A stretch of DNA of 64,000 nt, from positions 3,404,501 through 3,468,500 of the forward strand of contig NZ_JADBDT010000001.1 in the NCBI RefSeq assembly GCF_014873485.1. The letters are read 5' to 3'. Source of the DNA: Sphingopyxis sp. OAS728 (lineage in GTDB: Bacteria; Pseudomonadota; Alphaproteobacteria; Sphingomonadales; Sphingomonadaceae). This document shows, one piece after another, positions 1 through 64,000 of this stretch (positions are counted from its first letter, which is position 1; every line of letters starts with the position of its first letter). The position numbers were made by a program, and so were the translations under genes. The notes beneath the pieces were generated by a model. The model was not told the DNA's origin. It searched no databases and saw only the letters and a list, made by a program, of their open reading frames with translations.

Positions 1-569
1 CAGCGCATGGCGTGGCTGTGGATGATGCCCTTCGGCGTGCCGGTGGTCCCCGACGAATAGATGATGTTGAAACCATCCTCGGGCAAAATCTCGACCGGCC
101 GCGGCTTGGCGCCCGCGAGCGACAGCCAGGCGTCGAGCGGCGAGCCCGCGTCGCTGCCGTCCATCGCGATCAGGTCGCTCGCGGTGATGACATGGCCTTC
201 GAGGCCTGCCTTTGCCGCGCTGTCGAGGAACAGGTGGCGCGCGCCGGTGTCGGCGATCATCGCGGCCATCTGTTCGCCGGTCGCGCTGTTGGTGACCAGC
301 CCCGCGACCCCGCCGGCGCGCAGCGTGCCGATGATCACGGCCATCTGCTCGACGCTGTTGAGACCCGCGATCGCTGTGCGGTCGCCTTTCGCGAATCCGT
401 CCTGCTGCAGCCGCGCCGCGATTCGGTCGGTCAATTGATCCAGTTCGGACCAGCTCAGTCGCCGCACCGCGTCGGCAGCCGCTACGGCATCGGGACGTTC
501 CGCAGCATGGGCACGGACAAGGTCGGGAAGGGTGGCGAAATCGCCGTCGAGCATTTCGATACTGGTCAT
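1..569 (-). CDS. Acyl-CoA synthetase (AMP-binding), C-terminus beyond window edge
   Basis: The first 189 residues of an adenylate-forming enzyme are visible; the gene runs off the left edge. The family activates a carboxylic acid with ATP and joins it to CoA. The diagnostic phosphate-binding loop YSSGTTGTPK is at residues 171-180. The N-terminal part has the usual Ser-Glu-Leu helix (residues 41-43) near position 40. The ATG at 569 is the only good start and begins 33 bases from the divergent regulator at 603, so the two probably share a promoter region. The substrate cannot be told without the C-terminal half. A second synthetase gene follows at 1515, but the two are not close copies. Confidence 0.9.
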   Translation of the reverse strand, partial: MTSIEMLDGDFATLPDLVRAHAAERPDAVAAADAVRRLSWSELDQLTDRIAARLQQDGFAKGDRTAIAGLNSVEQMAVIIGTLRAGGVAGLVTNSATGEQMAAMIADTGARHLFLDSAAKAGLEGHVITASDLIAMDGSDAGSPLDAWLSLAGAKPRPVEILPEDGFNIIYSSGTTGTPKGIIHSHAMR

Positions 570-602
570 GTCTAGGGGTTAGCACAGCCGAAAGGCGGTG
601 CA

Positions 603-1370
603 ATGGCGGTGGGGCGGCGGCGCGACAGCAAGTTGCGGCGACGACGGGGGATGCGGGTGGCATCATCGAATATTGCGGAAACGGACGACCGGAAATTGCG
701 GGTCGCCATCTATCATCCCGTATCAGCGCGAGCCGAGGCGCTCGGGGCGGCGGTCGTAGCGGCAGGCATGGGGGTCCAATTCCTGCCACCGCATGTGAAC
801 GGGATTCGTCCCTGGATGGACAGTTGTTTCGACCTGCTGGTCGTCAACCCGTTCCTGGGTTGGCAGGAGCCCTTCGAATTCGTCCGGCTGGCGCGGTCGG
901 CGATCGGCCGTCGCCCGCTAATCGCGCTTTCGGACCGCGATTCGCTCGACGACCGGATGATTGCGCTTAGTGCAGGGGCAGACGATGCGGTTGGCTGGAC
1001 GGGCAATTTGCCCGAAATACTCGCGCGGATCGCTGGCCTGCTGCGCCGCAGCCGCATAGCCGCCGGGCAATTGGGGGAGGGCGAGCTGCGCATCGACCTG
1101 ATCGACCGGCGCGTCGAGCGCGCGGGCCGGATCATCCGCCTGCCGCTCCGGGAATTCGACCTGCTCGCCAATCTCGCGCGCGTGCCCGACCGCCCGCTAT
1201 CGCGCGATGCACTGCTCAAAGCGGTGTGGCGGCTCGATTTCGATCCCGGCACCAACCGGGTCGAGGTGCATATGTCGCGGCTGCGCGCCAAGGTCGATCG
1301 CGGGTTCGACTGGCCGATGCTGCACACGGTGAAGGGGCAGGGTTACGCGTTGCGTTCGCGACCCTATTAA
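603..1370 (+). CDS. Response-regulator-like winged-helix protein with degenerate receiver
   Basis: This 255-residue protein has the architecture of an OmpR/PhoB regulator. A receiver-like domain spans about residues 32-150. A trans_reg_C winged helix spans about 165-252, with the recognition-helix region around NRVEVHMSRLRAK and the terminal hairpin HTVKGQGYAL. The receiver lacks key residues: the strand that should end in the phospho-accepting Asp reads FDLLVVNPF (Asn82), the N-terminal acidic pair is replaced by YHP, and the conserved Lys is missing near GWTG (131-134). Phosphorylation is therefore unlikely. No histidine kinase is adjacent. AAAGG at about 590-594 supports the start at 603; an internal ATG at 651 is an alternative. 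Confidence 0.85.
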   Translation: MAVGRRRDSKLRRRRGMRVASSNIAETDDRKLRVAIYHPVSARAEALGAAVVAAGMGVQFLPPHVNGIRPWMDSCFDLLVVNPFLGWQEPFEFVRLARSAIGRRPLIALSDRDSLDDRMIALSAGADDAVGWTGNLPEILARIAGLLRRSRIAAGQLGEGELRIDLIDRRVERAGRIIRLPLREFDLLANLARVPDRPLSRDALLKAVWRLDFDPGTNRVEVHMSRLRAKVDRGFDWPMLHTVKGQGYALRSRPY

Positions 1371-1514
1371 GCGTCGCGTCGCCCGATCTTGCTCCCCAAT
1401 TTGCCGCTTCTTGATCGCGAACCTGTCATCGGTCCCAGCTTGCTTGACCAAAAGTTTCAGGTTGCTACTCATCTTCGACATAAAGAAACCAACGATTCCC
1501 GGAGACGATGCCCG

Positions 1515-3047
1515 ATGCACCCCTCAGTCCATGCCCGTGCCAATCCTGACAAAGCCGCGATCATTGTCGCCGAGACGGGAGAGGCGATCAGCTATGGCGA
1601 GCTCGACGCCGCCTCGAACCGTGCCGCGCAGCTCTTTCGTTCGCATGGTCTCGGGCATGAGGATGTCGTCGCCTTCATGCTCGACAACACGCCGCATTAT
1701 TATGGTCTGACGTGGGGCGCGCAGCGCGCGGGGCTGCGTTATGTCTGCATCTCGTCGCGGCTGACGCAAGACGAGACCGACTATATCCTCGAAAACTCGG
1801 GCGCAAAGATCCTCGTCGTGTCGGCGAGCCTCGCTGGCGCCGCACAGCAGCTCACGACTGGGATCAAGCGCTTTGCGATGGGCGGCGATATCCCCGGTTA
1901 CGAGAGCTGGGAGGAGGCGGTCGGCGCAATGCCCGCGACGCCGGTCGCCGACGAGCGCGCCGGGGTCGACATGCTCTACTCGTCGGGCACCACCGGCCGG
2001 CCGAAGGGCGTGCGCGTGCCGCTGCCCGAAGATCCCGCGATCGATGCGGTGAACAGCCTCGTCATGCTTGCGTCGGCGGTGTTCCAGATCAATTCGGACA
2101 GCATCTATCTCTCGCCCGCGCCGCTCTATCACGCCGCGCCGCTACGCTGGTCGATGACGATCCACCGCCTCGGCGGGACCGTCGTATTGATGAAGAAGTT
2201 CGACCCCGAAGCCGCGCTCGCGCACATCGAAAAATATCGCGTGAATTCGAGCCAATGGGTCCCGACGCATTTCGTGCGGATGCTCAAGCTCCCCGATGAC
2301 GTCCGCGCGCGCTACGATACGTCGTCGCTCAAGGTCGCGATCCATGCCGCCGCACCGTGCCCGGTGCCGGTCAAACAGGCGATGATCGACTGGTGGGGGC
2401 CCGTGCTCTTCGAATATTATGCAGGGTCCGAAGGCAATGGCATGACCTTCATTTCCAGCCCCGACTGGCTGACGCACAAGGGTAGCGTCGGGCGCCCGAT
2501 CCTCGGGACGGTGCACGTCATGGGTGAGGATAATGAGACCGAGCTTGGTCCGAACGAGGAGGGCGCGGTCTTTTTCGAAAGCGAGAATGTCTTCGAATAT
2601 CACGGTGATAATGAGAAAACCGCGTCGAGCCGCAACTCGAAAGGCTGGTCGACGCTGGGCGATGTGGGCAAGCTCGACGAAGAAGGTTTCCTCTACCTCA
2701 CCGATCGCAAGAGCTTCATGATCATCTCGGGCGGGGTGAACATCTATCCGCAGGAAATCGAGAACCATCTCGTCACGCACCCGAAAGTTGCCGACGTCGC
2801 GGTCGTCGGCGGCCCGCACGACGAAATGGGCGAGGAAGTGATCGCGGTGATTCAACCCGCCGACATGGCGGACGCGAACGAGGCGTTCCGCGACGAGTTG
2901 ATCGCCTATGCGCGCGAGAAACTGTCGGGGGTGAAGATCCCGCGCCGCATCGACTTCCTCGAAGCGCTGCCGCGGCACGATACCGGCAAGCTCTACAAGC
3001 GCCTGCTTCGTGATCAATATTGGGAGAAAGCGAAGGCGGAGGCCTGA
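1515..3047 (+). CDS. Acyl-CoA synthetase (fatty-acid-CoA ligase type)
   Basis: This is a 510-residue member of the ANL superfamily that should convert a carboxylic acid, ATP and CoA to acyl-CoA. The P-loop LYSSGTTGRPKG lies near residues 154-165. The hinge region TDRKSFMIISGG with NIYPQEIE and the C-terminal catalytic Lys in HDTGK (Lys492) are all present, so the enzyme looks intact. The start at 1515 is chosen because GGAGACG at 1501-1507 is spaced as a ribosome site; the frame is open further upstream to 1389, but that stretch does not look coding. It leads a three-gene run with the isomerase-like gene (4-base gap) and an enoyl-CoA hydratase, which suggests one acid-degradation pathway. The substrate is unknown. 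Confidence 0.9.
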   Translation: MHPSVHARANPDKAAIIVAETGEAISYGELDAASNRAAQLFRSHGLGHEDVVAFMLDNTPHYYGLTWGAQRAGLRYVCISSRLTQDETDYILENSGAKILVVSASLAGAAQQLTTGIKRFAMGGDIPGYESWEEAVGAMPATPVADERAGVDMLYSSGTTGRPKGVRVPLPEDPAIDAVNSLVMLASAVFQINSDSIYLSPAPLYHAAPLRWSMTIHRLGGTVVLMKKFDPEAALAHIEKYRVNSSQWVPTHFVRMLKLPDDVRARYDTSSLKVAIHAAAPCPVPVKQAMIDWWGPVLFEYYAGSEGNGMTFISSPDWLTHKGSVGRPILGTVHVMGEDNETELGPNEEGAVFFESENVFEYHGDNEKTASSRNSKGWSTLGDVGKLDEEGFLYLTDRKSFMIISGGVNIYPQEIENHLVTHPKVADVAVVGGPHDEMGEEVIAVIQPADMADANEAFRDELIAYAREKLSGVKIPRRIDFLEALPRHDTGKLYKRLLRDQYWEKAKAEA

Positions 3048-3051
3048 TCCG

Positions 3052-3660
3052 ATGACCGCCCGCGTCGAATTCTTTTTCGACCTCTCCTCGCCGTGGACCT
3101 GCCTTGCGTTCCACAATTTGCCAGGCGTGCTCGAACGCACCGGCGCGACGGCTGTGTACCGGCCGATCCTTGTCGGCGGGGTGTTCAACGCGGTGAACCC
3201 GGCCGTCTATGCAGCGCGCGAGCAGGTCGATAATCGGCGGCTGACGCATAGCTGGAAAGTGCTGAAGGACTGGGCGCGGCTCGCGGGCGTGCCGATGAAT
3301 TTCCCGTCGCGGTGGCATCCGGCAAAAAGCATCACCGCGATGCGTTTCTGCTGCGCGCTCGAAGAGGATCAGGCGGCGCTCGTCCGTTTCGCGCGCGGCG
3401 CCTTTGCCAGCTATTTCGATCGGCAAGAGAATCTCGATGACCCCGCTGTGCTTGCGGCGGTCGCGGATGCCGAAGGGCTCGATGGCAATGCGCTGGCTGC
3501 TGCGGCCGGCAGCGATGCGGTGAAGGCGCGGCTGCGCACGAACACCGATGAAGTCATCGCGCGTGGCGGCTATGGATCGCCGACGATTTTTGTCGACCAT
3601 GACGATATGTATTTCGGCAACGACCAGCTTCCGCTTGTCGAGGCCGCGCTCACACGTTGA
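3052..3660 (+). CDS. 2-hydroxychromene-2-carboxylate isomerase / DsbA-fold protein
   Basis: This 202-residue protein belongs to the thioredoxin-fold family that includes GST kappa and 2-hydroxychromene-2-carboxylate isomerase. The N-terminal strand and helix read FFFDLSSPWTCLAF, with the Ser pair where the family keeps its catalytic Ser. The C-terminus has the typical cis-Pro segment GSPTIFVDHDDMYFGNDQL. Relatives act with glutathione in aromatic degradation, but many members in acyl-CoA operons have no proven reaction. The start at 3052 lies 4 bases after the synthetase stop, implying translational coupling. The fold is clear; the substrate is not. Confidence 0.85.
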   Translation: MTARVEFFFDLSSPWTCLAFHNLPGVLERTGATAVYRPILVGGVFNAVNPAVYAAREQVDNRRLTHSWKVLKDWARLAGVPMNFPSRWHPAKSITAMRFCCALEEDQAALVRFARGAFASYFDRQENLDDPAVLAAVADAEGLDGNALAAAAGSDAVKARLRTNTDEVIARGGYGSPTIFVDHDDMYFGNDQLPLVEAALTR

Positions 3661-3673
3661 AAAGGACTCTCCC

Positions 3674-4477
3674 GTGAAAGACCGTATTTCGATCACCATG
3701 CTCGAAGGCGGGATCGCCGACGTCCGCCTGATCCGCGCCGACAAGATGAATGCGCTCGACCCCGCAATGTGGGAAGCGCTCGCCGAGGCGGTCGACCAGT
3801 TGAAGGCGGCTGCGGGCCTCCGCGTCGTGGTCCTGTCGGGCGAGGGCCGGGCCTTTTGTGCCGGACTCGACCTGTCGAGCCTCAGCAATGATCGCGATCC
3901 GGGGGCGAGCAGCGCGGGGGGCAGCCTGTCCGATCGCACGCGCGGGATCGCGAACAACGCCCAATATGCGGCGTGGGGCTGGCGCGAAATCCCGGTGCCG
4001 GTGATCGCCGCGGTGCACGGCGTCGCCTTTGGCGCGGGCAGCCAGATCATGGCGGCCGCCGACATTCGGATCGTCCACCCCGACACGCGCATCGCGATCA
4101 TGGAAATGCGCTGGGGGCTCGTCCCCGACGTCGCGGGCATGGCGCTGTGGCGCACGCAGGTCGCCGACGATGTGCTGCGCGAGCTGATCTACACCAACCG
4201 CGAGTTCAACGGGTCGGAGGCGAAGCTGCTTGGCTTTGCGACGCATGTCTCGGACGATCCGCTGGCGCGGGCGATGGAACTTGCGCAAGTGATCGCCGAC
4301 AAGAATCCGCACGCGATCCGAGGGGCGAAGCGGCTGTGCAACATGCTTGCCGATGCAAGCGACGCCGAAATCCTTCAGGCCGAAAGTGACGAGCAGGTGA
4401 AGGTCATCCGCACCCCGAACCAGATGGAAGCGGTGATGGCCGGCATGCAGAAGCGGAAGCCGAACTTCGTCGATTGA
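3674..4477 (+). CDS. Enoyl-CoA hydratase/isomerase (crotonase) family
   Basis: This 267-residue crotonase-fold protein would hydrate or isomerise an acyl-CoA. The two oxyanion-hole loops are visible as FCAGLDLSSL and HGVAFGAGSQIMAAADIRI. The second catalytic-loop region reads EMRWGLVPDVAG. The chosen start is GTG at 3674, preceded by AAAGGA at about 3661-3666; an ATG at 3698 would shorten the first strand. It is the third gene of the run beginning at 1515, with a 13-base gap. Such members often serve in beta-oxidation or degradation of cyclic acids. A REP-like palindromic repeat follows directly. Confidence 0.88.
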   Translation: MKDRISITMLEGGIADVRLIRADKMNALDPAMWEALAEAVDQLKAAAGLRVVVLSGEGRAFCAGLDLSSLSNDRDPGASSAGGSLSDRTRGIANNAQYAAWGWREIPVPVIAAVHGVAFGAGSQIMAAADIRIVHPDTRIAIMEMRWGLVPDVAGMALWRTQVADDVLRELIYTNREFNGSEAKLLGFATHVSDDPLARAMELAQVIADKNPHAIRGAKRLCNMLADASDAEILQAESDEQVKVIRTPNQMEAVMAGMQKRKPNFVD

Positions 4478-4491
4478 CCATCGCTCGATAT

Positions 4492-4577
4492 CCGTTCGTG
4501 TCGAGCGAAGTCGAGACACCCGTCGAGATGGCGCCAAGCCGATGGGCATCTCGACTTCGCTCGATGCAAACGGGTCT
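4492..4577. repeat. Palindromic repeat family C, copy 1
   Basis: An imperfect inverted repeat of about 86 bases starts CGTTCGTGTCGAGCGAAG and ends with the complementary CTTCGCTCGATGCAAACGGG arm. The same element recurs at 48164-48249 with only the central part diverged. It lies between two convergent genes, as REP-type elements often do, and might act as a transcript end. Confidence 0.85.
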
Positions 4578-4583
4578 CGCGAG

Positions 4584-5273
4584 TTACAGCAGGCTCAAAA
4601 ACCGCGCCGCATTGTCCCAGTCGCGCTTGTGCGCGGCACGTGCTTTTTGCGCTTCGCTGTCGGCGCCCCAACGGCGTTCCTGATAGAGATCGTCGAGGCT
4701 GACGGCCTCCCATAAGGCGTCGGCTTCGACGGCGTTTTCGAGCAAGGCGAGGCCCGCGACAAGCGATCCGCCGATCGTCACGATCGGCGTCAGCGCGGTG
4801 ATCCGCCAGGCGTCCTGCGCGAAAACCATGTCCTGTAGCGTCGCGATCGTCGCTTCGGGCTGGTCGACGGGCAGCACGCCCTGCGTCAGCGTAAATTCGA
4901 TGTCGTACCGCGCTTCGGCCCAAGCAAGCAGCGGGTTCCACGCCGCCGCCTGTTCGGCTTGCAGTGCCGCATCGCGCGCGTCGCGATAACAGAAGAGGTC
5001 GCTCTCGGCATAAGCCGCGATCGGTCCGGCAAAGGCGGCTAGGTCGGGTGTTGCCAGATCGATCGCAGCGTTGGTCAGGCCCGTCATCGGCATGGCTGCG
5101 GGGTCGATCGTCTCGCCCACGTCGCGCCATTCGGCAGCGATCGCTTCGGCCAGCGGGGCGCTTGCGACGGCGAGCGGGGCGCGCTGCGGCGTGCGCACCG
5201 GACGCCCGTCGAGCGCGATGCCCCAGCCGCCGTCCTCCGCGACGACGGCGACCTCTTTCCAGAAGCGCTTCAC
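4584..5273 (-). CDS. ATP12-family F1-ATPase assembly chaperone
   Basis: This 229-residue protein matches the ATP12 family, whose mitochondrial member holds the F1 alpha subunit before assembly. Family signatures include the N-terminal GWGIALDGRPVRTPQRAPLA stretch and the central PDLAAFAGPIAAYAESDLFCYR segment, followed by the helical C-terminus. Length is normal for alphaproteobacterial members. Its start overlaps the stop of the small membrane protein gene by four bases (ATGA), so the run from 7729 down to 4584 is tightly coupled. Confidence 0.92.
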   Translation of the reverse strand: MKRFWKEVAVVAEDGGWGIALDGRPVRTPQRAPLAVASAPLAEAIAAEWRDVGETIDPAAMPMTGLTNAAIDLATPDLAAFAGPIAAYAESDLFCYRDARDAALQAEQAAAWNPLLAWAEARYDIEFTLTQGVLPVDQPEATIATLQDMVFAQDAWRITALTPIVTIGGSLVAGLALLENAVEADALWEAVSLDDLYQERRWGADSEAQKARAAHKRDWDNAARFLSLL

Positions 5274-5506
5274 AGCTCTTTGGGCGACCGCCAGCGGCGC
5301 GCGAGCAGCAGCGGCATAACCGCGAAATCGAACGCGCCGACCAGCACGATCGCGACGCCGATCCAGCGGTCGGTCGGTTGGCCGGCCAGCGCGAAACCGC
5401 CGCCGATCAGGATAAAACCGATCGCGATGAAGGCTGCGCCCATCAGGCGCATGATCGAGAGGGCGAAGAAACGTTTTTTGGCGAGGGCGTCGTCGGCTTG
5501 GCTCAT
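5270..5506 (-). CDS. Small two-helix membrane protein
   Basis: A 78-residue protein with two predicted membrane helices, about residues 18-40 and 47-69, and a basic C-terminus (RRWRSPKEL). The N-terminus is charged and likely cytoplasmic. No family is recognised. It overlaps the PaiB-like gene upstream by four bases and the ATP12 gene downstream by four bases, so it is almost certainly a real translated gene of this run. Function is unknown. Confidence 0.8.
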   Translation of the reverse strand: MSQADDALAKKRFFALSIMRLMGAAFIAIGFILIGGGFALAGQPTDRWIGVAIVLVGAFDFAVMPLLLARRWRSPKEL

Positions 5507-6123
5507 GCGCCCTCCCTATCGCCGCCGAGGTGGCGCATCAACTGCGCGAGCGCACCATGGCCGGTCGCCTCGACCCCATCGATTACGCGTCCGCGTTCGT
5601 CGGCGGACTTGTTTTGCGAAAGCTTGATCGTCGGGCGCCACGCGGCGATCCGCATTTCGAACCCGATAATCGCGCCGGTCATCTTGCTGAACAGCGCCGG
5701 GTTCATCTTGTCGCGCGTCCAAGGCGGGTTGGCGCCGACGCGCGCTTCGTGCCGAGCGGACAAGGTATCGAGCTGTGCGACCAGTTCGGCATCGTCGAGT
5801 TTGCGTGCCACGCCTTCCATCTCGATCGCGACATAATTCCACGTCGGCACCTGATCGGCGTCGGCGTACCAGCTCGCGCTGACATAGGCGTCGGGGCCCT
5901 GCACGACGGCCAGCGCATTCGCGCCGGCCAGATGGCGCGTGAGCGCATTGCCGCGCGCGAGGTGGAATTGCAGCGTCGTCCGGTCGTCGCTCAGCACAAC
6001 CGGCGCATGCGCGACGCGCGGCCCGTCGGGGGTGGTCGCGAAGATCGCGGCAAAGCCGATCTCGCGCACGAGCAATTCGGCGAGATCGTCCTGCTTGGGA
6101 CGAAAAGCGCTATTGGGATGCAT
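5503..6123 (-). CDS. PaiB-family FMN-binding protein
   Basis: A 206-residue protein of the PaiB/flavin-reductase-like split-barrel family. Characteristic stretches are the N-terminal MHPNSAFRPKQ, the central YVSASWYADADQVPTWNYVAIEMEG and the C-terminal KMTGAIIGFEMRI. In Bacillus PaiB is named as a negative transcriptional regulator, but most members are better viewed as flavin-binding proteins. The start ATG overlaps the pseudouridine synthase stop by one base (TGATG). Confidence 0.9.
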   Translation of the reverse strand: MHPNSAFRPKQDDLAELLVREIGFAAIFATTPDGPRVAHAPVVLSDDRTTLQFHLARGNALTRHLAGANALAVVQGPDAYVSASWYADADQVPTWNYVAIEMEGVARKLDDAELVAQLDTLSARHEARVGANPPWTRDKMNPALFSKMTGAIIGFEMRIAAWRPTIKLSQNKSADERGRVIDGVEATGHGALAQLMRHLGGDREGA

Positions 6124-7355
6124 CAGCCCGCTCTGGGTGGTCGCGCCGAATGCTTCTTCGCGCTCGGCTTCTTGCCCGCGGGTTTCCCGGACACCGGCTT
6201 GCCGGGCTTGCCCGGCTTCGCTTTCGCCTTGGGCTTCGGCTTGCCGACGAAATCGGTCGGCTTGCTGTCGGCGGTGCGGCCGCGCCGTTCGCCGCGCCGT
6301 GCCTTGCGGATTTGCTTGCTGTGCGCCTTGGCGGCCGCCTTTGCTGCCGCTTTCGGCGGGGGGCCCTTGGTGACATCATCGGTCCCGACCTCGCCGAGCA
6401 GCAAGTCGAAGCCGAGTGCGTCGAGGCTCGCGGCAAAATGCTCGGGCACCTCGGCGCTGATATCGATCGCGCCGCCGTCGGGATGGTCGATGCGCAGGCG
6501 GCGGCTGTGCAGGTGCATCTTGCGGCTGATCGTCCCGGTGAGGAACGCACCCTTGCCGCCATATTTGCCGTCGCCGACGATCGGATGACCGATTGCGGCC
6601 ATATGGACGCGGAGCTGGTGCGTGCGCCCGGTCAGCGGTTGCAGCTCGACCCACGCGGCGCTGTTCCCGGCGCGTTCGATGACGCGGTAGCGCGTTTTCG
6701 ACGCGAGGCCGCTATCGTGGACGTGCATCTTCTCGCCGCCCGACCCCGGCTGCTTGGCGAGCGGCAGGTCGATTTCGCCCTGCTGGATGTCGGGGACGCC
6801 GACGATGATCGCCCAATAGGTCTTCCTGGCGCTGCGGTTCGAAAAGCTTTTGGCGAAATAGGCGGCGGCGCGCGGGGTGCGCGCGATCAGTAGCGCGCCC
6901 GACGTGTCCTTGTCGAGCCGGTGGACGAGTTTCGGTCGGACCGGCCCATCATATTTCAGCGCGTCGAGCAGGCCGTCGACATGCTGCTCGGTCTTGGTGC
7001 CGCCCTGCGTCGCGAGGCCGGGCAGCTTGTTGAGCACGATCGCGCTGGCGTCGCGGTGGATCACCATTCCCGTCGCCAGTTCGATGTCGGCGTCGGTCAG
7101 CGGGCGTCCCTTGCGCGCCGGACGCGCTTCGGCCTCGACCGGCGGGGTCGGCATGACCAGCTTCTGTCCGGTCGCGATGCGGTCGGAGACATCAGCCTTC
7201 TTACCGTCGAGCGTCAGCTGTCCCGATCGCGCCCAGCGCGCGAGCAGCGCGTGCGGCGTGCCTTCGCGGTGGCGCTTGAACCAGCGGTCGAGGCGGATGC
7301 CGTCGTCTTCCTCGGCGATCGTTGCGCCGTCGAGATTGGTCTTGGGCTCGCTCAT
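6123..7355 (-). CDS. RluA-family pseudouridine synthase with long basic tail
   Basis: This 410-residue protein isomerises uridine to pseudouridine in RNA, probably rRNA. An S4-like RNA-binding segment (RLDRWFKRH...) occupies the first 80 residues. The catalytic domain follows with the family motif HRLDKDTSGALLIA carrying the catalytic Asp, and TGRTHQLRVHMAAIGHPIVGD. After about residue 330 the protein ends in a long Lys, Ala and Pro-rich tail, not part of the family fold and probably an RNA-contact extension. The chosen start (7355) overlaps the crcB stop as ATGA; the frame is open further upstream only because crcB is read in another frame. Confidence 0.93.
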   Translation of the reverse strand: MSEPKTNLDGATIAEEDDGIRLDRWFKRHREGTPHALLARWARSGQLTLDGKKADVSDRIATGQKLVMPTPPVEAEARPARKGRPLTDADIELATGMVIHRDASAIVLNKLPGLATQGGTKTEQHVDGLLDALKYDGPVRPKLVHRLDKDTSGALLIARTPRAAAYFAKSFSNRSARKTYWAIIVGVPDIQQGEIDLPLAKQPGSGGEKMHVHDSGLASKTRYRVIERAGNSAAWVELQPLTGRTHQLRVHMAAIGHPIVGDGKYGGKGAFLTGTISRKMHLHSRRLRIDHPDGGAIDISAEVPEHFAASLDALGFDLLLGEVGTDDVTKGPPPKAAAKAAAKAHSKQIRKARRGERRGRTADSKPTDFVGKPKPKAKAKPGKPGKPVSGKPAGKKPSAKKHSARPPRAG

Positions 7356-7729
7356 GCCGGCACCTGCCGCACGAGGAACAGGCCGAGCCCGCAGGCGGCG
7401 ATCGCGCCGATCACCGACGCGAGGACATAGGCGGCTGCCTGAGCGTTTTGGCCGCGTTCGAAAAGCATCCAATATTCCATGCTGAAAGAGGAGAAGGTCG
7501 TGAAGCCGCCGAGAATCCCGACGCCGACGAACAGCCGCGTGGTGTCGCCGCCGCCGCTGCGCGCGAGCCAGCCGACGAGCAGGCCCATCAGCAGGCTGCC
7601 GGCGATATTGATCGACAGCGTCCACCACGGGAAGCCGGGACCAAGCCGCGCGAGCATCGCCTGCCCGACGAGATGGCGGGTCCCGGCGCCGATCGCGCCG
7701 CCGATCATGACGGGAAACAGGCTGTTCAT
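7352..7729 (-). CDS. crcB: Fluoride exporter CrcB/Fluc
   Basis: This 125-residue four-helix membrane protein matches the fluoride channel family, which forms dual-topology dimers that release fluoride from the cell. Signature stretches are GGAIGAGTRHLVG, NIAGSLLMGLLVGW and the GGFTTFSSFSMEYW motif that lines the pore. Length is typical. It overlaps the start of the pseudouridine synthase by four bases. No fluoride riboswitch was recognised upstream. Confidence 0.95.
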   Translation of the reverse strand: MNSLFPVMIGGAIGAGTRHLVGQAMLARLGPGFPWWTLSINIAGSLLMGLLVGWLARSGGGDTTRLFVGVGILGGFTTFSSFSMEYWMLFERGQNAQAAAYVLASVIGAIAACGLGLFLVRQVPA

Positions 7730-7776
7730 ATGGCTCGCCCTAGCCGGAAACGGGCGCGAGGCATAGCGCGCCATTT

Positions 7777-8355
7777 TCAGGCGTCGGGCGGCGCCAGCGC
7801 AGTGGCCGGGCGTTCGTGGGTCGCGCGCCAGTTTTCGGGGCGCATGAAGCCGCCCTGCCATATGCCGCGCCGTTTCGCCTGCGCTTCGGCTTCCTCGACC
7901 ATATAGGCCTCGCTCGTCGCGACCGCCCAACCTTGCCGGACCATCTCGGCGCCAAGGTCGACGCCGTCGGGGGAGGGCGCGGTACGGCACGCGGCGAGCG
8001 TGCGGTCGTAACGATCCTTCGCCGCCACCTCGCAATAGAGCGATCCGCGCCCCGCCAGTTTTTCGAGCGCTGTGCGTGCTTCGCGCCCGCACGGCCAGCG
8101 GACGGCGCCGCGAGCGCAATCCTGCCGATATTCGACCGCGTCGATGCCGGTCAGGCGGATCGTCAGCGGAGCATCATCCTGCCGGACCGTCAGGCTGTCG
8201 CCGTCGATCACATGGACGAGCGGTACCGCGGGGGCGGGCGCCGGCAACCACGCCCATGCAACAAGGGCGAGCCCGGCGAGCAGCAGAATCGCGAGCAGCG
8301 ACCGGAAACGGCGCCGCCAGCGGAGGCGCGTGAGCGAAGAGGGTCCCGAAACCAT
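7777..8355 (-). CDS. Secreted or membrane-anchored thermonuclease-like protein
   Basis: A 192-residue protein with a basic N-terminus and one hydrophobic segment (about residues 18-38), followed by a staphylococcal-nuclease fold. Landmarks are VIDGDSLTV, IRLTGIDAVEYRQDC and the DRYDRTLA loop. The family cleaves DNA and RNA with calcium, but many bacterial homologues are untested. The start at 8355 is the one that puts the hydrophobic segment near the N-terminus. It stands alone between crcB and a divergent winged-helix gene. Confidence 0.87.
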   Translation of the reverse strand: MVSGPSSLTRLRWRRRFRSLLAILLLAGLALVAWAWLPAPAPAVPLVHVIDGDSLTVRQDDAPLTIRLTGIDAVEYRQDCARGAVRWPCGREARTALEKLAGRGSLYCEVAAKDRYDRTLAACRTAPSPDGVDLGAEMVRQGWAVATSEAYMVEEAEAQAKRRGIWQGGFMRPENWRATHERPATALAPPDA

Positions 8356-8587
8356 CGCGCCTCGACTGACCCGGCTCCGGCGGCTTGGCAAGCGTGAATT
8401 ATCTGTTGACGATGAGAACAAATCATGTCCAAATCGGACCAATTCCCTTCCGGCTGACAGACGCCGACTCATGCAGCAGCCAAGCTTGGGTCCGGATTGG
8501 CGGCAAATAGGAACGAACAAAAGGTGAATATCGCCGAAATGACGGCATGGTTACACCAGGGTGGAGCGATGAAACGGGGTAGGCAGC

Positions 8588-9634
8588 ATGATGGACCATG
8601 AAACATCGATCGGGCGCGACACATCGGCGCTTTTGCTGAGTGGCTTCGGGACGGAGCCGACCTGGCCGCCCCGCGCGATAGGCGGGCCCGCTCGCGACGG
8701 TGTCGCGTCGCCCTTGCTGTTCGTCGGCGCGCCGACCGATGTGCCCGACACGACATCGCTCCCGGACGTGCGGCTCGCCATGACGCGTCCGCCGTCGCGC
8801 GCGGCGGGGTCGATCCGGCAAAATCCCACGCTCGATATCGTCTGGCTGGCGGCGGCGGACACGATCGAAGGCGAAATGCTTGGCGACATCTGCGCCGCCG
8901 TGGGCGAGCAGGGCTGCAACCTTGTTTGCGAAACCTCGCTGGCGGCGCTCGATCGCGTGGTCGCGGCGATCCCCGCGTCGCTTCCCGTACAATTTCTCGT
9001 CGACGCCGATCCGACCGACCGGCTTGTCGCCTTGGCGGCGGCGCGGCGGACGCGGCATGCGGTGTTCCATGATATCGCGCGCGACGATGCGATGGAGCGG
9101 ATCGACCGGTTGCAGGAAGAGGTGGCGCGCATTTCGCGTTTACTCGGCGACCTCGCGGGGCAAAGGGGCGGGCTTCCCGGCACCCCCACAGGCTTTGCGC
9201 CGCGAAGCGACGATGTGGCCGACCATGTGGGACAGGTACGCGCGCCGGGACGTGATTTTGCGGCGATGCCGCGCAGCTTCGTTCCCGAAGAGCGGGTGCT
9301 CGACCGGCAGCGCGCCAAGGCGGTGCGGCGGATGCTGCGCCAGCGACGGATGCGCGAACAATATTTCCCCGCCGACCTGTTCGCCGATCCGGCGTGGGAC
9401 ATGCTGCTCGACCTTTATGCCGCGCGGCTCGAGCGTCAGCCGGTGTCGGTGTCGAGCCTGTGCATCGCCGCCGCGGTTCCCGCGACGACCGCGCTGCGCT
9501 GGATCAAGACGATGACAGATGCGGGCCTGTTCCTGCGCGAGGACGACCCGCACGACGGCCGCCGCATTTTCATCGCGCTGGCCGAAGGCGCGTATGATGC
9601 GCTTGCCCGTTATTTCGAGGCGCTGGACGAATAG
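8588..9634 (+). CDS. MarR-like winged-helix protein with N-terminal extension
   Basis: A 348-residue protein. The C-terminal 100 residues look like a MarR-type winged helix: LLDLYAARLERQPVSVSSLCIAAAVPATTALRWIKTMTDAGLFLREDDPHDGRRIFIAL. Residues 70-160 alternate strands and helices like a receiver or Rossmann-type half (TLDIVWLAAAD, PVQFLVDADP), without phosphorylation residues. A helical stretch about 165-190 may mediate dimerisation. The GGGGTAGG upstream fits an initiation site. Ligand and targets are unknown, and no neighbour suggests them. Confidence 0.75.
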   Translation: MMDHETSIGRDTSALLLSGFGTEPTWPPRAIGGPARDGVASPLLFVGAPTDVPDTTSLPDVRLAMTRPPSRAAGSIRQNPTLDIVWLAAADTIEGEMLGDICAAVGEQGCNLVCETSLAALDRVVAAIPASLPVQFLVDADPTDRLVALAAARRTRHAVFHDIARDDAMERIDRLQEEVARISRLLGDLAGQRGGLPGTPTGFAPRSDDVADHVGQVRAPGRDFAAMPRSFVPEERVLDRQRAKAVRRMLRQRRMREQYFPADLFADPAWDMLLDLYAARLERQPVSVSSLCIAAAVPATTALRWIKTMTDAGLFLREDDPHDGRRIFIALAEGAYDALARYFEALDE

Positions 9635-9673
9635 ACATGGCCCGCATCGATCGAGGCGCCTAGGCTTCGGCCG

Positions 9674-10186
9674 ATGAAGGATGCTGTCGAAGTGGTCGTG
9701 AACGACCGGATGCAACAGGGCTATCGCTATACGCGCACGGCCCCGATGGGGAAGGCGTTCGACCCCGATTTCGAACCCGAACTCACGCCCGCCGAGATGC
9801 TGGAGCTCGGTATATTCTGCGGCAAATATATGACCGACTGCACCGCCGAATTTCCGGCGAGCTGGTTCGAGAAGGCAAAGCTTTCGCCCGAGCGCCCCGA
9901 CTGCTCGCTCAACTATTTCGGCATCCGGGCGAGCGTTCCCTTGCACGTCTGGGTCCAGAAGGGGTGGATCCATCCCGACGATCCGCGCGGCTGGTTTCAA
10001 TGGTATTGCCGATATTATTCGGGGCGGCGGATGCCGGGCGAGGACCATCGTCAGATCGGGCGTTGGCGTGCGTTCCGGCGCCACGCCGCGCAAGTGCGCA
10101 AGCATTGCGAACCGGGCGATCCCTTTTGCCGGCCGAAACAGCGGCAGGCGTTGCTGCAATGGGCCTATGACAGCCGCGATATCTAG
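9674..10186 (+). CDS. Conserved protein of unknown function
   Basis: A 170-residue soluble protein rich in Trp, Tyr and Cys, with no signal peptide. Notable stretches are GIFCGKYMTDCTAEFPASWF, HVWVQKGWIHPDDPRGWFQWYCRYYSGRRMP and a basic C-terminal half ending KQRQALLQWAYDSRDI. No catalytic motif is recognised. The composition, with many aromatic residues around DPRGWFQWYCRYY, suggests a well-conserved core. It follows the winged-helix gene by 39 bases and precedes corA by 72, all on the plus strand. Confidence 0.75.
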   Translation: MKDAVEVVVNDRMQQGYRYTRTAPMGKAFDPDFEPELTPAEMLELGIFCGKYMTDCTAEFPASWFEKAKLSPERPDCSLNYFGIRASVPLHVWVQKGWIHPDDPRGWFQWYCRYYSGRRMPGEDHRQIGRWRAFRRHAAQVRKHCEPGDPFCRPKQRQALLQWAYDSRDI

Positions 10187-10258
10187 TCGGCGTCTTCGCC
10201 ATTTCCCTTGCGGTCGCGGCGCATTATGGCGAACGCCCGATCGAAGGAGTTTGCGCCA

Positions 10259-11230
10259 ATGCCGATCATGGCCGCGCGTCATTATAACAATGGCCAGCTT
10301 GTCCGCGAGCTCGGGCCCGACGACATCATTCCCGACGATTGCGACACCGGCGACTTCTTCTGGCTAGGCCTTTACGAACCGACCCCCGGCGAGCTCGAGG
10401 GCATCGCCAAGCGCTTCGGCCTCCATCCGCTCGCGGTGGAAGATGCGCTGAAGGCGAACCAACTCCCGAAGGTCGAGGTCTATGGCGACCAGCTCTTCAT
10501 CATCGCGCGCACCGCCAACCTCGAAGGCGATACGATCGAACCCGGCGAAACCGCTATCTTTGCTGGGCCGCATTTCCTCGTCACCGTCCGCCACGGTTCA
10601 GCGCGCACGCATACGACGGTGCGCCAGCGGCTCGAAAGCTTGCCGCTCAAGCTCGCGCACGGCCCCGACTATGTGCTCTATGCCATTCTCGATTTCATCA
10701 TCGACGGCTATTTTCCGGTCATCGACGCGATCGAGGACCAGATGCTGATCGTCGAGGAAAGTGTCATGGACACGCCGCTCGATGCAGATGAGATTCGCCA
10801 TCTCTATCGCCAGCGGCACGAAATCATCCGTTTCCAGCGGCTTGTCGGCTTGATGAAGGACGTCGCCAACCGCCTCGCCACCGACGACGATCTGCCCAAC
10901 ATCGATGCGGCGGTCCGGCCGTTTTTTCGCGATATCTGGGACCATGTATCGCGCGCCGAATTCCGCCTCGCCAGCCTGCGCGACATTGCGGCATCGGTGC
11001 TCGACACCAACTCACTGCTCGAGCAGCAGCGGCAGGGCGTGATCACGCGCCAGCTCGCGGCCTGGGCCGCAATCCTCGCGGTGCCCACCGCGATTGCCGG
11101 CATCTATGGCATGAATTTCGAATTCATGCCCGAACTCGACTGGGCCTTTGGCTATCCGTTCGCGCTGGCGCTGATCTTCGGCGGGTCGGGGCTCGTTTTC
11201 TGGCGCTTCAAGCACATCGGCTGGCTCTGA
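10259..11230 (+). CDS. corA: CorA-type magnesium/divalent metal channel
   Basis: This 323-residue protein has the CorA layout: an N-terminal alpha/beta cytoplasmic domain, a long helix region, and two C-terminal membrane helices. The diagnostic GMN selectivity motif appears as YGMNFEFMPELDW between the two helices. It should form a pentameric channel for magnesium, cobalt or related ions. The start at 10259 is chosen because AAGGAG at 10244-10249 has ideal spacing; the frame is open back to 10208. Confidence 0.93.
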   Translation: MPIMAARHYNNGQLVRELGPDDIIPDDCDTGDFFWLGLYEPTPGELEGIAKRFGLHPLAVEDALKANQLPKVEVYGDQLFIIARTANLEGDTIEPGETAIFAGPHFLVTVRHGSARTHTTVRQRLESLPLKLAHGPDYVLYAILDFIIDGYFPVIDAIEDQMLIVEESVMDTPLDADEIRHLYRQRHEIIRFQRLVGLMKDVANRLATDDDLPNIDAAVRPFFRDIWDHVSRAEFRLASLRDIAASVLDTNSLLEQQRQGVITRQLAAWAAILAVPTAIAGIYGMNFEFMPELDWAFGYPFALALIFGGSGLVFWRFKHIGWL

Positions 11231-11312
11231 CGCGCGCGATGCGCTTGCCAGCGGCGGACGCTTATGGCAGGGCGCGCTTCCCGCACATGGCGACGTCTGT
11301 CGACATGGGAAG

Positions 11313-11388
11313 GGGCGATTAGCTCAGTTGGTAGAGCATCTCGTTTACACCGAGAGGGTCGGCGGTTCGAGCCCGTCATCGCCCACCA
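11313..11388 (+). tRNA. tRNA-Val (anticodon TAC)
   Basis: The 76-base cloverleaf has acceptor arms GGGCGAT and ATCGCCC, D-arm TAGCTCAGTTGGTAGAGCA, anticodon loop TTTACAC within CTCGTTTACACCGAG, T-arm GGCGGTTCGAGCCCGTC and an encoded ACCA end. The anticodon TAC reads valine codons. It ends right at the stop of the convergent HxlR gene. No integrase or duplicated 3' end was seen nearby. Confidence 0.97.
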
Positions 11389-12102
11389 TCATTCGGCCGC
11401 TTCGGCGGTCAGCGCGGGCCGGGTCTTGGCAAAGGGGCTGAGGCCAAGCCAGGATTCGATGCTTTTGGCGAGCGCGTCGTCGCCCGTCAGAAGCAGCCGA
11501 CCATCGCCAAGCGCTTCGGCGAGCGTATCATACCCCATCCAGATCGCGGTCATCGTCTTGAGGTCGGCCGAGACATAAAGATCGACATCGGCCCCGGGAT
11601 CGACCGAACAGAGCTGGGTTTCCTGATCGGGCTCGACCACCAGCCACCATGATCGCCGGTCGGTGGGGAGCTCGGCGTAGCGGAACTGCACGATCACCTT
11701 GCGGTCGGGCATCGGGTCGACGACCAGCCCGCGGCGCATGTCCCACATCAACAGCTGTACATCGAGCTGTTCGAGCGAAAGATCGCCGTCGATCCAGCGC
11801 TTGCCCCAGACGCCGAACGCCTCGACCACCGGCGCCAGTTCGAGCCCGGCGCGGGTCAATCGATAGTCGAACACGCCCGATTCGCGCGCGACGGGCGCGC
11901 GAAAGACGATGCCCGCCGCCTCCAGATCCTTCAGCCGCTGCGACAGGAGCGCGGGCGACATGCGCGGCACGCCGCGTCGCAAGTCATTGAAACGGGTCGA
12001 TCCTGCAGCGAGTTCGCGGACAAGGACAATCGTCCAGCGCGTGCACAATATCTCCGCCGCCATCGCGACGGGGCAGAATTGACCGTAACTGGCATTCGCC
12101 AT
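11389..12102 (-). CDS. HxlR-family transcriptional regulator with SCP2-like C-terminus
   Basis: This 237-residue protein begins with an HxlR winged helix (about residues 8-95: CPVAMAAEILCTRWTIVLVRELAAGSTRFNDLRRGVPR). It ends with a 110-residue domain like sterol-carrier protein 2, which may bind a lipophilic ligand. The start at 12102 has AGAGGAG seven bases upstream. It is divergent from the acyl-CoA dehydrogenase at 12252. Two TTCAGTT-type repeats 22 bases apart between them are candidate operators, so it probably controls itself and that enzyme. Confidence 0.88.
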   Translation of the reverse strand: MANASYGQFCPVAMAAEILCTRWTIVLVRELAAGSTRFNDLRRGVPRMSPALLSQRLKDLEAAGIVFRAPVARESGVFDYRLTRAGLELAPVVEAFGVWGKRWIDGDLSLEQLDVQLLMWDMRRGLVVDPMPDRKVIVQFRYAELPTDRRSWWLVVEPDQETQLCSVDPGADVDLYVSADLKTMTAIWMGYDTLAEALGDGRLLLTGDDALAKSIESWLGLSPFAKTRPALTAEAAE

Positions 12103-12151
12103 GATACACTCCTCTTTGCGCCGATATACCGCATGAGTCGCAGGGGAGGCG

Positions 12152-12190
12152 AGTTCAGTTTCTGTATCGGGTCGATTCAGTTCCTGAACT
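12152..12190. promoter_or_regulatory. Twin TTCAGTTYCTGWA repeat, candidate HxlR operator
   Basis: GTTCAGTTTCTGTA (about 12153) and ATTCAGTTCCTGAA (about 12175) are repeated 22 bases apart, close to two helical turns. They lie in the short divergent region between the HxlR gene and the acyl-CoA dehydrogenase. The second copy is close to palindromic (TTCAG TTC CTGAA). Binding by the adjacent regulator is inferred from position only. Confidence 0.55.
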
Positions 12191-12251
12191 ATCCGCCGCT
12201 TTACCGAGCCGTCATGACCATCGCCAGCAAGGGAATGCTTAGGAGATGAAC

Positions 12252-13388
12252 ATGTTGATTGCAGCACAAACGAAGACGCAGGATTATTGGTACGAGATCG
12301 CCGACCGGATTGCCGAGCGAATTGGCGTTTCGGCCGCCGCGCACGACCACGACAAGAGCTTCGTCGCCGAAAATTACGACCTGCTCCGCGAAGCCGGGCT
12401 GATCGGCGCGGCGGTGCCCGTCGAACTCGGCGGCGACGGGCTCGATTATGCGACGCTGTGCGGCATCGTCCGCCGGCTCGGGAAAAGCTGCGGGTCGACC
12501 GCGCTCGCTTTCTCGATGCATTGCCATCAGGTGGCGGTGGCCGCTTGGCGCTGGCAGCATATGCAGGCGCCGACCGACGGCTTGCTCCGCCGCGTGGCCG
12601 CCGAAAATCTGCTGCTCGTGTCGAGCGGCGGGTCGGACTGGTTGCAAGGCGGCGGGACCGCGACGAAGGTCGAGGGCGGTTTCCTGATCAATGCGCGCAA
12701 GGTCTTTTCGAGCGGTTGCCAGGCGGGCGACCTGTTGATGACGAGCGCGGTCTATGACGACCCCGAAGCGGGGGCGACCGTCCTGCATTTCGGTCTGCCC
12801 TTCAAGGCCGAGGGCGTGACGATCCTCGACACATGGGACACGATGGGCATGCGCGGCACCGGATCGCACGATGTCGAGATCAAGGATGTATTCCTTGCCG
12901 ACGCCGCCGTGTCGGGCCGCCGGCCGCAGGGCAAATGGCACCCGCTGTTCCACATCATCAGCATGATCGCCTTCCCGCTGATCTATTCGGCCTATCTCGG
13001 CGTCGCCGAGGGCGCGCGCGATGCGGCGATCGAGACCGCACGGCGCAAGCCGGCGAACGCCGGGCTCGTCGCACTGACCGGCGAAATGCAGAATGCGTTC
13101 TGGACCGCCGAAACCGCGCTCGCCGCGATGATTGCCACGGCGCAAAGCGCCACGCCCGGACCGGAAACGACGAGCGCGGTGATGACCGGGCGGACGGTCG
13201 CGGGCCGCGCCGCGATCCGCACCGCCGAACTCGCGATGGAAGTCGCCGGCGGCGGCGCTTTCTATAAGGGCTCGATCGTCGAACGCGCGTTTCGTGACGT
13301 GCAGGGCGCGCGCTTCCACCCGCTGCAGGAACCCGCGCAGCGCGAATTGAGCGGCCGTCTGGCGCTGGGGCTCGATATCGACGGGTAG
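12252..13388 (+). CDS. Acyl-CoA dehydrogenase family flavoprotein
   Basis: A 378-residue protein with the three-part dehydrogenase/monooxygenase fold: an N-terminal helical domain, a middle beta domain (GGSDWLQGGGTATKVEGGFLINARKVFSSGC and DTMGMRGTGSHDVEIKDVF) and a C-terminal helical bundle ending at EVAGGGAFYKGS. It could oxidise an acyl-CoA, or be a flavin monooxygenase of the DszC type; the usual catalytic Glu is not evident. The ATG at 12252 is chosen because GGAG at 12241-12244 is only one base from the earlier ATG at 12246. Confidence 0.87.
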   Translation: MLIAAQTKTQDYWYEIADRIAERIGVSAAAHDHDKSFVAENYDLLREAGLIGAAVPVELGGDGLDYATLCGIVRRLGKSCGSTALAFSMHCHQVAVAAWRWQHMQAPTDGLLRRVAAENLLLVSSGGSDWLQGGGTATKVEGGFLINARKVFSSGCQAGDLLMTSAVYDDPEAGATVLHFGLPFKAEGVTILDTWDTMGMRGTGSHDVEIKDVFLADAAVSGRRPQGKWHPLFHIISMIAFPLIYSAYLGVAEGARDAAIETARRKPANAGLVALTGEMQNAFWTAETALAAMIATAQSATPGPETTSAVMTGRTVAGRAAIRTAELAMEVAGGGAFYKGSIVERAFRDVQGARFHPLQEPAQRELSGRLALGLDIDG

Positions 13389-13421
13389 TTCGCTCCACAC
13401 CCCTTTTGGCGGTTGGAAACG

Positions 13422-13462
13422 GATTGCAGGGCGAATGTCGGCGCGACATTCGCCCTGCAATC
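13422..13462. repeat. Perfect 19-bp inverted repeat with 3-base loop
   Basis: The arms GATTGCAGGGCGAATGTCG (13422-13440) and its exact complement (13444-13462) flank GCG. It lies 33 bases past the acyl-CoA dehydrogenase stop and ahead of the amidohydrolase. There is no T-run after it, so it could be a weak terminator, an RNA stabiliser or a protein site. Confidence 0.85.
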
Positions 13463-13551
13463 TCGTGCGGGGACCAGCCAGTATTTCGAGCCTTGTTGGA
13501 TGGGCCGCCGCGGCGTTAAGGGGCAGTTCTGTCTGGAAAGGTTCCCCCGCG

Positions 13552-15006
13552 ATGAAACGCCTGCTTGCCGTCCTTGCCTCCCCGCTGCTTGTTCTGGGGC
13601 AACCTGCCCTCGCGGCGCAGAAGCAGGGCGATGTCATCATCCGTCACGTCACGCTGATCGACGTCGAGGCGGCGAAGGCGCTGGCGGATCAGGCGGTCGT
13701 GCTGCACGGCGACGACATTGTCGCGGTCGGTTCGGACGCCGACATAGCGCGCGGCTGGCGTGCAAAGCAGAAGGTCGACGGCAAGGGCCGCTTCCTGATC
13801 CCCGGCCTGTGGGACATGCATGTCCATTTCGGCGGCGGGCCCGACCTGATCGAAGAGAATAAGGCGCTGTTGCCGCTCTATGTCGCGAACGGCATCACCA
13901 CGATCCGCGACTGTTCGGGGGATTTGCCCGAGCAGGTGCTCGCGTGGCGCAGCGAAATCACGAACGGTAGTCTGTTCGGCCCGCGCTTGCTGACCTCGGG
14001 CGCGAAGATCGAAGGGATCGCGCCGGTGTGGAAGGGCACGATCGAGGTCGGAAGCACCGCCGATGTCGATGCCGCGCTCGACCGCCTCAAGGCGCGCGAC
14101 AAGGTCGATTTCGTCAAGATCACCGACAGCACGTTGAAACCCGAACTGTTCCTCTACGCGCTGACCAGGGCCAAGGCGCTGGGCCTCAAGACGTCGGGGC
14201 ATATCCCGATGGCGCTGACGGTCGATCAGGCGGTCGATGCGGGGATCAGTTCGATCGAGCATCTCGACTATGCTTATAATGCGGGAGCCAAGGACGAGGC
14301 CCTGATCGCCGCCGATTTTGCCGCGAAGCGCATCGACCGCGCCGAGGCGAACCGCCGGCTCGACGCTGGCTTCGACCGCGACACCGCGATGGCCGCCTAT
14401 CGCCGCTTCGCCGCGAAGGGCGTGTTCGTCACCCCGACGCTGAACGGTAGCCGGATCATCGCCTATCTCGACCGCGACGATCATTCGAAGGATGCCGGGC
14501 TTGCCTATATCGGGCCGAAGCTGCGCAAGACCTATGATTGGCGCATCGAGCGCGCGGCGAAGGCCGACGCGGCGGCAATCGCGGCGCGGCACAAGCAGAT
14601 CGATGATGTCGCGACGATCCTGCCGATGCTTGCCGAAGCTGGCGTGCCGATCATCGCGGGAACCGATGCGGGTTTCCTGAACAGCTATAATTATCCGGGC
14701 TTTGGCCTGCATGACGAGGTGGAGCTGTTCCAGCAGAAGGGGCTGACCCCCGCGCAGGCGCTGGCATCGGCAACGCGCGCGGGCCCGGCGTGGTTCGGCT
14801 GGCTAGATCGCTATGGTGCGGTGAAGCCCGGCATGGCGGCCGACCTTGTGCTGCTGACGCAGAATCCGCTCGAAGACATCGCCGCGACGCGCGCGATCGA
14901 TGCGGTGGTCGTGCGGGGCGCGGTGCAGGACCGTGCCGCGCTCGACAAGATGCTGTCCGACACGCGGGCGAAGGTCGCGGCGTGGAATGCGGCGGCTAAG
15001 CCTTAA
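13552..15006 (+). CDS. Secreted metal-dependent amidohydrolase
   Basis: This 484-residue protein has a signal peptide (MKRLLAVLASPLLVLGQPALAAQ) and a TIM-barrel amidohydrolase fold. The first metal pair is in WDMHVHFGG, further ligands in SGHIP and SIEHLDY, and the last Asp in AGTDAGF. It resembles imidazolonepropionase-like and Xaa-Pro dipeptidase-like periplasmic members. The start at 13552 places the signal peptide at the N-terminus; the frame is open to 13435. The stop overlaps the convergent small membrane gene by four bases. Confidence 0.88.
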   Translation: MKRLLAVLASPLLVLGQPALAAQKQGDVIIRHVTLIDVEAAKALADQAVVLHGDDIVAVGSDADIARGWRAKQKVDGKGRFLIPGLWDMHVHFGGGPDLIEENKALLPLYVANGITTIRDCSGDLPEQVLAWRSEITNGSLFGPRLLTSGAKIEGIAPVWKGTIEVGSTADVDAALDRLKARDKVDFVKITDSTLKPELFLYALTRAKALGLKTSGHIPMALTVDQAVDAGISSIEHLDYAYNAGAKDEALIAADFAAKRIDRAEANRRLDAGFDRDTAMAAYRRFAAKGVFVTPTLNGSRIIAYLDRDDHSKDAGLAYIGPKLRKTYDWRIERAAKADAAAIAARHKQIDDVATILPMLAEAGVPIIAGTDAGFLNSYNYPGFGLHDEVELFQQKGLTPAQALASATRAGPAWFGWLDRYGAVKPGMAADLVLLTQNPLEDIAATRAIDAVVVRGAVQDRAALDKMLSDTRAKVAAWNAAAKP

Positions 15007-15278
15007 GGGAGGATCGCGCGTGCCGCTTGCCGCGCGCGCCACACGCTCCACAGGGTGAAGAGGCCCATGCCGGCCCAGATGACATTGAGGACCGCCGACG
15101 GGATCGCGCCATTGTATCCCGAATTGATAATGAAGCCGCCCGCGCCGACGACGTTCATCCACTGATAGAGATAGCCGCGCGCTTCGAGCCTGCCCATCGA
15201 CAGCAGGACATAAGCGGCGAGGATGGTCGCGGCGGCGGCCCAGCCGATGGCTTCGATGACGATGATCTCCGCGCTCAT
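15003..15278 (-). CDS. CBU_0592-like small membrane protein
   Basis: A 91-residue protein with about three membrane helices (residues 6-27, 32-52, 55-75). Motifs such as EAIGWAAAATILAAYVLLSMG, YQWMNVVGAGGFIINSGYNGAIPSAVLNVIW fit the CBU_0592 membrane family, whose role is unknown. A GAGAGGGAG site precedes the ATG at 15278. It lies just downstream of the aconitase terminator on the same strand, so it likely has its own promoter. Confidence 0.82.
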   Translation of the reverse strand: MSAEIIVIEAIGWAAAATILAAYVLLSMGRLEARGYLYQWMNVVGAGGFIINSGYNGAIPSAVLNVIWAGMGLFTLWSVWRARQAARAILP

Positions 15279-15296
15279 GCGCTCCCTCTCCAAATG

Positions 15297-15326
15297 AAAA
15301 CGCCCGCCCCGGTGAGGGGGCGGGCG
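15297..15326 (-). terminator. Intrinsic terminator of the aconitase gene
   Basis: A perfect 10-bp GC stem (CGCCCGCCCC at 15301-15310 with GGGGCGGGCG at 15317-15326) with a six-base loop is followed on the minus strand by TTTTC. It lies 26 bases after the acnA stop. Confidence 0.88.
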
Positions 15327-15351
15327 CTCATAGCATCAGCTATATGCGGCG

Positions 15352-18024
<2,673 letters not shown>

Positions 18025-18163
18025 AGGATTGCAGTCCCCGTGTTGGCGCGGCGGGGAAATGACGCCGATGCCCGTTCGGGAGAGCGGGGCAAAGCGGAGT
18101 CGCACGCGCAGGTTTATGTCCGCGCCGCCTTACGCCGGGGGCGGGGAAATGCAAGGGGGTGGG

Positions 18164-18919
18164 CTAAGCCGTCACGATCCTACGCGGCCATTCGTCCCAA
18201 GTTCGGCCGTCCAATTCTCTGCCATGCTTCGATTTGACTGCGCCTCCCCACTGCTTGAAGTGGAAGGCGACGCGCTGACGCTGACATTGGTCGCGGATTG
18301 AGCGTACCCATTCCGAAGCCATCGGCCGGGCGCCCGGTCCGCTTTCGCCTCCGGCAATGACCCAATCGATCTTATCAAGATTCAGGCGTTCAAGAGGGCC
18401 AATCAGCGGCTCGCACGATAGGAACTTGATCTTCGCTCCGCTCATCCGGAGTTTATCGATGCGCCACGCGACTTCCTCGTTTTCAACACTGACGCCCATC
18501 CAAACGTTGGCTGGCCACTCAATAAGATGGGAAACCTCTGCGAGCCGGTCAGCGCGCTTTGTGAGAATTTGATATGTGTGCCGCGGCGTCGCGCGCATCA
18601 CTTCAAAAACTTTTTGGATAAACGCCAGCGGAACCCCGTCATGAAACAAATCGGACATGCTGTTTACAAAGACCATCCTTCCCTTTTTCCAAGAATGCGG
18701 AGCAGTAAGGGAATTTTCGTCAAGTACGATCTTTCCGGTCCAAACCCGTCGGTTTCCAGACTTTCTCGTCGTTCCTCTGTATTTATCTTGGCCCATGACT
18801 TCTAAGCGGGCAGCCATTCTCATGGCGTAGCAATTGGTGCAGCCAGCCGAGAGAACATTGCAGCCAGCTACCGGATTCCAAGTAGCGTCAGTCCATTCGA
18901 TCGATGATGCGCTTCCCAT
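18164..18919 (-). CDS. Three-Cys-motif protein, phage Gp37/Gp68 (DUF5131) family
   Basis: A 251-residue protein whose N-terminus has Cys20, Cys27 and Cys30 in WNPVAGCNVLSAGCTNCYA, the three-Cys motif of the Gp37/Gp68 family, suggestive of a radical-SAM-like iron-sulfur site. Other family marks are FVNSMSDLFHDGVP, TKRADRL, WMGVSVE and FLSCEPLIGPL near the barrel strands, and GGESGPGARP. Its ATG overlaps the tcmP stop (TAATG), so both are made from one message. The stretch is less GC-rich than its surroundings, suggesting transfer. No substrate is known to me. Confidence 0.88.
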   Translation of the reverse strand: MGSASSIEWTDATWNPVAGCNVLSAGCTNCYAMRMAARLEVMGQDKYRGTTRKSGNRRVWTGKIVLDENSLTAPHSWKKGRMVFVNSMSDLFHDGVPLAFIQKVFEVMRATPRHTYQILTKRADRLAEVSHLIEWPANVWMGVSVENEEVAWRIDKLRMSGAKIKFLSCEPLIGPLERLNLDKIDWVIAGGESGPGARPMASEWVRSIRDQCQRQRVAFHFKQWGGAVKSKHGRELDGRTWDEWPRRIVTA

Positions 18920-20049
18920 TATCCGGCTTTCTGGGGGAATGTAGCGAGTGTCTTGTCGGCGAAAGTCCTTTCGCCGTTCCGGCTGGGGCGCCGATCGGCG
19001 GGTGGGTTGGCCACGATCTTGCCTTCTGATTCCAATTGATTGAGCACTTGTTTGTAGTTCCTCTCGATGAAGGGCGTGCCTACGTTGTGGGCGTCAAAAA
19101 TGGCCTTCATGCTGAGTGTTCGGCCTGCAAACTTATCCATCAGGCTTCCAGACAACGTGTCTAATGGACGATTGAGTGAGAACAATAGCGGACATCTGGC
19201 ATCAGCGGGTGAATATTCGAACGAGGGCACCCCTTGATCTTCGGTCGAGCTTTCTCCTGCCATGATCCCCTTCATTATCGAGTACCCCAAAGGATGCTTT
19301 GTAACAAAGACCAAGGCATGAGATGTGCGGCTCCCATCGGGCCTCCGGAAACGGAATGGCAACATATAGGTGGCGCCCATCTCCTGAAGTGCTTGAGCCA
19401 ACTCTTCTAGAATGAAGGCTTCGCGCTCAACGGGATTGGCGTTCTGAAGATGAGCGCGCATTCGCGCAATGCGCTCTCGTCCAAACAGCGCGTCCATATG
19501 ATGACGGACTGAGTCGTTGTTAATTCCGGCATTTATTCTGCTATAGTTGAAGAAGAATACGCAATCGCAGCCCCATTCCCGTATGACAGACTGAATTATG
19601 CCGCGAGATAGTCCTTTATATCCGAAAGGATCTATGAACGAAAACGTGGGACAGCCCTGCGTGTTCTGGAACATCGTTGTCGCGTCGATGCCGACTTCCG
19701 TGCAGAGGACTTTCGGGGCTACTCTGAGCTTATCAATTCCATCAATTTTCTGAAGGGATTCAGCAAGGGAGGCAACGTTTTCTGGATCGGCGTCGTTGAA
19801 CATCGCAACTAGACGTGAGGCCAGTTCTGGTTCGGCTATCGCTCGTTCTAGCACCATTAGAGGCGTAGATTTAGAACCGTCTTTGTAACGCCCTGGGCCA
19901 GCAAACAAGTCAATATATGCGAGCCGTGATATCGGAAGTCGGTTCGCATTCGCGATCATTACTCGGCTCCAAGCGTCAAAATATTTCGACACAATTGCAG
20001 CTTTAACAAGAGATTGATCACGTTGCTCGTCGAAGAAAGCGTTTGCCAC
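18919..20049 (-). CDS. tcmP: Three-Cys-motif partner protein TcmP
   Basis: A 376-residue protein of the TcmP family, named for its constant pairing with a three-Cys-motif protein. The N-terminal half resembles a Rossmann methyltransferase: DLFAGPG at residues 47-53 (motif I-like), FNDADP at 84-89 and FIDPFGYKG at 138-146 in the motif IV place. The C-terminal 80 residues look like a winged helix (PFIERNYKQVLNQLESEGKIV). A nucleic-acid or nucleotide modification role is inferred, not shown. Codon use is less GC-rich than in the neighbours. It is the first gene of the pair, reading toward aconitase. Confidence 0.85.
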   Translation of the reverse strand: MANAFFDEQRDQSLVKAAIVSKYFDAWSRVMIANANRLPISRLAYIDLFAGPGRYKDGSKSTPLMVLERAIAEPELASRLVAMFNDADPENVASLAESLQKIDGIDKLRVAPKVLCTEVGIDATTMFQNTQGCPTFSFIDPFGYKGLSRGIIQSVIREWGCDCVFFFNYSRINAGINNDSVRHHMDALFGRERIARMRAHLQNANPVEREAFILEELAQALQEMGATYMLPFRFRRPDGSRTSHALVFVTKHPLGYSIMKGIMAGESSTEDQGVPSFEYSPADARCPLLFSLNRPLDTLSGSLMDKFAGRTLSMKAIFDAHNVGTPFIERNYKQVLNQLESEGKIVANPPADRRPSRNGERTFADKTLATFPQKAG

Positions 20050-20426
20050 GATGCCTCCACCCGGAATTTCTCGAACGCGAGATTAGCACGATGAAAACAA
20101 AATAAGAACGAAATTTGATCGGCATCGGAGCTTTCGAGAGCGACGTAAGGAAAATAATCCTTTCCTACATTATCCAAATAGGTTCAAAATCATTCCGATT
20201 CATTCCATGTGATTCGGGAGATGGAGCTATGGGGCGTGAGGCGGCGCTGGATTCGCGGGGGAAATCGGGGGAGAAGGGCGGCGTGGGAGAGGGGGCCCAC
20301 CCTGCTGCGACTAGCCAGCGAGCTGGCAAGTCTCGCACCCCCTCCCGCAAGCGGGAGGGGAGCAAGGCGCGCGGCGGGGCTGGGTCCCGGATCAAGTCCG
20401 GGGTTCGCGAGCGGGAGAATCCCTTC
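20050..20426. other. Gene-poor 377-base gap with palindromic mosaic
   Basis: The first 150 bases are AT-richer and hold the presumed tcmP promoter. From about 20300 the sequence becomes GC-rich and carries three palindromic pieces: GCCAGC/GCTGGC near 20315, a 10-bp perfect stem CCCCTCCCGC/GCGGGAGGGG at 20339-20360 with a two-base loop, and one arm of repeat family A at 20384-20403. No gene is supported here. Confidence 0.7.
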
Positions 20427-21029
20427 ATGCCGGGACTGCGCGTGCGGTCGGACGGGTGGACGGCGGCGCGGACGCGGGTGTTCCTCGCGACGCTGGGGCG
20501 CACGGGGTGCGTCACCGATGCGGCGCGGGTGGCGGGGGTCAGCACGACCTCGGTCAACCGGTCGCGTGCGCTGTTTCCGCCGTTCGACACGGCGTGCGGT
20601 GAGGCGATCGCGCGGGCGCTGCGCGGGCTGGAGGCGGTCGCTTACGAGCGCGCGGTTGCGGGGCGCGAGATGGTCGTCATTCGGGACGGGCGCGAGGTCG
20701 AGCGGCGGATCATGCCGTCGGATTCGATGCTGGGGCTGCTGATCAAGCGCGGCGACCTGAAAGGCGGCCAGAATCTGCATCTGACGGCCGAGGAGGCCGC
20801 GGCCTATGTGCTGCCCGCGGCGGTCGCGCACCGTTTCCTGTCGGTCGACGAGTTTTACGGCGGCATCACCTTTGACGGGCGCGACGGCGGCAAGGTGCAG
20901 CGGCCGACGTCCGAGGAGACCGACGCGGCGATCATCGCGCGGCTCGCCATCCTGCGCAAGCAGCGCGGATGGGAGCGCATGTTGTGCGACGAATGCGGCG
21001 CGACGATCCACCCGGGTCGGGACGACTAG
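20427..21029 (+). CDS. Small-terminase-like helix-turn-helix protein (orphan)
   Basis: A 200-residue protein with an N-terminal helix-turn-helix (FLATLGRTGCVTDAARVAGVSTTSVNRSRALFP). The C-terminus PTSEETDAAIIARLAILRKQRGW closely matches the end of the protein at 36400, which precedes the GTA large terminase. The two are therefore paralogues of the GTA terS-like family. This copy adds a short tail with CDECG and has no terminase, portal or capsid gene next to it. The ATG at 20427 follows GGGAG by nine bases. Confidence 0.75.
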   Translation: MPGLRVRSDGWTAARTRVFLATLGRTGCVTDAARVAGVSTTSVNRSRALFPPFDTACGEAIARALRGLEAVAYERAVAGREMVVIRDGREVERRIMPSDSMLGLLIKRGDLKGGQNLHLTAEEAAAYVLPAAVAHRFLSVDEFYGGITFDGRDGGKVQRPTSEETDAAIIARLAILRKQRGWERMLCDECGATIHPGRDD

Positions 21030-21046
21030 CCCCGCCGGCCCAGGTT

Positions 21047-21094
21047 AGCACTCGGGTCAGCACTCAGGTCAGCACTGGGGTCCGCGCTCAGCTC
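21047..21094. repeat. 12-base tandem repeat, four units
   Basis: AGCACTCGGGTC is followed by AGCACTCAGGTC, AGCACTGGGGTC and a diverged CGCGCTCAGCTC. The array spans the gap between the terS-like gene and the pilin gene and its last unit overlaps the pilin stop region. Confidence 0.75.
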
Positions 21095-21255
21095 AGCGCA
21101 TTGTTGATCGTGTTGAAGATGTTCGCGAGATTGAGCCCGAGCGACTGGAAGGCGATGATGCACGCGAGCGCGATCAGCGCGGCGATCAGCGCATATTCGA
21201 TCGCCGCCGCCGCGTGGTCGTCGCGGAGGAGGTCTGCTGTTCCGATGGTCCGCAT
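21088..21255 (-). CDS. Flp/Fap-type pilin (type IVb)
   Basis: A 55-residue prepilin: a short charged leader, then AAIEYALIAALIALACIIAF, the typical Flp hydrophobic helix with the Glu at +5, and a polar C-terminus. Prepilin peptidase cleavage would come before the AAIEY stretch. The start at 21255 gives the usual Flp length; the frame is open to 21417. No tad assembly genes are in the window, so this copy is an outlier or is served from elsewhere. Confidence 0.85.
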   Translation of the reverse strand: MRTIGTADLLRDDHAAAAIEYALIAALIALACIIAFQSLGLNLANIFNTINNALS

Positions 21256-21476
21256 GTTCCTGTTCCCTTGTCCTGTGTTCCGTCCATGGTCCCGGGGCGG
21301 GAATAGCGCGGCGGGGCTGCGGCTTTTCCTGCGGAAGAGGATTAATGCGCTGATAAGCGAGATAAATGTGGAGCGGACCGGAGCGTGTGATCGGGCCCGG
21401 CGGCAGGGGCTGGCCATCGCGCCCGCGCGCTGTCAGGCTGGCGGCGTTTCAGGCCGAAAAATGAGGGATGCGGATC

Positions 21477-21938
21477 ATGCGGTGGACGACGATAGCGATG
21501 ATGGCGGCCGGGCTGGTCGCGGCGCCCGCGACGGCGCGCGAGGCGGACAAGGTATTGATGTCCGAAAATGCCGAGGCGCGCGCCTTTCAGGAGGCGGTGG
21601 GCTATGCCGATGCGGTGATCGCGGGCGACACCATTTACCTGTCGGGCGTGGTCGCGGCGCCGGCGGGCGAGGGCGCGGCGGGGCTCGTCGCGGGCTATGA
21701 GCGCGCTTTCAAACATATCGCGGCGACGCTGGCGCGTGCGGGGGCGAGCTGGGACGATGTCGTCGACATCACGACCTTTCACACCGACCTTGCGGCGCAT
21801 ATCGACGGCTTTGCGGCGGTGAAGAACCGCTATGTGAAGGCGCCCCTTCCGGCGTGGACCGCGATCGGCGTGTCGCGATTGTACGAGCCGAGCGCGGTGG
21901 TCGAGATCAAGGTCGTCGCGCGGCGCCCGGCGAAATAG
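21477..21938 (+). CDS. RidA-family protein with signal peptide
   Basis: A 153-residue protein with a signal peptide (MRWTTIAMMAAGLVAAPATA) and a RidA/YjgF fold. The active-site region reads YLSGVV and VKAPLPAWTAIGVSRLYEPSAVVEIKVVA; the Arg that binds the imine in catalytic RidA is at VSRLYEP-type position rather than the standard P-x-R-x-x. Classical RidA is cytosolic and removes reactive enamines; an exported member is less common. GAGGG at 21463-21467 fits the ATG at 21477 better than the ATG at 21468. Confidence 0.82.
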   Translation: MRWTTIAMMAAGLVAAPATAREADKVLMSENAEARAFQEAVGYADAVIAGDTIYLSGVVAAPAGEGAAGLVAGYERAFKHIAATLARAGASWDDVVDITTFHTDLAAHIDGFAAVKNRYVKAPLPAWTAIGVSRLYEPSAVVEIKVVARRPAK

Positions 21939-21950
21939 GCGCCGCCGGCC

Positions 21951-22439
21951 TTACCCCGCGGCGATATCGGCAGCGGGATAATCCTCGGCGGACGAGGGGC
22001 AGCTGCCCTGTTTCATGATGCTTGGCTGGCCGGGTTCGAACCACTGCGCCGACTGGAAATCCTCGCCATAACCGACGCCGTCATAGATGCAGACCTCGGG
22101 CTTTGACCCGTCGGGGGCGATGACGACCGACCAGTTGTAGCGATCCTCGGCGCGCCAAGCGCCGCCCCAGACGAGGAGCCGGCCGCCGGCGACCTTCACG
22201 ATCGGCAGGCCGAGGCCATTGTCGTCGAACTTGACCGCGGCGCGCTGTTTCGCATCGGGGACGGCGGCGGCGATCGCGGCCTTGACGGCGGGATGATCGA
22301 GGAAGCGGTGGCCGTTCACGACGTCGAACGGATATTTGCCGACATAGGCGTCGAGGTCGGCCGCGGCCTCCTTTGCCTGAAGCTGCGGTGCCGCCGCCGC
22401 TGCCATCATCATCACGCTCGCAAAAATCGCTGTCCGCAC
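21951..22439 (-). CDS. Secreted conserved protein, unknown function
   Basis: A 162-residue protein starting with GTG at 22439 (AAAGGAAG upstream) and a signal peptide (RTAIFASVMMMAAAAAPQLQA). The mature part has YVGKYPFDVVNGHRFLDHPAVKAAI and a C-terminal beta-rich region (LLVWGGAWRAEDRYNWSVVIAPDG) with two Cys. It looks like a periplasmic binding or inhibitor-like fold, but no family is recognised. It lies convergent to the RidA gene. Confidence 0.78.
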   Translation of the reverse strand: MRTAIFASVMMMAAAAAPQLQAKEAAADLDAYVGKYPFDVVNGHRFLDHPAVKAAIAAAVPDAKQRAAVKFDDNGLGLPIVKVAGGRLLVWGGAWRAEDRYNWSVVIAPDGSKPEVCIYDGVGYGEDFQSAQWFEPGQPSIMKQGSCPSSAEDYPAADIAAG

Positions 22440-22525
22440 CGCGGGCTTCCTTTCTTTCCCGTTGGAATCGCACTCAAAACAGCAGACGCGCCTTTTGGTT
22501 GCAGTGCCGGCGATCACAAGCGGGC

Positions 22526-23707
22526 TCAGCCACAGGTGGCGGCAAGGCGGACCGGCTTGGGGGTGAAGGTGCGGACGCGGTTGCGGCCCATACGCTTGGC
22601 TTCGTAGAGCGCCTGATCGGCCTCCTCCATCAGCGCCGAGAGGGTAGCGCCGGGGGCGCCGATCGCGATGCCGAAGCTGGCGGTCGGGCAGAGCCGGGCG
22701 GGGATGCGGTCGGCGCACGCGGCGGCGAGGCCGGTGCGGACCGCCTCGGCGAGCTGGCGCGCGGCCTCTATGCTCGCGCCGGGGACGAGCAGCGCGAACT
22801 CCTCGCCGCCGATGCGTCCCGCGACCATGTTCGCGGGGCCGATGGCGCGGGCGTGCGCGCCGAACGCCGCGATGATCGCGTCGCCGACCGCGTGGCCGTG
22901 ATTGTCGTTGACGCGCTTGAAATGGTCGAGGTCGGCGATCATCAGCGCGACGGGGGTGTCGGCGTCGATGCAGCGGCGGAGCGCGGCGTCCGCCTGCGCC
23001 TCGAACCCGCGGCGGTTGAGCAGGCCCGAGAGATTGTCGGCGTCGGCGGCGCGGCGCAGCTCGGCAATCTGGTCGATCGCGACCGCGACCATCAGGCTGA
23101 TCGCCGCGGCGATCGACACCATCGCCTGCGTGAACTGGACGGTGGTCCAGTATACCGACTGCTGGAAGCCGACATAATTGTCGAAGCCGCCGGTGAGCGA
23201 GAGCAGCACGACGGGGCGAACGATGAGGTTGAGCGCCGAGAAGGCGGCGACCCAGAAGAGGACGCGGTCGATCAGGTGGCGCTTTTCGACGGGCCAGAGC
23301 ACGACGACGACCATGATCGCGATGATGCCCGCGCCGATACTGATCGTCAGGATGCGCGCGGCGATGCTGGGGTGGCCGAGCAGGAACCAGGTGAAGGCGG
23401 CGGTCGCGGCGATCGCGGTGACGCCCATCGCGCGCCAGGGCACGGGGAGCGCGTAGCGCTGGATGATCGCGGCGGCGAAGAAGATGCCGGTCAAAAGGAA
23501 GCCGATATTGGCGGGCAGCCGCTGCAGCTCCATCGGCAGCACGGGGCCGACGTCGAGGATCAGGAAGGCGAGGGCGGAGGCGATGTAGGCGGCGGCGGCG
23601 TAGGCGACGTAGCGCTCGCGCCGGTTCAGCCACAGCAGGAAAAAGGCGGTGGCGAACAGGAGGCCGATGCCCGGGTTGAGCAGCGAGATGAAAAATTGTC
23701 CGTTCAC
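22526..23707 (-). CDS. Membrane-bound diguanylate cyclase
   Basis: A 393-residue protein with about six to seven membrane helices in residues 1-215 and a GGDEF domain after about residue 223. The catalytic motif is GGEEF at 300-304, with the metal Asp in IADLDHFKRVND and NxxxGHAVGD present, so it should make cyclic di-GMP. The RxxD product-inhibition site that would sit five residues before the motif is absent. The membrane part may sense an envelope signal. Confidence 0.92.
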   Translation of the reverse strand: MNGQFFISLLNPGIGLLFATAFFLLWLNRRERYVAYAAAAYIASALAFLILDVGPVLPMELQRLPANIGFLLTGIFFAAAIIQRYALPVPWRAMGVTAIAATAAFTWFLLGHPSIAARILTISIGAGIIAIMVVVVLWPVEKRHLIDRVLFWVAAFSALNLIVRPVVLLSLTGGFDNYVGFQQSVYWTTVQFTQAMVSIAAAISLMVAVAIDQIAELRRAADADNLSGLLNRRGFEAQADAALRRCIDADTPVALMIADLDHFKRVNDNHGHAVGDAIIAAFGAHARAIGPANMVAGRIGGEEFALLVPGASIEAARQLAEAVRTGLAAACADRIPARLCPTASFGIAIGAPGATLSALMEEADQALYEAKRMGRNRVRTFTPKPVRLAATCG

Positions 23708-23796
23708 ACTACCGCTTTCTGCCCCCGCCCCTGGGTAGCAGCGCCCTGGATAACGAATTGTTACTTTTCGGGGAGTTAAGTCACGGTAACGCGGTC

Positions 23797-24801
23797 TTAT
23801 GCGGTACCGCGCACGACGAGATGGACGGGGATGCGGGTGCCGCTGCGCGTGCGTTCGTCATCCTCGAGCGCCATCGCGACAAGCGCCTCGCCGGCGGCGT
23901 CGAGGTCGGGTTCGAGCGTCGTGAGCGCGGGGTCGGCGAGCGTGCCGGCGCGGATACCGTCGAAGCCGATCAGGGCGACATCCTCGGGCACGCGGCGTCC
24001 GGCGTCCTTCAGCCCCTGCAGCACGCCCAAGGCGAGCATGTCGGAAGCGGCGAAGATCGCATCGGTTTCTGGGTGCGCTTCGAGCAGGGCGTGGACCGCG
24101 GCGACGCCCTGCGCATGGCGGTCGGCGGCGGCGGGCGGCTCGGCGACGAAGGGGGTGATGCCGTGGAGGCCAAGCGCCGCGGTGAAGCCGTCGCGGCGTT
24201 CGTCGAACTGGCGCTGCGGCGACTGCTGCGGCCCGACGAAGGCGATATGGCGGCGCCCGGTGCTGATGAAATGCTCGGCCGCGAGCTGGCCGCCGATATC
24301 ATTCTCGCTGCGCATCCAGTGGAAGGGGCTGCCCGGGCTGCCCCAGCAGACGAAGTCGAGTCCCGACGCCTGTGCCTCGGCGAAATATTGCCAGGCTTCG
24401 CGGTTGCTGGTCGTGCCGATGACGATCATCGCGTCGGCGAGCCCCGAGGCGACGAAATCGGCGCGGAAATTGTCGGCATTTTCCTGGAAGGAGACGAGCA
24501 GGTTGAACCCGCGCGCCGAGGTTGCGGCGGCGATGCTGCCGAGCAGTGCGAAATAGAAGGGGTTGATCGCGCTGCGATCCTCGCCCGGGCGGCAGATGGT
24601 GACGAGCGCGATCGTCTCGCTGCTTTTGAGGCGCAGCGACGAGGCGTGGCGGTCGACGACATAGCCGAGTTCGCGCGCCGCGGCGGAGACGCGCGCACGC
24701 GTTTCGGCGTTGACGCCGGGACTGTTGCGAAGCGCCCGCGAGACGGTCGATTGCGACACGCCGGCGCGCTCGGCAACGTCGAACGATGTGGGACGCAGCA
24801 T
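23797..24801 (-). CDS. LacI-family transcriptional regulator
   Basis: This 334-residue repressor has the LacI helix-turn-helix FDVAERAGVSQSTVSRALRNSPGV near residues 6-29 and the hinge helix TRARVSAAARELGYV. A periplasmic-binding-protein-like sugar domain follows. The start at 24801 gives the normal length; the frame is open to 24897. No sugar operon is adjacent, so its target is not evident. It is separated from the DUF2891 gene by a family A palindromic repeat. Confidence 0.93.
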   Translation of the reverse strand: MLRPTSFDVAERAGVSQSTVSRALRNSPGVNAETRARVSAAARELGYVVDRHASSLRLKSSETIALVTICRPGEDRSAINPFYFALLGSIAAATSARGFNLLVSFQENADNFRADFVASGLADAMIVIGTTSNREAWQYFAEAQASGLDFVCWGSPGSPFHWMRSENDIGGQLAAEHFISTGRRHIAFVGPQQSPQRQFDERRDGFTAALGLHGITPFVAEPPAAADRHAQGVAAVHALLEAHPETDAIFAASDMLALGVLQGLKDAGRRVPEDVALIGFDGIRAGTLADPALTTLEPDLDAAGEALVAMALEDDERTRSGTRIPVHLVVRGTA

Positions 24802-24891
24802 CTTTCCGTTCACCTCTGGCTTCCTCCCCCTAGCGCCGTCTGTTGCTGCGCCGGGCGGGCTTGTCAATGTCGGCAGGTAGCGTCCACGCTT

Positions 24892-24964
24892 CGTCATGCC
24901 GGACTTGATCCGGCATCCATTCGCGCGCCATTGCTATGGACCCCGGATCAAGTCCGGGGTGACG
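24892..24964. repeat. Palindromic repeat family A, copy 1
   Basis: Arms CGTCATGCCGGACTTGATCC and GGATCAAGTCCGGGGTGACG flank about 30 unrelated bases. Family A also appears at 51971-52043 and 61456-61522, and as a single arm at about 20384-20403. This copy lies between DUF2891 and the LacI gene. Confidence 0.88.
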
Positions 24965-24982
24965 AAGGTAGATGAAGCAAAT

Positions 24983-25975
24983 TCAAAGGCCGTCGAGCGC
25001 GAGCAGCGCGAAGCTCGCGAGCCAGTGCTCGCCCATATAGTCGCCGGTGACGTGGGGGAGTGCGGCGGCGAGATGGCGCTGCGCCGCGGCTTCGGCGACC
25101 GGGGCGACGGGGTGCGCCGGCCCCAGCGCCGACACCACCGCGCGCCAGCTCCACGCGCGGCTGAGATTGAGCCCGTCGAGATGCGCGATCTTGCCGTCGC
25201 TGCGGTCGGAGACGGTGGCGGGGGTGAAGAGCGTCGCGGGCTGTTCACTGGCGGCGCGGGGCAGGAAGGCGTCGAACCATGTGGGGAAATCGTCGCCGAG
25301 GACGACCGCCATCAGATGCGCCTCGGTGAGCGCGGAGGAGAGGAATTCGTCGCCGCCGGGCTCCCACGCCTGACAGTCGCGGTCGTCGCCGAACCAGTCG
25401 CGGGCGCGGGTGTCGATCAACGTGACGAGCGCGAGGTCGTGGCTCGCAGCCCAGTGGCGGGCGAGGAGCAGCGCGAAGCCGATGTTGAAATGGGTGCCGA
25501 CGCGCAGCGGATAGGTGAGCTTGGGCAGGAAGGCGTGAAAGCGCTCGGCGAAGGCGAGCGCGAGCGGTTCGAGCGCGGTCGCCCAGGGGGCATCATGGCG
25601 TTCGGTCTCGGCATGGAGCGCGAGCAGCCACGCCCAGCCATAGGGGCGTTCGAACGCGGCCGAATAGGGGCGCGAGAGAAAGGCCAGCTCGCCCGCGACC
25701 TTTTCGGGGACGAGCATGTCGTCTGCTCGCGTGCGGATCTCGGCGGCGACGGGGAGGTCGGGGAAGCGCCGCGCGAGGCGGAGGATCTGCCACCAGCCAT
25801 GAACGCAGCTATGCCAGTCGAAGCTGCCGTGGAAGATCGGGTGATGCTCGCGCGGGGGCTTCGCATCCTCGGGGCCGTTGAGGACGAGGTCCATCTTGTA
25901 CGGATATTCGCGGCCGAGGTGCGAGAGGGTCGCGGTCGCGAAGCGCGTGGCGTGGTCGGGGGTGAGGTGGGTCAT
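24983..25975 (-). CDS. DUF2891 family protein
   Basis: A 330-residue soluble protein of the DUF2891 family, all-helical by appearance, with FHGSFDWHSCVHGWWQILRLARRFPDL near the N-terminus and GGDEFLSSALTEAHLMAVVLG in the middle. These His, Trp and Glu-rich helices resemble an alpha/alpha toroid active site, perhaps a glycan or peptide hydrolase. It follows the DUF979 gene by one base (ATG at 25975, stop of DUF979 at 25977), so it belongs to the 5-oxoproline locus. Confidence 0.87.
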   Translation of the reverse strand: MTHLTPDHATRFATATLSHLGREYPYKMDLVLNGPEDAKPPREHHPIFHGSFDWHSCVHGWWQILRLARRFPDLPVAAEIRTRADDMLVPEKVAGELAFLSRPYSAAFERPYGWAWLLALHAETERHDAPWATALEPLALAFAERFHAFLPKLTYPLRVGTHFNIGFALLLARHWAASHDLALVTLIDTRARDWFGDDRDCQAWEPGGDEFLSSALTEAHLMAVVLGDDFPTWFDAFLPRAASEQPATLFTPATVSDRSDGKIAHLDGLNLSRAWSWRAVVSALGPAHPVAPVAEAAAQRHLAAALPHVTGDYMGEHWLASFALLALDGL

Positions 25976-25976
25976 G

Positions 25977-26915
25977 TCAGAATGCAAAGAGCCAGATGAA
26001 GAGGATGTTCACCGCGAGCAAGGGCAGCGCGGTCCCGATCTGCGCCTTGATCACGCCATAGGGATTTTTGAGTTCGAGCAGCGCTGCGGGGACGAGGTTG
26101 AAGTTCGCTGCCATCGGGGTCATCAGCGTGCCGCAGAAGCCTGCGAGCATGCCGATCGCCGCGACCACCGCGGGGTCGCCGCCATATTGCTTGATGAGCA
26201 AAGGCATGCCGACCGCCGCGAGCATCACCGGGAAAGCCGCGAAGGCGTTGCCCATCACCATGGTGAACAGCGCCATGCCGATCCCGAAGGCGAGCGTTGC
26301 GCCGAACAGGCTGCCCTCGGGAATCGTGGTGCCGATGAGATCGCCGACGACTTCGCCGACGCCGGCGAGCGCGAACACGGCGCCGAGGCTGGCGAGCATC
26401 TGCGGCAGGATGGCGGCCCAGCCGACGGCGTCGAGCAGGCGGCGCCCCTGCTGGAGCGGAAGCAGAGCGGGAGGTTTCAGGCGCGCCATGCCGACGGCGA
26501 GCGCGATCAGCACGCCGAGCGCGAGCGAGATCAAGGTCGCCTGCTTGGGGTCGGCGAGGCCGGGAAGCCATTTGAACAGAAAGGTGCCTGCGAGCGCGAC
26601 CGCAGGGATGATCAACGCGACGAGGAGCAGGAACGGACCGTGTTTTGCGGCGCGTTCGGCCTGCACCTCGGGGGCGACGTCGCCGCCGGGGGCGCGGCCG
26701 ATCTGGCCGGTGCCCGCAATCGCGACGAGCGCGAGGACGAGGAGGCCGTTGCCGAAGTCGCCGAGATAATCGCCCGCCAGCATCGAGAGGGCAAGCAGGC
26801 CCCAGAAGATGCCGTTGCCAAAGCGTTTGGGGTTGGTGCGGTCGAGGAGGCCGAGGACCGCAAAGAGCGCAAAGGTCAGGCCCGCGAGGACATAGACGAA
26901 GCCGAGCGTGATCAT
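25977..26915 (-). CDS. DUF979 family permease
   Basis: A 312-residue membrane protein with about nine helices, of the DUF979 family. GDYLGDFGNGLLV, GVGEVVGDLIGTTIPEG and GFCGTLMTPMAANFNLVPAALLEL are typical. It always pairs with a DUF969 protein, here overlapping by four bases (ATGA). The pair is often beside pyroglutamyl peptidase or 5-oxoprolinase genes, and is a probable transporter for 5-oxoproline or a related compound. Transport is inferred. Confidence 0.9.
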   Translation of the reverse strand: MITLGFVYVLAGLTFALFAVLGLLDRTNPKRFGNGIFWGLLALSMLAGDYLGDFGNGLLVLALVAIAGTGQIGRAPGGDVAPEVQAERAAKHGPFLLLVALIIPAVALAGTFLFKWLPGLADPKQATLISLALGVLIALAVGMARLKPPALLPLQQGRRLLDAVGWAAILPQMLASLGAVFALAGVGEVVGDLIGTTIPEGSLFGATLAFGIGMALFTMVMGNAFAAFPVMLAAVGMPLLIKQYGGDPAVVAAIGMLAGFCGTLMTPMAANFNLVPAALLELKNPYGVIKAQIGTALPLLAVNILFIWLFAF

Positions 26916-27583
26916 GCGCCGGCCCCCTGTTTCATCATTCGCTTTTCGAGGCGGCGGAGGCGGAGGCCGTGGATGATGAAGGCGGCGATAGCGGTCGGGA
27001 TCGCCCAGAGCGAGAAGTGCAAAGGCTCGATCTGATAGCCATAGCCTTCGAGCACGCCCTTCATCAGCAGGATCGAGCCGATCGCGAGGAAGATATCCTC
27101 GCCGAAGAAGAGGCCGATATTGTCGGTCGCGGCCGAAAAGGCTTTCACTTCCTCGCGCTGGTCGTCGGTGAGCGCGTCGTTGCGTGCCTCGGCGGCGGCT
27201 TCGGCCATCGGGGCAACAAGCGGGCGGACGGTCTGCGCATGGCCCGCGACCGAGGTGAGGCCGACCGCAGCCATCGCCTGACGGAGCAGGAGGTAGCCGG
27301 TGAGCAGACGGCCGAGCGTCGCGCCCTTCATCCGGTCGATCAGGCTGCGCGCATGCTGTTGCAGGCCGTAGGCTTCGAGCAGGCCGATGACCGGCAGGAC
27401 GATCCAGATGATCGAGACATAGCGCGTGTCGTTGAATGCCTTGCCAAAGGCGGCGATGATCGCGGCGATGTCGAGCCCCGCGGCGAGCCCGGTCGCGAGC
27501 GCCGAAGCCATGATGACGAGCAGCGGATTGAAGCGGAGCAGGAAGCCCGCGATGATGATCAGGATGCCGATCAGGACGAGCAT
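26912..27583 (-). CDS. DUF969 family permease partner
   Basis: A 223-residue membrane protein with about five to six helices: LVLIGILIIIAGFLLRFNPLLVIM at the start, then DTRYVSIIWIVLPVIGLLEAYGLQ and GLTSVAGHAQTVRPLVAPMAEAAAE. It is the constant partner of DUF979 and overlaps it by four bases. It sits between the permease and the 5-oxoprolinase, with a 57-base gap to the latter, and likely forms the other half of the transporter. Confidence 0.9.
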   Translation of the reverse strand: MLVLIGILIIIAGFLLRFNPLLVIMASALATGLAAGLDIAAIIAAFGKAFNDTRYVSIIWIVLPVIGLLEAYGLQQHARSLIDRMKGATLGRLLTGYLLLRQAMAAVGLTSVAGHAQTVRPLVAPMAEAAAEARNDALTDDQREEVKAFSAATDNIGLFFGEDIFLAIGSILLMKGVLEGYGYQIEPLHFSLWAIPTAIAAFIIHGLRLRRLEKRMMKQGAGA

Positions 27584-27640
27584 GATCGATATCCCTTCAT
27601 TCCGTCGTCCCCGCGTGGGGTAGACCGCGCTGTCGTCAAA

Positions 27641-31274
<3,634 letters not shown>

Positions 31275-31291
<17 letters not shown>

Positions 31292-32897
31292 TGTCGGGCC
31301 AGCGAATGACGATGGCGAGACTGTTGTCAACCGCGGTGCGCGTCCAGCTGCCCTTGAGCTGGCGTTCGATCATCGAACGGATGAAGCGGGTGCCGAAGCT
31401 TTCGCTTTCGATATGCGGGGTTTCGGCGAGGCCGGTTTCCGACCAGTCGAGTTCGATGTCGCTGCCGTCGCGGTGCCAGCCGACCGCGAGGCGGCCCTTG
31501 CCCGCGAGCGCCCCATATTTGATGCTGTTGGTGACGAATTCGTGGAGCGCGAGCGAGATCGCCTGCGCCCCTTCGTCGCCCAAACGGACCTCGGGCCCGG
31601 CGATGGCGGCGAGCTGTTCTGCGGATACCCCCGCGAGTTCGAGTTCGCGGCGGACGATCTGGCCGAGCTCGACGCTGTCGACCGCGCCGGTGACGAGCAT
31701 CTGCTTGGCGTCCGACAGCGCCCGCATGCGCCCGTCAAACTTGTTTTCGAACTCTTCGAGCGAGGCGGATTCGCGGAGCGTGATGCGCGCGAGCGCGCCG
31801 ATGCGGGCGAAGGCGTTCTTCATCCGGTGCGCCATCTCGCCGATCATCAGTTCGCGGTCCTCGGCGTGGCGTGCCTTTTCCTCGGCAAGCGCCTGCGCCT
31901 CGCCGACGCGGCGCTGCTGGACGCGGTGAAGCTGTGTCGCGAGCAAGGCCAGCGCGAGGCCGAACAGGAAGATGCCGAGCGGGCGGCCGAGGCGTTCGAG
32001 CAGGCGGCCGTACGAGATACGCATCGTCCATTGCCGGTCGGCGATGCGCAGCACCTGTTCCTGCGCGTCCCAGCCCATCTTGCCATGCCGGAAGATGACG
32101 GGCGCCGAGGGACCGGCGCCCGCGCGGATTTCGAGTCCGTTGATCTGGCCGAGCTGCGGCCCGAGCACGGCCTTCATCATGTCGTTCACCCGAAAGGGGG
32201 CGTAGATGAACGCCTCGATCGGCCGAAAGCCCGGCGCCGTCGCGACCGTGCCGGCGGCGGCTTCGCTTGCCATTCCCCGGGCATAGACGGGAAGATAGAT
32301 AAGAAAGCCGGGCTGTTTGACCTTGGCAGCGCGTTCCTGCGCGAGATGGACGATCCCGCTCGCGGCGGGGCGGCCGGTTTGCCAGGCGCGGCGCATCGCT
32401 TCGCGGCGCACGGGCTCGCCATACATGTCGAAACCGAGCGCAACCTGGCGGCGCGGCGTATATGGTTCGACCAGCGCGACGGCGAAGCCGACCGGCTGGT
32501 CGGTCGTGCCCCACACCTTGATGTCCTGGCCATAATTTTCCCGGAGCCGCGCCTCGACCCCCGCCGGATCGCCCGCACGCATCGCAGCCGCGATGCCGAT
32601 GCCCTCCATCCCCGGGGCCTGGACCTGCGGCTGGAGCGCGGCGAGATAGGAGCGAATGCCGGGGCCGCTGGCCGCGGCGTCGGACTGGTAGAGCGCGCGC
32701 ACCCCTTCGAGGATTGCAACATGGTCGCGGAGCCGCATGTTGAACTGTGCCGCGACACGCTCGGCCTGATCGGCTTCTTCGGCTTGATTATAGAGGAAAC
32801 TGGCGCTCGCCGCGACGATGGTCGCCAGCAAGATCACCAGCCCGACGAACCGGACCAGCAGCGCCAACAGCCGATCTGCCCATGACGAAGGGCGCAT
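31275..32897 (-). CDS. CHASE-domain sensor histidine kinase (HWE/HisKA_2 type)
   Basis: A 540-residue membrane kinase. Helix 1 (about 12-34), a periplasmic CHASE domain (about 60-230: ILEGVRALYQSD, YLAALQPQVQAPGMEGIGI), helix 2 (about 307-323), then a HisKA_2/HWE kinase with phospho-accepting His357 in GEMAHRMKNAFARI and ATP-binding LHEFVTNSIKYGAL and LDWSETGL. No response regulator lies adjacent. It overlaps the 5-oxoprolinase start by 17 bases, so both may be cotranscribed. The CHASE ligand is unknown. Confidence 0.92.
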
Positions 32898-33064
32898 TGA
32901 TATATCCTGCCTGATGGCTGCCGCAGCAGCGCCCCCCTCTGTCCCCGGATGTTTCACGGCAGGCAGCCGATAGCAAGTTTATTTCGTGCCGATCCGGCGG
33001 TGTCCAACGGGTTGCGACCCGCAACCTTTCGCCTATGCTGGTGCGAAATAAAGGGAGAAGCAGG

Positions 33065-33715
33065 ATGATTGTCTATGGCTCGCTGGTGTCGCCGTTCGTC
33101 CGTAAATTGCTGGGCTTTCTGGGCGAAAAAGGGATCGAATTCGAGCTGAAGGGCGTCGGGATCGGCGATCCCGATCCGGGGTTCCGCGCCGCTTCGCCGC
33201 TGGGCAAGATGCCCGCGATGGATGACGACGGCTTCCTGCTCGCCGATTCGAGCGCGATCATCCAATATATCGAGGCGAAATACCCCGAACCGGTGCTGAT
33301 CCCCGCCGACCCGCAGGAGCGCGGGCGCGTGATCTGGTGGGAGGAATTCGGCGACACGGTGTTCGCGGCGTGCAGCGGCAAGATGTTCTTCAACCGTATC
33401 GTCGCCCCGAAGTTCCTGGGACGCGAGGGCGACCTGGCCGCCGCGGCGTTGGCCGAGGGCGAGGAATTGCCCAAGCTGCTCGCCTATCTGGAAGGTGCGA
33501 TCCCTGCGTCGGGCTTTCTGGTCGGAGACCGGCTGACGCTCGCCGACCTGGCGGTTGCGTCGCCGCTGATGAACTTCCGCCACTGCGGCGCGGGCATCGA
33601 TCCTGCCGCGCATCCGAAGATCGCGGCGTGGAGCGAGGCTATCTTGTCGCGGCCGAGCATGGCGCCGTGGATCGCGAAGGAAGAGCGGCTGATCGCGCGG
33701 GTGCTGGCGAGCTAG
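33065..33715 (+). CDS. Glutathione S-transferase
   Basis: A 216-residue GST. The thioredoxin-fold N-terminus has YGSLVSPFVRKLLGFLGEKGIEFE, SPLGKMPAM with the cis-Pro and DSSAIIQYIE for glutathione binding. The all-helical C-terminus ends GFLVGDRLTLADLAVASPLMNF. The start at 33065 follows AGGG by a few bases; the frame is open to 33035. The class and substrate are uncertain. It stands alone, divergent from the kinase. Confidence 0.9.
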   Translation: MIVYGSLVSPFVRKLLGFLGEKGIEFELKGVGIGDPDPGFRAASPLGKMPAMDDDGFLLADSSAIIQYIEAKYPEPVLIPADPQERGRVIWWEEFGDTVFAACSGKMFFNRIVAPKFLGREGDLAAAALAEGEELPKLLAYLEGAIPASGFLVGDRLTLADLAVASPLMNFRHCGAGIDPAAHPKIAAWSEAILSRPSMAPWIAKEERLIARVLAS

Positions 33716-33725
33716 GGTCAGGGCT

Positions 33726-34241
33726 CTAGAATTCGACGACGATCCGGACGCGCTCGGCGCCGATGCCGAGGTCGCGCGCTATCTGTTCGCGGCGGTAGTC
33801 GATCAGCGCCTGTATCTCCTGCACCCCGTGCAGTCCCTCGGGCGCGGCTTCGTCGATGACCGGTTCCACCTGATCGCCGTGGGTGGTGGGCGCCGGCTCG
33901 ATAGCGGGCGGTGCGTCGATGGCGCTCTTGAGTTCGACCGCGCTCAGCGTGGCGGGCGATACCGGGCCTTCGAACTGGCATCCGAAAAGCCGCCCGCTGG
34001 CCCAGATGACCTTCGCCGTGATGTCGCCGGCGTGCGGAAGCTCGATTTCGATGCGGTCGCCGGCCACCAGTTTGACGTCGCTTTCGAGCAATAGCCCGGT
34101 TCCCGAGATATTGTGGATCTGCACCTCGATGTCGGTGCCGTCATGCCGCAGGCCCGACGCGAGAAGGCTGAGTTTGCGGCGCGCGTCGATACGTTTGTCG
34201 GCGCCGGGCGCCGATGGCAGAAAATGTCCGTAAATAGGCAT
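33726..34241 (-). CDS. PilZ-domain protein
   Basis: A 171-residue protein with a PilZ domain in residues 15-105. Visible marks are RIDARRKLSLLA, NISGTGLLLESD and KVIWASGRLFGCQFEGPV; the cyclic-di-GMP RxxxR is present as RIDARRK. The C-terminal 65 residues, rich in Pro, Glu and Ala, end with a helix (QALIDYRREQIARDLGIGAERVRIVVEF). It is a plausible reader of the second messenger made by the cyclase at 22526. Confidence 0.87.
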   Translation of the reverse strand: MPIYGHFLPSAPGADKRIDARRKLSLLASGLRHDGTDIEVQIHNISGTGLLLESDVKLVAGDRIEIELPHAGDITAKVIWASGRLFGCQFEGPVSPATLSAVELKSAIDAPPAIEPAPTTHGDQVEPVIDEAAPEGLHGVQEIQALIDYRREQIARDLGIGAERVRIVVEF

Positions 34242-34530
34242 AGCCGGTTGTTGGAGTTCGCCGGTTAAAAGAAGGTTAGCGGACGCGTCGAAACACGGCG
34301 CACCGGCGCAAAAAATGCACGGGTGCCGGGCGCGTAATTTAGTCCGGCGGGGTTAACCTATGTTGCGGGTGAAGCCGCGCGGGATCGTTAATCATCGGCG
34401 CACTGACGCCAGACTCGCGACCCAGGATGGCCGAGGGGGTTCCTCTTGCGTAGCCATATTCAAGAGGACGGAAGGGTTCTGCCGCGAGGTGGAGCCCTTC
34501 TTGCCATCGGCGGCCGGCGCGCCTGCCCGG

Positions 34531-36123
34531 CTATCGGCGTTCGACCATCCCGAGGTTGATTGTTCGCGTGATCCCGATCGCGTCCAGAAACGCCGCGTCG
34601 TGGCTGACGACGATCAGCGCGCCATCATAGGCGGCGAGGCCGGTTTCGATCGCGGTCAGCGAGTCGATATCGAGATGGTTGCCGGGTTCGTCGAGGATCA
34701 GCAGCTGTGGCGGCTGCGGCGCGCCGAGGACGCAGGCAAGCCCGGCGCGGAGCATCTGCCCGCCGCTCAGCGTGCCGACGACCTGGTCGGCGGCGTCGGC
34801 GCGGAAACGAAAGCGCGCGAGCGCGGCGCGGCACTGATTGTTCGTCGTCCCGGGATTGAGCGCGAGGAAATTGTCGGCGATCGAGCGCGCGGGATCGAGC
34901 AGGCCGACGCGCTGGTCGAAGAGCGCGAAGGCGACGCCGACGCGGACGTCGCCGGCCCACGGCGCGAGCGTGCCCGCGACCAGCGCGAGCAGCGTCGATT
35001 TGCCCGAGCCGTTGGGACCGGTGATCGCGACACGTTCGGGGCCGGTGATGGTCAGCGACAGATTTTCGATCACCGGCCGGCCTTCGGCATAGCCCGCGGT
35101 GACATGATCGAGGGCGAGCACCGTCCGCGACGCGGGAAGACCGGCCGAAGGCAGGCCGGCCGACAGCGGATCGATTACCTCGACCTTCGCACGCGCCGCG
35201 GCGAGACGCTCCTCGGCGTCGCCGCGCTGGCGTTCGGCGAGGCGGCTTCCCGCCGCGCGGGTTTCCTCGGCGCGGCGCTTGAGGCCGCCGATGACGATCT
35301 TGGGCATGTCGCCGCGCGCTGCCTTGGCGCGCCCGCGCGAGTCGCGGCGGTCCTGCTTTTCGGTCGCCACCTGCGCCTGCCGCTGCGCGGCATCGGCGCG
35401 CTTTTCGGCACCCGCGAGTTCGGCCTCGACCGCCGCCTGCTCGATATCCTTGCGCGCGCGATACGCGCTCCAGCCGCCGCCGTAGCGCGTGCCGCCAAGG
35501 CTGGTCAGTTCGACGATCGCGTCCATTTCCTCGAGCAATTCGCGGTCGTGGCTGACGACGATCGCGCCGCCGCGCCAGCGGGCGAGCAGGTCGCGCACCG
35601 CGTCGCGGCCCGCGCGGTCGAGATTGTTGGTGGGCTCGTCGAGGAGCAAGAAATCGGGCGCGGCGAACATCGCCCCGGCGAGCGCGGCGCGCGTGCGCTG
35701 GCCGCCCGAGAGCTGCGCGAGCGGGGTGTCGGCGGGAAGTGGCAGGCCGACCCCCGCGAGCGCTTCGTCGATCCGCGCTTCGAGCGTCCAGTCGGCGTCG
35801 CCGATTTCGTCGACGCTGGCTTCGCCGGCCTCGGCCTTGCGGAGCAGCGCGAGCGCGCCCCGCGCGCCGAACAGGTCGGCGATCGTCTCGTGCGGCGCGA
35901 CCCGCACCGTCTGGCGGAGCATCGCGATGCTGCCGTGAACCCCGATGCTGCCCGATGCGGGCGTCAGTTCGCCGGTCAGCAGGCGCAGCAGCGTCGATTT
36001 GCCGACGCCGTTGCGGCCGACGATGCCGGCGCGTTCGGACTGGAAATTGAGGTCGAGGCCCGAAAGGACGGCGCGGCCGTCAGGCGTGGACCAGCTGAGA
36101 TTGGAGATTGTGATGGCGGGCAT
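34531..36123 (-). CDS. ABC-F ATPase
   Basis: A 530-residue duplicated ATPase without membrane helices. Walker A loops GRNGVGKST and GPNGSGKST, two signature LSGGQ loops and Walker B LLDEPTNNLD and ILDEPGNHLD are present, with a long charged linker between the halves. The ABC-F class rescues or tunes ribosomes; this one resembles a general rather than resistance type. The ATG at 36123 has AGGAAAG nine bases upstream. Confidence 0.9.
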   Translation of the reverse strand: MPAITISNLSWSTPDGRAVLSGLDLNFQSERAGIVGRNGVGKSTLLRLLTGELTPASGSIGVHGSIAMLRQTVRVAPHETIADLFGARGALALLRKAEAGEASVDEIGDADWTLEARIDEALAGVGLPLPADTPLAQLSGGQRTRAALAGAMFAAPDFLLLDEPTNNLDRAGRDAVRDLLARWRGGAIVVSHDRELLEEMDAIVELTSLGGTRYGGGWSAYRARKDIEQAAVEAELAGAEKRADAAQRQAQVATEKQDRRDSRGRAKAARGDMPKIVIGGLKRRAEETRAAGSRLAERQRGDAEERLAAARAKVEVIDPLSAGLPSAGLPASRTVLALDHVTAGYAEGRPVIENLSLTITGPERVAITGPNGSGKSTLLALVAGTLAPWAGDVRVGVAFALFDQRVGLLDPARSIADNFLALNPGTTNNQCRAALARFRFRADAADQVVGTLSGGQMLRAGLACVLGAPQPPQLLILDEPGNHLDIDSLTAIETGLAAYDGALIVVSHDAAFLDAIGITRTINLGMVERR

Positions 36124-36260
36124 GGACATGGACTTTCCTGGCGGCAAGGCGGGGCGTTGCGGGCAGGTATTGATCCATGGCGAAAGTCTCCGGTTGGCGG
36201 GCCGATGTAGAGGCTGCGGTTGCGGTACGCAAGCCGGACGCGATACGCCGCTATGATGCT

Positions 36261-36279
36261 AATAACCAAATAGGTTATT
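36261..36279. promoter_or_regulatory. Palindrome AATAACC-AAATA-GGTTATT, orphan operator candidate
   Basis: A perfect 7-bp inverted repeat with a five-base centre lies in an AT-rich island of a GC-rich genome, followed six bases later by TTGACA. The form is like operators of small winged-helix regulators, but no such gene is next to it. Confidence 0.5.
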
Positions 36280-36399
36280 TTATATTGACATCGTCACGCT
36301 GATATGGCACAAGTGTCACATCATGAAGAATTGCGAGTCGGGCCGGTGCCCCTTCCGATGCGGGGGGTAATCCGGCCCTTCTGCTTTTGGAGGTGGGCG

Positions 36400-36906
36400 A
36401 TGGATCTGGTGGTGAAAAGCGGGAAGGCGCGATTGCTGGTCAAGACGAAACGTGCGGCCCGCGAGCTTTCCGCGCGCAAGCGCGACGCGTTCATCCAGCA
36501 TCTGAGCGAGACCTGCAACGTGCGGCTGTCAGCCGAGCGGGTGGGCGTTTCCTTTTCGACCTTTTACAAGATTCGCCAGCGCGATCCGGCGTTTGCGGCC
36601 GCTTGGCAACAGGCGCTCGACGATGGCTATCAGCGGTTGGAGATGGGGTTGCTCCATGCCGCTTTGGCGGTGGTAGAGGGCGGGCGCCCGAATGGAAGCG
36701 AAACGAGCGACGGCGCGGTCATCGCGCCGATGACGATGGAGCAGGCGTTTCGGGTTCTGGGGCGCCACGAAGGGAGTGTTCGCGGCGGGAAGCTGCGCAG
36801 CCTCCGTATTGGCAAGGGCAAGATGCCGACGTCGGAAGAAACCGATGCGGAGGTGTTGAAGCGGCTTGCGATCCTGCGACGTCAGCGCGGCTGGGATCAG
36901 CTGTAG
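36400..36906 (+). CDS. GTA small-terminase-like protein
   Basis: A 168-residue protein with an N-terminal helix-turn-helix (RKRDAFIQHLSETCNVRLSAERVGVSFSTFYKIRQRDPAF) and a C-terminal PTSEETDAEVLKRLAILRRQRGWDQL. It lies two bases before the large terminase, the position of gene 1 in Rhodobacter-type GTAs. GGAGG at 36389-36393 supports the start. It has a paralogue at 20427. It probably once guided packaging; with the GTA broken, it has no evident partner. Confidence 0.8.
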   Translation: MDLVVKSGKARLLVKTKRAARELSARKRDAFIQHLSETCNVRLSAERVGVSFSTFYKIRQRDPAFAAAWQQALDDGYQRLEMGLLHAALAVVEGGRPNGSETSDGAVIAPMTMEQAFRVLGRHEGSVRGGKLRSLRIGKGKMPTSEETDAEVLKRLAILRRQRGWDQL

Positions 36907-36908
36907 CG

Positions 36909-38117
36909 ATGGTGCAGGCGACACGCGACGTCGTCGGCGATTTGCTGGAGCTGTTGGGAACGCTGACGCCGGGCCAGCTGCGGCGATTGATGCGCGACCT
37001 TCCGATCAAACATCGGCGCGAGCTCGTCGAGCGTTGGCAGGGCTGGGCGCAACCCGGGCAATGCGAGCCGTCGGGCGATTGGCGCATCTGGATGATCCGC
37101 GCCGGGCGCGGGTTCGGCAAGACGCGCGCGGGGGCGGAATGGATCAGCGAATGGGCGCGGATGCTGCCCGAGGCACGGATCGCGCTGGTCGCGGCGAACG
37201 ATGCCGACGGGCGCCGCGTGATGATCGAGGGGCCGAGCGGGCTGCTGGCTGTGGCGCGATCGGACGAAGAACCGATGTGGCGTGAAGGATTGCGCGAATT
37301 GCATTTCAGCAGCGGTGCGGTGGCGACGCTCTATTCGGCGGCGGCGGCGGAGAATCTGCGCGGGCCCGAGCATCATGTCGCCTGGTGCGACGAACTGGCG
37401 AAATGGCCGCAGGGCGATGCGGCGTGGGACAATCTGATGATGGGGTTGCGGCTGAAGCCTTCGGCGCTCGAGACGAGCGACAGCCTCGACGTCGCGACGA
37501 TGGACCTGGAGGGCGCGGTCACCAGCGATGCGATCGCGGCGCGCGATCTGGATGCGGGGCGCTGGGATGGCGCGGAGCTGGAGCTGTTCGTCACCGACTG
37601 GAGCGCGCCCGAGGTTGCGCCGGTCACGGTGGCGCGTGGATCGGTGGGGGCGATCGAGCGGCGCGGGCCGGCCTTTGCGGTGGAGTTGCAGGGCGTGACG
37701 CGGGTGCTCGACCGGCCGGTGTGCCCGGCGACGTCGCCGTCGTGCCGCGCGATGCTTGGCGACCGGGCGTGCCGGGTCGACCTGACGCCGCTGACGCATG
37801 TGCGCCGGGTCGTCGCGGTCGACGGGCGCATGGTGACGCTCGATGCCGCGGTGCCGGGGATGGCGTTCGGCGAGCTTCTGTGGATCGAGGGCGCCAATTG
37901 CGGATTGGCGAGCCCGGTGATCGCGGTCGACGAGGCGGTGCTGCATTTGGCCGAAGCGCCGGCGTTTGCGGTCGCAGGGCCGGTGCGCGTGCGGCTCACC
38001 GAAGGGTGCGACAAGCAGCTTGCGACGTGCCGCGACCGCTTTGCGAACGCGATCAATTTTCGCGGCGAGGCCCACTTGCCCGGCAATGATTTGCTGACGC
38101 GCTATCCCGGTGGCTGA
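36909..38117 (+). pseudogene. In-frame fusion of GTA large terminase N-terminus and DUF2163 tail protein
   Basis: A 402-residue open frame joins two GTA genes. Residues 1-182 are the large terminase ATPase with Walker A GRGFGKTRAGAEW (66-78) and Walker B HHVAWCDELAKW (155-166), cut after NLMMGLRL. From about 183 (nucleotide near 37455) the sequence is the DUF2163 tail protein, with VTSDAIAARDLDAGRWDGAELELFVTDW and the Cys-rich CPATSPSCRAMLGDRACRVDL. The nuclease domain and all genes normally between (portal, protease, capsid, tail tube, tape measure) are absent. It cannot do either original job. The frame is open, so the deletion is recent or the fusion is tolerated. Confidence 0.85.
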
Positions 38118-38427
38118 GGTTGGAGCGCGCGCCTTTGCGGCGGCGCGGGCGATGGTTGGCGTGGGGTTCCGGCCGCAAGGGAGCGATCCGGCGACGGGGC
38201 TCGATTGTGTGGGGCTGGTGTGGGCCGCCTATGCGGCGGCGGGATGCCGGCTGGTGCGGCCGGTCGGTTTGCCGCCGCCGCGGCCGATGGACGCGAAACG
38301 CTGGTCTGGCGCGCCGATCTGGCAGCGCTGGCGCTCACGGTGGGGCATGTCGTGGCGTTGGAGGATGGTAGCCGTTGGCGGCTGGCAGCGCGGACGGTAC
38401 GCGGGAGTGACATCCTGCTGGAGCTGA
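38110..38427 (+). pseudogene. GTA NlpC/P60-like cell wall peptidase, truncated
   Basis: Only the first 57 or so residues match the NlpC/P60 peptidase of GTA tails: AFAAARAMVGVGFRPQGSDPATGLDCVGLVW, including the catalytic Cys. The start GTG overlaps the fusion gene stop by eight bases. After about 38282 the real homology moves to another frame, and this frame continues as out-of-frame tail sequence to 38427. The catalytic His part is lost. Confidence 0.75.
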
Positions 38428-39416
38428 GGCGCCACGAGCCGCTGCCTGCCGCCGAGGTTCCGGCCGAACCGGGCGTTCCGGTCAGCGCGCCCGACTGGCC
38501 CGACGCCGTCGGGTCGGTTCGCCTGTTCGACCTTCCCAACATCGGAAGTCCGGCGGCATCGGCGCCGCGATTGTTGATTGCCGGCGCTGGTAGCAACGAT
38601 GGCTGGCGCGGCGCCGATTCCTGGTTCGTCGCGTCGCCCGGTGCCGAACCGATCCCGGTCGGCACCGTGCGTCCGGCCGCGGCTCTCGGCGCGCTAGCCG
38701 AGCCGCTCGCCGCAGGGAGCGATTGCCTGTTCGATCTTTCGAACAGCGTCGAGGTCCAGCTGGTCAATCCCGCGATGACATTGGAATCGGTCGGCGACGC
38801 CGCGCTGCTGGGCGGCGTGAACCGGGCGATGGTGAGCGGCGAGTTGCTGCAGTTCGGCGTCGCCGAGGTTATTGGACCCGGTCGCTGGCGCCTCACGCGC
38901 TTGCTGCGCGGGCGGGCCGGGACCGACAGCGGAATGACCCATTTGGCCGGGGCGCCGTTCGTTATGCTCGATGATCCGGCGCTGTTGACACTGTCCGAGA
39001 CCCTTGCTGCTTTGGGAGAAAACGGCGCGGCGACCGTCGAATGGGCACCGCGGGGCGGGACCACGCTGGCCGAGGTTGACGTGCCGGTGGCCGGCCGGGC
39101 GCTGCAGCCGCTGGCTCCGGTGCACGGGAAGGTCCGCGCCGATGGAGCCGGCGGGGTGACGATCGACTGGGTGCGACGCAGCCGCGTCGATACGGGGTGG
39201 CGCGACCATGTCGATCAGCCCCTTGGTGAAGCAACCGAGGCATGGCGCATTGCACTGGTACCACCCATTCCGGGGATCGGGCCGTGGGCAAGCGTGTCGC
39301 CGACGTTGAATATCGGTGCCACCGACCTCGCAATATTGCCGCCCGGCTGCGCGATCGAAATCCGGCAGGTGGGGGATTTCGCGCTGTCGCCGCCCCTGTC
39401 CCTGCCATTGACGTAA
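38283..39416 (+). pseudogene. C-terminal remnant of GTA host-specificity/tail protein (gene 15-like)
   Basis: About 377 residues with the character of the C-terminal part of the very long GTA baseplate protein (ADGRETLVWRADLAALALTVG onward, then beta-rich segments such as GRWRLTRLLRGRAGTDSGM and a fibronectin-like region VRADGAGGVTIDWVRRSRVDTGW). The N-terminal part, with its TIM-barrel domain, is gone. The frame differs from the peptidase remnant, so a deletion joined them out of frame. It has no own clear start. Confidence 0.75.
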
Positions 39417-39427
39417 AGGATTGAGCC

Positions 39428-39880
39428 ATGACCGATATGCCGACCACACCGCGCTTCGCGTTACCGTTACTTGCCGTAGCACAGGCGCAGAAAGAGGTGA
39501 CGCACAACGAAGCCCTGACGCTGCTCGATGCCTTGATTCATGCTGCTGTCGAAGCCGGGCCGCTTGCCGTGCCGCCCTCAAGTCCCGTCGACGGGCAATG
39601 CTGGATCGTGGGCGCGGCACCGACGGGCGCCTGGACGGGACAGGGAAATGCGATCGCGATCCGGACCGGGGCCGGGTGGCGATTTGCGCCGCCGCGCGAG
39701 GGGATGCGGGCGACGCGTCTGACCGATGGCGCACAGCTTCGTTTCGATGGGGGCGTATGGGTGGGCCCGGGGACAGTCGCGGCGCCTTCGGGCGGGTCGG
39801 TAATCGACACCCAGGCACGCAGCGCGCTTTCGACATTGATCCTTCAGCTCGCCGCGCAGGGTCTTCTGATTTCAGGCTGA
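39428..39880 (+). CDS. DUF2793 protein, terminal gene of the GTA cluster
   Basis: A 150-residue protein of the DUF2793 family, found at the end of alphaproteobacterial GTA and phage tail clusters. It has PRFALPLLAVAQAQKEVTHNEALTLLDAL near the start and a beta-rich GAWTGQGNAIAIRTGAGWRFAPPREG body. It may be a head or tail fibre part. It appears intact, unlike its upstream neighbours, and lies 11 bases after the broken tail gene. Confidence 0.85.
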   Translation: MTDMPTTPRFALPLLAVAQAQKEVTHNEALTLLDALIHAAVEAGPLAVPPSSPVDGQCWIVGAAPTGAWTGQGNAIAIRTGAGWRFAPPREGMRATRLTDGAQLRFDGGVWVGPGTVAAPSGGSVIDTQARSALSTLILQLAAQGLLISG

Positions 39881-40008
39881 ATTTTGGTTCATTGACATCG
39901 CGAGTGCGACTTTTTGGCAACATATTGACGATTTGTTAGCTTGCACGGAACCAAAGCGGCGGGTAGGACGTCCTCGAGACGTATATCTCAATTGAAAGGG
40001 GAATTATT

Positions 40009-41127
40009 ATGAGGAAGCTTGCCGTCGCTCTGGCGTTGGCCTCCACCACCCTGGCGTCGCCGGTTCTGGCGCGCGACAACTCCTGGTATGTTGGTGTGGG
40101 TGCTGGCGCAATGCTCGTCGAGGACCTCGATCTCGACATCGGCACGTTCAACAATGCCGGTACGCTCGATCACCGCGCTGGCTATGATGCCGAAGGTACC
40201 GTCGGTTATGACTTTGGCGGTTTCCGCGCAGAAGTCGAAGTCGGTTTCCGTGAAGCCGACATCAAGTCGGGCCGCTTCACGACCCCCGGCATCCCGCAGT
40301 CGGCTGCGGGAACGGGCGCTCTGGCGACCGGTTCATATGACCTCGCCGGCGATAGCAATGCGCTGAGCTTCATGGTCAACGGCCTGCTCGACTTCGGTGA
40401 CGACGACGGCCTTCAGGGCTTTGTCGGCGGTGGTGCCGGTATCGCCCGCGTTTCGGTTGAGCCGGTCTTTGCCGGCAACTTCCTCGACGATTCGGACACG
40501 GGCTTTGCCTGGCAGGCGATCGCGGGCGTCCGCGCTCCGCTGAGCGACAACATCGATGTTGGCCTGAAGTATCGCTTCTTCAACGCCGACAACATCGACC
40601 TGGTCGACCAGCTCGGCCGCGACGTTTCGACGCGCTTCCGTTCGCACTCGATCCTGGGTACGCTGACGTTCAACTTCGGTGGTGCTCCGGCGCCGGAACC
40701 GGTGGCTCCGCCGCCGCCCCCGCCCCCGCCGCCGCCTCCCCCGCCGCCTCCGCCGCCGCCGCCGGTCGTGGAATGCGCACCGGGACCGTATATCGTGTAC
40801 TTCGACTGGGATCAGTCGAACATCACGCCGGAAGCGGCTTCGACGCTCGACAACGCGATCAGCGCCTATAACCGTGGTTGCACGGGTACGCAGGTCATGC
40901 TCGCCGGTCACGCTGACCGTTCGGGTTCGGCCAAGTACAACGTCGGCCTGTCGGAACGCCGCAACACCGCGGTTCGCAGCTATCTCACCGCTCGCGGTAT
41001 CTCGGATGGCTCGATCAGCGCGCAGGCGTTCGGCGAAACCCGTCCGGCCGTTGCGACCGCCGACGGCGTCCGCAACGACCAGAACCGTCGCGTGGAAATC
41101 ACTTACGGTCCGAACTCGGGCATGTAA
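40009..41127 (+). CDS. OmpA-family outer membrane protein with proline-rich hinge
   Basis: A 372-residue protein with signal peptide (MRKLAVALALASTTLASPVLA), an eight-strand barrel (about 24-225), a hinge of about twenty consecutive prolines (near 229-250), and an OmpA C-terminal domain (about 255-372: YFDWDQSNITPEAASTLDNAI, GHADRSGSAKYNVGLSERRNTAVRSYL) that binds peptidoglycan. Codons are less biased toward GC than the neighbours, as in highly expressed genes. It is followed by a strong terminator. Confidence 0.95.
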   Translation: MRKLAVALALASTTLASPVLARDNSWYVGVGAGAMLVEDLDLDIGTFNNAGTLDHRAGYDAEGTVGYDFGGFRAEVEVGFREADIKSGRFTTPGIPQSAAGTGALATGSYDLAGDSNALSFMVNGLLDFGDDDGLQGFVGGGAGIARVSVEPVFAGNFLDDSDTGFAWQAIAGVRAPLSDNIDVGLKYRFFNADNIDLVDQLGRDVSTRFRSHSILGTLTFNFGGAPAPEPVAPPPPPPPPPPPPPPPPPPPVVECAPGPYIVYFDWDQSNITPEAASTLDNAISAYNRGCTGTQVMLAGHADRSGSAKYNVGLSERRNTAVRSYLTARGISDGSISAQAFGETRPAVATADGVRNDQNRRVEITYGPNSGM

Positions 41128-41167
41128 GACCGGTTTCCACTCCCGACAGGGACTGGAAGAAAAAGAG

Positions 41168-41196
41168 GGGCGGTACCGAAAGGTGCCGCCCTTTCT
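41168..41196 (+). terminator. Intrinsic terminator of the ompA gene
   Basis: GGGCGGTACC and GGTGCCGCCC pair around a GAAA tetraloop (10 bp with one G-T pair), followed by TTTCTTT. It lies about 40 bases after the OmpA stop. Confidence 0.9.
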
Positions 41197-41361
41197 TTAT
41201 GGTCGCTTTACACCGCGATTGCTGTTCGGCGGCGACCTTCGTTTTTTCTTGCTCGCTGAGAATTATGATATACCATCACGTCAGAGGGCGCGGGATGGTC
41301 TTGAGCCCTCGATGGGGGCGGGGCCCGTCCATCGCGGGCATGCTCCCAAGCGGGAGAGACG

Positions 41362-41802
41362 ATGCGCAAACGCCGCAGCATGTTCCATCGCAGCATTTTT
41401 CGCGCCGATCCCAATGGCGATCCGGACATCAACACGACCCCGCTGATCGACGTGATGCTGGTGATGCTGGTGATGTTCATCATCACCATCCCGCCGCCGA
41501 CGCATAGCGTCGATGTCACGCTGCCGATCGGACCGGATATTCCGGGCAAGGTGCTCGACGAGAATCGTATCACGATCGATACGACCGACGTGATCCGCTG
41601 GAACAACGAAGCCGTGGATCTGGCCGAGCTGGGCGCGCTGGTGAAAGTTGCGGCCGACCGGCCGGAGCCTGCGGCGATCCTGCTCGAACCCGATGCGCGG
41701 GCGCGTTACCTGCGGGTCGATGAGGCGATCGGGGCGATCCGGCGCAATGGCGGGTCGAAGCTCGCCTTTCCCGGCATCCAAAATTATGCGGGCCTGATCT
41801 GA
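41362..41802 (+). CDS. ExbD/TolR-family biopolymer transport protein
   Basis: A 146-residue protein with one membrane helix near residues 28-46 (INTTPLIDVMLVMLVMFIITIP), including the conserved Asp of ExbD/TolR, and a periplasmic C-terminal domain. It normally works with an ExbB/TolQ proton channel to energise outer-membrane uptake through TonB. No exbB or tonB gene is beside it. It follows ompA after a terminator. Confidence 0.9.
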   Translation: MRKRRSMFHRSIFRADPNGDPDINTTPLIDVMLVMLVMFIITIPPPTHSVDVTLPIGPDIPGKVLDENRITIDTTDVIRWNNEAVDLAELGALVKVAADRPEPAAILLEPDARARYLRVDEAIGAIRRNGGSKLAFPGIQNYAGLI

Positions 41803-41827
41803 TCCTTTTTGACGGATCCCGCTGCCA

Positions 41828-42364
41828 TCAGGCAGCGGGCGCCGTTCCGGGCCGGAGATGGCGCATCATATAGCTGACATAGTCGGCCTTGCCGAGCGGG
41901 ACGCCCATATGGCGCAGCACGGCGTAGGCCGCGACCCGGTGGAAGTAGAATTGCGGCTGCGCCCAGTCGCGCAGATAGTCGAGCGCGGTCATGTCGAAGG
42001 TCATGCCGTTGGGAAGCGTGAAGCTGACCGGCCGGTTCAGGTCGTCGCCGAGTGCGGCGGGATCGACTGTATCGAGAAACACCAGCGCAGCGGCAATCTG
42101 GTCCTGCATGCCGGCAAAATCGACTGCGTCCTCCGCGAATTCGGGGACTTCGCCGGCACCGAGCCGCGCCAGCGGCTGGAGCGCCTGCGCGCAGGTGAAG
42201 CGGATTTGCGACGCGAGCGGGAACATGTCGGGCGCCAGACGCGCGACCGCGAACTGCAGTTCGCCGACGCCATTGTCCGTACCCCACGAGAGCCCTCGCG
42301 CGAGTTCCCCCGACAAGGCATTCAGCCCGTTCTGATAGGCCGGCACGGTCAGGTCATAGAGCAT
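41828..42364 (-). CDS. DUF1993 (DinB-like) protein
   Basis: A 178-residue protein of the DUF1993 family, a four-helix bundle related to DinB/YfiT. It starts MLYDLTVPAYQNGLNALSGEL and has SFTLPNGMTFDMTALDYLRDWAQPQFYFHRVAAYAVLRHMG near the end with His residues that may bind metal. No function is established. It follows the ABC exporter by 29 bases on the same strand. Confidence 0.87.
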   Translation of the reverse strand: MLYDLTVPAYQNGLNALSGELARGLSWGTDNGVGELQFAVARLAPDMFPLASQIRFTCAQALQPLARLGAGEVPEFAEDAVDFAGMQDQIAAALVFLDTVDPAALGDDLNRPVSFTLPNGMTFDMTALDYLRDWAQPQFYFHRVAAYAVLRHMGVPLGKADYVSYMMRHLRPGTAPAA

Positions 42365-42393
42365 CGTCTTATCCTCGGTTGAACGGGGTGGCG

Positions 42394-44193
42394 TCAGGCG
42401 GCGGCGAGATTGTCCTGGAACTGGAGGCGCGCCAGGCGGGCGTAGAGGCCGTCGGCGGCGACGAGCGCGTCATGCTTGCCCTCTTCGACGATGCGGCCGT
42501 CGTCCATCACGACGATGCGGTCGGCGGCGCGCACGGTTGCGAGGCGGTGTGCGATGACGATCGTCGTGCGGTCGTGCATCAGCGTTTCGAGCGCGTCCTG
42601 GACGAGCTTCTCGGATTCGGCATCGAGTGCCGATGTCGCTTCGTCGAGCAGCAGCAGCGGGGCGCGGCGGAGCAGTGCGCGGGCGATCGCGACGCGCTGG
42701 CGCTGGCCGCCCGAAAGGCGCGCGCCGCCTTCGCCCATGAAGGTGTCGAGCCCGTCGGGCAGCTTGCGGAGGAACTCCTCGGCATTGGCGGCGCGGGCGG
42801 CTTCCCACAGCTCCTCGTCGCTCGCGGCCCAATTGCCATAGCGGAGGTTGTCGCGTGCCGAGGCGGCGAAGATTACCGTTTCCTGCGGCACCATCGCGAT
42901 ACGCGCGCGGATGTCGGCGGGATCGGCTTCGGTGAGGGGGATGCCATCTAGGAGGATTTGTCCGCCCTGCGGGTCGTAGAAACGCTCGGCGAGCTGGAAG
43001 AGGGTCGACTTGCCGGCACCCGAGGGGCCGACGATCGCGACCGTCTCGCGCGGGTGGATCGCGAGCGAGAAATTATGGAGCGCCGGGGCGTCGGGGCGCG
43101 TCGGATAATGGAATTCGACATTGGCGAATTCGAGCGTTCCGACGGGCGGTTCGGGGAAGGGGCGGGGTTTTGCCGGCGGCGCGATGCTTGCCTCGGCGTT
43201 GAGCAACTCGCTGAGGCGCTCGGCGGCGCCAGCAGCGCGGAGCAGGTCGCCATAGACTTCGGTGAGCGCGCCGAACGCGCCCGCGACGAGCCCGCCGGTG
43301 AGCACGAAGGCGGCGATCGTGCCGCCGGTGATCGTGCCGGCCGCGACGCCTTCGGCACCGTACCAGAGCAGGGTGGTGATTGCGCCGAACAGGAGGCCGA
43401 TGACCGTCGCGGTGATGATCGCGCGGAGGCGGATGCGGCGCTTGGCGGTCGCGAAATTGGCCTCGACCGCGGCCGAGAAACGATCGGCTTCGCGCGCTTC
43501 CTGACCGAAGGCCTGGACGATCTTCATCGCGCCCATCTGCTCGGCGGTGGTCGCGCCGATGTCGGCCACGCGGTCCTGGCTGGTGCGCGAGACTTTCTGG
43601 AGCCGGCGGCCGAGGAGGACGATCGGCAGGATGATGACGGGGATGCCGAGCAATATGCCCGCGGTGAGTTTGGGCGACAGGCTGAACAGATAGATGATGC
43701 CGCCGATGCCCATCACCGTGTTGCGCAACGCGACCGAGACGGTGGTGCCGACGACCTGTTCGATGATCGCGGTATCCGACGTCATGCGCGAGGCGATTTC
43801 GGACGGACGGTTTTCCTCGAAGAAACCGGGCGCGAGACGCAGCAGATTCTGCTGCACGGCCTGCCTTATGTCGGCGACGGTGCGCTCGCCGAGCCAGCTC
43901 ACGAAATAGAAGCGCAGCGCGGTCGCGAGCGCGAGTGCGACGCAGATCGCGTAGAAGAGCCGGAAATGCGGCGCGACGTCACCGCCGCCGGCGATGAAGC
44001 CGCTGTCGATCATCGCCTTGAACTGATAGGGAATGGCGAGCGTCGCGAGCGCCGCAATCCCGAGCGCGATCGCCGCGATGCTCAGCTGGAGCGGATAGTT
44101 GCTGGCATAGTGCCATACCATGCGCAGGCTGCCGAGTTTGCGGCGGGGTTCGGCGGTCGCCTTCGCGGCGGGCAGATCGGGTTGGCTGGCCAT
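42394..44193 (-). CDS. ABC exporter, fused membrane and ATPase domains
   Basis: A 599-residue half-transporter of the MsbA/lipid or multidrug class. Six membrane helices lie in residues 30-330 and the ATPase in the last 240, with VGPSGAGKSTLFQ, LSGGQRQRVAIARALL and LLDEATSALD. The start at 44193 gives the usual length. It should act as a homodimer at the inner membrane; substrate unknown. A perfect 11-bp hairpin lies upstream (44245-44271). Confidence 0.92.
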   Translation of the reverse strand: MASQPDLPAAKATAEPRRKLGSLRMVWHYASNYPLQLSIAAIALGIAALATLAIPYQFKAMIDSGFIAGGGDVAPHFRLFYAICVALALATALRFYFVSWLGERTVADIRQAVQQNLLRLAPGFFEENRPSEIASRMTSDTAIIEQVVGTTVSVALRNTVMGIGGIIYLFSLSPKLTAGILLGIPVIILPIVLLGRRLQKVSRTSQDRVADIGATTAEQMGAMKIVQAFGQEAREADRFSAAVEANFATAKRRIRLRAIITATVIGLLFGAITTLLWYGAEGVAAGTITGGTIAAFVLTGGLVAGAFGALTEVYGDLLRAAGAAERLSELLNAEASIAPPAKPRPFPEPPVGTLEFANVEFHYPTRPDAPALHNFSLAIHPRETVAIVGPSGAGKSTLFQLAERFYDPQGGQILLDGIPLTEADPADIRARIAMVPQETVIFAASARDNLRYGNWAASDEELWEAARAANAEEFLRKLPDGLDTFMGEGGARLSGGQRQRVAIARALLRRAPLLLLDEATSALDAESEKLVQDALETLMHDRTTIVIAHRLATVRAADRIVVMDDGRIVEEGKHDALVAADGLYARLARLQFQDNLAAA

Positions 44194-44244
44194 CGCACCG
44201 GCCCTAGCAGCGCCGGGGACCGGGCTCAACGACGCAGAATGCGC

Positions 44245-44304
44245 CCCTGCTTCAAGCACTTTGAAGCAGGGCTGCAAGGGAGCGCGGTCTGTCGCCGCGC
44301 TCCC
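44245..44304. repeat. Two adjacent hairpins between yjhX and the ABC exporter
   Basis: CCCTGCTTCAA (44245-44255) pairs with TTGAAGCAGGG (44261-44271). GGGAGCGCGG (44278-44287) pairs with CCGCGCTCCC (44295-44304). The second lies just past the yjhX stop. Neither has a clear T-run on the minus strand, so termination is possible but not certain. Confidence 0.7.
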
Positions 44305-44310
44305 CCTTTG

Positions 44311-44568
44311 TCAGCGGTTGTCGAGCTGCGCGCGCACCGCGCGGAGGCCCGCCTGCGTGATGCGGTACGGCGCGCCGTTCAGCGAGCCGATGAAGCCGCG
44401 CCGCCGCAGCCGGTTGAACAGTGACAGGCCGGTATCAGCGAGCACATGGCCGTCGCGCGTGAAACACAAAGCTTCGATGATATGGCCGTTCTCGCCGCGC
44501 CGATGGCGGATCATGCCGCCCTGCGCCAGCACATGGAGCATACGCTGCTCCGCTTTCGAAATATTCAT
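44311..44568 (-). CDS. yjhX: YjhX-family protein
   Basis: An 85-residue basic protein of the YjhX family, with MNISKAEQRMLHVLAQGGMI, FTRDGHVLADTGLSLFNRLRRRGFIG and PYRITQAGLRAVRAQL. The fold is winged-helix-like. The E. coli member is listed as a putative toxin of a YjhX/YjhQ pair, but no YjhQ acetyltransferase is next to it here. The start at 44568 gives the family length. Confidence 0.87.
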   Translation of the reverse strand: MNISKAEQRMLHVLAQGGMIRHRRGENGHIIEALCFTRDGHVLADTGLSLFNRLRRRGFIGSLNGAPYRITQAGLRAVRAQLDNR

Positions 44569-44689
44569 GATATTGTCCGGGATTATCAAGCAACAAAGGC
44601 GCACGAACCCGCTGGCCCGTACGCTGCGCACATCCCGATTACGCCGGGATGTTAGCGGTTGCCCGCAATCTCAGACATATTCACTCCAT

Positions 44690-44706
44690 CGGCGCATCAT
44701 GCGCCG
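44690..44706. promoter_or_regulatory. 17-base palindrome upstream of phaZ
   Basis: CGGCGCAT-C-ATGCGCCG is a perfect palindrome with a one-base centre. It lies between yjhX and phaZ and could serve either. No regulator is assigned. Confidence 0.45.
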
Positions 44707-44752
44707 CTCCGTGCAGAATATTCGACTTCGGCACGCCTCGCAATGATTTTGA

Positions 44753-44766
44753 TGCATTGCACAATG
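44753..44766 (+). promoter_or_regulatory. TGCATTGCACAATG, PhaR-like site upstream of phaZ
   Basis: A TGC-rich motif 79 bases before the phaZ start resembles sites bound by PhaR, the alphaproteobacterial repressor of PHB genes. The assignment is by likeness and position only. Confidence 0.4.
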
Positions 44767-44844
44767 AGACTGAGCCCCTAGACTGCTAACCAACGCGCAG
44801 GCGCCGAAGAGCGCCGCCGGGGTCACGCAAGGAACGATTTGAAC

Positions 44845-46065
44845 ATGCTTTATCACGCCTTTGACATGCAGAAGAACTGGCTCGCGGGCGCGAGCGCGCT
44901 CGCCACGGCGGGTGCGCAGGTCATGCAGCATCCGGCGAATCCGCTCGGTTATTTCAGCGGCAGCCCGATGTTCGCCTCGGCGCTCGAAGTGTTCGCGCAT
45001 GCGGCGGCGCCGCGCGGAAAGCCGGGGTTCGAGCTCTACGAAACCGTCGTCGACGGTGAGGCGGTGCGCGTGACCGAGGCGGTCGAGGCGCGCAAGCCGT
45101 TTGGCCAGCTCAAGCATTTCAAGCACAAGGGCGCGAAAGACGCACCCAAGCTGTTGATCGTCGCGCCGATGTCGGGCCATTATGCGACATTGCTGCGCGG
45201 CACGGTCGAACGCATGCTGCCCAGCCATGATGTGTGGATCACCGACTGGCGCGACGCGCGCAATGTGCCGCTCGAGGCCGGCAAGTTCGACCTCGACGAT
45301 TATGTCGATTATCTGATTTCGTGGCTCGAACATATCGGCCCCGGCGCGCATGTGCTCGCGGTGTGCCAGCCATCGGTGCCGAGCCTCGCCGCGGCGGCGA
45401 TCATGGCGGCAAACAAGCATAAGTGCCGCCCGAAGACGCTGACGATGATGGGCGGCCCGATCGACACGCGCAAGGCGCCGACCGCGGTGAACGAGCATGC
45501 GATGACGCGGCCGCACGCCTGGTTCCAGGAAAATGTGATCGCGACCGTTCCCGCCTATTATCCGGGCGCCGGGCGCCGCGTCTATCCGGGTTTCCTGCAG
45601 CTCGCCGGCTTCATGTCGATGAACCTTGGCAATCACATGATGAGCCATTGGGAGATGTTCAAACATCTGGTCGACGGCGATGGCGAAAGCGCCGACAAGA
45701 CCAAGGAATTTTACGACGAATATCGCGCAGTGTGCGACATGACGGCCGAATTCTACCTTCAGACGGTCGACGTGGTGTTCCAGCGCCACCTGCTGCCCAA
45801 GGGCGAGATGACGCACCGCGGCGAGCCGGTCGATGTCGGGGTGATCGAGGATATCGCGATCCTCGCGATCGAGGGCGAGCGCGACGATATTTCGGGGATC
45901 GGCCAGACCAAGGCGGCGCTGACGATCGCCAAGTCACTGCCCGCCGAGAAGAAGAAATATCTGATGGCGAAAGGTGTCGGCCATTACGGCATCTTCAACG
46001 GCCGCAAATGGCGCGACGAGATTGCACCGGTCGTCGAAAAATGGATCCGCGCGCATGGCGGCTGA
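44845..46065 (+). CDS. phaZ: Intracellular polyhydroxyalkanoate depolymerase
   Basis: This 406-residue alpha/beta hydrolase mobilises stored PHB granules. The nucleophile box reads AVCQPSVPSL with Cys174, as in intracellular PhaZ enzymes that use Cys rather than Ser. The catalytic His is near GVGHYGIFNGRKW and the Asp near AIEGERDDISG. AAGGAA at 44829-44834 suits the ATG at 44845. It lies alone, without other pha genes in the window. Confidence 0.93.
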   Translation: MLYHAFDMQKNWLAGASALATAGAQVMQHPANPLGYFSGSPMFASALEVFAHAAAPRGKPGFELYETVVDGEAVRVTEAVEARKPFGQLKHFKHKGAKDAPKLLIVAPMSGHYATLLRGTVERMLPSHDVWITDWRDARNVPLEAGKFDLDDYVDYLISWLEHIGPGAHVLAVCQPSVPSLAAAAIMAANKHKCRPKTLTMMGGPIDTRKAPTAVNEHAMTRPHAWFQENVIATVPAYYPGAGRRVYPGFLQLAGFMSMNLGNHMMSHWEMFKHLVDGDGESADKTKEFYDEYRAVCDMTAEFYLQTVDVVFQRHLLPKGEMTHRGEPVDVGVIEDIAILAIEGERDDISGIGQTKAALTIAKSLPAEKKKYLMAKGVGHYGIFNGRKWRDEIAPVVEKWIRAHGG

Positions 46066-46090
46066 TGACCGGTAGCTGCCGATCGACATG

Positions 46091-46175
46091 TGAACCCCGG
46101 CGAAAGCCGGGGCCCAGAATTCCAACACTGACCTGGCGCTTTTCCGCACTGGGCCCCGGCTTTCGCCGGGGTGCA
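46091..46175. repeat. Palindromic repeat family B, copy 2
   Basis: Arms ACCCCGGCGAAAGCCGGGGC and GCCCCGGCTTTCGCCGGGGT flank about 45 unrelated bases. It lies in the gap between two convergent genes. Copy 1 lies inside the 5-oxoprolinase gene. Confidence 0.88.
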
Positions 46176-46223
46176 CGAGGAGGGCAGCTCACCGCCCCAA
46201 AAACGGACGTCAGAAGCTCCGCA

Positions 46224-48038
46224 TCACTTCTTCTTCGCTGCGATGTAGCGCGTCACCTGCTCCTCGAGGATGTCGAGCGGCAGAGCGCCTTCGCTCAGCA
46301 CCGCTTCGTGGAAATCGCGAATGTCGAAGCGCGGGCCGAGCTCGGTCTCGGCGCGTTTGCGCAGCACTGCAATCTTGAGCTGGCCGACCATGTAGCTCGT
46401 CGCCTGACCAGGCCAGTTGAAATAGCGGTCGACCTCGCGCGCGATGTCGGTGTCGGACACCGAGCTGTTCGCCTTGAAATAGGCGATCGCCTGCTCGCGC
46501 GTCCAGCGCTTTGAATGGATGCCGGTGTCGAGCACGAGGCGGATCGCGCGCCATACCTGCAGCGATAGCATGCCGAAGCGGTCATAAGGCGTCTTGTAGA
46601 CGCCCATCTCGTTCGCGAGGCGCTCCGAATAGAGCCCCCAGCCCTCCATATAGGCGCCATAGCCGCCGAATTTGCGGAATTTGGGGATGCCGGTGAGTTC
46701 CTGCTGGCGCGCGATCTGGAAATGATGGCCTGGCGCGCCTTCGTGCGCGGCGATGCCGGCGACCTGCACCTTCTGCGTTTGGTTCATGTCGACAAGGTTG
46801 ACATAATAGATACCGGGGCGCGAGCCGTCGGCGGAGGGCGGGTTGTAGAAGGCGGTCGACGCCGTCCCCTCCCGCCACTTTTCGACCGCGCGCACCTCGA
46901 GCGCCGCCTTGGGCAACACGCGGAAATAGCGCGGCGCAGCGGTCATCACCGATGCGATCACCGCGCGCGCGTCGGCGAGATAGGTTTCGCGGCCAGCCTC
47001 GGTATTCGGATATTTGAACTGCGGGTCGGCGCGGATGTGGTCGAAGAATTGCTCGAGCGTGCCGGTGAAGCCGACCTCGCGCTTGATCGCCTCCATCTCG
47101 CTGCGGATCGCCGCGACCTGCTGGAGGCCAAGGTCGTGGATCTGGTCGGCGGTGAGACTGGTGGTCGTCGAGCTCTTCAGCCGGTCGGCGTAATAGGCGG
47201 CGCCGTCGGGGAGGTTCCACGCGCCGAAATTGCCTTTCGATTTGGGCTCGATCTCATCGATCGCCGCGATCAGCGTCTCATAGCCATGCTTGAACGGGCC
47301 GGTCAGCGCGGCGCTGGCGTCGGCGATCAGCTTCGTCTTGGTCGCGGCGGGCGCGTCGAGCGCCTCCACCTTCTTGCGGAAATCGGCCAGCAGCGTCGAA
47401 TCGGCGCCGCCGCCGAAGGGTGCACCCGTGATCACCTTGAGCGCGTCGGCGCGCGCGGGGGCGAAATTGACCTTGTTGGGGATGATCCCCGCCGCGGCCT
47501 GTTCGCGCATCGTCGCGGCAACTTCGGTCATCACGCGGTCGGTGTCGCGCAGGCGGGCGATATAGGCCTCGGCATCGGCGACGCTGTCGACCTTGTGATT
47601 GTTGATGAGCAGGACGGGGATCGCGCCGGCGGGGCTGCCGTTGGTCGAGACAGGAAAGCGCAGCTTGCGGAAGCGGAGCGATTCGCGGCCGCGTTCGACT
47701 TCATATTCGAACAGGCGAAAGCTGACGCGCGCGCTCTCACCGAGCTGGTCGGGTTTGAAGCGCGCTCGCATGTCCTTGAGCTGGCGCTCCATAAGCTCCT
47801 GCTCGCGCAGCGATGCCGCGTCGGTGTAATCGTCGAGCTTGGCGTAATTGGTCTTGAGCCCGAGCTGGGTCTGCGATTCGGGGCTGAGGGCGAGCCTCTC
47901 GTCGAACGCCTGATCGAGGAAGTCGAGCAGAGCCTGGTCCTTCGCGCCGGCTTGCGGCGCGGCCTGCGCGAAGGCCGGCGCGGTCATCGGCGCGAAGGGC
48001 AGGACGGGGAGCAGCATCAGGGCAACGGCAAAGCGCAT
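46224..48038 (-). CDS. Secreted DUF885 protein, probable metallopeptidase
   Basis: A 604-residue protein with signal peptide (MRFAVALMLLPVLPFAPMTAPAFA) of the DUF885 family, related to M32-like peptidases. The metal site is visible as HEGAPGHHFQIARQQE, with further support in YMEGWGLYSERLANEMG. It probably degrades peptides in the periplasm. Length is normal. It is the first of several peptidase genes in this part of the window. Confidence 0.9.
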   Translation of the reverse strand: MRFAVALMLLPVLPFAPMTAPAFAQAAPQAGAKDQALLDFLDQAFDERLALSPESQTQLGLKTNYAKLDDYTDAASLREQELMERQLKDMRARFKPDQLGESARVSFRLFEYEVERGRESLRFRKLRFPVSTNGSPAGAIPVLLINNHKVDSVADAEAYIARLRDTDRVMTEVAATMREQAAAGIIPNKVNFAPARADALKVITGAPFGGGADSTLLADFRKKVEALDAPAATKTKLIADASAALTGPFKHGYETLIAAIDEIEPKSKGNFGAWNLPDGAAYYADRLKSSTTTSLTADQIHDLGLQQVAAIRSEMEAIKREVGFTGTLEQFFDHIRADPQFKYPNTEAGRETYLADARAVIASVMTAAPRYFRVLPKAALEVRAVEKWREGTASTAFYNPPSADGSRPGIYYVNLVDMNQTQKVQVAGIAAHEGAPGHHFQIARQQELTGIPKFRKFGGYGAYMEGWGLYSERLANEMGVYKTPYDRFGMLSLQVWRAIRLVLDTGIHSKRWTREQAIAYFKANSSVSDTDIAREVDRYFNWPGQATSYMVGQLKIAVLRKRAETELGPRFDIRDFHEAVLSEGALPLDILEEQVTRYIAAKKK

Positions 48039-48163
48039 CACATTCTCCTATTCGAATGAGAGGCTTGTTGCGCAGTGCCGGGCCGGGCGCAATATTATTT
48101 CAGCCGCTGTTTGTCACCATGCGGCGGTGGCTGGTTCGGGGTGGTGAGCGGACATCCATAAGT

Positions 48164-48249
48164 CCGTTCGTGTCGAGCGAAGTCGAGACACCCGTCGAAG
48201 CAAAGCATAGCTCGAGGGGCATCTCGACTACGCTCGATGCGAACGGGTC
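48164..48249. repeat. Palindromic repeat family C, copy 2
   Basis: The arms match copy 1 at 4492-4577 almost exactly (CGTTCGTGTCGAGCGAAGTC and the complementary end), while the centre differs. It lies between the DUF885 and M28 genes. Confidence 0.88.
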
Positions 48250-48295
48250 AGGTAGGCGGAAGGTCCCCTACCGGTCGGCAGCCACCCCCGCCCAT

Positions 48296-49954
48296 CTATT
48301 TCCGCGATGCGGCGCTCTGGTCGCGGATTGCCTTGAATTCGCTGCCATCCTTCCAGCCCGGCCATTTTGCCGAGCGCGCGAGCTCGTCGCCGATGGTGTA
48401 GAAGACTGCGATATCCTGTACCGCGCCGTCCAAGTTCCAGCTTTCATCCCACGCGTCGCACGCCTGATGATAGCATTTGCCCGTATAGGCATCGACCCAC
48501 GCTTGCCCCGCAGGCTTGCCGCCCTCGACCAGATCGGAGGCGCCGGCGATGCCCATCATCAACAGGACAGGGACGCCGCGCTTGGCGAGGCTGAAATGGT
48601 CGGCGCGGTAGAAGAGCCCGCGTTCGGGGAGGCTTTCGACGCTGACGGTGCGGCCCTGCGTCGCGGCGACGCGCGCGAGATCGTCTTCAAGGCTGCCTTG
48701 GCCCTTGCCGACGAGGATCACATCCTTGGCCTTGCCGGCGGTCTGCAGGATGTCGAGACCGAGGTTCACGACGGTCTTTTCGGCGAGAAAGATCGGGTTT
48801 TGCGCATAGGCTTCGGAGCCGAGGAGCCCGCGTTCCTCGGCGGTCCAGAAGGCGAAGGCGATCGTGCGGTCGGGGGCGGGCGCCGCCTTGAACAGCCGCG
48901 CAATCTCGAACAGCCCCGCGACGCCGAGCGCGTCGTCGTTGGCGCCGGCGCGGTAGATGCGGCCCTTTTCGTCGGGCGCGCCCTCGCCATAGGCGTCCCA
49001 ATGGGCGCCGTACATCACCACCTCGTCGGGGCGCTTGGCGCCGGGGATTTTGGCGAGGACATTCTGACTCTGCACGACGTCCTGCGTCACCGGGATCGCA
49101 GCGTCGAAGCTGGTGCCGAGGTCGACGGGCCTGAAATCCTTGCGGCGCGCGGCGGTGCGTAGCTTGGCGAGATCCTGTCCGGCATCGGCAAAGAGCTTTG
49201 TCGCGGTCTCGCCCGAGATCCAGCCCTGCAGCGCGAGGCTCGCCACCTTTTCGGGCGGCATGACGAGGCCGTAATTTTCGCCTCCCGGCGCTTTGACGAC
49301 GTTCCAGCCATAGCCGACGCCGTCGGTATCGTGGACGATCAGCGCGGCGATCGCGCCGCGGCGCGCGGCTTCCTCGAACTTGTAGGTCCAGCGGCCATAA
49401 TAGGTCATCGTCCGGCCGCCGAACTTGCCGAAGCTGTCCTCGCCCTTGGTGGCGATGAAATCGGGGTCGTTGATCAGGAAGATTGCGACCTTGCCCTTGA
49501 GGTCCTGCCCCTTGAAATCGTCCCAACCGCGTTCGGGTGCGCTGACGCCATAGCCGACGAACACCATCGGGGCGTTCTGGATCACTGCCTGATCCTTCGG
49601 CTGGAGCGTCGAGAGATAGATGTCGGTGCCGAAGCTGAGCGGGGTCTTGCTGCCCTTGCGATCGAATGCGAGCGTCGTGGCGGTGCCGAGGCGGGTGTGG
49701 AGGAGGGGAACGCGTTGGGTCCAGCCGCCGTCGGTGCCCGCGGGTTCGAGCCCGAGCGCCTGCAGCCGGCCGATCAGATATCCGATAGTGCGCTCCTCGC
49801 CGATCGTGCCCGGCGCGCGGCCCTGAAACTGGTCGGAGGCGAGGGTGCGGACGGTCTGGGTGAGATTCGCGGCGTCGATGGTGGGCGCGTTTTGCGCGAT
49901 CGCAGGGGCTGCGACGGCGGCGAGGAGAAGGGCGGAGGCAAGGCGCAAGGACAT
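48296..49954 (-). CDS. Secreted M28-family aminopeptidase
   Basis: A 552-residue protein with signal peptide (MSLRLASALLLAAVAAPAIA), a PA insert domain (about 130-240) and an M28 zinc peptidase domain. The zinc ligands and catalytic Glu are in GAHWDAYGEG, GANDDALG, EERGLLGSEAY and the late His region GLFYRADHFSLAKRGVP. It should remove N-terminal residues from peptides in the periplasm. Confidence 0.93.
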   Translation of the reverse strand: MSLRLASALLLAAVAAPAIAQNAPTIDAANLTQTVRTLASDQFQGRAPGTIGEERTIGYLIGRLQALGLEPAGTDGGWTQRVPLLHTRLGTATTLAFDRKGSKTPLSFGTDIYLSTLQPKDQAVIQNAPMVFVGYGVSAPERGWDDFKGQDLKGKVAIFLINDPDFIATKGEDSFGKFGGRTMTYYGRWTYKFEEAARRGAIAALIVHDTDGVGYGWNVVKAPGGENYGLVMPPEKVASLALQGWISGETATKLFADAGQDLAKLRTAARRKDFRPVDLGTSFDAAIPVTQDVVQSQNVLAKIPGAKRPDEVVMYGAHWDAYGEGAPDEKGRIYRAGANDDALGVAGLFEIARLFKAAPAPDRTIAFAFWTAEERGLLGSEAYAQNPIFLAEKTVVNLGLDILQTAGKAKDVILVGKGQGSLEDDLARVAATQGRTVSVESLPERGLFYRADHFSLAKRGVPVLLMMGIAGASDLVEGGKPAGQAWVDAYTGKCYHQACDAWDESWNLDGAVQDIAVFYTIGDELARSAKWPGWKDGSEFKAIRDQSAASRK

Positions 49955-50077
49955 GGAGCGGGGGTTCCTGTTTTTTGATTTCGATACGCCTAGCATGCGG
50001 TCGCGCCGCGTCGCCAATGATTTGACAGCAAGAAACGGGGCGTGCGGACGGGCGGGCGCTGGCAGGGTCGCAGTATG

Positions 50078-50788
50078 ACAGAGACTATCGAAACGAAGAT
50101 CGCCGCGCTGGATTGGGACGCGGTTGCCGCATCGCTCGACCGCGAGGGCTGGGCGGTGCTGCCGGGGTTGCTGGGCGGGGGGGCGTGTGACGCGACCGCG
50201 GCGCTCTATGCGCAGGACGCGGGGTTTCGCAGCCATGTCCATATGGCGCGGCACGGGTTCGGGCGGGGGGAGTATCGCTATTTCGCCTATCCGCTGCCGC
50301 CGCTGGTCGCGGATTTGCGTGGCGGATTATATCCGCACCTCGTGCAAATCGCGAACCGCTGGCACGAGCGGATGGGGATGGCGGTGCGCTTTCCGGACGA
50401 GCATGCCGCGTTTCTGGCGCGATGCCATGATGCAGGCCAGCGGCGGCCGACGCCGTTGCTGCTGCAATATGGCGCGGGCGATTATAATTGCCTGCATCAG
50501 GACCTGTATGGCGAGCATGTGTTTCCGTTGCAGGTCGCGGTGTTGCTGTCGGCGCCGGACGCGGACTTTGCCGGCGGCGAGTTCGTGCTGACCGAACAAA
50601 GGCCGCGGATGCAATCAAGGGCCGCTGTCGTGCCGCTGGCGAAAGGCGATGCCGTCGTCTTTGCGGTGAATGTACGGCCGGTGCGGGGTGCTCGCGGCGA
50701 TTATCGGGTAATGATGCGCCACGGGGTGAGCGAAATCCGGTCGGGGCGGCGGCATACGCTCGGCGTCATCTTCCACGACGCGGCGTAG
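50078..50788 (+). CDS. 2-oxoglutarate/Fe(II)-dependent oxygenase
   Basis: A 236-residue double-stranded beta-helix protein. The iron triad is His141 and Asp143 (LHQDLYG) with His216 (MRHGVSE); Arg225 in SGRRHTLG would hold 2-oxoglutarate. Members may hydroxylate nucleic acid or protein; the AlkB-like FAGGEFVLTEQRPRMQS stretch hints at the repair class, but this is not certain. It is beside the ohrR gene in convergent layout. Confidence 0.87.
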   Translation, partial: TETIETKIAALDWDAVAASLDREGWAVLPGLLGGGACDATAALYAQDAGFRSHVHMARHGFGRGEYRYFAYPLPPLVADLRGGLYPHLVQIANRWHERMGMAVRFPDEHAAFLARCHDAGQRRPTPLLLQYGAGDYNCLHQDLYGEHVFPLQVAVLLSAPDADFAGGEFVLTEQRPRMQSRAAVVPLAKGDAVVFAVNVRPVRGARGDYRVMMRHGVSEIRSGRRHTLGVIFHDAA

Positions 50789-50793
50789 GCGCC

Positions 50794-51240
50794 TTAGTCG
50801 CCCAGCGACCGCATCAGATTGTCGCGGAGCTTAGCGACCGACTTCTGGACGTCGAAAAAGCTGTCGCCGAGGCCGGTCGCGTCGAAGAGTTCGTTGCCGA
50901 TCTCGTGACTGCGCAGCTCGCTGCCCTTGGGGGTCAGGCGGATACGCACCTGGCGTTCGTCGGCGGGATCGCGGCGGCGCTCGATGAAGCCCGATTGTTC
51001 GAGCTTCTTGAGGATCGGGGTCAGCGTGTTCGATTCGAGGAACATCTTTTCGCCAAGCTCGCCGACGGTCTGGTCGTCCTGCTCCCACAAGGCGACGAGC
51101 GCGACATATTGGGTGTAGGTGAGGCCGAGCTTGTCGAGGATCGGCCGATAGGCGCGGCCGAAGGCGAGGTTCGCCGAATAGACCGCGAAGCAGAGGAATT
51201 CGCCGAGCTTGGGCCGGTCGGGGGCAGGCGATTTCGTCAT
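50794..51240 (-). CDS. ohrR: OhrR-type MarR peroxide sensor
   Basis: A 148-residue MarR regulator with the reactive Cys17 in FLCFAVYSANLAFGRAYRPIL, the mark of OhrR. Oxidation by organic hydroperoxide releases it from DNA. The winged helix lies in residues 45-115 (TVGELGEKMFLESNTLTPILKKLEQSGFIERRRDPADERQV). It lies downstream of ohr in the same direction. A palindrome half-like site is 37 bases before its start. Confidence 0.94.
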   Translation of the reverse strand: MTKSPAPDRPKLGEFLCFAVYSANLAFGRAYRPILDKLGLTYTQYVALVALWEQDDQTVGELGEKMFLESNTLTPILKKLEQSGFIERRRDPADERQVRIRLTPKGSELRSHEIGNELFDATGLGDSFFDVQKSVAKLRDNLMRSLGD

Positions 51241-51276
51241 GGGTTTTCCTTGGTCGATATCCGATAATTCAAGCGC

Positions 51277-51294
51277 ATACGATGAAATCGGAAT
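51277..51294. promoter_or_regulatory. OhrR operator-like site upstream of ohrR
   Basis: ATACGATGAAATCGGAAT is the diverged form of the ATACGAT-AAATCGTAT palindrome found upstream of ohr. It lies 37-54 bases before the ohrR ATG. Autoregulation is inferred. Confidence 0.6.
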
Positions 51295-51306
51295 CCGGGG
51301 GTGTCA

Positions 51307-51348
51307 ACCGGGCGGTGCCTGCCAAGGGAGAGAGCGGCACCGCCCGGT
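51307..51348 (-). terminator. 13-bp hairpin after ohr
   Basis: ACCGGGCGGTGCC (51307-51319) pairs perfectly with GGCACCGCCCGGT (51336-51348) around a 16-base loop, eight bases past the ohr stop. There is no U-run, so it is a weak terminator or RNA stabiliser. Confidence 0.6.
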
Positions 51349-51355
51349 CGAGACA

Positions 51356-51751
51356 TCAGACGAGGTTCAGTTCGATGTCGATATTGCCTTCGACCGCCTT
51401 CGAATAGGGGCAGATCTTGTGCGCGGTATCGACCAGCTCGCGGGCGGTGACGGCGTCGATGCCGGGGACCGCGATGTCGAGGCGGGCGCGGAGGAAGAAG
51501 CCGCCGTCGTTCATCAGAACTTCGATCGTGGTGTCGGCCTCGGGGCTGGCGGGCAGCTTGATCTTCTTCTGCGACGCGGCGAGTTCGAGCGCGCCGATGA
51601 AGCAGGCCGACCAGGCGGCGGCGAAGAGGTTTTCGGCCGCGGGGTGCGGCTGGGGCAGCGCGAGATCGAGGACGCCGTTGGTGCTGCGGGCATAGCCTTC
51701 GGCGCCGCCTTTGACGTGGGTCGTTCCGGTGAAGATAATTTTGTCAGCCAT
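51356..51751 (-). CDS. ohr: Organic hydroperoxide resistance protein
   Basis: A 131-residue thiol peroxidase that reduces organic hydroperoxides with Cys50 (AWSACFIGAL) and Cys114 (HKICPYSKA), the known redox pair of Ohr. Lipoyl proteins are the usual reductant. Its promoter region has a perfect 17-base palindrome (51837-51853) that should be the OhrR site. ohrR lies 115 bases downstream. Confidence 0.96.
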   Translation of the reverse strand: MADKIIFTGTTHVKGGAEGYARSTNGVLDLALPQPHPAAENLFAAAWSACFIGALELAASQKKIKLPASPEADTTIEVLMNDGGFFLRARLDIAVPGIDAVTARELVDTAHKICPYSKAVEGNIDIELNLV

Positions 51752-51836
51752 TTCAGGTTCCTTTCGGGGGTTGTGATCGCATCCGTTTAGATCGGATGCG
51801 AGTTAATTAAGTGGGGCGCGTGGCGTAGTCAAGCGT

Positions 51837-51853
51837 ATACGATTAAATCGTAT
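51837..51853. promoter_or_regulatory. OhrR operator upstream of ohr
   Basis: ATACGATTAAATCGTAT is a perfect palindrome with a one-base centre, 85 bases before the ohr ATG and beside an AT-rich promoter-like stretch. A related site precedes ohrR. Confidence 0.75.
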
Positions 51854-51970
51854 CTGATATAATTATAAGTTATTGTAATTAGGTTTATATAATTTCGCGG
51901 CTGATGGCGTTTTCGATCTTTTGGGGTGCCCGAGCGAATCTTTCCAGCCGGAATTCGCCCTATCCATCAT

Positions 51971-52043
51971 CGTCACCCCGGACTTGATCCGGGGTCCACG
52001 GCGACGGCGCAGCTATGGATCCCGGATCAAGTCCGGGATGACG
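51971..52043. repeat. Palindromic repeat family A, copy 2
   Basis: CGTCACCCCGGACTTGATCC pairs with GGATCAAGTCCGGGATGACG. The centre GGCGACGGCGCAGCTATG is shared with copy 3 at 61456, so those two are closest. Confidence 0.9.
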
Positions 52044-52088
52044 AGAGAAAATTGGATAGCGTTCGCGTCCTACCCCAAGGTGGGCCGG

Positions 52089-54239
52089 CTATTTCCCTGC
52101 CGCATCCGCCGCCGGGCGTGTCCAGCCTTTCTTATATTTCTCGAACCAGGCTAGGATTGCCGAAGCCTTGGCGGCTGATTGTGAGGGGCGCGCGGCGATA
52201 CCGCCATGGCTGGCACCGGGAACCTTGATCAGCGCACTGGGCACGCCGCGGAGGCGGAGTGCGGTGTAATATTGTTCGGATTCGCTGACCGGGGTGCGGT
52301 AATCCTCGGCGCCGACGATGACGAGCGTCGGGGTTTCGACATTGCCGACGAGCGAAAGCGGCGAGCGCGACCAGAAAAGTTCGGGCTTTTCCCATGGCTC
52401 GGCGCCGAGCCAATAGGGGCCGAAAAAGCCGGGGCCGTCGGCGGTGAGCGCTTGCGTCGTCCAGTTGATCACCGGCTTTTGCGTGACCGCGGCCTTGAAG
52501 CGGTTCGTCTTGCCGACGATCCAGCTGGTGAGCACGCCGCCGCCCGAACCACCGGTGACGAAGAGCGCGTTCGGATCGGCGACGCCGAGCTCGATCGCGC
52601 GGTCGACGATGCTGATGAGGTCGAAATAGTCGTTGCCCGGATATTGCTTGTCGATCTCGTTCGCGAAGGCGGCGCCATAGCTGGTCGAGCCGCGCGGGTT
52701 CGCCGAGAGGACGGCATAGCCGCTGGCCGCATAAAGCTGGTTGTCGGTCGAGAAATGGCCGCCATAGGCCGCGAAAGGTCCGCCGTGGATTTCGAGGATC
52801 AGCGGCACGCGCTGGCCCTCGCGATAGCCGGGCGGGAGCGTCAGCCAGCCCTCGATTGTCTTGCCGTCGTGGCTCGACGCCACGGTGATCTTGCGCACCT
52901 CGCCGAGCGATTTGACTTCGCGGAGGCTGCGATTGAGGTCGGTGAGGATGCGCGCAGTGCCGCTGCGGTTCAGCTGAACCTCGGCCGGGCGCGTTCCGGT
53001 GCCGCCGGTGAAGGCGATCGCGCCGCCGTCCGAAACCGAGAAGCTGCCGCCCGTATAGGGGCGGTCGAGCCCGCCGCCCGACAGGCCCGTCGCGGCGGTG
53101 CGCACCGATCCGTCGAGGCCGATGCGCGCGACCTTGGTTTCGCCATGATCGTCGTACTGCGCGTAGACCGACTTGCCGTCGGCCGCCCACTGGATCGCAT
53201 CGACCCCATAATCCCAATTGGCCGTCAGGCTGCGCTTGCCCGATCCGTCGCGGTTCATGACGTAGAGCTGCGTATTTTCATAGGCGCGCAATTTGTCGTC
53301 GAAGCCGAGATAGGCGATCTTGCCGCCGTCGGGCGAGACGAGCGGATTGCTGTCGGGACCGTTGCGATCGGTCAGCGCGGTGACCGCGCCGCTCGTCACG
53401 TCGAGCGCGTGGATTTCGCTTTCGACGGGGTCGCGCTCCCAGTCGGGCTTGCGGTTCGCGCTGAAATAGAGGGTGCGGCCATCGCGCGACCAGCTAAGCG
53501 GGCCGCCGTCATGATAGGGGCCGAAGGTCAGCTGGCGCGGCGAGCCGCCGGTCGCGGGCACGACGAAAATCTTCTCGAAGCCGGGTTCGAGATAGCCTTC
53601 GCCGTCGGCGCGATAGGCGAGAAGATCGTGGACCTCGAGCGGATCGGCCCATTTTGCGCCCTCGGGCTTGTTCTTCGGCGCCGAACCAAAGCTCGGGCCC
53701 TCATCCTTGACGAGCATCGTATAGGCTATCGATCGGCCGTCGGGCGACCAGGCGAGGCTCGACGGGCTGGTCGGCAGGCCGGTGAGGCGCACCGCCTCGC
53801 CGCCGTTCATCCAGCGCACCCAGAGCTGCGCGCTGCCGCCCTCGGTCGAGGCGAAGGCGAGGCGCTTGCCGTCGGGCGACCAGCGCGGCGCAAAGGCCCC
53901 GCCACTGCGGCCCGCAACGGGCGTTTCCTCTCCCGTCGCCGTGTCGATCAGCCAGATCGAGTTGACGGCGCGGTCGGTCATGATGTCGTTCGAACGGCGC
54001 ACATAGGCGATGTGGCGACCGTCGGGGCTGATCTGCGGATCCGAAGCGATCGACAGGTCGAAGAGGTCGGCGCCGGTCAGGCGGCGCTCGGGGGTGAACC
54101 GCGCGCTGCCAGCGGCGGAGGCGGATATGGGGGCAGTGGGGGCGGCGGTCTCTGCGGCGGGCGCGGGCTCTTCCTGCGCGAGGCTCATTTGCGGGATGAG
54201 CGCGAGAAGGCTCGCGCCGAGGAATGCGAGTTTGTGCAT
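52089..54239 (-). CDS. Secreted S9-family prolyl oligopeptidase-like peptidase
   Basis: A 716-residue protein with signal peptide (MHKLAFLGASLLALIPQMSLA), a beta-propeller of PD40 repeats (about 60-450, many DGRHIAY and DGKRLAF type motifs) and a C-terminal alpha/beta hydrolase. The catalytic Ser is in VTGGSGGG (about Ser565), with Asp in GAEDYRTP and His in GASHGG. It should cleave short peptides as a dipeptidyl- or oligopeptidase. Confidence 0.93.
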   Translation of the reverse strand: MHKLAFLGASLLALIPQMSLAQEEPAPAAETAAPTAPISASAAGSARFTPERRLTGADLFDLSIASDPQISPDGRHIAYVRRSNDIMTDRAVNSIWLIDTATGEETPVAGRSGGAFAPRWSPDGKRLAFASTEGGSAQLWVRWMNGGEAVRLTGLPTSPSSLAWSPDGRSIAYTMLVKDEGPSFGSAPKNKPEGAKWADPLEVHDLLAYRADGEGYLEPGFEKIFVVPATGGSPRQLTFGPYHDGGPLSWSRDGRTLYFSANRKPDWERDPVESEIHALDVTSGAVTALTDRNGPDSNPLVSPDGGKIAYLGFDDKLRAYENTQLYVMNRDGSGKRSLTANWDYGVDAIQWAADGKSVYAQYDDHGETKVARIGLDGSVRTAATGLSGGGLDRPYTGGSFSVSDGGAIAFTGGTGTRPAEVQLNRSGTARILTDLNRSLREVKSLGEVRKITVASSHDGKTIEGWLTLPPGYREGQRVPLILEIHGGPFAAYGGHFSTDNQLYAASGYAVLSANPRGSTSYGAAFANEIDKQYPGNDYFDLISIVDRAIELGVADPNALFVTGGSGGGVLTSWIVGKTNRFKAAVTQKPVINWTTQALTADGPGFFGPYWLGAEPWEKPELFWSRSPLSLVGNVETPTLVIVGAEDYRTPVSESEQYYTALRLRGVPSALIKVPGASHGGIAARPSQSAAKASAILAWFEKYKKGWTRPAADAAGK

Positions 54240-54496
54240 GAAAAGCAGCCCCTTGTTGGATTGTCCCGGTCTGCTCCGTACCCACTATCGGCCAGCCGCG
54301 TACAAGGGGTCGCAAACTATCGCGACTTCTTCAACCCAAAATGCTGGAGCGATGTCTCCCCGTTCATCCCGCGATCATGGGTGGTTTTTGAGCGACGGCC
54401 TGACCAACAGCTTGCCAGGGTCCGCACAGAGGCGGTGGACATGGCGGCGCGGGAGGTTAAGTCGGCGACGCGAGACAGCGAAGAAAGGCATCGATC

Positions 54497-55588
54497 ATGG
54501 ATTTTTCCCGGCTTCAGGCCACGAGCAAGATCGGCGATAATTGGGTCTATCCGCAGCCGCCGTGCCTGAATTTCGGTTGGCTGGAGGTCGATCGCGATCC
54601 CGCGCACCGCATTTATTGGGAAGAATATGGCAATCCGGCGGGCGAGCCGGTGATGTTCCTCCACGGCGGGCCCGGCGGTGCGTGCGCGCCGGTGATGGCG
54701 CGCTTCTTCGATCCCAAACGCTACCGCGTCATCCTGTTCGACCAGCGCGGGTGCGGGAAGAGCGAGCCGACGGTGGCGTCGGCGGGCCCCGCCGTGGCGC
54801 TCGCCAAGAATACTACCGCCGACCTGATCGGCGATATCGAGAAATTGCGCGAGAAGCTGGAGATTAGCGGGCCGATGCATGTGTTCGGCGGGAGCTGGGG
54901 CAGTACGCTGGCGATGGCTTATGCAATCGCGCATCCGGCGCATACCGCGAGCCTGATCCTGCGCGGCATCTTTCTCGGCGCGCCCGAGGATTTGCTCTAT
55001 CTCTATCAGGGCAATGCAGCGACGTGGGAGCAGGACCCCTATGGTCTGACCGAGCCCGGCGCTTACATGAAATATCCCGAGGAGTGGGCCGATCTGCTGT
55101 CGCTGCTGACCGCCGACGAACGGCAGGACGTGATGAAGTCGTACAAGGCGATTTTCGACATGGTGCCCGCGACCGAGGCCGAGAAGGAGCGGCAGCTCAA
55201 GGCCGCGCTGACCTGGTCTCTGTGGGAAGGCGTGATCTCGAACATGATCCCCGAGACCGCCGACACGGGCAAGTTCGGCGAGGCCGATTTCGCTTTAAGC
55301 TTTGCGCAGATCGAGGCGCATTATTTCGCCAATGAGCTCTTCATCCCGGCGGGGCATTTCTTTGACCATATCGACATACTCGCGTCGATCCCAGTCCATA
55401 TCGTGCACGGCCGCTTCGACGAGGTGTGTCCGCTGACGCAGGCCTCGCGGCTGGTTCAGGCGCTGCGCGACGCGGGCAGCGAGCCCGCGACCTATGTTGT
55501 CACCAACGCCGGGCATAGCGCGATGGAGCGCGAGAATGCTCTCGCGCTCACCGCGATCATGGACGGATTACCGCGCCTCGGCACCTAA
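54497..55588 (+). CDS. pip: Prolyl aminopeptidase (proline iminopeptidase)
   Basis: A 363-residue S33 peptidase that removes N-terminal proline. Signature stretches are FLHGGPGGACAP, DQRGCGKS, GGSWGS with Ser133, HGRFDEVCP and NAGHSA. No signal peptide, so it acts in the cytoplasm. The stop overlaps the convergent M16 gene by 21 bases. Length is somewhat above the 310-320 residue norm, through inserts in the lid. Confidence 0.94.
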   Translation: MDFSRLQATSKIGDNWVYPQPPCLNFGWLEVDRDPAHRIYWEEYGNPAGEPVMFLHGGPGGACAPVMARFFDPKRYRVILFDQRGCGKSEPTVASAGPAVALAKNTTADLIGDIEKLREKLEISGPMHVFGGSWGSTLAMAYAIAHPAHTASLILRGIFLGAPEDLLYLYQGNAATWEQDPYGLTEPGAYMKYPEEWADLLSLLTADERQDVMKSYKAIFDMVPATEAEKERQLKAALTWSLWEGVISNMIPETADTGKFGEADFALSFAQIEAHYFANELFIPAGHFFDHIDILASIPVHIVHGRFDEVCPLTQASRLVQALRDAGSEPATYVVTNAGHSAMERENALALTAIMDGLPRLGT

Positions 55589-58408
55589 TGTAGGCGACTC
55601 CAGATCGAGCTTGCTCGCCGGGATGACGACGAGGTCGGGGCGCAGCGCACGCAGCTTGTCGATGAATTTGGCGGAGTCGCCGACGACGATCAGCGACGCG
55701 CTTTCGGGAGTGACATTCTTCGCTGCGATCGCGTTAGCCGCTTCGGGGGTCACCGCGCCGAGCCGCGCGGCATAGTCGAGTGCGTCGGCGGGCTGGAGCC
55801 CCTGGAGGATCAGGCCCGCGACGATAGCGCCATAGCCGCCGCCGGTTTCCTGCTGGCGGCCATAGGCGCCCTCGAGGAAAGCGCGGCGCTTGGCGAGCGC
55901 GTCGGGGGTGATCGGTTCGGCACCGAGGCGCTTGAACTCGTTCAGGAAGATTTCGGCGACCTCGGTTGCGCTCTCATTCTTCGTCTGCGCGCTCGCGCTC
56001 AAAAGCGGGGTGTCGGCGCGCGCGGGCATCGAGCTGTACGCGCCATAGCTCAGCGCGCGTTTGCTGCGCACCTCGGTGAAGAGGCGGCCGTTCGAACCGA
56101 CGCCGAGCACCGAATTGGCCAGAAGGAGCGAGGGGTAATCGGCGCTCGACCGGCTGACCCCGCGCACTGCGGCGAGCACCGCGGCCTGTCCCGCACCGGG
56201 CAGGTCGACGACGATCGTTCGCGGCGGCAGCGCGGCGCCTGCGCGCGATTTGGGCAGAACGGGTGCGGCACCATCGGCCTTCCAGTCTCCGAACAGGCGC
56301 TTTGCGAGCGCGGCGCCCGCTGCCGGATCGGCGCCGCCGGTGACGACGACCGACATATTTGCAGGGTGCCACCACGCGCGGCGATAGGCGACAAGGTCGT
56401 CGCGAGTAATCGCGGCAAGGCTCTTCACGGTGCCGCCTGCCTGGCCGCCATAAGGTGCGGCGCCATAGAGCAAAGGCTGCGCGACCATAGCGGCGATCGC
56501 GCCGGGGTCGTTGAGCGCAATGCGCAGGCCGTCGGTCATGCGCTTGCGCTCGAGCTCGAACTCGGCCTCGGGATAGCTGGCGTTCCGGATCACATCGGCC
56601 AGAATCGAGCCGACCGCATCAAGGTTCGCCGCGGGCGCGGTGACCGAAAAGATGCTGCCGTCGGGGTTGGCGCCCGCGTTGATCGATGCGCCGAGGCTTT
56701 CGAGCGCGGCGGCGATGTCTTCGGCCGAGCGCGTCGCGGTGCCTTTCGCTGCCAGATCGGCGGCCATTGTCGCGACGCCCGCACGGCCCTTGGGGTCGGT
56801 CGACGATCCGCCGCCGATCACGACACTCAAGGTCGCAAGCGGAACGCTGCCGGTCTTGACCGCGACCACGCGGATACCGTTGGCGAGGCGGCTTTCGGCA
56901 ATCTTCTGCGGGGTTACTGCGGGGGCGGCGGTCGGCGCGGGGGGCGCCTGTCGCGCGGCTTCGGCGGCGAGTTCGTTCGCCGTTCCGGTCGCGGCGGGGA
57001 CGCTCGGGAAGACGGGCATCGGCTTCGGGTTCGCCCAGCTCTTGGGATCGCCGTCGCCCGCCGTGTAGCGCAGCTCGACGCGTGCCTTGGGGTCGAGATA
57101 GTGTTTCGCAACGCGCGCGACGTCGGCCTTGGTGACGCGCGCGATCGCATCGAGGCGCTTGTTCGCGGCAGCGGGGTCGCCGGTCAGGACGAGCGCCTCG
57201 CCGAGTTCGAAGGCGCGACCCGAGAAGGTTTCGCGTTCCTCGAGTGTCGCCGCGAGCAGCTCGGTTTTCGCTTCGGTGAGTTCGGTGTCGCTGACCTCTG
57301 TCGCCGCGATACCCGCGAGCACCGCGTCGAGCGCGGCGGCGACCTTCTCCGGATCCTGCCCATCGCTCAGGAACGCGAAGGGAGTGAGGCCGCCGGCTTC
57401 TTCGGTGTAGTCGAAAATTGCGATCGCCTCCGTCGCGAGGCCTGTCCGCACGAGCGCCTTGTGCATCCGCGAGTTTTCGCCGCTGCCGAGAACCGCGTTC
57501 ATGACTTGGAGTGCGGCAACATCGGCATGGCTCGCGCCGGGGGCCTTGTAGATGGCTCCGACGACCGGCAGCGGGACATTGGGGGCGGTCGCGTTGACGC
57601 GGCGCGGCGCCATCGGCGGTTCGGCGCCCGGAATCGCGAGCGCGATCGGCTTGGCACGTCTCGGGATTGCGCCGAAATAATTGTCGACGAGCGATTGGAG
57701 CCTCGCTTCGTCGAAATTGCCCGCGACGATCAGCGTCGCGGTGTCAGGGCCATAGAAGGCCTCGTGGAACGCGCGTGCGTCGTCGAGTGTCGCGGCGTCT
57801 AGGTCGGCGATGCTGCCGATCACCGGGCGGCGGTGCGGAAGAACGTCAAACGTGTTCTCGCTGAGCGCGAAGTTGAACAGCCGGCCATAGGGCGGCGCGA
57901 GCACGCGCTGGCGCAATTCCTCCTTCACGACATTGCGTTCGGTCTCGAACACCTCCTTGTCGACGACGGGGCGCGCCATGCGTTCGGCGTGCGTCCACAG
58001 CATCGTTTCGAGATATTGCGCGGGGACCGTCTCATAATAGTTGGTGCGGTCGAAGCTGGTCGACGCGTTGCGCACCCCGCCGACATCCTCGGTCAGCCGG
58101 TTGATCATATTATACGGCATGTTCACCGTCTTGCGGCTGAGGATATGTTCAAACAGGTGTGCGAAACCTGATCGTTTTTCGGGATCATGCTTCGACCCGA
58201 CGTCGTACCACACCGACACCATGACATTGGCAGTCGAATTGTCCTGTAGCGAGAGGACGCGCAGGCCGTTCTTCAGGATGCGTTCTTTGTAGGCGATCGG
58301 CGGAACTTGCGTGGCGGCCGCAGCCGGATCGACGGCGGTGTGGGCGCTCGCGGCCGTCGCGGTGGCAAGCGCAAGCATGGCGGCGCCAAGAAAAGGAAAT
58401 GCTTTCAT
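55568..58408 (-). CDS. Secreted M16-family zinc peptidase, duplicated
   Basis: A 946-residue protein with signal peptide (MKAFPFLGAAMLALATATAASA) and two M16 units, each of active and inactive-type halves. The first unit holds the inverted zinc motif HLFEH at 84-88 and NVVKEE downstream. The second unit, from about 460, lacks it and is structural. It resembles pitrilysin-type periplasmic peptidases. It overlaps the pip gene at its 3' end. Confidence 0.92.
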   Translation of the reverse strand: MKAFPFLGAAMLALATATAASAHTAVDPAAAATQVPPIAYKERILKNGLRVLSLQDNSTANVMVSVWYDVGSKHDPEKRSGFAHLFEHILSRKTVNMPYNMINRLTEDVGGVRNASTSFDRTNYYETVPAQYLETMLWTHAERMARPVVDKEVFETERNVVKEELRQRVLAPPYGRLFNFALSENTFDVLPHRRPVIGSIADLDAATLDDARAFHEAFYGPDTATLIVAGNFDEARLQSLVDNYFGAIPRRAKPIALAIPGAEPPMAPRRVNATAPNVPLPVVGAIYKAPGASHADVAALQVMNAVLGSGENSRMHKALVRTGLATEAIAIFDYTEEAGGLTPFAFLSDGQDPEKVAAALDAVLAGIAATEVSDTELTEAKTELLAATLEERETFSGRAFELGEALVLTGDPAAANKRLDAIARVTKADVARVAKHYLDPKARVELRYTAGDGDPKSWANPKPMPVFPSVPAATGTANELAAEAARQAPPAPTAAPAVTPQKIAESRLANGIRVVAVKTGSVPLATLSVVIGGGSSTDPKGRAGVATMAADLAAKGTATRSAEDIAAALESLGASINAGANPDGSIFSVTAPAANLDAVGSILADVIRNASYPEAEFELERKRMTDGLRIALNDPGAIAAMVAQPLLYGAAPYGGQAGGTVKSLAAITRDDLVAYRRAWWHPANMSVVVTGGADPAAGAALAKRLFGDWKADGAAPVLPKSRAGAALPPRTIVVDLPGAGQAAVLAAVRGVSRSSADYPSLLLANSVLGVGSNGRLFTEVRSKRALSYGAYSSMPARADTPLLSASAQTKNESATEVAEIFLNEFKRLGAEPITPDALAKRRAFLEGAYGRQQETGGGYGAIVAGLILQGLQPADALDYAARLGAVTPEAANAIAAKNVTPESASLIVVGDSAKFIDKLRALRPDLVVIPASKLDLESPTLGAEAR

Positions 58409-58515
58409 GAAGATGCCCCTTCGAAATTTGAGCCGGATGAACCGGTCGATGGAGGAATTTTGCAGGGGTGGGGGCGATGTCAACTGCTGTTCTACGAAGT
58501 GCAGATATCCCGGCT

Positions 58516-58911
58516 TCAATGCCAGGGCGATGTGCGGACCGCCCAATAAACAAGATATAACAGCATCGCCCACAGCAGCAGGATGAACGCTAGGCCGGCG
58601 CGGCTTGAGGGGCGCTCGCTCGCGGTTTCGGCGGCGGCGTGGAGTTCGGCCCAGAGCGGATCGGCGATCAGTCGGCGCACGACCCACAGGCCGAGCGGTA
58701 CGATCAGCAAATCGTCGAGCCAGCCGAGCACAGGGATGAAATCGGGGATCAGGTCGATCGGCGACAGCGCATAGGCCGCGACCGCGATCGCCAGCAGGCG
58801 TGCCGGCCAGGGCACGCGCGGGTCGCGCGCGGCGAGCCACGCGGCGTGGGCCTCGACCGCGAGACGGTGGCCAAGATCGCCGATGCGTTCGGAAAGGGAT
58901 TTGCCGGTCAT
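58516..58911 (-). CDS. DUF1232 (YkvA-like) membrane protein
   Basis: A 131-residue protein with the DUF1232 core YALSPIDLIPDFIPVLGWLDDLLIVPLG and a C-terminal membrane helix (GLAFILLLWAMLLYLVYWAV). Function of the family is unknown. It is divergent from the epimerase at 58936 with only 24 bases between, so their promoters overlap. Confidence 0.88.
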   Translation of the reverse strand: MTGKSLSERIGDLGHRLAVEAHAAWLAARDPRVPWPARLLAIAVAAYALSPIDLIPDFIPVLGWLDDLLIVPLGLWVVRRLIADPLWAELHAAAETASERPSSRAGLAFILLLWAMLLYLVYWAVRTSPWH

Positions 58912-58935
58912 CGCGATCTACACTAGCCTTCCTTC

Positions 58936-59928
58936 ATGGCTATCCAACTGAAAAGCGCGCGTGTCGAACGCTGGCCGGTCGCGGGATCGTTCGTGATCAG
59001 TCGCGGGGCGAAGACGCATGTCGATGTCGTCGTCGCCGAAATCGAGGGCGAGGGCATGCTGGGGCGTGGCGAGGGAACGCCCATCTATTATCTCGGCGAG
59101 GACGCGGCAGGGTGCCGCGACCAGATATTGCTCGCCGCGCCGCATATCGCCGATCTGGACGCCGCGAGCGCCCGCGCCGCGGTGCAGGAATTGATGGCGG
59201 CGGGCGCAGCGCGCAACGCGCTCGACTGCGCCTTGTGGGATCTCGAAGCGCGGCAACGCGGACTCCGCCTCTGGCAGCTCGCGGGGTGCGATGGCGCACC
59301 GACGTCGCGCGTCACCGCCTTCACCATCTCGCTCGGGTCGCCCGGCGCGATGGCGGAGCAGGCCGCGACCGCCGAGGCCGATGGTTATCGCCTGTTGAAG
59401 CTCAAGCTGACCGGCGAAGACGACCGTCTGCGCGTCGCGGCGGTACGCAAGGGCGCGCCCGAAGCGCGGCTGATCGTCGATGCCAACGAAAGCTGGCGCG
59501 ACATCGACATTTTGAGCGAGGCCGAGGCGCTCGCCGATTTGGGGGTGGAAATGATCGAGCAACCGGTGCCGGTGGGCGCGGACGCGCTGCTCGATCCGAT
59601 CTATGCGCCCATACCCTTTGTTGCCGACGAAAGCTGCCAAACGGCGGCCGATGTCGCGCGGATCGGGGCGTTTTACGATGGGGTGAATATCAAGCTCGAC
59701 AAGGCGGGCGGGCTGACCGAGGCGCTCAAGATCGCCGATGCGGCGGACGCGGCGGGGCTATCGATCATGGTGGGATGCATGTTGTCGACCAGCCTTGCGA
59801 TCGCGCCGGCGTTCGTGCTCGCGCAGCGCGCGCGCTGGGTCGACCTCGACGGCCCCGCGCTGTTGGAGCGGGACCGCGAGGGCGGGTTCGAATTCAGGGA
59901 AGGGCGGATCGGGCCGCCCGTCAGCTGA
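58936..59928 (+). CDS. Dipeptide epimerase, enolase superfamily
   Basis: A 330-residue enzyme likely converting L-Ala-D-Glu to L-Ala-L-Glu in murein peptide recycling. Catalytic residues are visible: Lys in LLKLKLTG, metal ligands in VDANESW, EQPVP and ADESC, and the second Lys in NIKLDKAGG, then DLDGP. The last segment is typical of the Ala-Glu epimerase group, but other dipeptides are possible. Confidence 0.92.
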   Translation: MAIQLKSARVERWPVAGSFVISRGAKTHVDVVVAEIEGEGMLGRGEGTPIYYLGEDAAGCRDQILLAAPHIADLDAASARAAVQELMAAGAARNALDCALWDLEARQRGLRLWQLAGCDGAPTSRVTAFTISLGSPGAMAEQAATAEADGYRLLKLKLTGEDDRLRVAAVRKGAPEARLIVDANESWRDIDILSEAEALADLGVEMIEQPVPVGADALLDPIYAPIPFVADESCQTAADVARIGAFYDGVNIKLDKAGGLTEALKIADAADAAGLSIMVGCMLSTSLAIAPAFVLAQRARWVDLDGPALLERDREGGFEFREGRIGPPVS

Positions 59929-59930
59929 GA

Positions 59931-60395
59931 CTATAGCGCAACCTCGGCATGAGCGCCGAGTTCGCCTTCCTTCATCGTCATTCCGGTTGCGAGCTTGAAA
60001 AGGCCCTTGATCCCGGGGTCGGCGGTCCAGATTTCGGCATTGTCCAAGTCGAAGCGGAGGAGGACGAGCTTCGGGTCGTCCTTGCCGCCCGGGTACCAGG
60101 CCGCGATACTGTTGTTCCACAATTTGTCGAGGACGGCGCGGTTGCTTTCGCGAACCAGCGTACCCGAAATGCAGGCGAACAGGTCGTGACCCTTGGCAGC
60201 GAATTGCGCCATCGCCGGGCCGCCTCCGGCAAGCCGATTGTCGGTTGCGGTGAAGAACCAGAAGGCGCTGTTCGCATCCTTGTCGAGCTGCGCGTTCATC
60301 GGGATATGATGTTCGCGCTCGCCGGTTGCGCCGACCATGACATAGGGGCTGTCGGCCAGCGCCTTCCAAAACTGCTTCTTGATGTCGTCGCTCAT
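59931..60395 (-). CDS. Pyridoxamine-phosphate-oxidase-like general stress protein
   Basis: A 154-residue split-barrel flavin protein of the general stress protein 26 type, with DIKKQFWKALADSPYVMVGA, ANSAFWFFTATDNRLA, ACISGTLVRESNRAVLDKLWNNSIAAWYPGG and LVLLRFDLDNAEIW. Members bind FMN or F420-like cofactors. It ends two bases from the convergent epimerase stop. Confidence 0.9.
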   Translation of the reverse strand: MSDDIKKQFWKALADSPYVMVGATGEREHHIPMNAQLDKDANSAFWFFTATDNRLAGGGPAMAQFAAKGHDLFACISGTLVRESNRAVLDKLWNNSIAAWYPGGKDDPKLVLLRFDLDNAEIWTADPGIKGLFKLATGMTMKEGELGAHAEVAL

Positions 60396-60459
60396 CGAAA
60401 GGCTCCTTCATGCCCCCCGATGATCGATCAACGCGGCAAAGGCGCGGTCGTTGCCCGGT

Positions 60460-60855
60460 TCAGCGTGGTCGCGCCTCGGCATAGCTGACGACCTCATATT
60501 CGATGCCGTCGGGGTCGAAGAAATAGAAGCGGCGGCCGGGTTCGTAATCGCCGTGGTTGAACGGGGTGAGGCCGACCGCCTTGACGCGCATTTCGATCGT
60601 GTCGAGATCGTCGACCTGCACCCCGACATGGTTGAGCGGCGCGCCCTTGGGATGTTGCGCGTCGGCGTGCTGGCCGTCGGGGCCCGTGTAGAGCGCGACA
60701 TAGGCGGCATCGCTGCCGAGGTGGATCGTCCGCCCGCCGTCGCGCGCGGGGCCGCGCCAGCGTTCGTGCCAGCCAAAGATCGCCGAGAGGATTCCAGCGG
60801 TGCGATCGGGGTCGCTGACCGTCAGATTCACATGCTCGATGAAGGGATGCGTCAC
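60460..60855 (-). CDS. VOC-superfamily (glyoxalase-like) protein
   Basis: A 131-residue vicinal oxygen chelate protein with paired beta-alpha-beta modules: FIEHVNLTVSD with His as metal ligand, LNHVGVQVDD and FYFFDPDGIEYEVVSY with Glu. It starts with GTG at 60855 after AGGAGA. Upstream lies a promoter with a 19-base spacer holding a SoxR-like box, so it is the likely SoxR target. Substrate unknown. Confidence 0.9.
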   Translation of the reverse strand: MTHPFIEHVNLTVSDPDRTAGILSAIFGWHERWRGPARDGGRTIHLGSDAAYVALYTGPDGQHADAQHPKGAPLNHVGVQVDDLDTIEMRVKAVGLTPFNHGDYEPGRRFYFFDPDGIEYEVVSYAEARPR

Positions 60856-60886
60856 TTATCTTCTCCTGATTCGCGTTGACGCACGG

Positions 60887-60917
60887 CTTATGAAAGCTCA
60901 AGTCAGGTTGAGATCAA
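60887..60917 (-). promoter_or_regulatory. SoxR box in a 19-bp-spaced promoter for the VOC gene
   Basis: On the minus strand TTGATC (-35) and CATAAG (-10) are 19 bases apart, the long spacing of MerR-family promoters. Within it lies GCTCAAGTCAGGTTGAGA (60896-60913), which matches the classical SoxR box in 13 of 18 positions, including both CTCAA/TTGAG arms. The soxR gene starts 28 bases away on the other strand. Confidence 0.75.
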
Positions 60918-60940
60918 GCGGAAAGCGAGGAGTGACCGCG

Positions 60941-61411
60941 ATGCATCGGACCGACCTGATCGCGATCGGCGAACTCGCGGCGCGCACCGGCGTCGCGGTT
61001 TCGGCGATCCGTTTTTACGAGGCGAAAGGGCTGATCGAGGCGCTGCGCACGGGCGGCGGGCAAAGGCGCTTTCTGCGCGCCGATATCCGCCGCGTCTCGT
61101 TCATCCTGATTGCGCAGCAACTCGGGCTGAGCCTGGAGGAGATCGCCGCCGAGCTGGCGCGGCTTCCCGCGGGTCGGACGCCGAATGGCGCCGACTGGAC
61201 GCGGATCAGCACGGGGCTCAAGTCGCGGATCGACGCGCAGATCGCGTCGCTCGAACGCACGCGCGAACTGCTCGGTAACTGCATCGGTTGTGGCTGCCTG
61301 TCCTTGAAGAAGTGCGGGCTCTACAACCGCGAGGACAAAGCCGCGCAGCGTGGCGCGGGACCGCGATATGTGCTGGGCGATCGGTCGGGCGAGATTGCCG
61401 AGGTCGGGTGA
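60941..61411 (+). CDS. soxR: Redox-sensitive regulator SoxR
   Basis: A 156-residue MerR-family protein. The helix-turn-helix is IGELAARTGVAVSAIRFYEAKGL. The 2Fe-2S cysteines are Cys114, 117, 119 and 125 in CIGCGCLSLKKC, the exact SoxR spacing CX2CXCX5C. It senses redox-cycling compounds. The start at 60941 gives the normal length. A SoxR box lies between it and the divergent VOC gene. No soxS is present, as usual outside enteric bacteria. Confidence 0.96.
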   Translation: MHRTDLIAIGELAARTGVAVSAIRFYEAKGLIEALRTGGGQRRFLRADIRRVSFILIAQQLGLSLEEIAAELARLPAGRTPNGADWTRISTGLKSRIDAQIASLERTRELLGNCIGCGCLSLKKCGLYNREDKAAQRGAGPRYVLGDRSGEIAEVG

Positions 61412-61455
61412 TGGGCGACGGGTTTGGGGGTGGTCAGCTGCCATTCTCGATTTTT

Positions 61456-61522
61456 GTCATCCCGGACCTGATCCGGGATCCGACGGCGCAGCTATGGATC
61501 CCGGATCAAGTCCGGGATGACG
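61456..61522. repeat. Palindromic repeat family A, copy 3
   Basis: GTCATCCCGGACCTGATCC and GGATCAAGTCCGGGATGAC arms flank GACGGCGCAGCTATG, a centre shared with copy 2. It lies after soxR, before a convergent gene. Confidence 0.9.
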
Positions 61523-61559
61523 ATGAAAGGAAGATCAGCTTGGGGTCGAAACCGGCCGC

Positions 61560-61850
61560 TCAGGCTGCGCTGAGCGTCTCGATCTCGGGTGCTCCGGCGA
61601 GACAAGGGCCGAGGCGCGCGCCGATGCTGCGGAAATGGTCCGAGGCGCGGTGCGCTTCGAGTGCCGTCTGGTCATCATAGCATTCGAGTACCTTGTAGAC
61701 GCCCGTTTCGCCCGTCCGGAACAGGCGATAATAGCTGTTGCCCGCCTCATTGGCGTTCACCGCGGCGGCGAGTTCGGCAAAAACGCCTTCGAATTCGGCT
61801 TCCTTGCCGGGCTGGACGCGCAGCGTTGCGATCACACCGATTGCACTCAT
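61560..61850 (-). CDS. Antibiotic-biosynthesis-monooxygenase-like (putative quinol monooxygenase)
   Basis: A 96-residue ferredoxin-like dimer protein: IGVIATLRVQPGKEAEFEGVF, then NEAGNSYYRLFRTGETGVYKVLECYDDQTALEAHRASDHFRSI with the conserved His. It resembles YgiN-type quinol monooxygenases. It follows the carboxymuconolactone-like gene by 16 bases and the thiolase, so may serve a catabolic operon. Confidence 0.88.
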   Translation of the reverse strand: MSAIGVIATLRVQPGKEAEFEGVFAELAAAVNANEAGNSYYRLFRTGETGVYKVLECYDDQTALEAHRASDHFRSIGARLGPCLAGAPEIETLSAA

Positions 61851-61866
61851 ATCTCTCTCCTAAATT

Positions 61867-62451
61867 TCAGATTTTGAGGTCGGGGTCGACGTCCCAGCCG
61901 TCCTCGACCTGTATGCCGAAGCTGTTCAAAATCATCGATACCTGCGTGTACTGGCCGACGGTCATGACAAGATCCATGCGGCCCTTGTCACCGAGCCGCG
62001 TGAGCGCGGCCCAGCTTGCGTCGCTGACAAAATGATTGGTGGTGAGTTCGTCGGTCGCGCGGAGCATTGCGCGGTCGAACTCGTTCCAGCCGGCCGCGTC
62101 GGGGCCAGCCTTGATGCGCGCAATCTCGTCTTCGCTCAGGCCGCAATCGAGCCCGATGCGCTTGTGCTGCGTCCACTCATAACCCGAGCGGCAGTTATAG
62201 CCGGTGCGCAGGATCACGAGTTCGCGATCGCGGGGCGAAAGCGCATTTCGCTTCGATAGGATATAATTGCCCCAGCCGAGGAAGGCGGTGAGCGCCTTGG
62301 GCGCATGGGCAAGGGTGCGGAAGATATTGAGGATCTTGCCGCCCCCGACCTTGCCCCCATCGGTGGCAAGGAAGGGTTCGAGCGCGGCGCGCTGGTCGGC
62401 ATCGAGCCGGTCGAGGTCGACCGGCTCGATACGCGGAGCACTCAGGCGCAA
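61867..62451 (-). CDS. Carboxymuconolactone-decarboxylase-like protein
   Basis: A 194-residue helical protein of the CMD/AhpD fold. RDRELVILRTGYNCRSGYEWTQHKRIGLDCGL carries the conserved Cys and His, with one Cys rather than the CXXC of AhpD. The likely start is TTG at 62451, one base past the thiolase stop with GAGG upstream; an ATG at 62517 would overlap the thiolase by 65 bases. Often found with fatty-acid or aromatic degradation genes. Confidence 0.82.
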   Translation of the reverse strand: MRLSAPRIEPVDLDRLDADQRAALEPFLATDGGKVGGGKILNIFRTLAHAPKALTAFLGWGNYILSKRNALSPRDRELVILRTGYNCRSGYEWTQHKRIGLDCGLSEDEIARIKAGPDAAGWNEFDRAMLRATDELTTNHFVSDASWAALTRLGDKGRMDLVMTVGQYTQVSMILNSFGIQVEDGWDVDPDLKI

Positions 62452-62452
62452 A

Positions 62453-63634
62453 TCAGAAGACCTCGAACAGGCCCGCTGCGCCTTGGCCGCCACCGATGCA
62501 CATGGTGACGACGGCATATTTGACGCCGCGGCGCTTGCCTTCGATCAGCGCGTGGCCGACGCAGCGCGCGCCGGTCATGCCAAAGGGGTGGCCGATCGAG
62601 ATCGAGCCGCCGTTGACGTTCAGCAGCTCGTTCGGGATGCCGAGCTGATCGCGGCAGTAGAGGACCTGAACGGCAAAGGCTTCGTTGAGTTCCCAGAGGC
62701 CGATGTCGTCCATCTTGAGGTCAAAGCGTTCGAGCAGCTTGGGGATCGCGAAGACGGGGCCGATGCCCATTTCGTCGGGCTCGGTGCCCGCGACCGCCAT
62801 GCCGACATAGCGGCCGAGCGGCTGGAGGCCCTTCTTTTCGGCGACCTTGGCTTCCATCAGCACCGCGGCCGATGCGCCGTCGGCGAGCTGGCTGGCGTTG
62901 CCCGCGGTGATCGAGAAACCTTCGCCCATCACGGGCTTCAGGCTGGCGAGACCTTCGAGCGTCGTGTCGGGACGGTTGCACTCGTCCTTGTCGGCGACGA
63001 CGTCCTTGAAGGTGACTTCCTTGGTTTCCTTGTTCACGACCGCCATGGTGGCCGGGCAGGCGACGATTTCGTCGTCATATTTGCCGGCAGCCTGTGCTGC
63101 GGCGGTGCGCTGCTGCGACTGGAGCGAATATTCGTCCTGCAGCTCGCGGCTGATATTGTAACGCTTCGCGACGACCTCGGCGGTGCCGATCATCGGCATA
63201 TAGGTGTCCTTGTGCATCGCGATCAGCTCGGCATCGGTCTCGATGAAGACCTTGCCGCTGCCGCTGACCTTCGAGATCGACTCGATGCCGCCGGCAACCG
63301 CAATGTCCTGACGGTCGACGATGATCTGCTTCGCGGCGGTCGCGATCGTCATCAGGCCCGACGAGCACTGGCGGTCGATCGACATGCCGGGGACGGTGAC
63401 GGGCAGGCCCGAGCGCAGCGCGATCAGTCGCGCGACGTTCATCGTCTGCGAACCCTGCTGCATCGCGGCGCCGAACAGCACGTCGTCGATCTCGCCGCCT
63501 TCGATGCCGGCGCGCTCGACCGCGGCGCGAACCGCATGCGCGCCCAGCGTCGGGGCGAGGGTGTTGTTGAACGAGCCGCGCGCCGCCTTGGTCAGCGGGG
63601 TGCGGGCGGTGGAGACGATAACTGCGTCACGCAT
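62453..63634 (-). CDS. Acetyl-CoA C-acyltransferase (thiolase)
   Basis: A 393-residue thiolase that splits 3-ketoacyl-CoA with CoA. Catalytic Cys90 is in SIDRQCSSG, the His in [10 protein letters not shown], and the second Cys in CIGGGQG. All domains are complete. AAGGA precedes the ATG. It sits between a MaoC hydratase upstream and the CMD-like protein downstream, a beta-oxidation set. Confidence 0.95.
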
Positions 63635-63699
63635 GTTGGGAGTCCTTCTTTCTGGTTCCGGTTATCTTAACGGGGGAGGTCGGCCGGCAAAACTATGCT

Positions 63700-64000
63700 T
63701 TAGACGAAGAACTGGCTGATCCATTCGGCGATCAGCGCGGGCTTTTCCTCGCCTTCAATCTCGACCGTGACTTCGTTGGTCTGCTGCCACTGGCCGGGAC
63801 GCTTTTCCTCGAGCTCGAGCAGCTTGATGTGGCTGCGCACGCGCTTGCCCGAACGGACGGGCGACAGGAAGCGGACCTTGTTGCAGCCGTAGTTGACGCC
63901 CATCTTGACGCCGCCGACTTTGGGGCCGTCGGTGCTCGCGCCGAGCAGCGGCATGAGCGACAGGGTGAGGAAGCCGTGCGCGATCGTGCCGCCGAAGGGC
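63700..64000 (-). CDS. MaoC-family dehydratase, N-terminus beyond window edge
   Basis: The last 100 residues of a hot-dog-fold hydratase are visible. The motif FGGTIAHGFLTLSLM at the right edge is the MaoC active-site helix; then NYGCNKVRFLSPVRSGKRVR and the final strand LIAEWISQFFV. It hydrates an enoyl-CoA. It is 65 bases upstream of the thiolase on the same strand and probably cotranscribed. Confidence 0.92.
   Translation of the reverse strand, partial: PFGGTIAHGFLTLSLMPLLGASTDGPKVGGVKMGVNYGCNKVRFLSPVRSGKRVRSHIKLLELEEKRPGQWQQTNEVTVEIEGEEKPALIAEWISQFFV

Follow-up and report, generated by a model that had tools for sequence, protein, structure and literature searches.

A single open reading frame of Sphingopyxis sp. 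OAS728, lying in a 64,000-nucleotide stretch (the window), joins part of a GTA large terminase (TerL) to part of a tail protein, and the question raised by this locus is whether the chimera is a working protein, an error of assembly or debris of a decaying GTA cluster. Residues 1-182 of its translation correspond to the ATPase part only of TerL, with the terminase C-terminal part missing, and the remainder corresponds to gp13 (DUF2163) from about residue 54 to the end. Pfam placed Terminase_6N at residues 62-174 (profile positions 1-116 of 215), the hub N-terminal domain PF09931 at 182-291 (profile positions 51-160 only) and PF09356 at 319-394, and PHROGs agreed with Pfam in assigning terminase large subunit and tail assembly protein. 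The motifs GRGFGKT and VAWCDE, which we take to be Walker A and Walker B-like respectively, were both read within the first 182 residues. An earlier note made from the sequence had described a normal TerL ATPase with both Walker motifs in residues 1-182, followed by the C-terminal part of a DUF2163 tail protein without a stop codon, and the domains, the gp13 alignments and the open 402-aa translation bore this out. The ORF listing also allowed a longer version of the frame from an earlier start at 36387. The features of the locus are collected in Table 1.

Table 1. Features of the decayed GTA locus (positions in the window).
Feature	Position	Strand	Evidence
ABC-F type (presumed) ATPase gene, upstream flank, common with intact locus G081	34531..36147	-	Pfam ABC_tran; 91% nt identity over 100% in G081
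Conserved cluster leader, preceding the TerS start: TTGACA 36285-36290, G+C-rich hairpin 36340-36378	36245..36399	+	Relatives' alignment, folds
TerS (small terminase), open, 168 aa; probable start	36400..36906	+	phrog_4044 terminase small subunit, 1.6e-11; 79% to G023 TerS
Chimeric ORF TerL(1-182)::gp13/DUF2163(~54-end), 402 aa	36909..38117	+	Pfam, PHROGs, alignment to relatives
TerL N-terminal ATPase part	36909..37454	+	Pfam; 94% to LC81 TerL
Joint 1: at most 2 bp (TG) common to both arms; 11.5-12.1 kb missing	37453..37454	+	Alignment to relatives
gp13 C-terminal four fifths (DUF2163 / PF09931 + PF09356), baseplate hub protein	37453..38117	+	Pfam, PHROGs, relatives
gp14 (NlpC/P60) N-terminal fragment, first ~53-58 residues	38110..38269	+	90% to G081 gp14
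Joint 2: gp14::gp15, out of frame; 1 bp common exactly, or 5 bp with one mismatch	38265..38269	+	Relatives
gp15 (Rcc01698-like) C-terminal fragment, residues ~344-728	38269..39416	+	PF23666 (Rcc01698_C); 88% to G081 gp15
DUF2793 gene, open, last in cluster	39428..39880	+	PF10983
OmpA-family gene, downstream flank, synteny anchor	40009..41127	+	PF00691; anchor across genus and 16/20 family loci

The whole cluster of the relative G023 has the order TerS, TerL, portal, gp3.5 (DUF6127), protease, capsid, fibre-like gene, gp77-like adaptor, gp6, gp8, tail tube, gp10, gp11, gp12 (sheath and DUF2460), gp13, gp14, gp15, DUF2793 and OmpA, where the gene numbers (gp3.5-gp15) follow RcGTA and the fibre-like gene is labelled S74. 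The remnants TerS, TerL, gp13, gp14 and gp15 kept this order, and an intact relative, G081, carried its cluster between the same flanks, as is expected of a locus descended from an RcGTA-like (type I alphaproteobacterial) cluster. The locus differs from an intact cluster of this kind in lacking ten core genes, in carrying two deletion joints and in the expectation that no particle is made. G081 was also the closest match at the locus: the upstream gene, presumably of ABC-F type, matched over its full length, the OmpA protein was 98% identical, the gp13 and gp15 parts were 90% and 89% identical and the cluster was complete by coverage. This comparison with a close Sphingopyxis genome, which the earlier note had proposed, supports its claim of an internal deletion from an intact GTA gene order.

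Alignment to relatives placed joint 1 beside the breakpoint near 37455 that had been predicted. Among six left arms TerL was matched through 37454 in four and through 37453 in the other two (G081 and G008), and in each of the six right arms the match to gp13 began at 37453. The missing DNA came to 11,804 bp against G081, 12,002 bp against G006 (LC81), 12,119 bp against G101 and 11,539 bp against G008, more than the 8-10 kb first suggested. In these four loci the gap holds 12 genes, from portal to gp12, made up of ten core genes, the fibre-like gene and the gp77-like adaptor; the earlier note had given about ten genes for Rhodobacter-type GTAs. Joint 2, which the earlier note did not mention, marks a second deletion of 1,365 bp against G081, 1,362 bp against G101, 1,298 bp against G006 and 1,297 bp against G008. 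Across it gp14 and gp15 lie in different frames, and the gp15 fragment has lost its first ~343 residues and has no start of its own.

Because the arms share only 2 bp at joint 1, and 1 bp or 5 bp with a mismatch at joint 2, most of the cluster was probably removed by two deletions through illegitimate recombination between sites with almost no shared sequence. The first took ~12 kb, with its ends at codon 182 of terL and near codon 54 of gp13, and left the joint in frame by chance (one in three). The second took ~1.4 kb from gp14 into gp15 and left the frames unmatched. If the chimera is made from the remaining leader, it would be a motor ATPase without its nuclease half attached to a hub without its attachment start, and a protein of this composition most likely has no function. 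We consider it very likely that the chimera is real, probably young and in frame by chance, and that it is an ordinary step in the recurrent decay that left this RcGTA-like (type I) cluster a wreck.

The history of the locus also appears to include exchange between alleles. TerS and the start of TerL (36400-37454) were of the LC81/PAMC25046 allele (TerL 86-88% at the nucleotide level), and G081 (L133/L134) carried a diverged TerL/TerS allele (75% over three quarters), though it was the closest relative for gp13-gp15. This pattern points to allele exchange inside the cluster, which makes the locus a recombinant as well. Separately, the otherwise complete LC81 cluster had a gp14 lacking ~30 codons in frame (L032 19524-19850), among them the stretch that holds the likely catalytic cysteine.

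Decay of the cluster was assessed across the genus at the locus taken from 72 of 80 genomes (own included), with either the OmpA flank or the cluster as anchor; G009, G026, G060, G066, G072, G084, G095 and G097 were left out. A cluster was scored complete when each core gene except TerS was covered to at least 80% by some reference, a score that a frameshifted cluster could still reach and for which several references came from genomes scored complete with them. By this measure 40 clusters were complete, 17 had internal losses and 15 were cut by contig ends or stretch limits. Losses were therefore found in 17 of the 57 resolvable clusters (72 minus the 15 cut), own included, and many of the other carriers are drafts. 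The losses (G000, G005, G007, G010, G013, G014, G015, G020, G029, G032, G033, G034, G062, G064, G090, G093 and G103) ranged from one missing segment to nothing recognisable. Thirteen different joint sets were distinguished, with G010 and G033 alike and too little retained in G015, G034 and G090 for joint comparison; since later deletions can hide older common ones, the number of independent losses may differ from thirteen. Among the chimeric joints seen elsewhere in the genus are portal::gp13 (G064), gp11::gp15 and TerL::capsid (G032), and TerL::fibre-like, gp6::gp12 and gp12::gp12 (G062). Twenty family genomes, chosen for odd spacing or single matches in the chimera search or as comparison, added further losses, among them portal::gp12 (G117) and TerL::gp15 (G215), both with out-of-frame joints. 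It is possible, though we hold it only tentatively, that GTA clusters of Sphingopyxis collapse repeatedly and that each decayed genome is a recently born non-producer ('cheater') lineage. If so, the genus would offer a ready-made series in which to ask whether selection within populations favours the loss of GTAs.

Among the alternatives, the least improbable is that selection favours in-frame deletions in decaying clusters, avoiding polar effects on downstream genes, so that chimeras arise above chance. The same-frame joints of G064 and G062 and the gp11::gp15 joint of G032 speak for it. The earlier note had described the loss as one clean in-frame event, but a special meaning of this is not supported: the adjacent deletion at this locus is out of frame, and 6 of 15 clear gene-gene joints were in frame where about five were expected by chance (one third), three of the six in a single genome. 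Joints were counted in 73 stretches from the genus, which came from 72 genomes including this one, and in 20 from the family, and a script listed 18 of them. Dropped from these were G010 (the G033 joint again), F_G219 (where TerS and TerL are neighbours by nature) and the pair G005 and G029, whose left arm is mainly leader and which would both be in frame. Joint 1 of this locus, which the script missed as the gp13 alignment ran through the joint, was added by hand. Frame was judged from the alignment frames. The out-of-frame TerS::gp12 joint of G285, with a gap of 128 bp, fell outside the count by the gap limit. Looser counts gave 8 of 17 with G005 and G029 included, or 7 of 16 with the in-frame loss inside LC81 gp14, which is invisible to the script as LC81 is one of its references. 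We make no claim of an in-frame bias in GTA decay, and consider such selection very unlikely.

A second alternative is that selection maintains the chimera as a working protein, such as an ATPase that has gained a new role through its attached hub domain. The 402-codon open frame and the continued presence of the leader and TerS would fit this, but both partners are cut within domains, PF09931 starting at profile position 51 and Terminase_6N ending at 116 of 215, and no second case was found. End-to-end matches to the chimera were absent from all 79 other genus genomes, the longest other match (chimera residues 70-402) being in G091, whose locus has separate complete genes. An initial sample had 59 genomes besides this one; 49 of them matched one or both halves, and none matched end to end. 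The fusion was likewise absent from the matches listed from a family sample of 249 genomes (own included) and from 76 GTDB loci, a set from which records very near this genome may be left out. In a search of 5.8 billion proteins, none of the best 120 of 6,204 hits matched over the full length; the top hit scored 447 bits and query coverage was 67% or less. A homologous fusion would rank first; the chimera's own protein was also absent from these 120. Homologous fusions conserved in many genomes, which the earlier note named as the mark of a normal protein, thus appeared neither in the genus nor among these best hits, and the chimera does not belong to a conserved fusion family in either set.

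Selection on the remnants was measured using a home-made MG94-type codon model (F3x4, FastTree topology) in which the own branch had its own dN/dS. The gp13 part gave 0.081 on the own branch against 0.082 elsewhere (8 taxa; p ~2e-6 versus 1). The TerL part gave 0.062 against 0.080 (7 taxa; p ~5e-6 versus 1), on a branch that is not the split from G081 since the TerL arm is of a different allele than that of G081. The out-of-frame gp15 fragment gave 0.134 against 0.184 (8 taxa), DUF2793 gave 0.200 against 0.223 (7 taxa) and the OmpA control gave 0.097 against 0.158 (7 taxa). TerS, though whole, showed a weak, non-significant rise on the own branch, 0.296 against 0.116 (6 taxa, p = 0.10), did not differ significantly from neutrality there (p = 0.16 versus 1) and had a best-fitting neutral share of ~0.2. 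The neutral part of the own branch (dN/dS = 1) came to at most ~0.065 for the fused halves together and ~0.09 for the gp15 fragment, both limits taken at a drop of 1.92 lnL and interpolated.

Values far below 1 on the own branch for both halves would be expected if the chimera were kept by selection, and would count in favour of a working protein. However, the out-of-frame gp15 fragment, which cannot work as gp15 and so serves as a built-in control, was equally constrained, so the constraint reflects the time before the deletion and not function. Function of the chimera on the grounds of low dN/dS was therefore rejected, with the qualification that part of the gp15 fragment might still be expressed from a start codon further downstream. 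The own-branch rise of a pseudogene under relaxed selection was absent from gp13, TerL, gp15 and DUF2793, which probably means that the deletions are too young to show it. The earlier note had left the choice between a young deletion and a tolerated chimera and had proposed dN/dS on the two halves; the outcome favours youth and does not contradict tolerance. With the in-frame joints not clearly over-represented, we regard a selected working chimera as very improbable. The case shows a trap: low dN/dS over a chimeric ORF that is long and open is no evidence of function, since the neighbouring out-of-frame fragment gives the same signal.

That the joints are assembly errors, or that a mixed population still holds the missing 12 kb, would agree with the fusion being in one assembly only, but is scarcely credible given a single contig of 4,919,217 bases estimated 100% complete, two separate joints in one locus with neither at a long repeat, 16 other genus genomes with internal losses at other points (many of them drafts), and the failure to find capsid, portal, gp12 and tail tube in the assembly.

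The reading as a decayed cluster was followed through the rest of the genome. Capsid (PF05065) and portal (PF04860) had no match in the 4.92 Mb and both were matched in control genomes. Searches with the G023 gp12 and tail tube proteins, run without a control genome, gave no match in this genome, and tblastn with these proteins was positive in every genus locus scored complete. The other eight of the 12 missing genes were sought by DNA search alone, using the 11.9 kb missing stretch of LC81 as query. With 40 of 699 candidates scored, this gave at least 76 matches; the longest had 356 bp at 69%, and all others had ~100 bp or less. Relocation of the missing genes was rejected, as none was found by the family, protein and DNA searches at this depth of scoring (40/699).

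Portal, capsid, tail tube and sheath, the genes by which a working GTA was judged, were thus not found in this genome. From the absence of capsid and portal matches we infer a loss of particle production, in agreement with the earlier note, which had argued that loss of the capsid ends it. Judged on gene content, a cell that lacks the genes for portal, capsid and protease as well as those for tail tube and sheath would be unable to make GTA particles.

Most of the 76 DNA matches belonged to two short dispersed repeat families (~75 and ~45 bp), many on both strands at one place, which lie inside the LC81 cluster at L032 ~9130-9210 and ~9540-9590. The 356-bp match (3115843-3116198 of the genome) corresponds to LC81 sequence lying between the gp8 and tail tube genes, where an ORF had no Pfam match.

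Pseudogenised or lost GTA clusters have been reported for several alphaproteobacterial lineages in the passages available from PMC10883770, and the present locus resembles them in being a broken cluster whose relatives keep theirs. Unlike those cases its joints are exact and the break looks young, and those passages contain no TerL::gp13 chimera. In Rhizobiales, Sphingomonadales and Caulobacterales about half of the members carry GTA-like clusters, whose conservation varies (PMC9836097; also PMC6821227 and PMC9662315). The element of Viswanathan 2017, predicted in PMC6821227 to be RcGTA-like, is probably of the same element family and host order as the cluster studied here. Among the titles listed in literature searches, none concerned the decay of GTAs in Sphingopyxis or a chimera of this kind. 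Loss of GTA clusters is thus not new in itself, but one that is young, has exact joints and can be compared with a close relative whose site is intact would set producers beside fresh non-producers that are otherwise alike.

The leader was better kept across the genus than TerS itself (window 36245-36405), and TerS probably starts at 36400 rather than at the listed 36304, the first ~95 bp being conserved leader. A TTGACA-type element is followed by the hairpin, which stands directly 5' of the ribosome-binding site. A 60-base core gave BLAST matches in 61 of 93 loci, and a stricter motif was present in 50 of 73 genus stretches, with the hairpin fold in most of those. The outer stem was nearly invariant and the inner stem varied in sequence and length. 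The alignment-based fold was weak, with some inner pairs broken in up to 6 of 49 rows, and the single-sequence fold was unexceptional (z -1.7). A promoter scan found no full sigma-70 site in the leader, and no Rfam family scored above its gathering score. The leader is single copy in this genome and might act as a terminator/anti-terminator or as a translation leader. The Caulobacter GTA cluster is under anti-termination control at another place than this leader, as described in part of PMC11150451.

Two further observations were made in the window. A 304-aa ORF at 20115-21029, with no Pfam match, ends in a sequence resembling the GTA TerS C-terminal motif (PTSEETDA..LAILRKQRGW; ~50 bits to TerS references) and is possibly a stray TerS paralogue or a prophage relic. 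The OmpA-family gene is interrupted by a contig end in ~12 of 60 genus genomes, close to the part that encodes its proline-rich linker (window ~40680-40775), so that GTA loci are split from this flank in draft assemblies.
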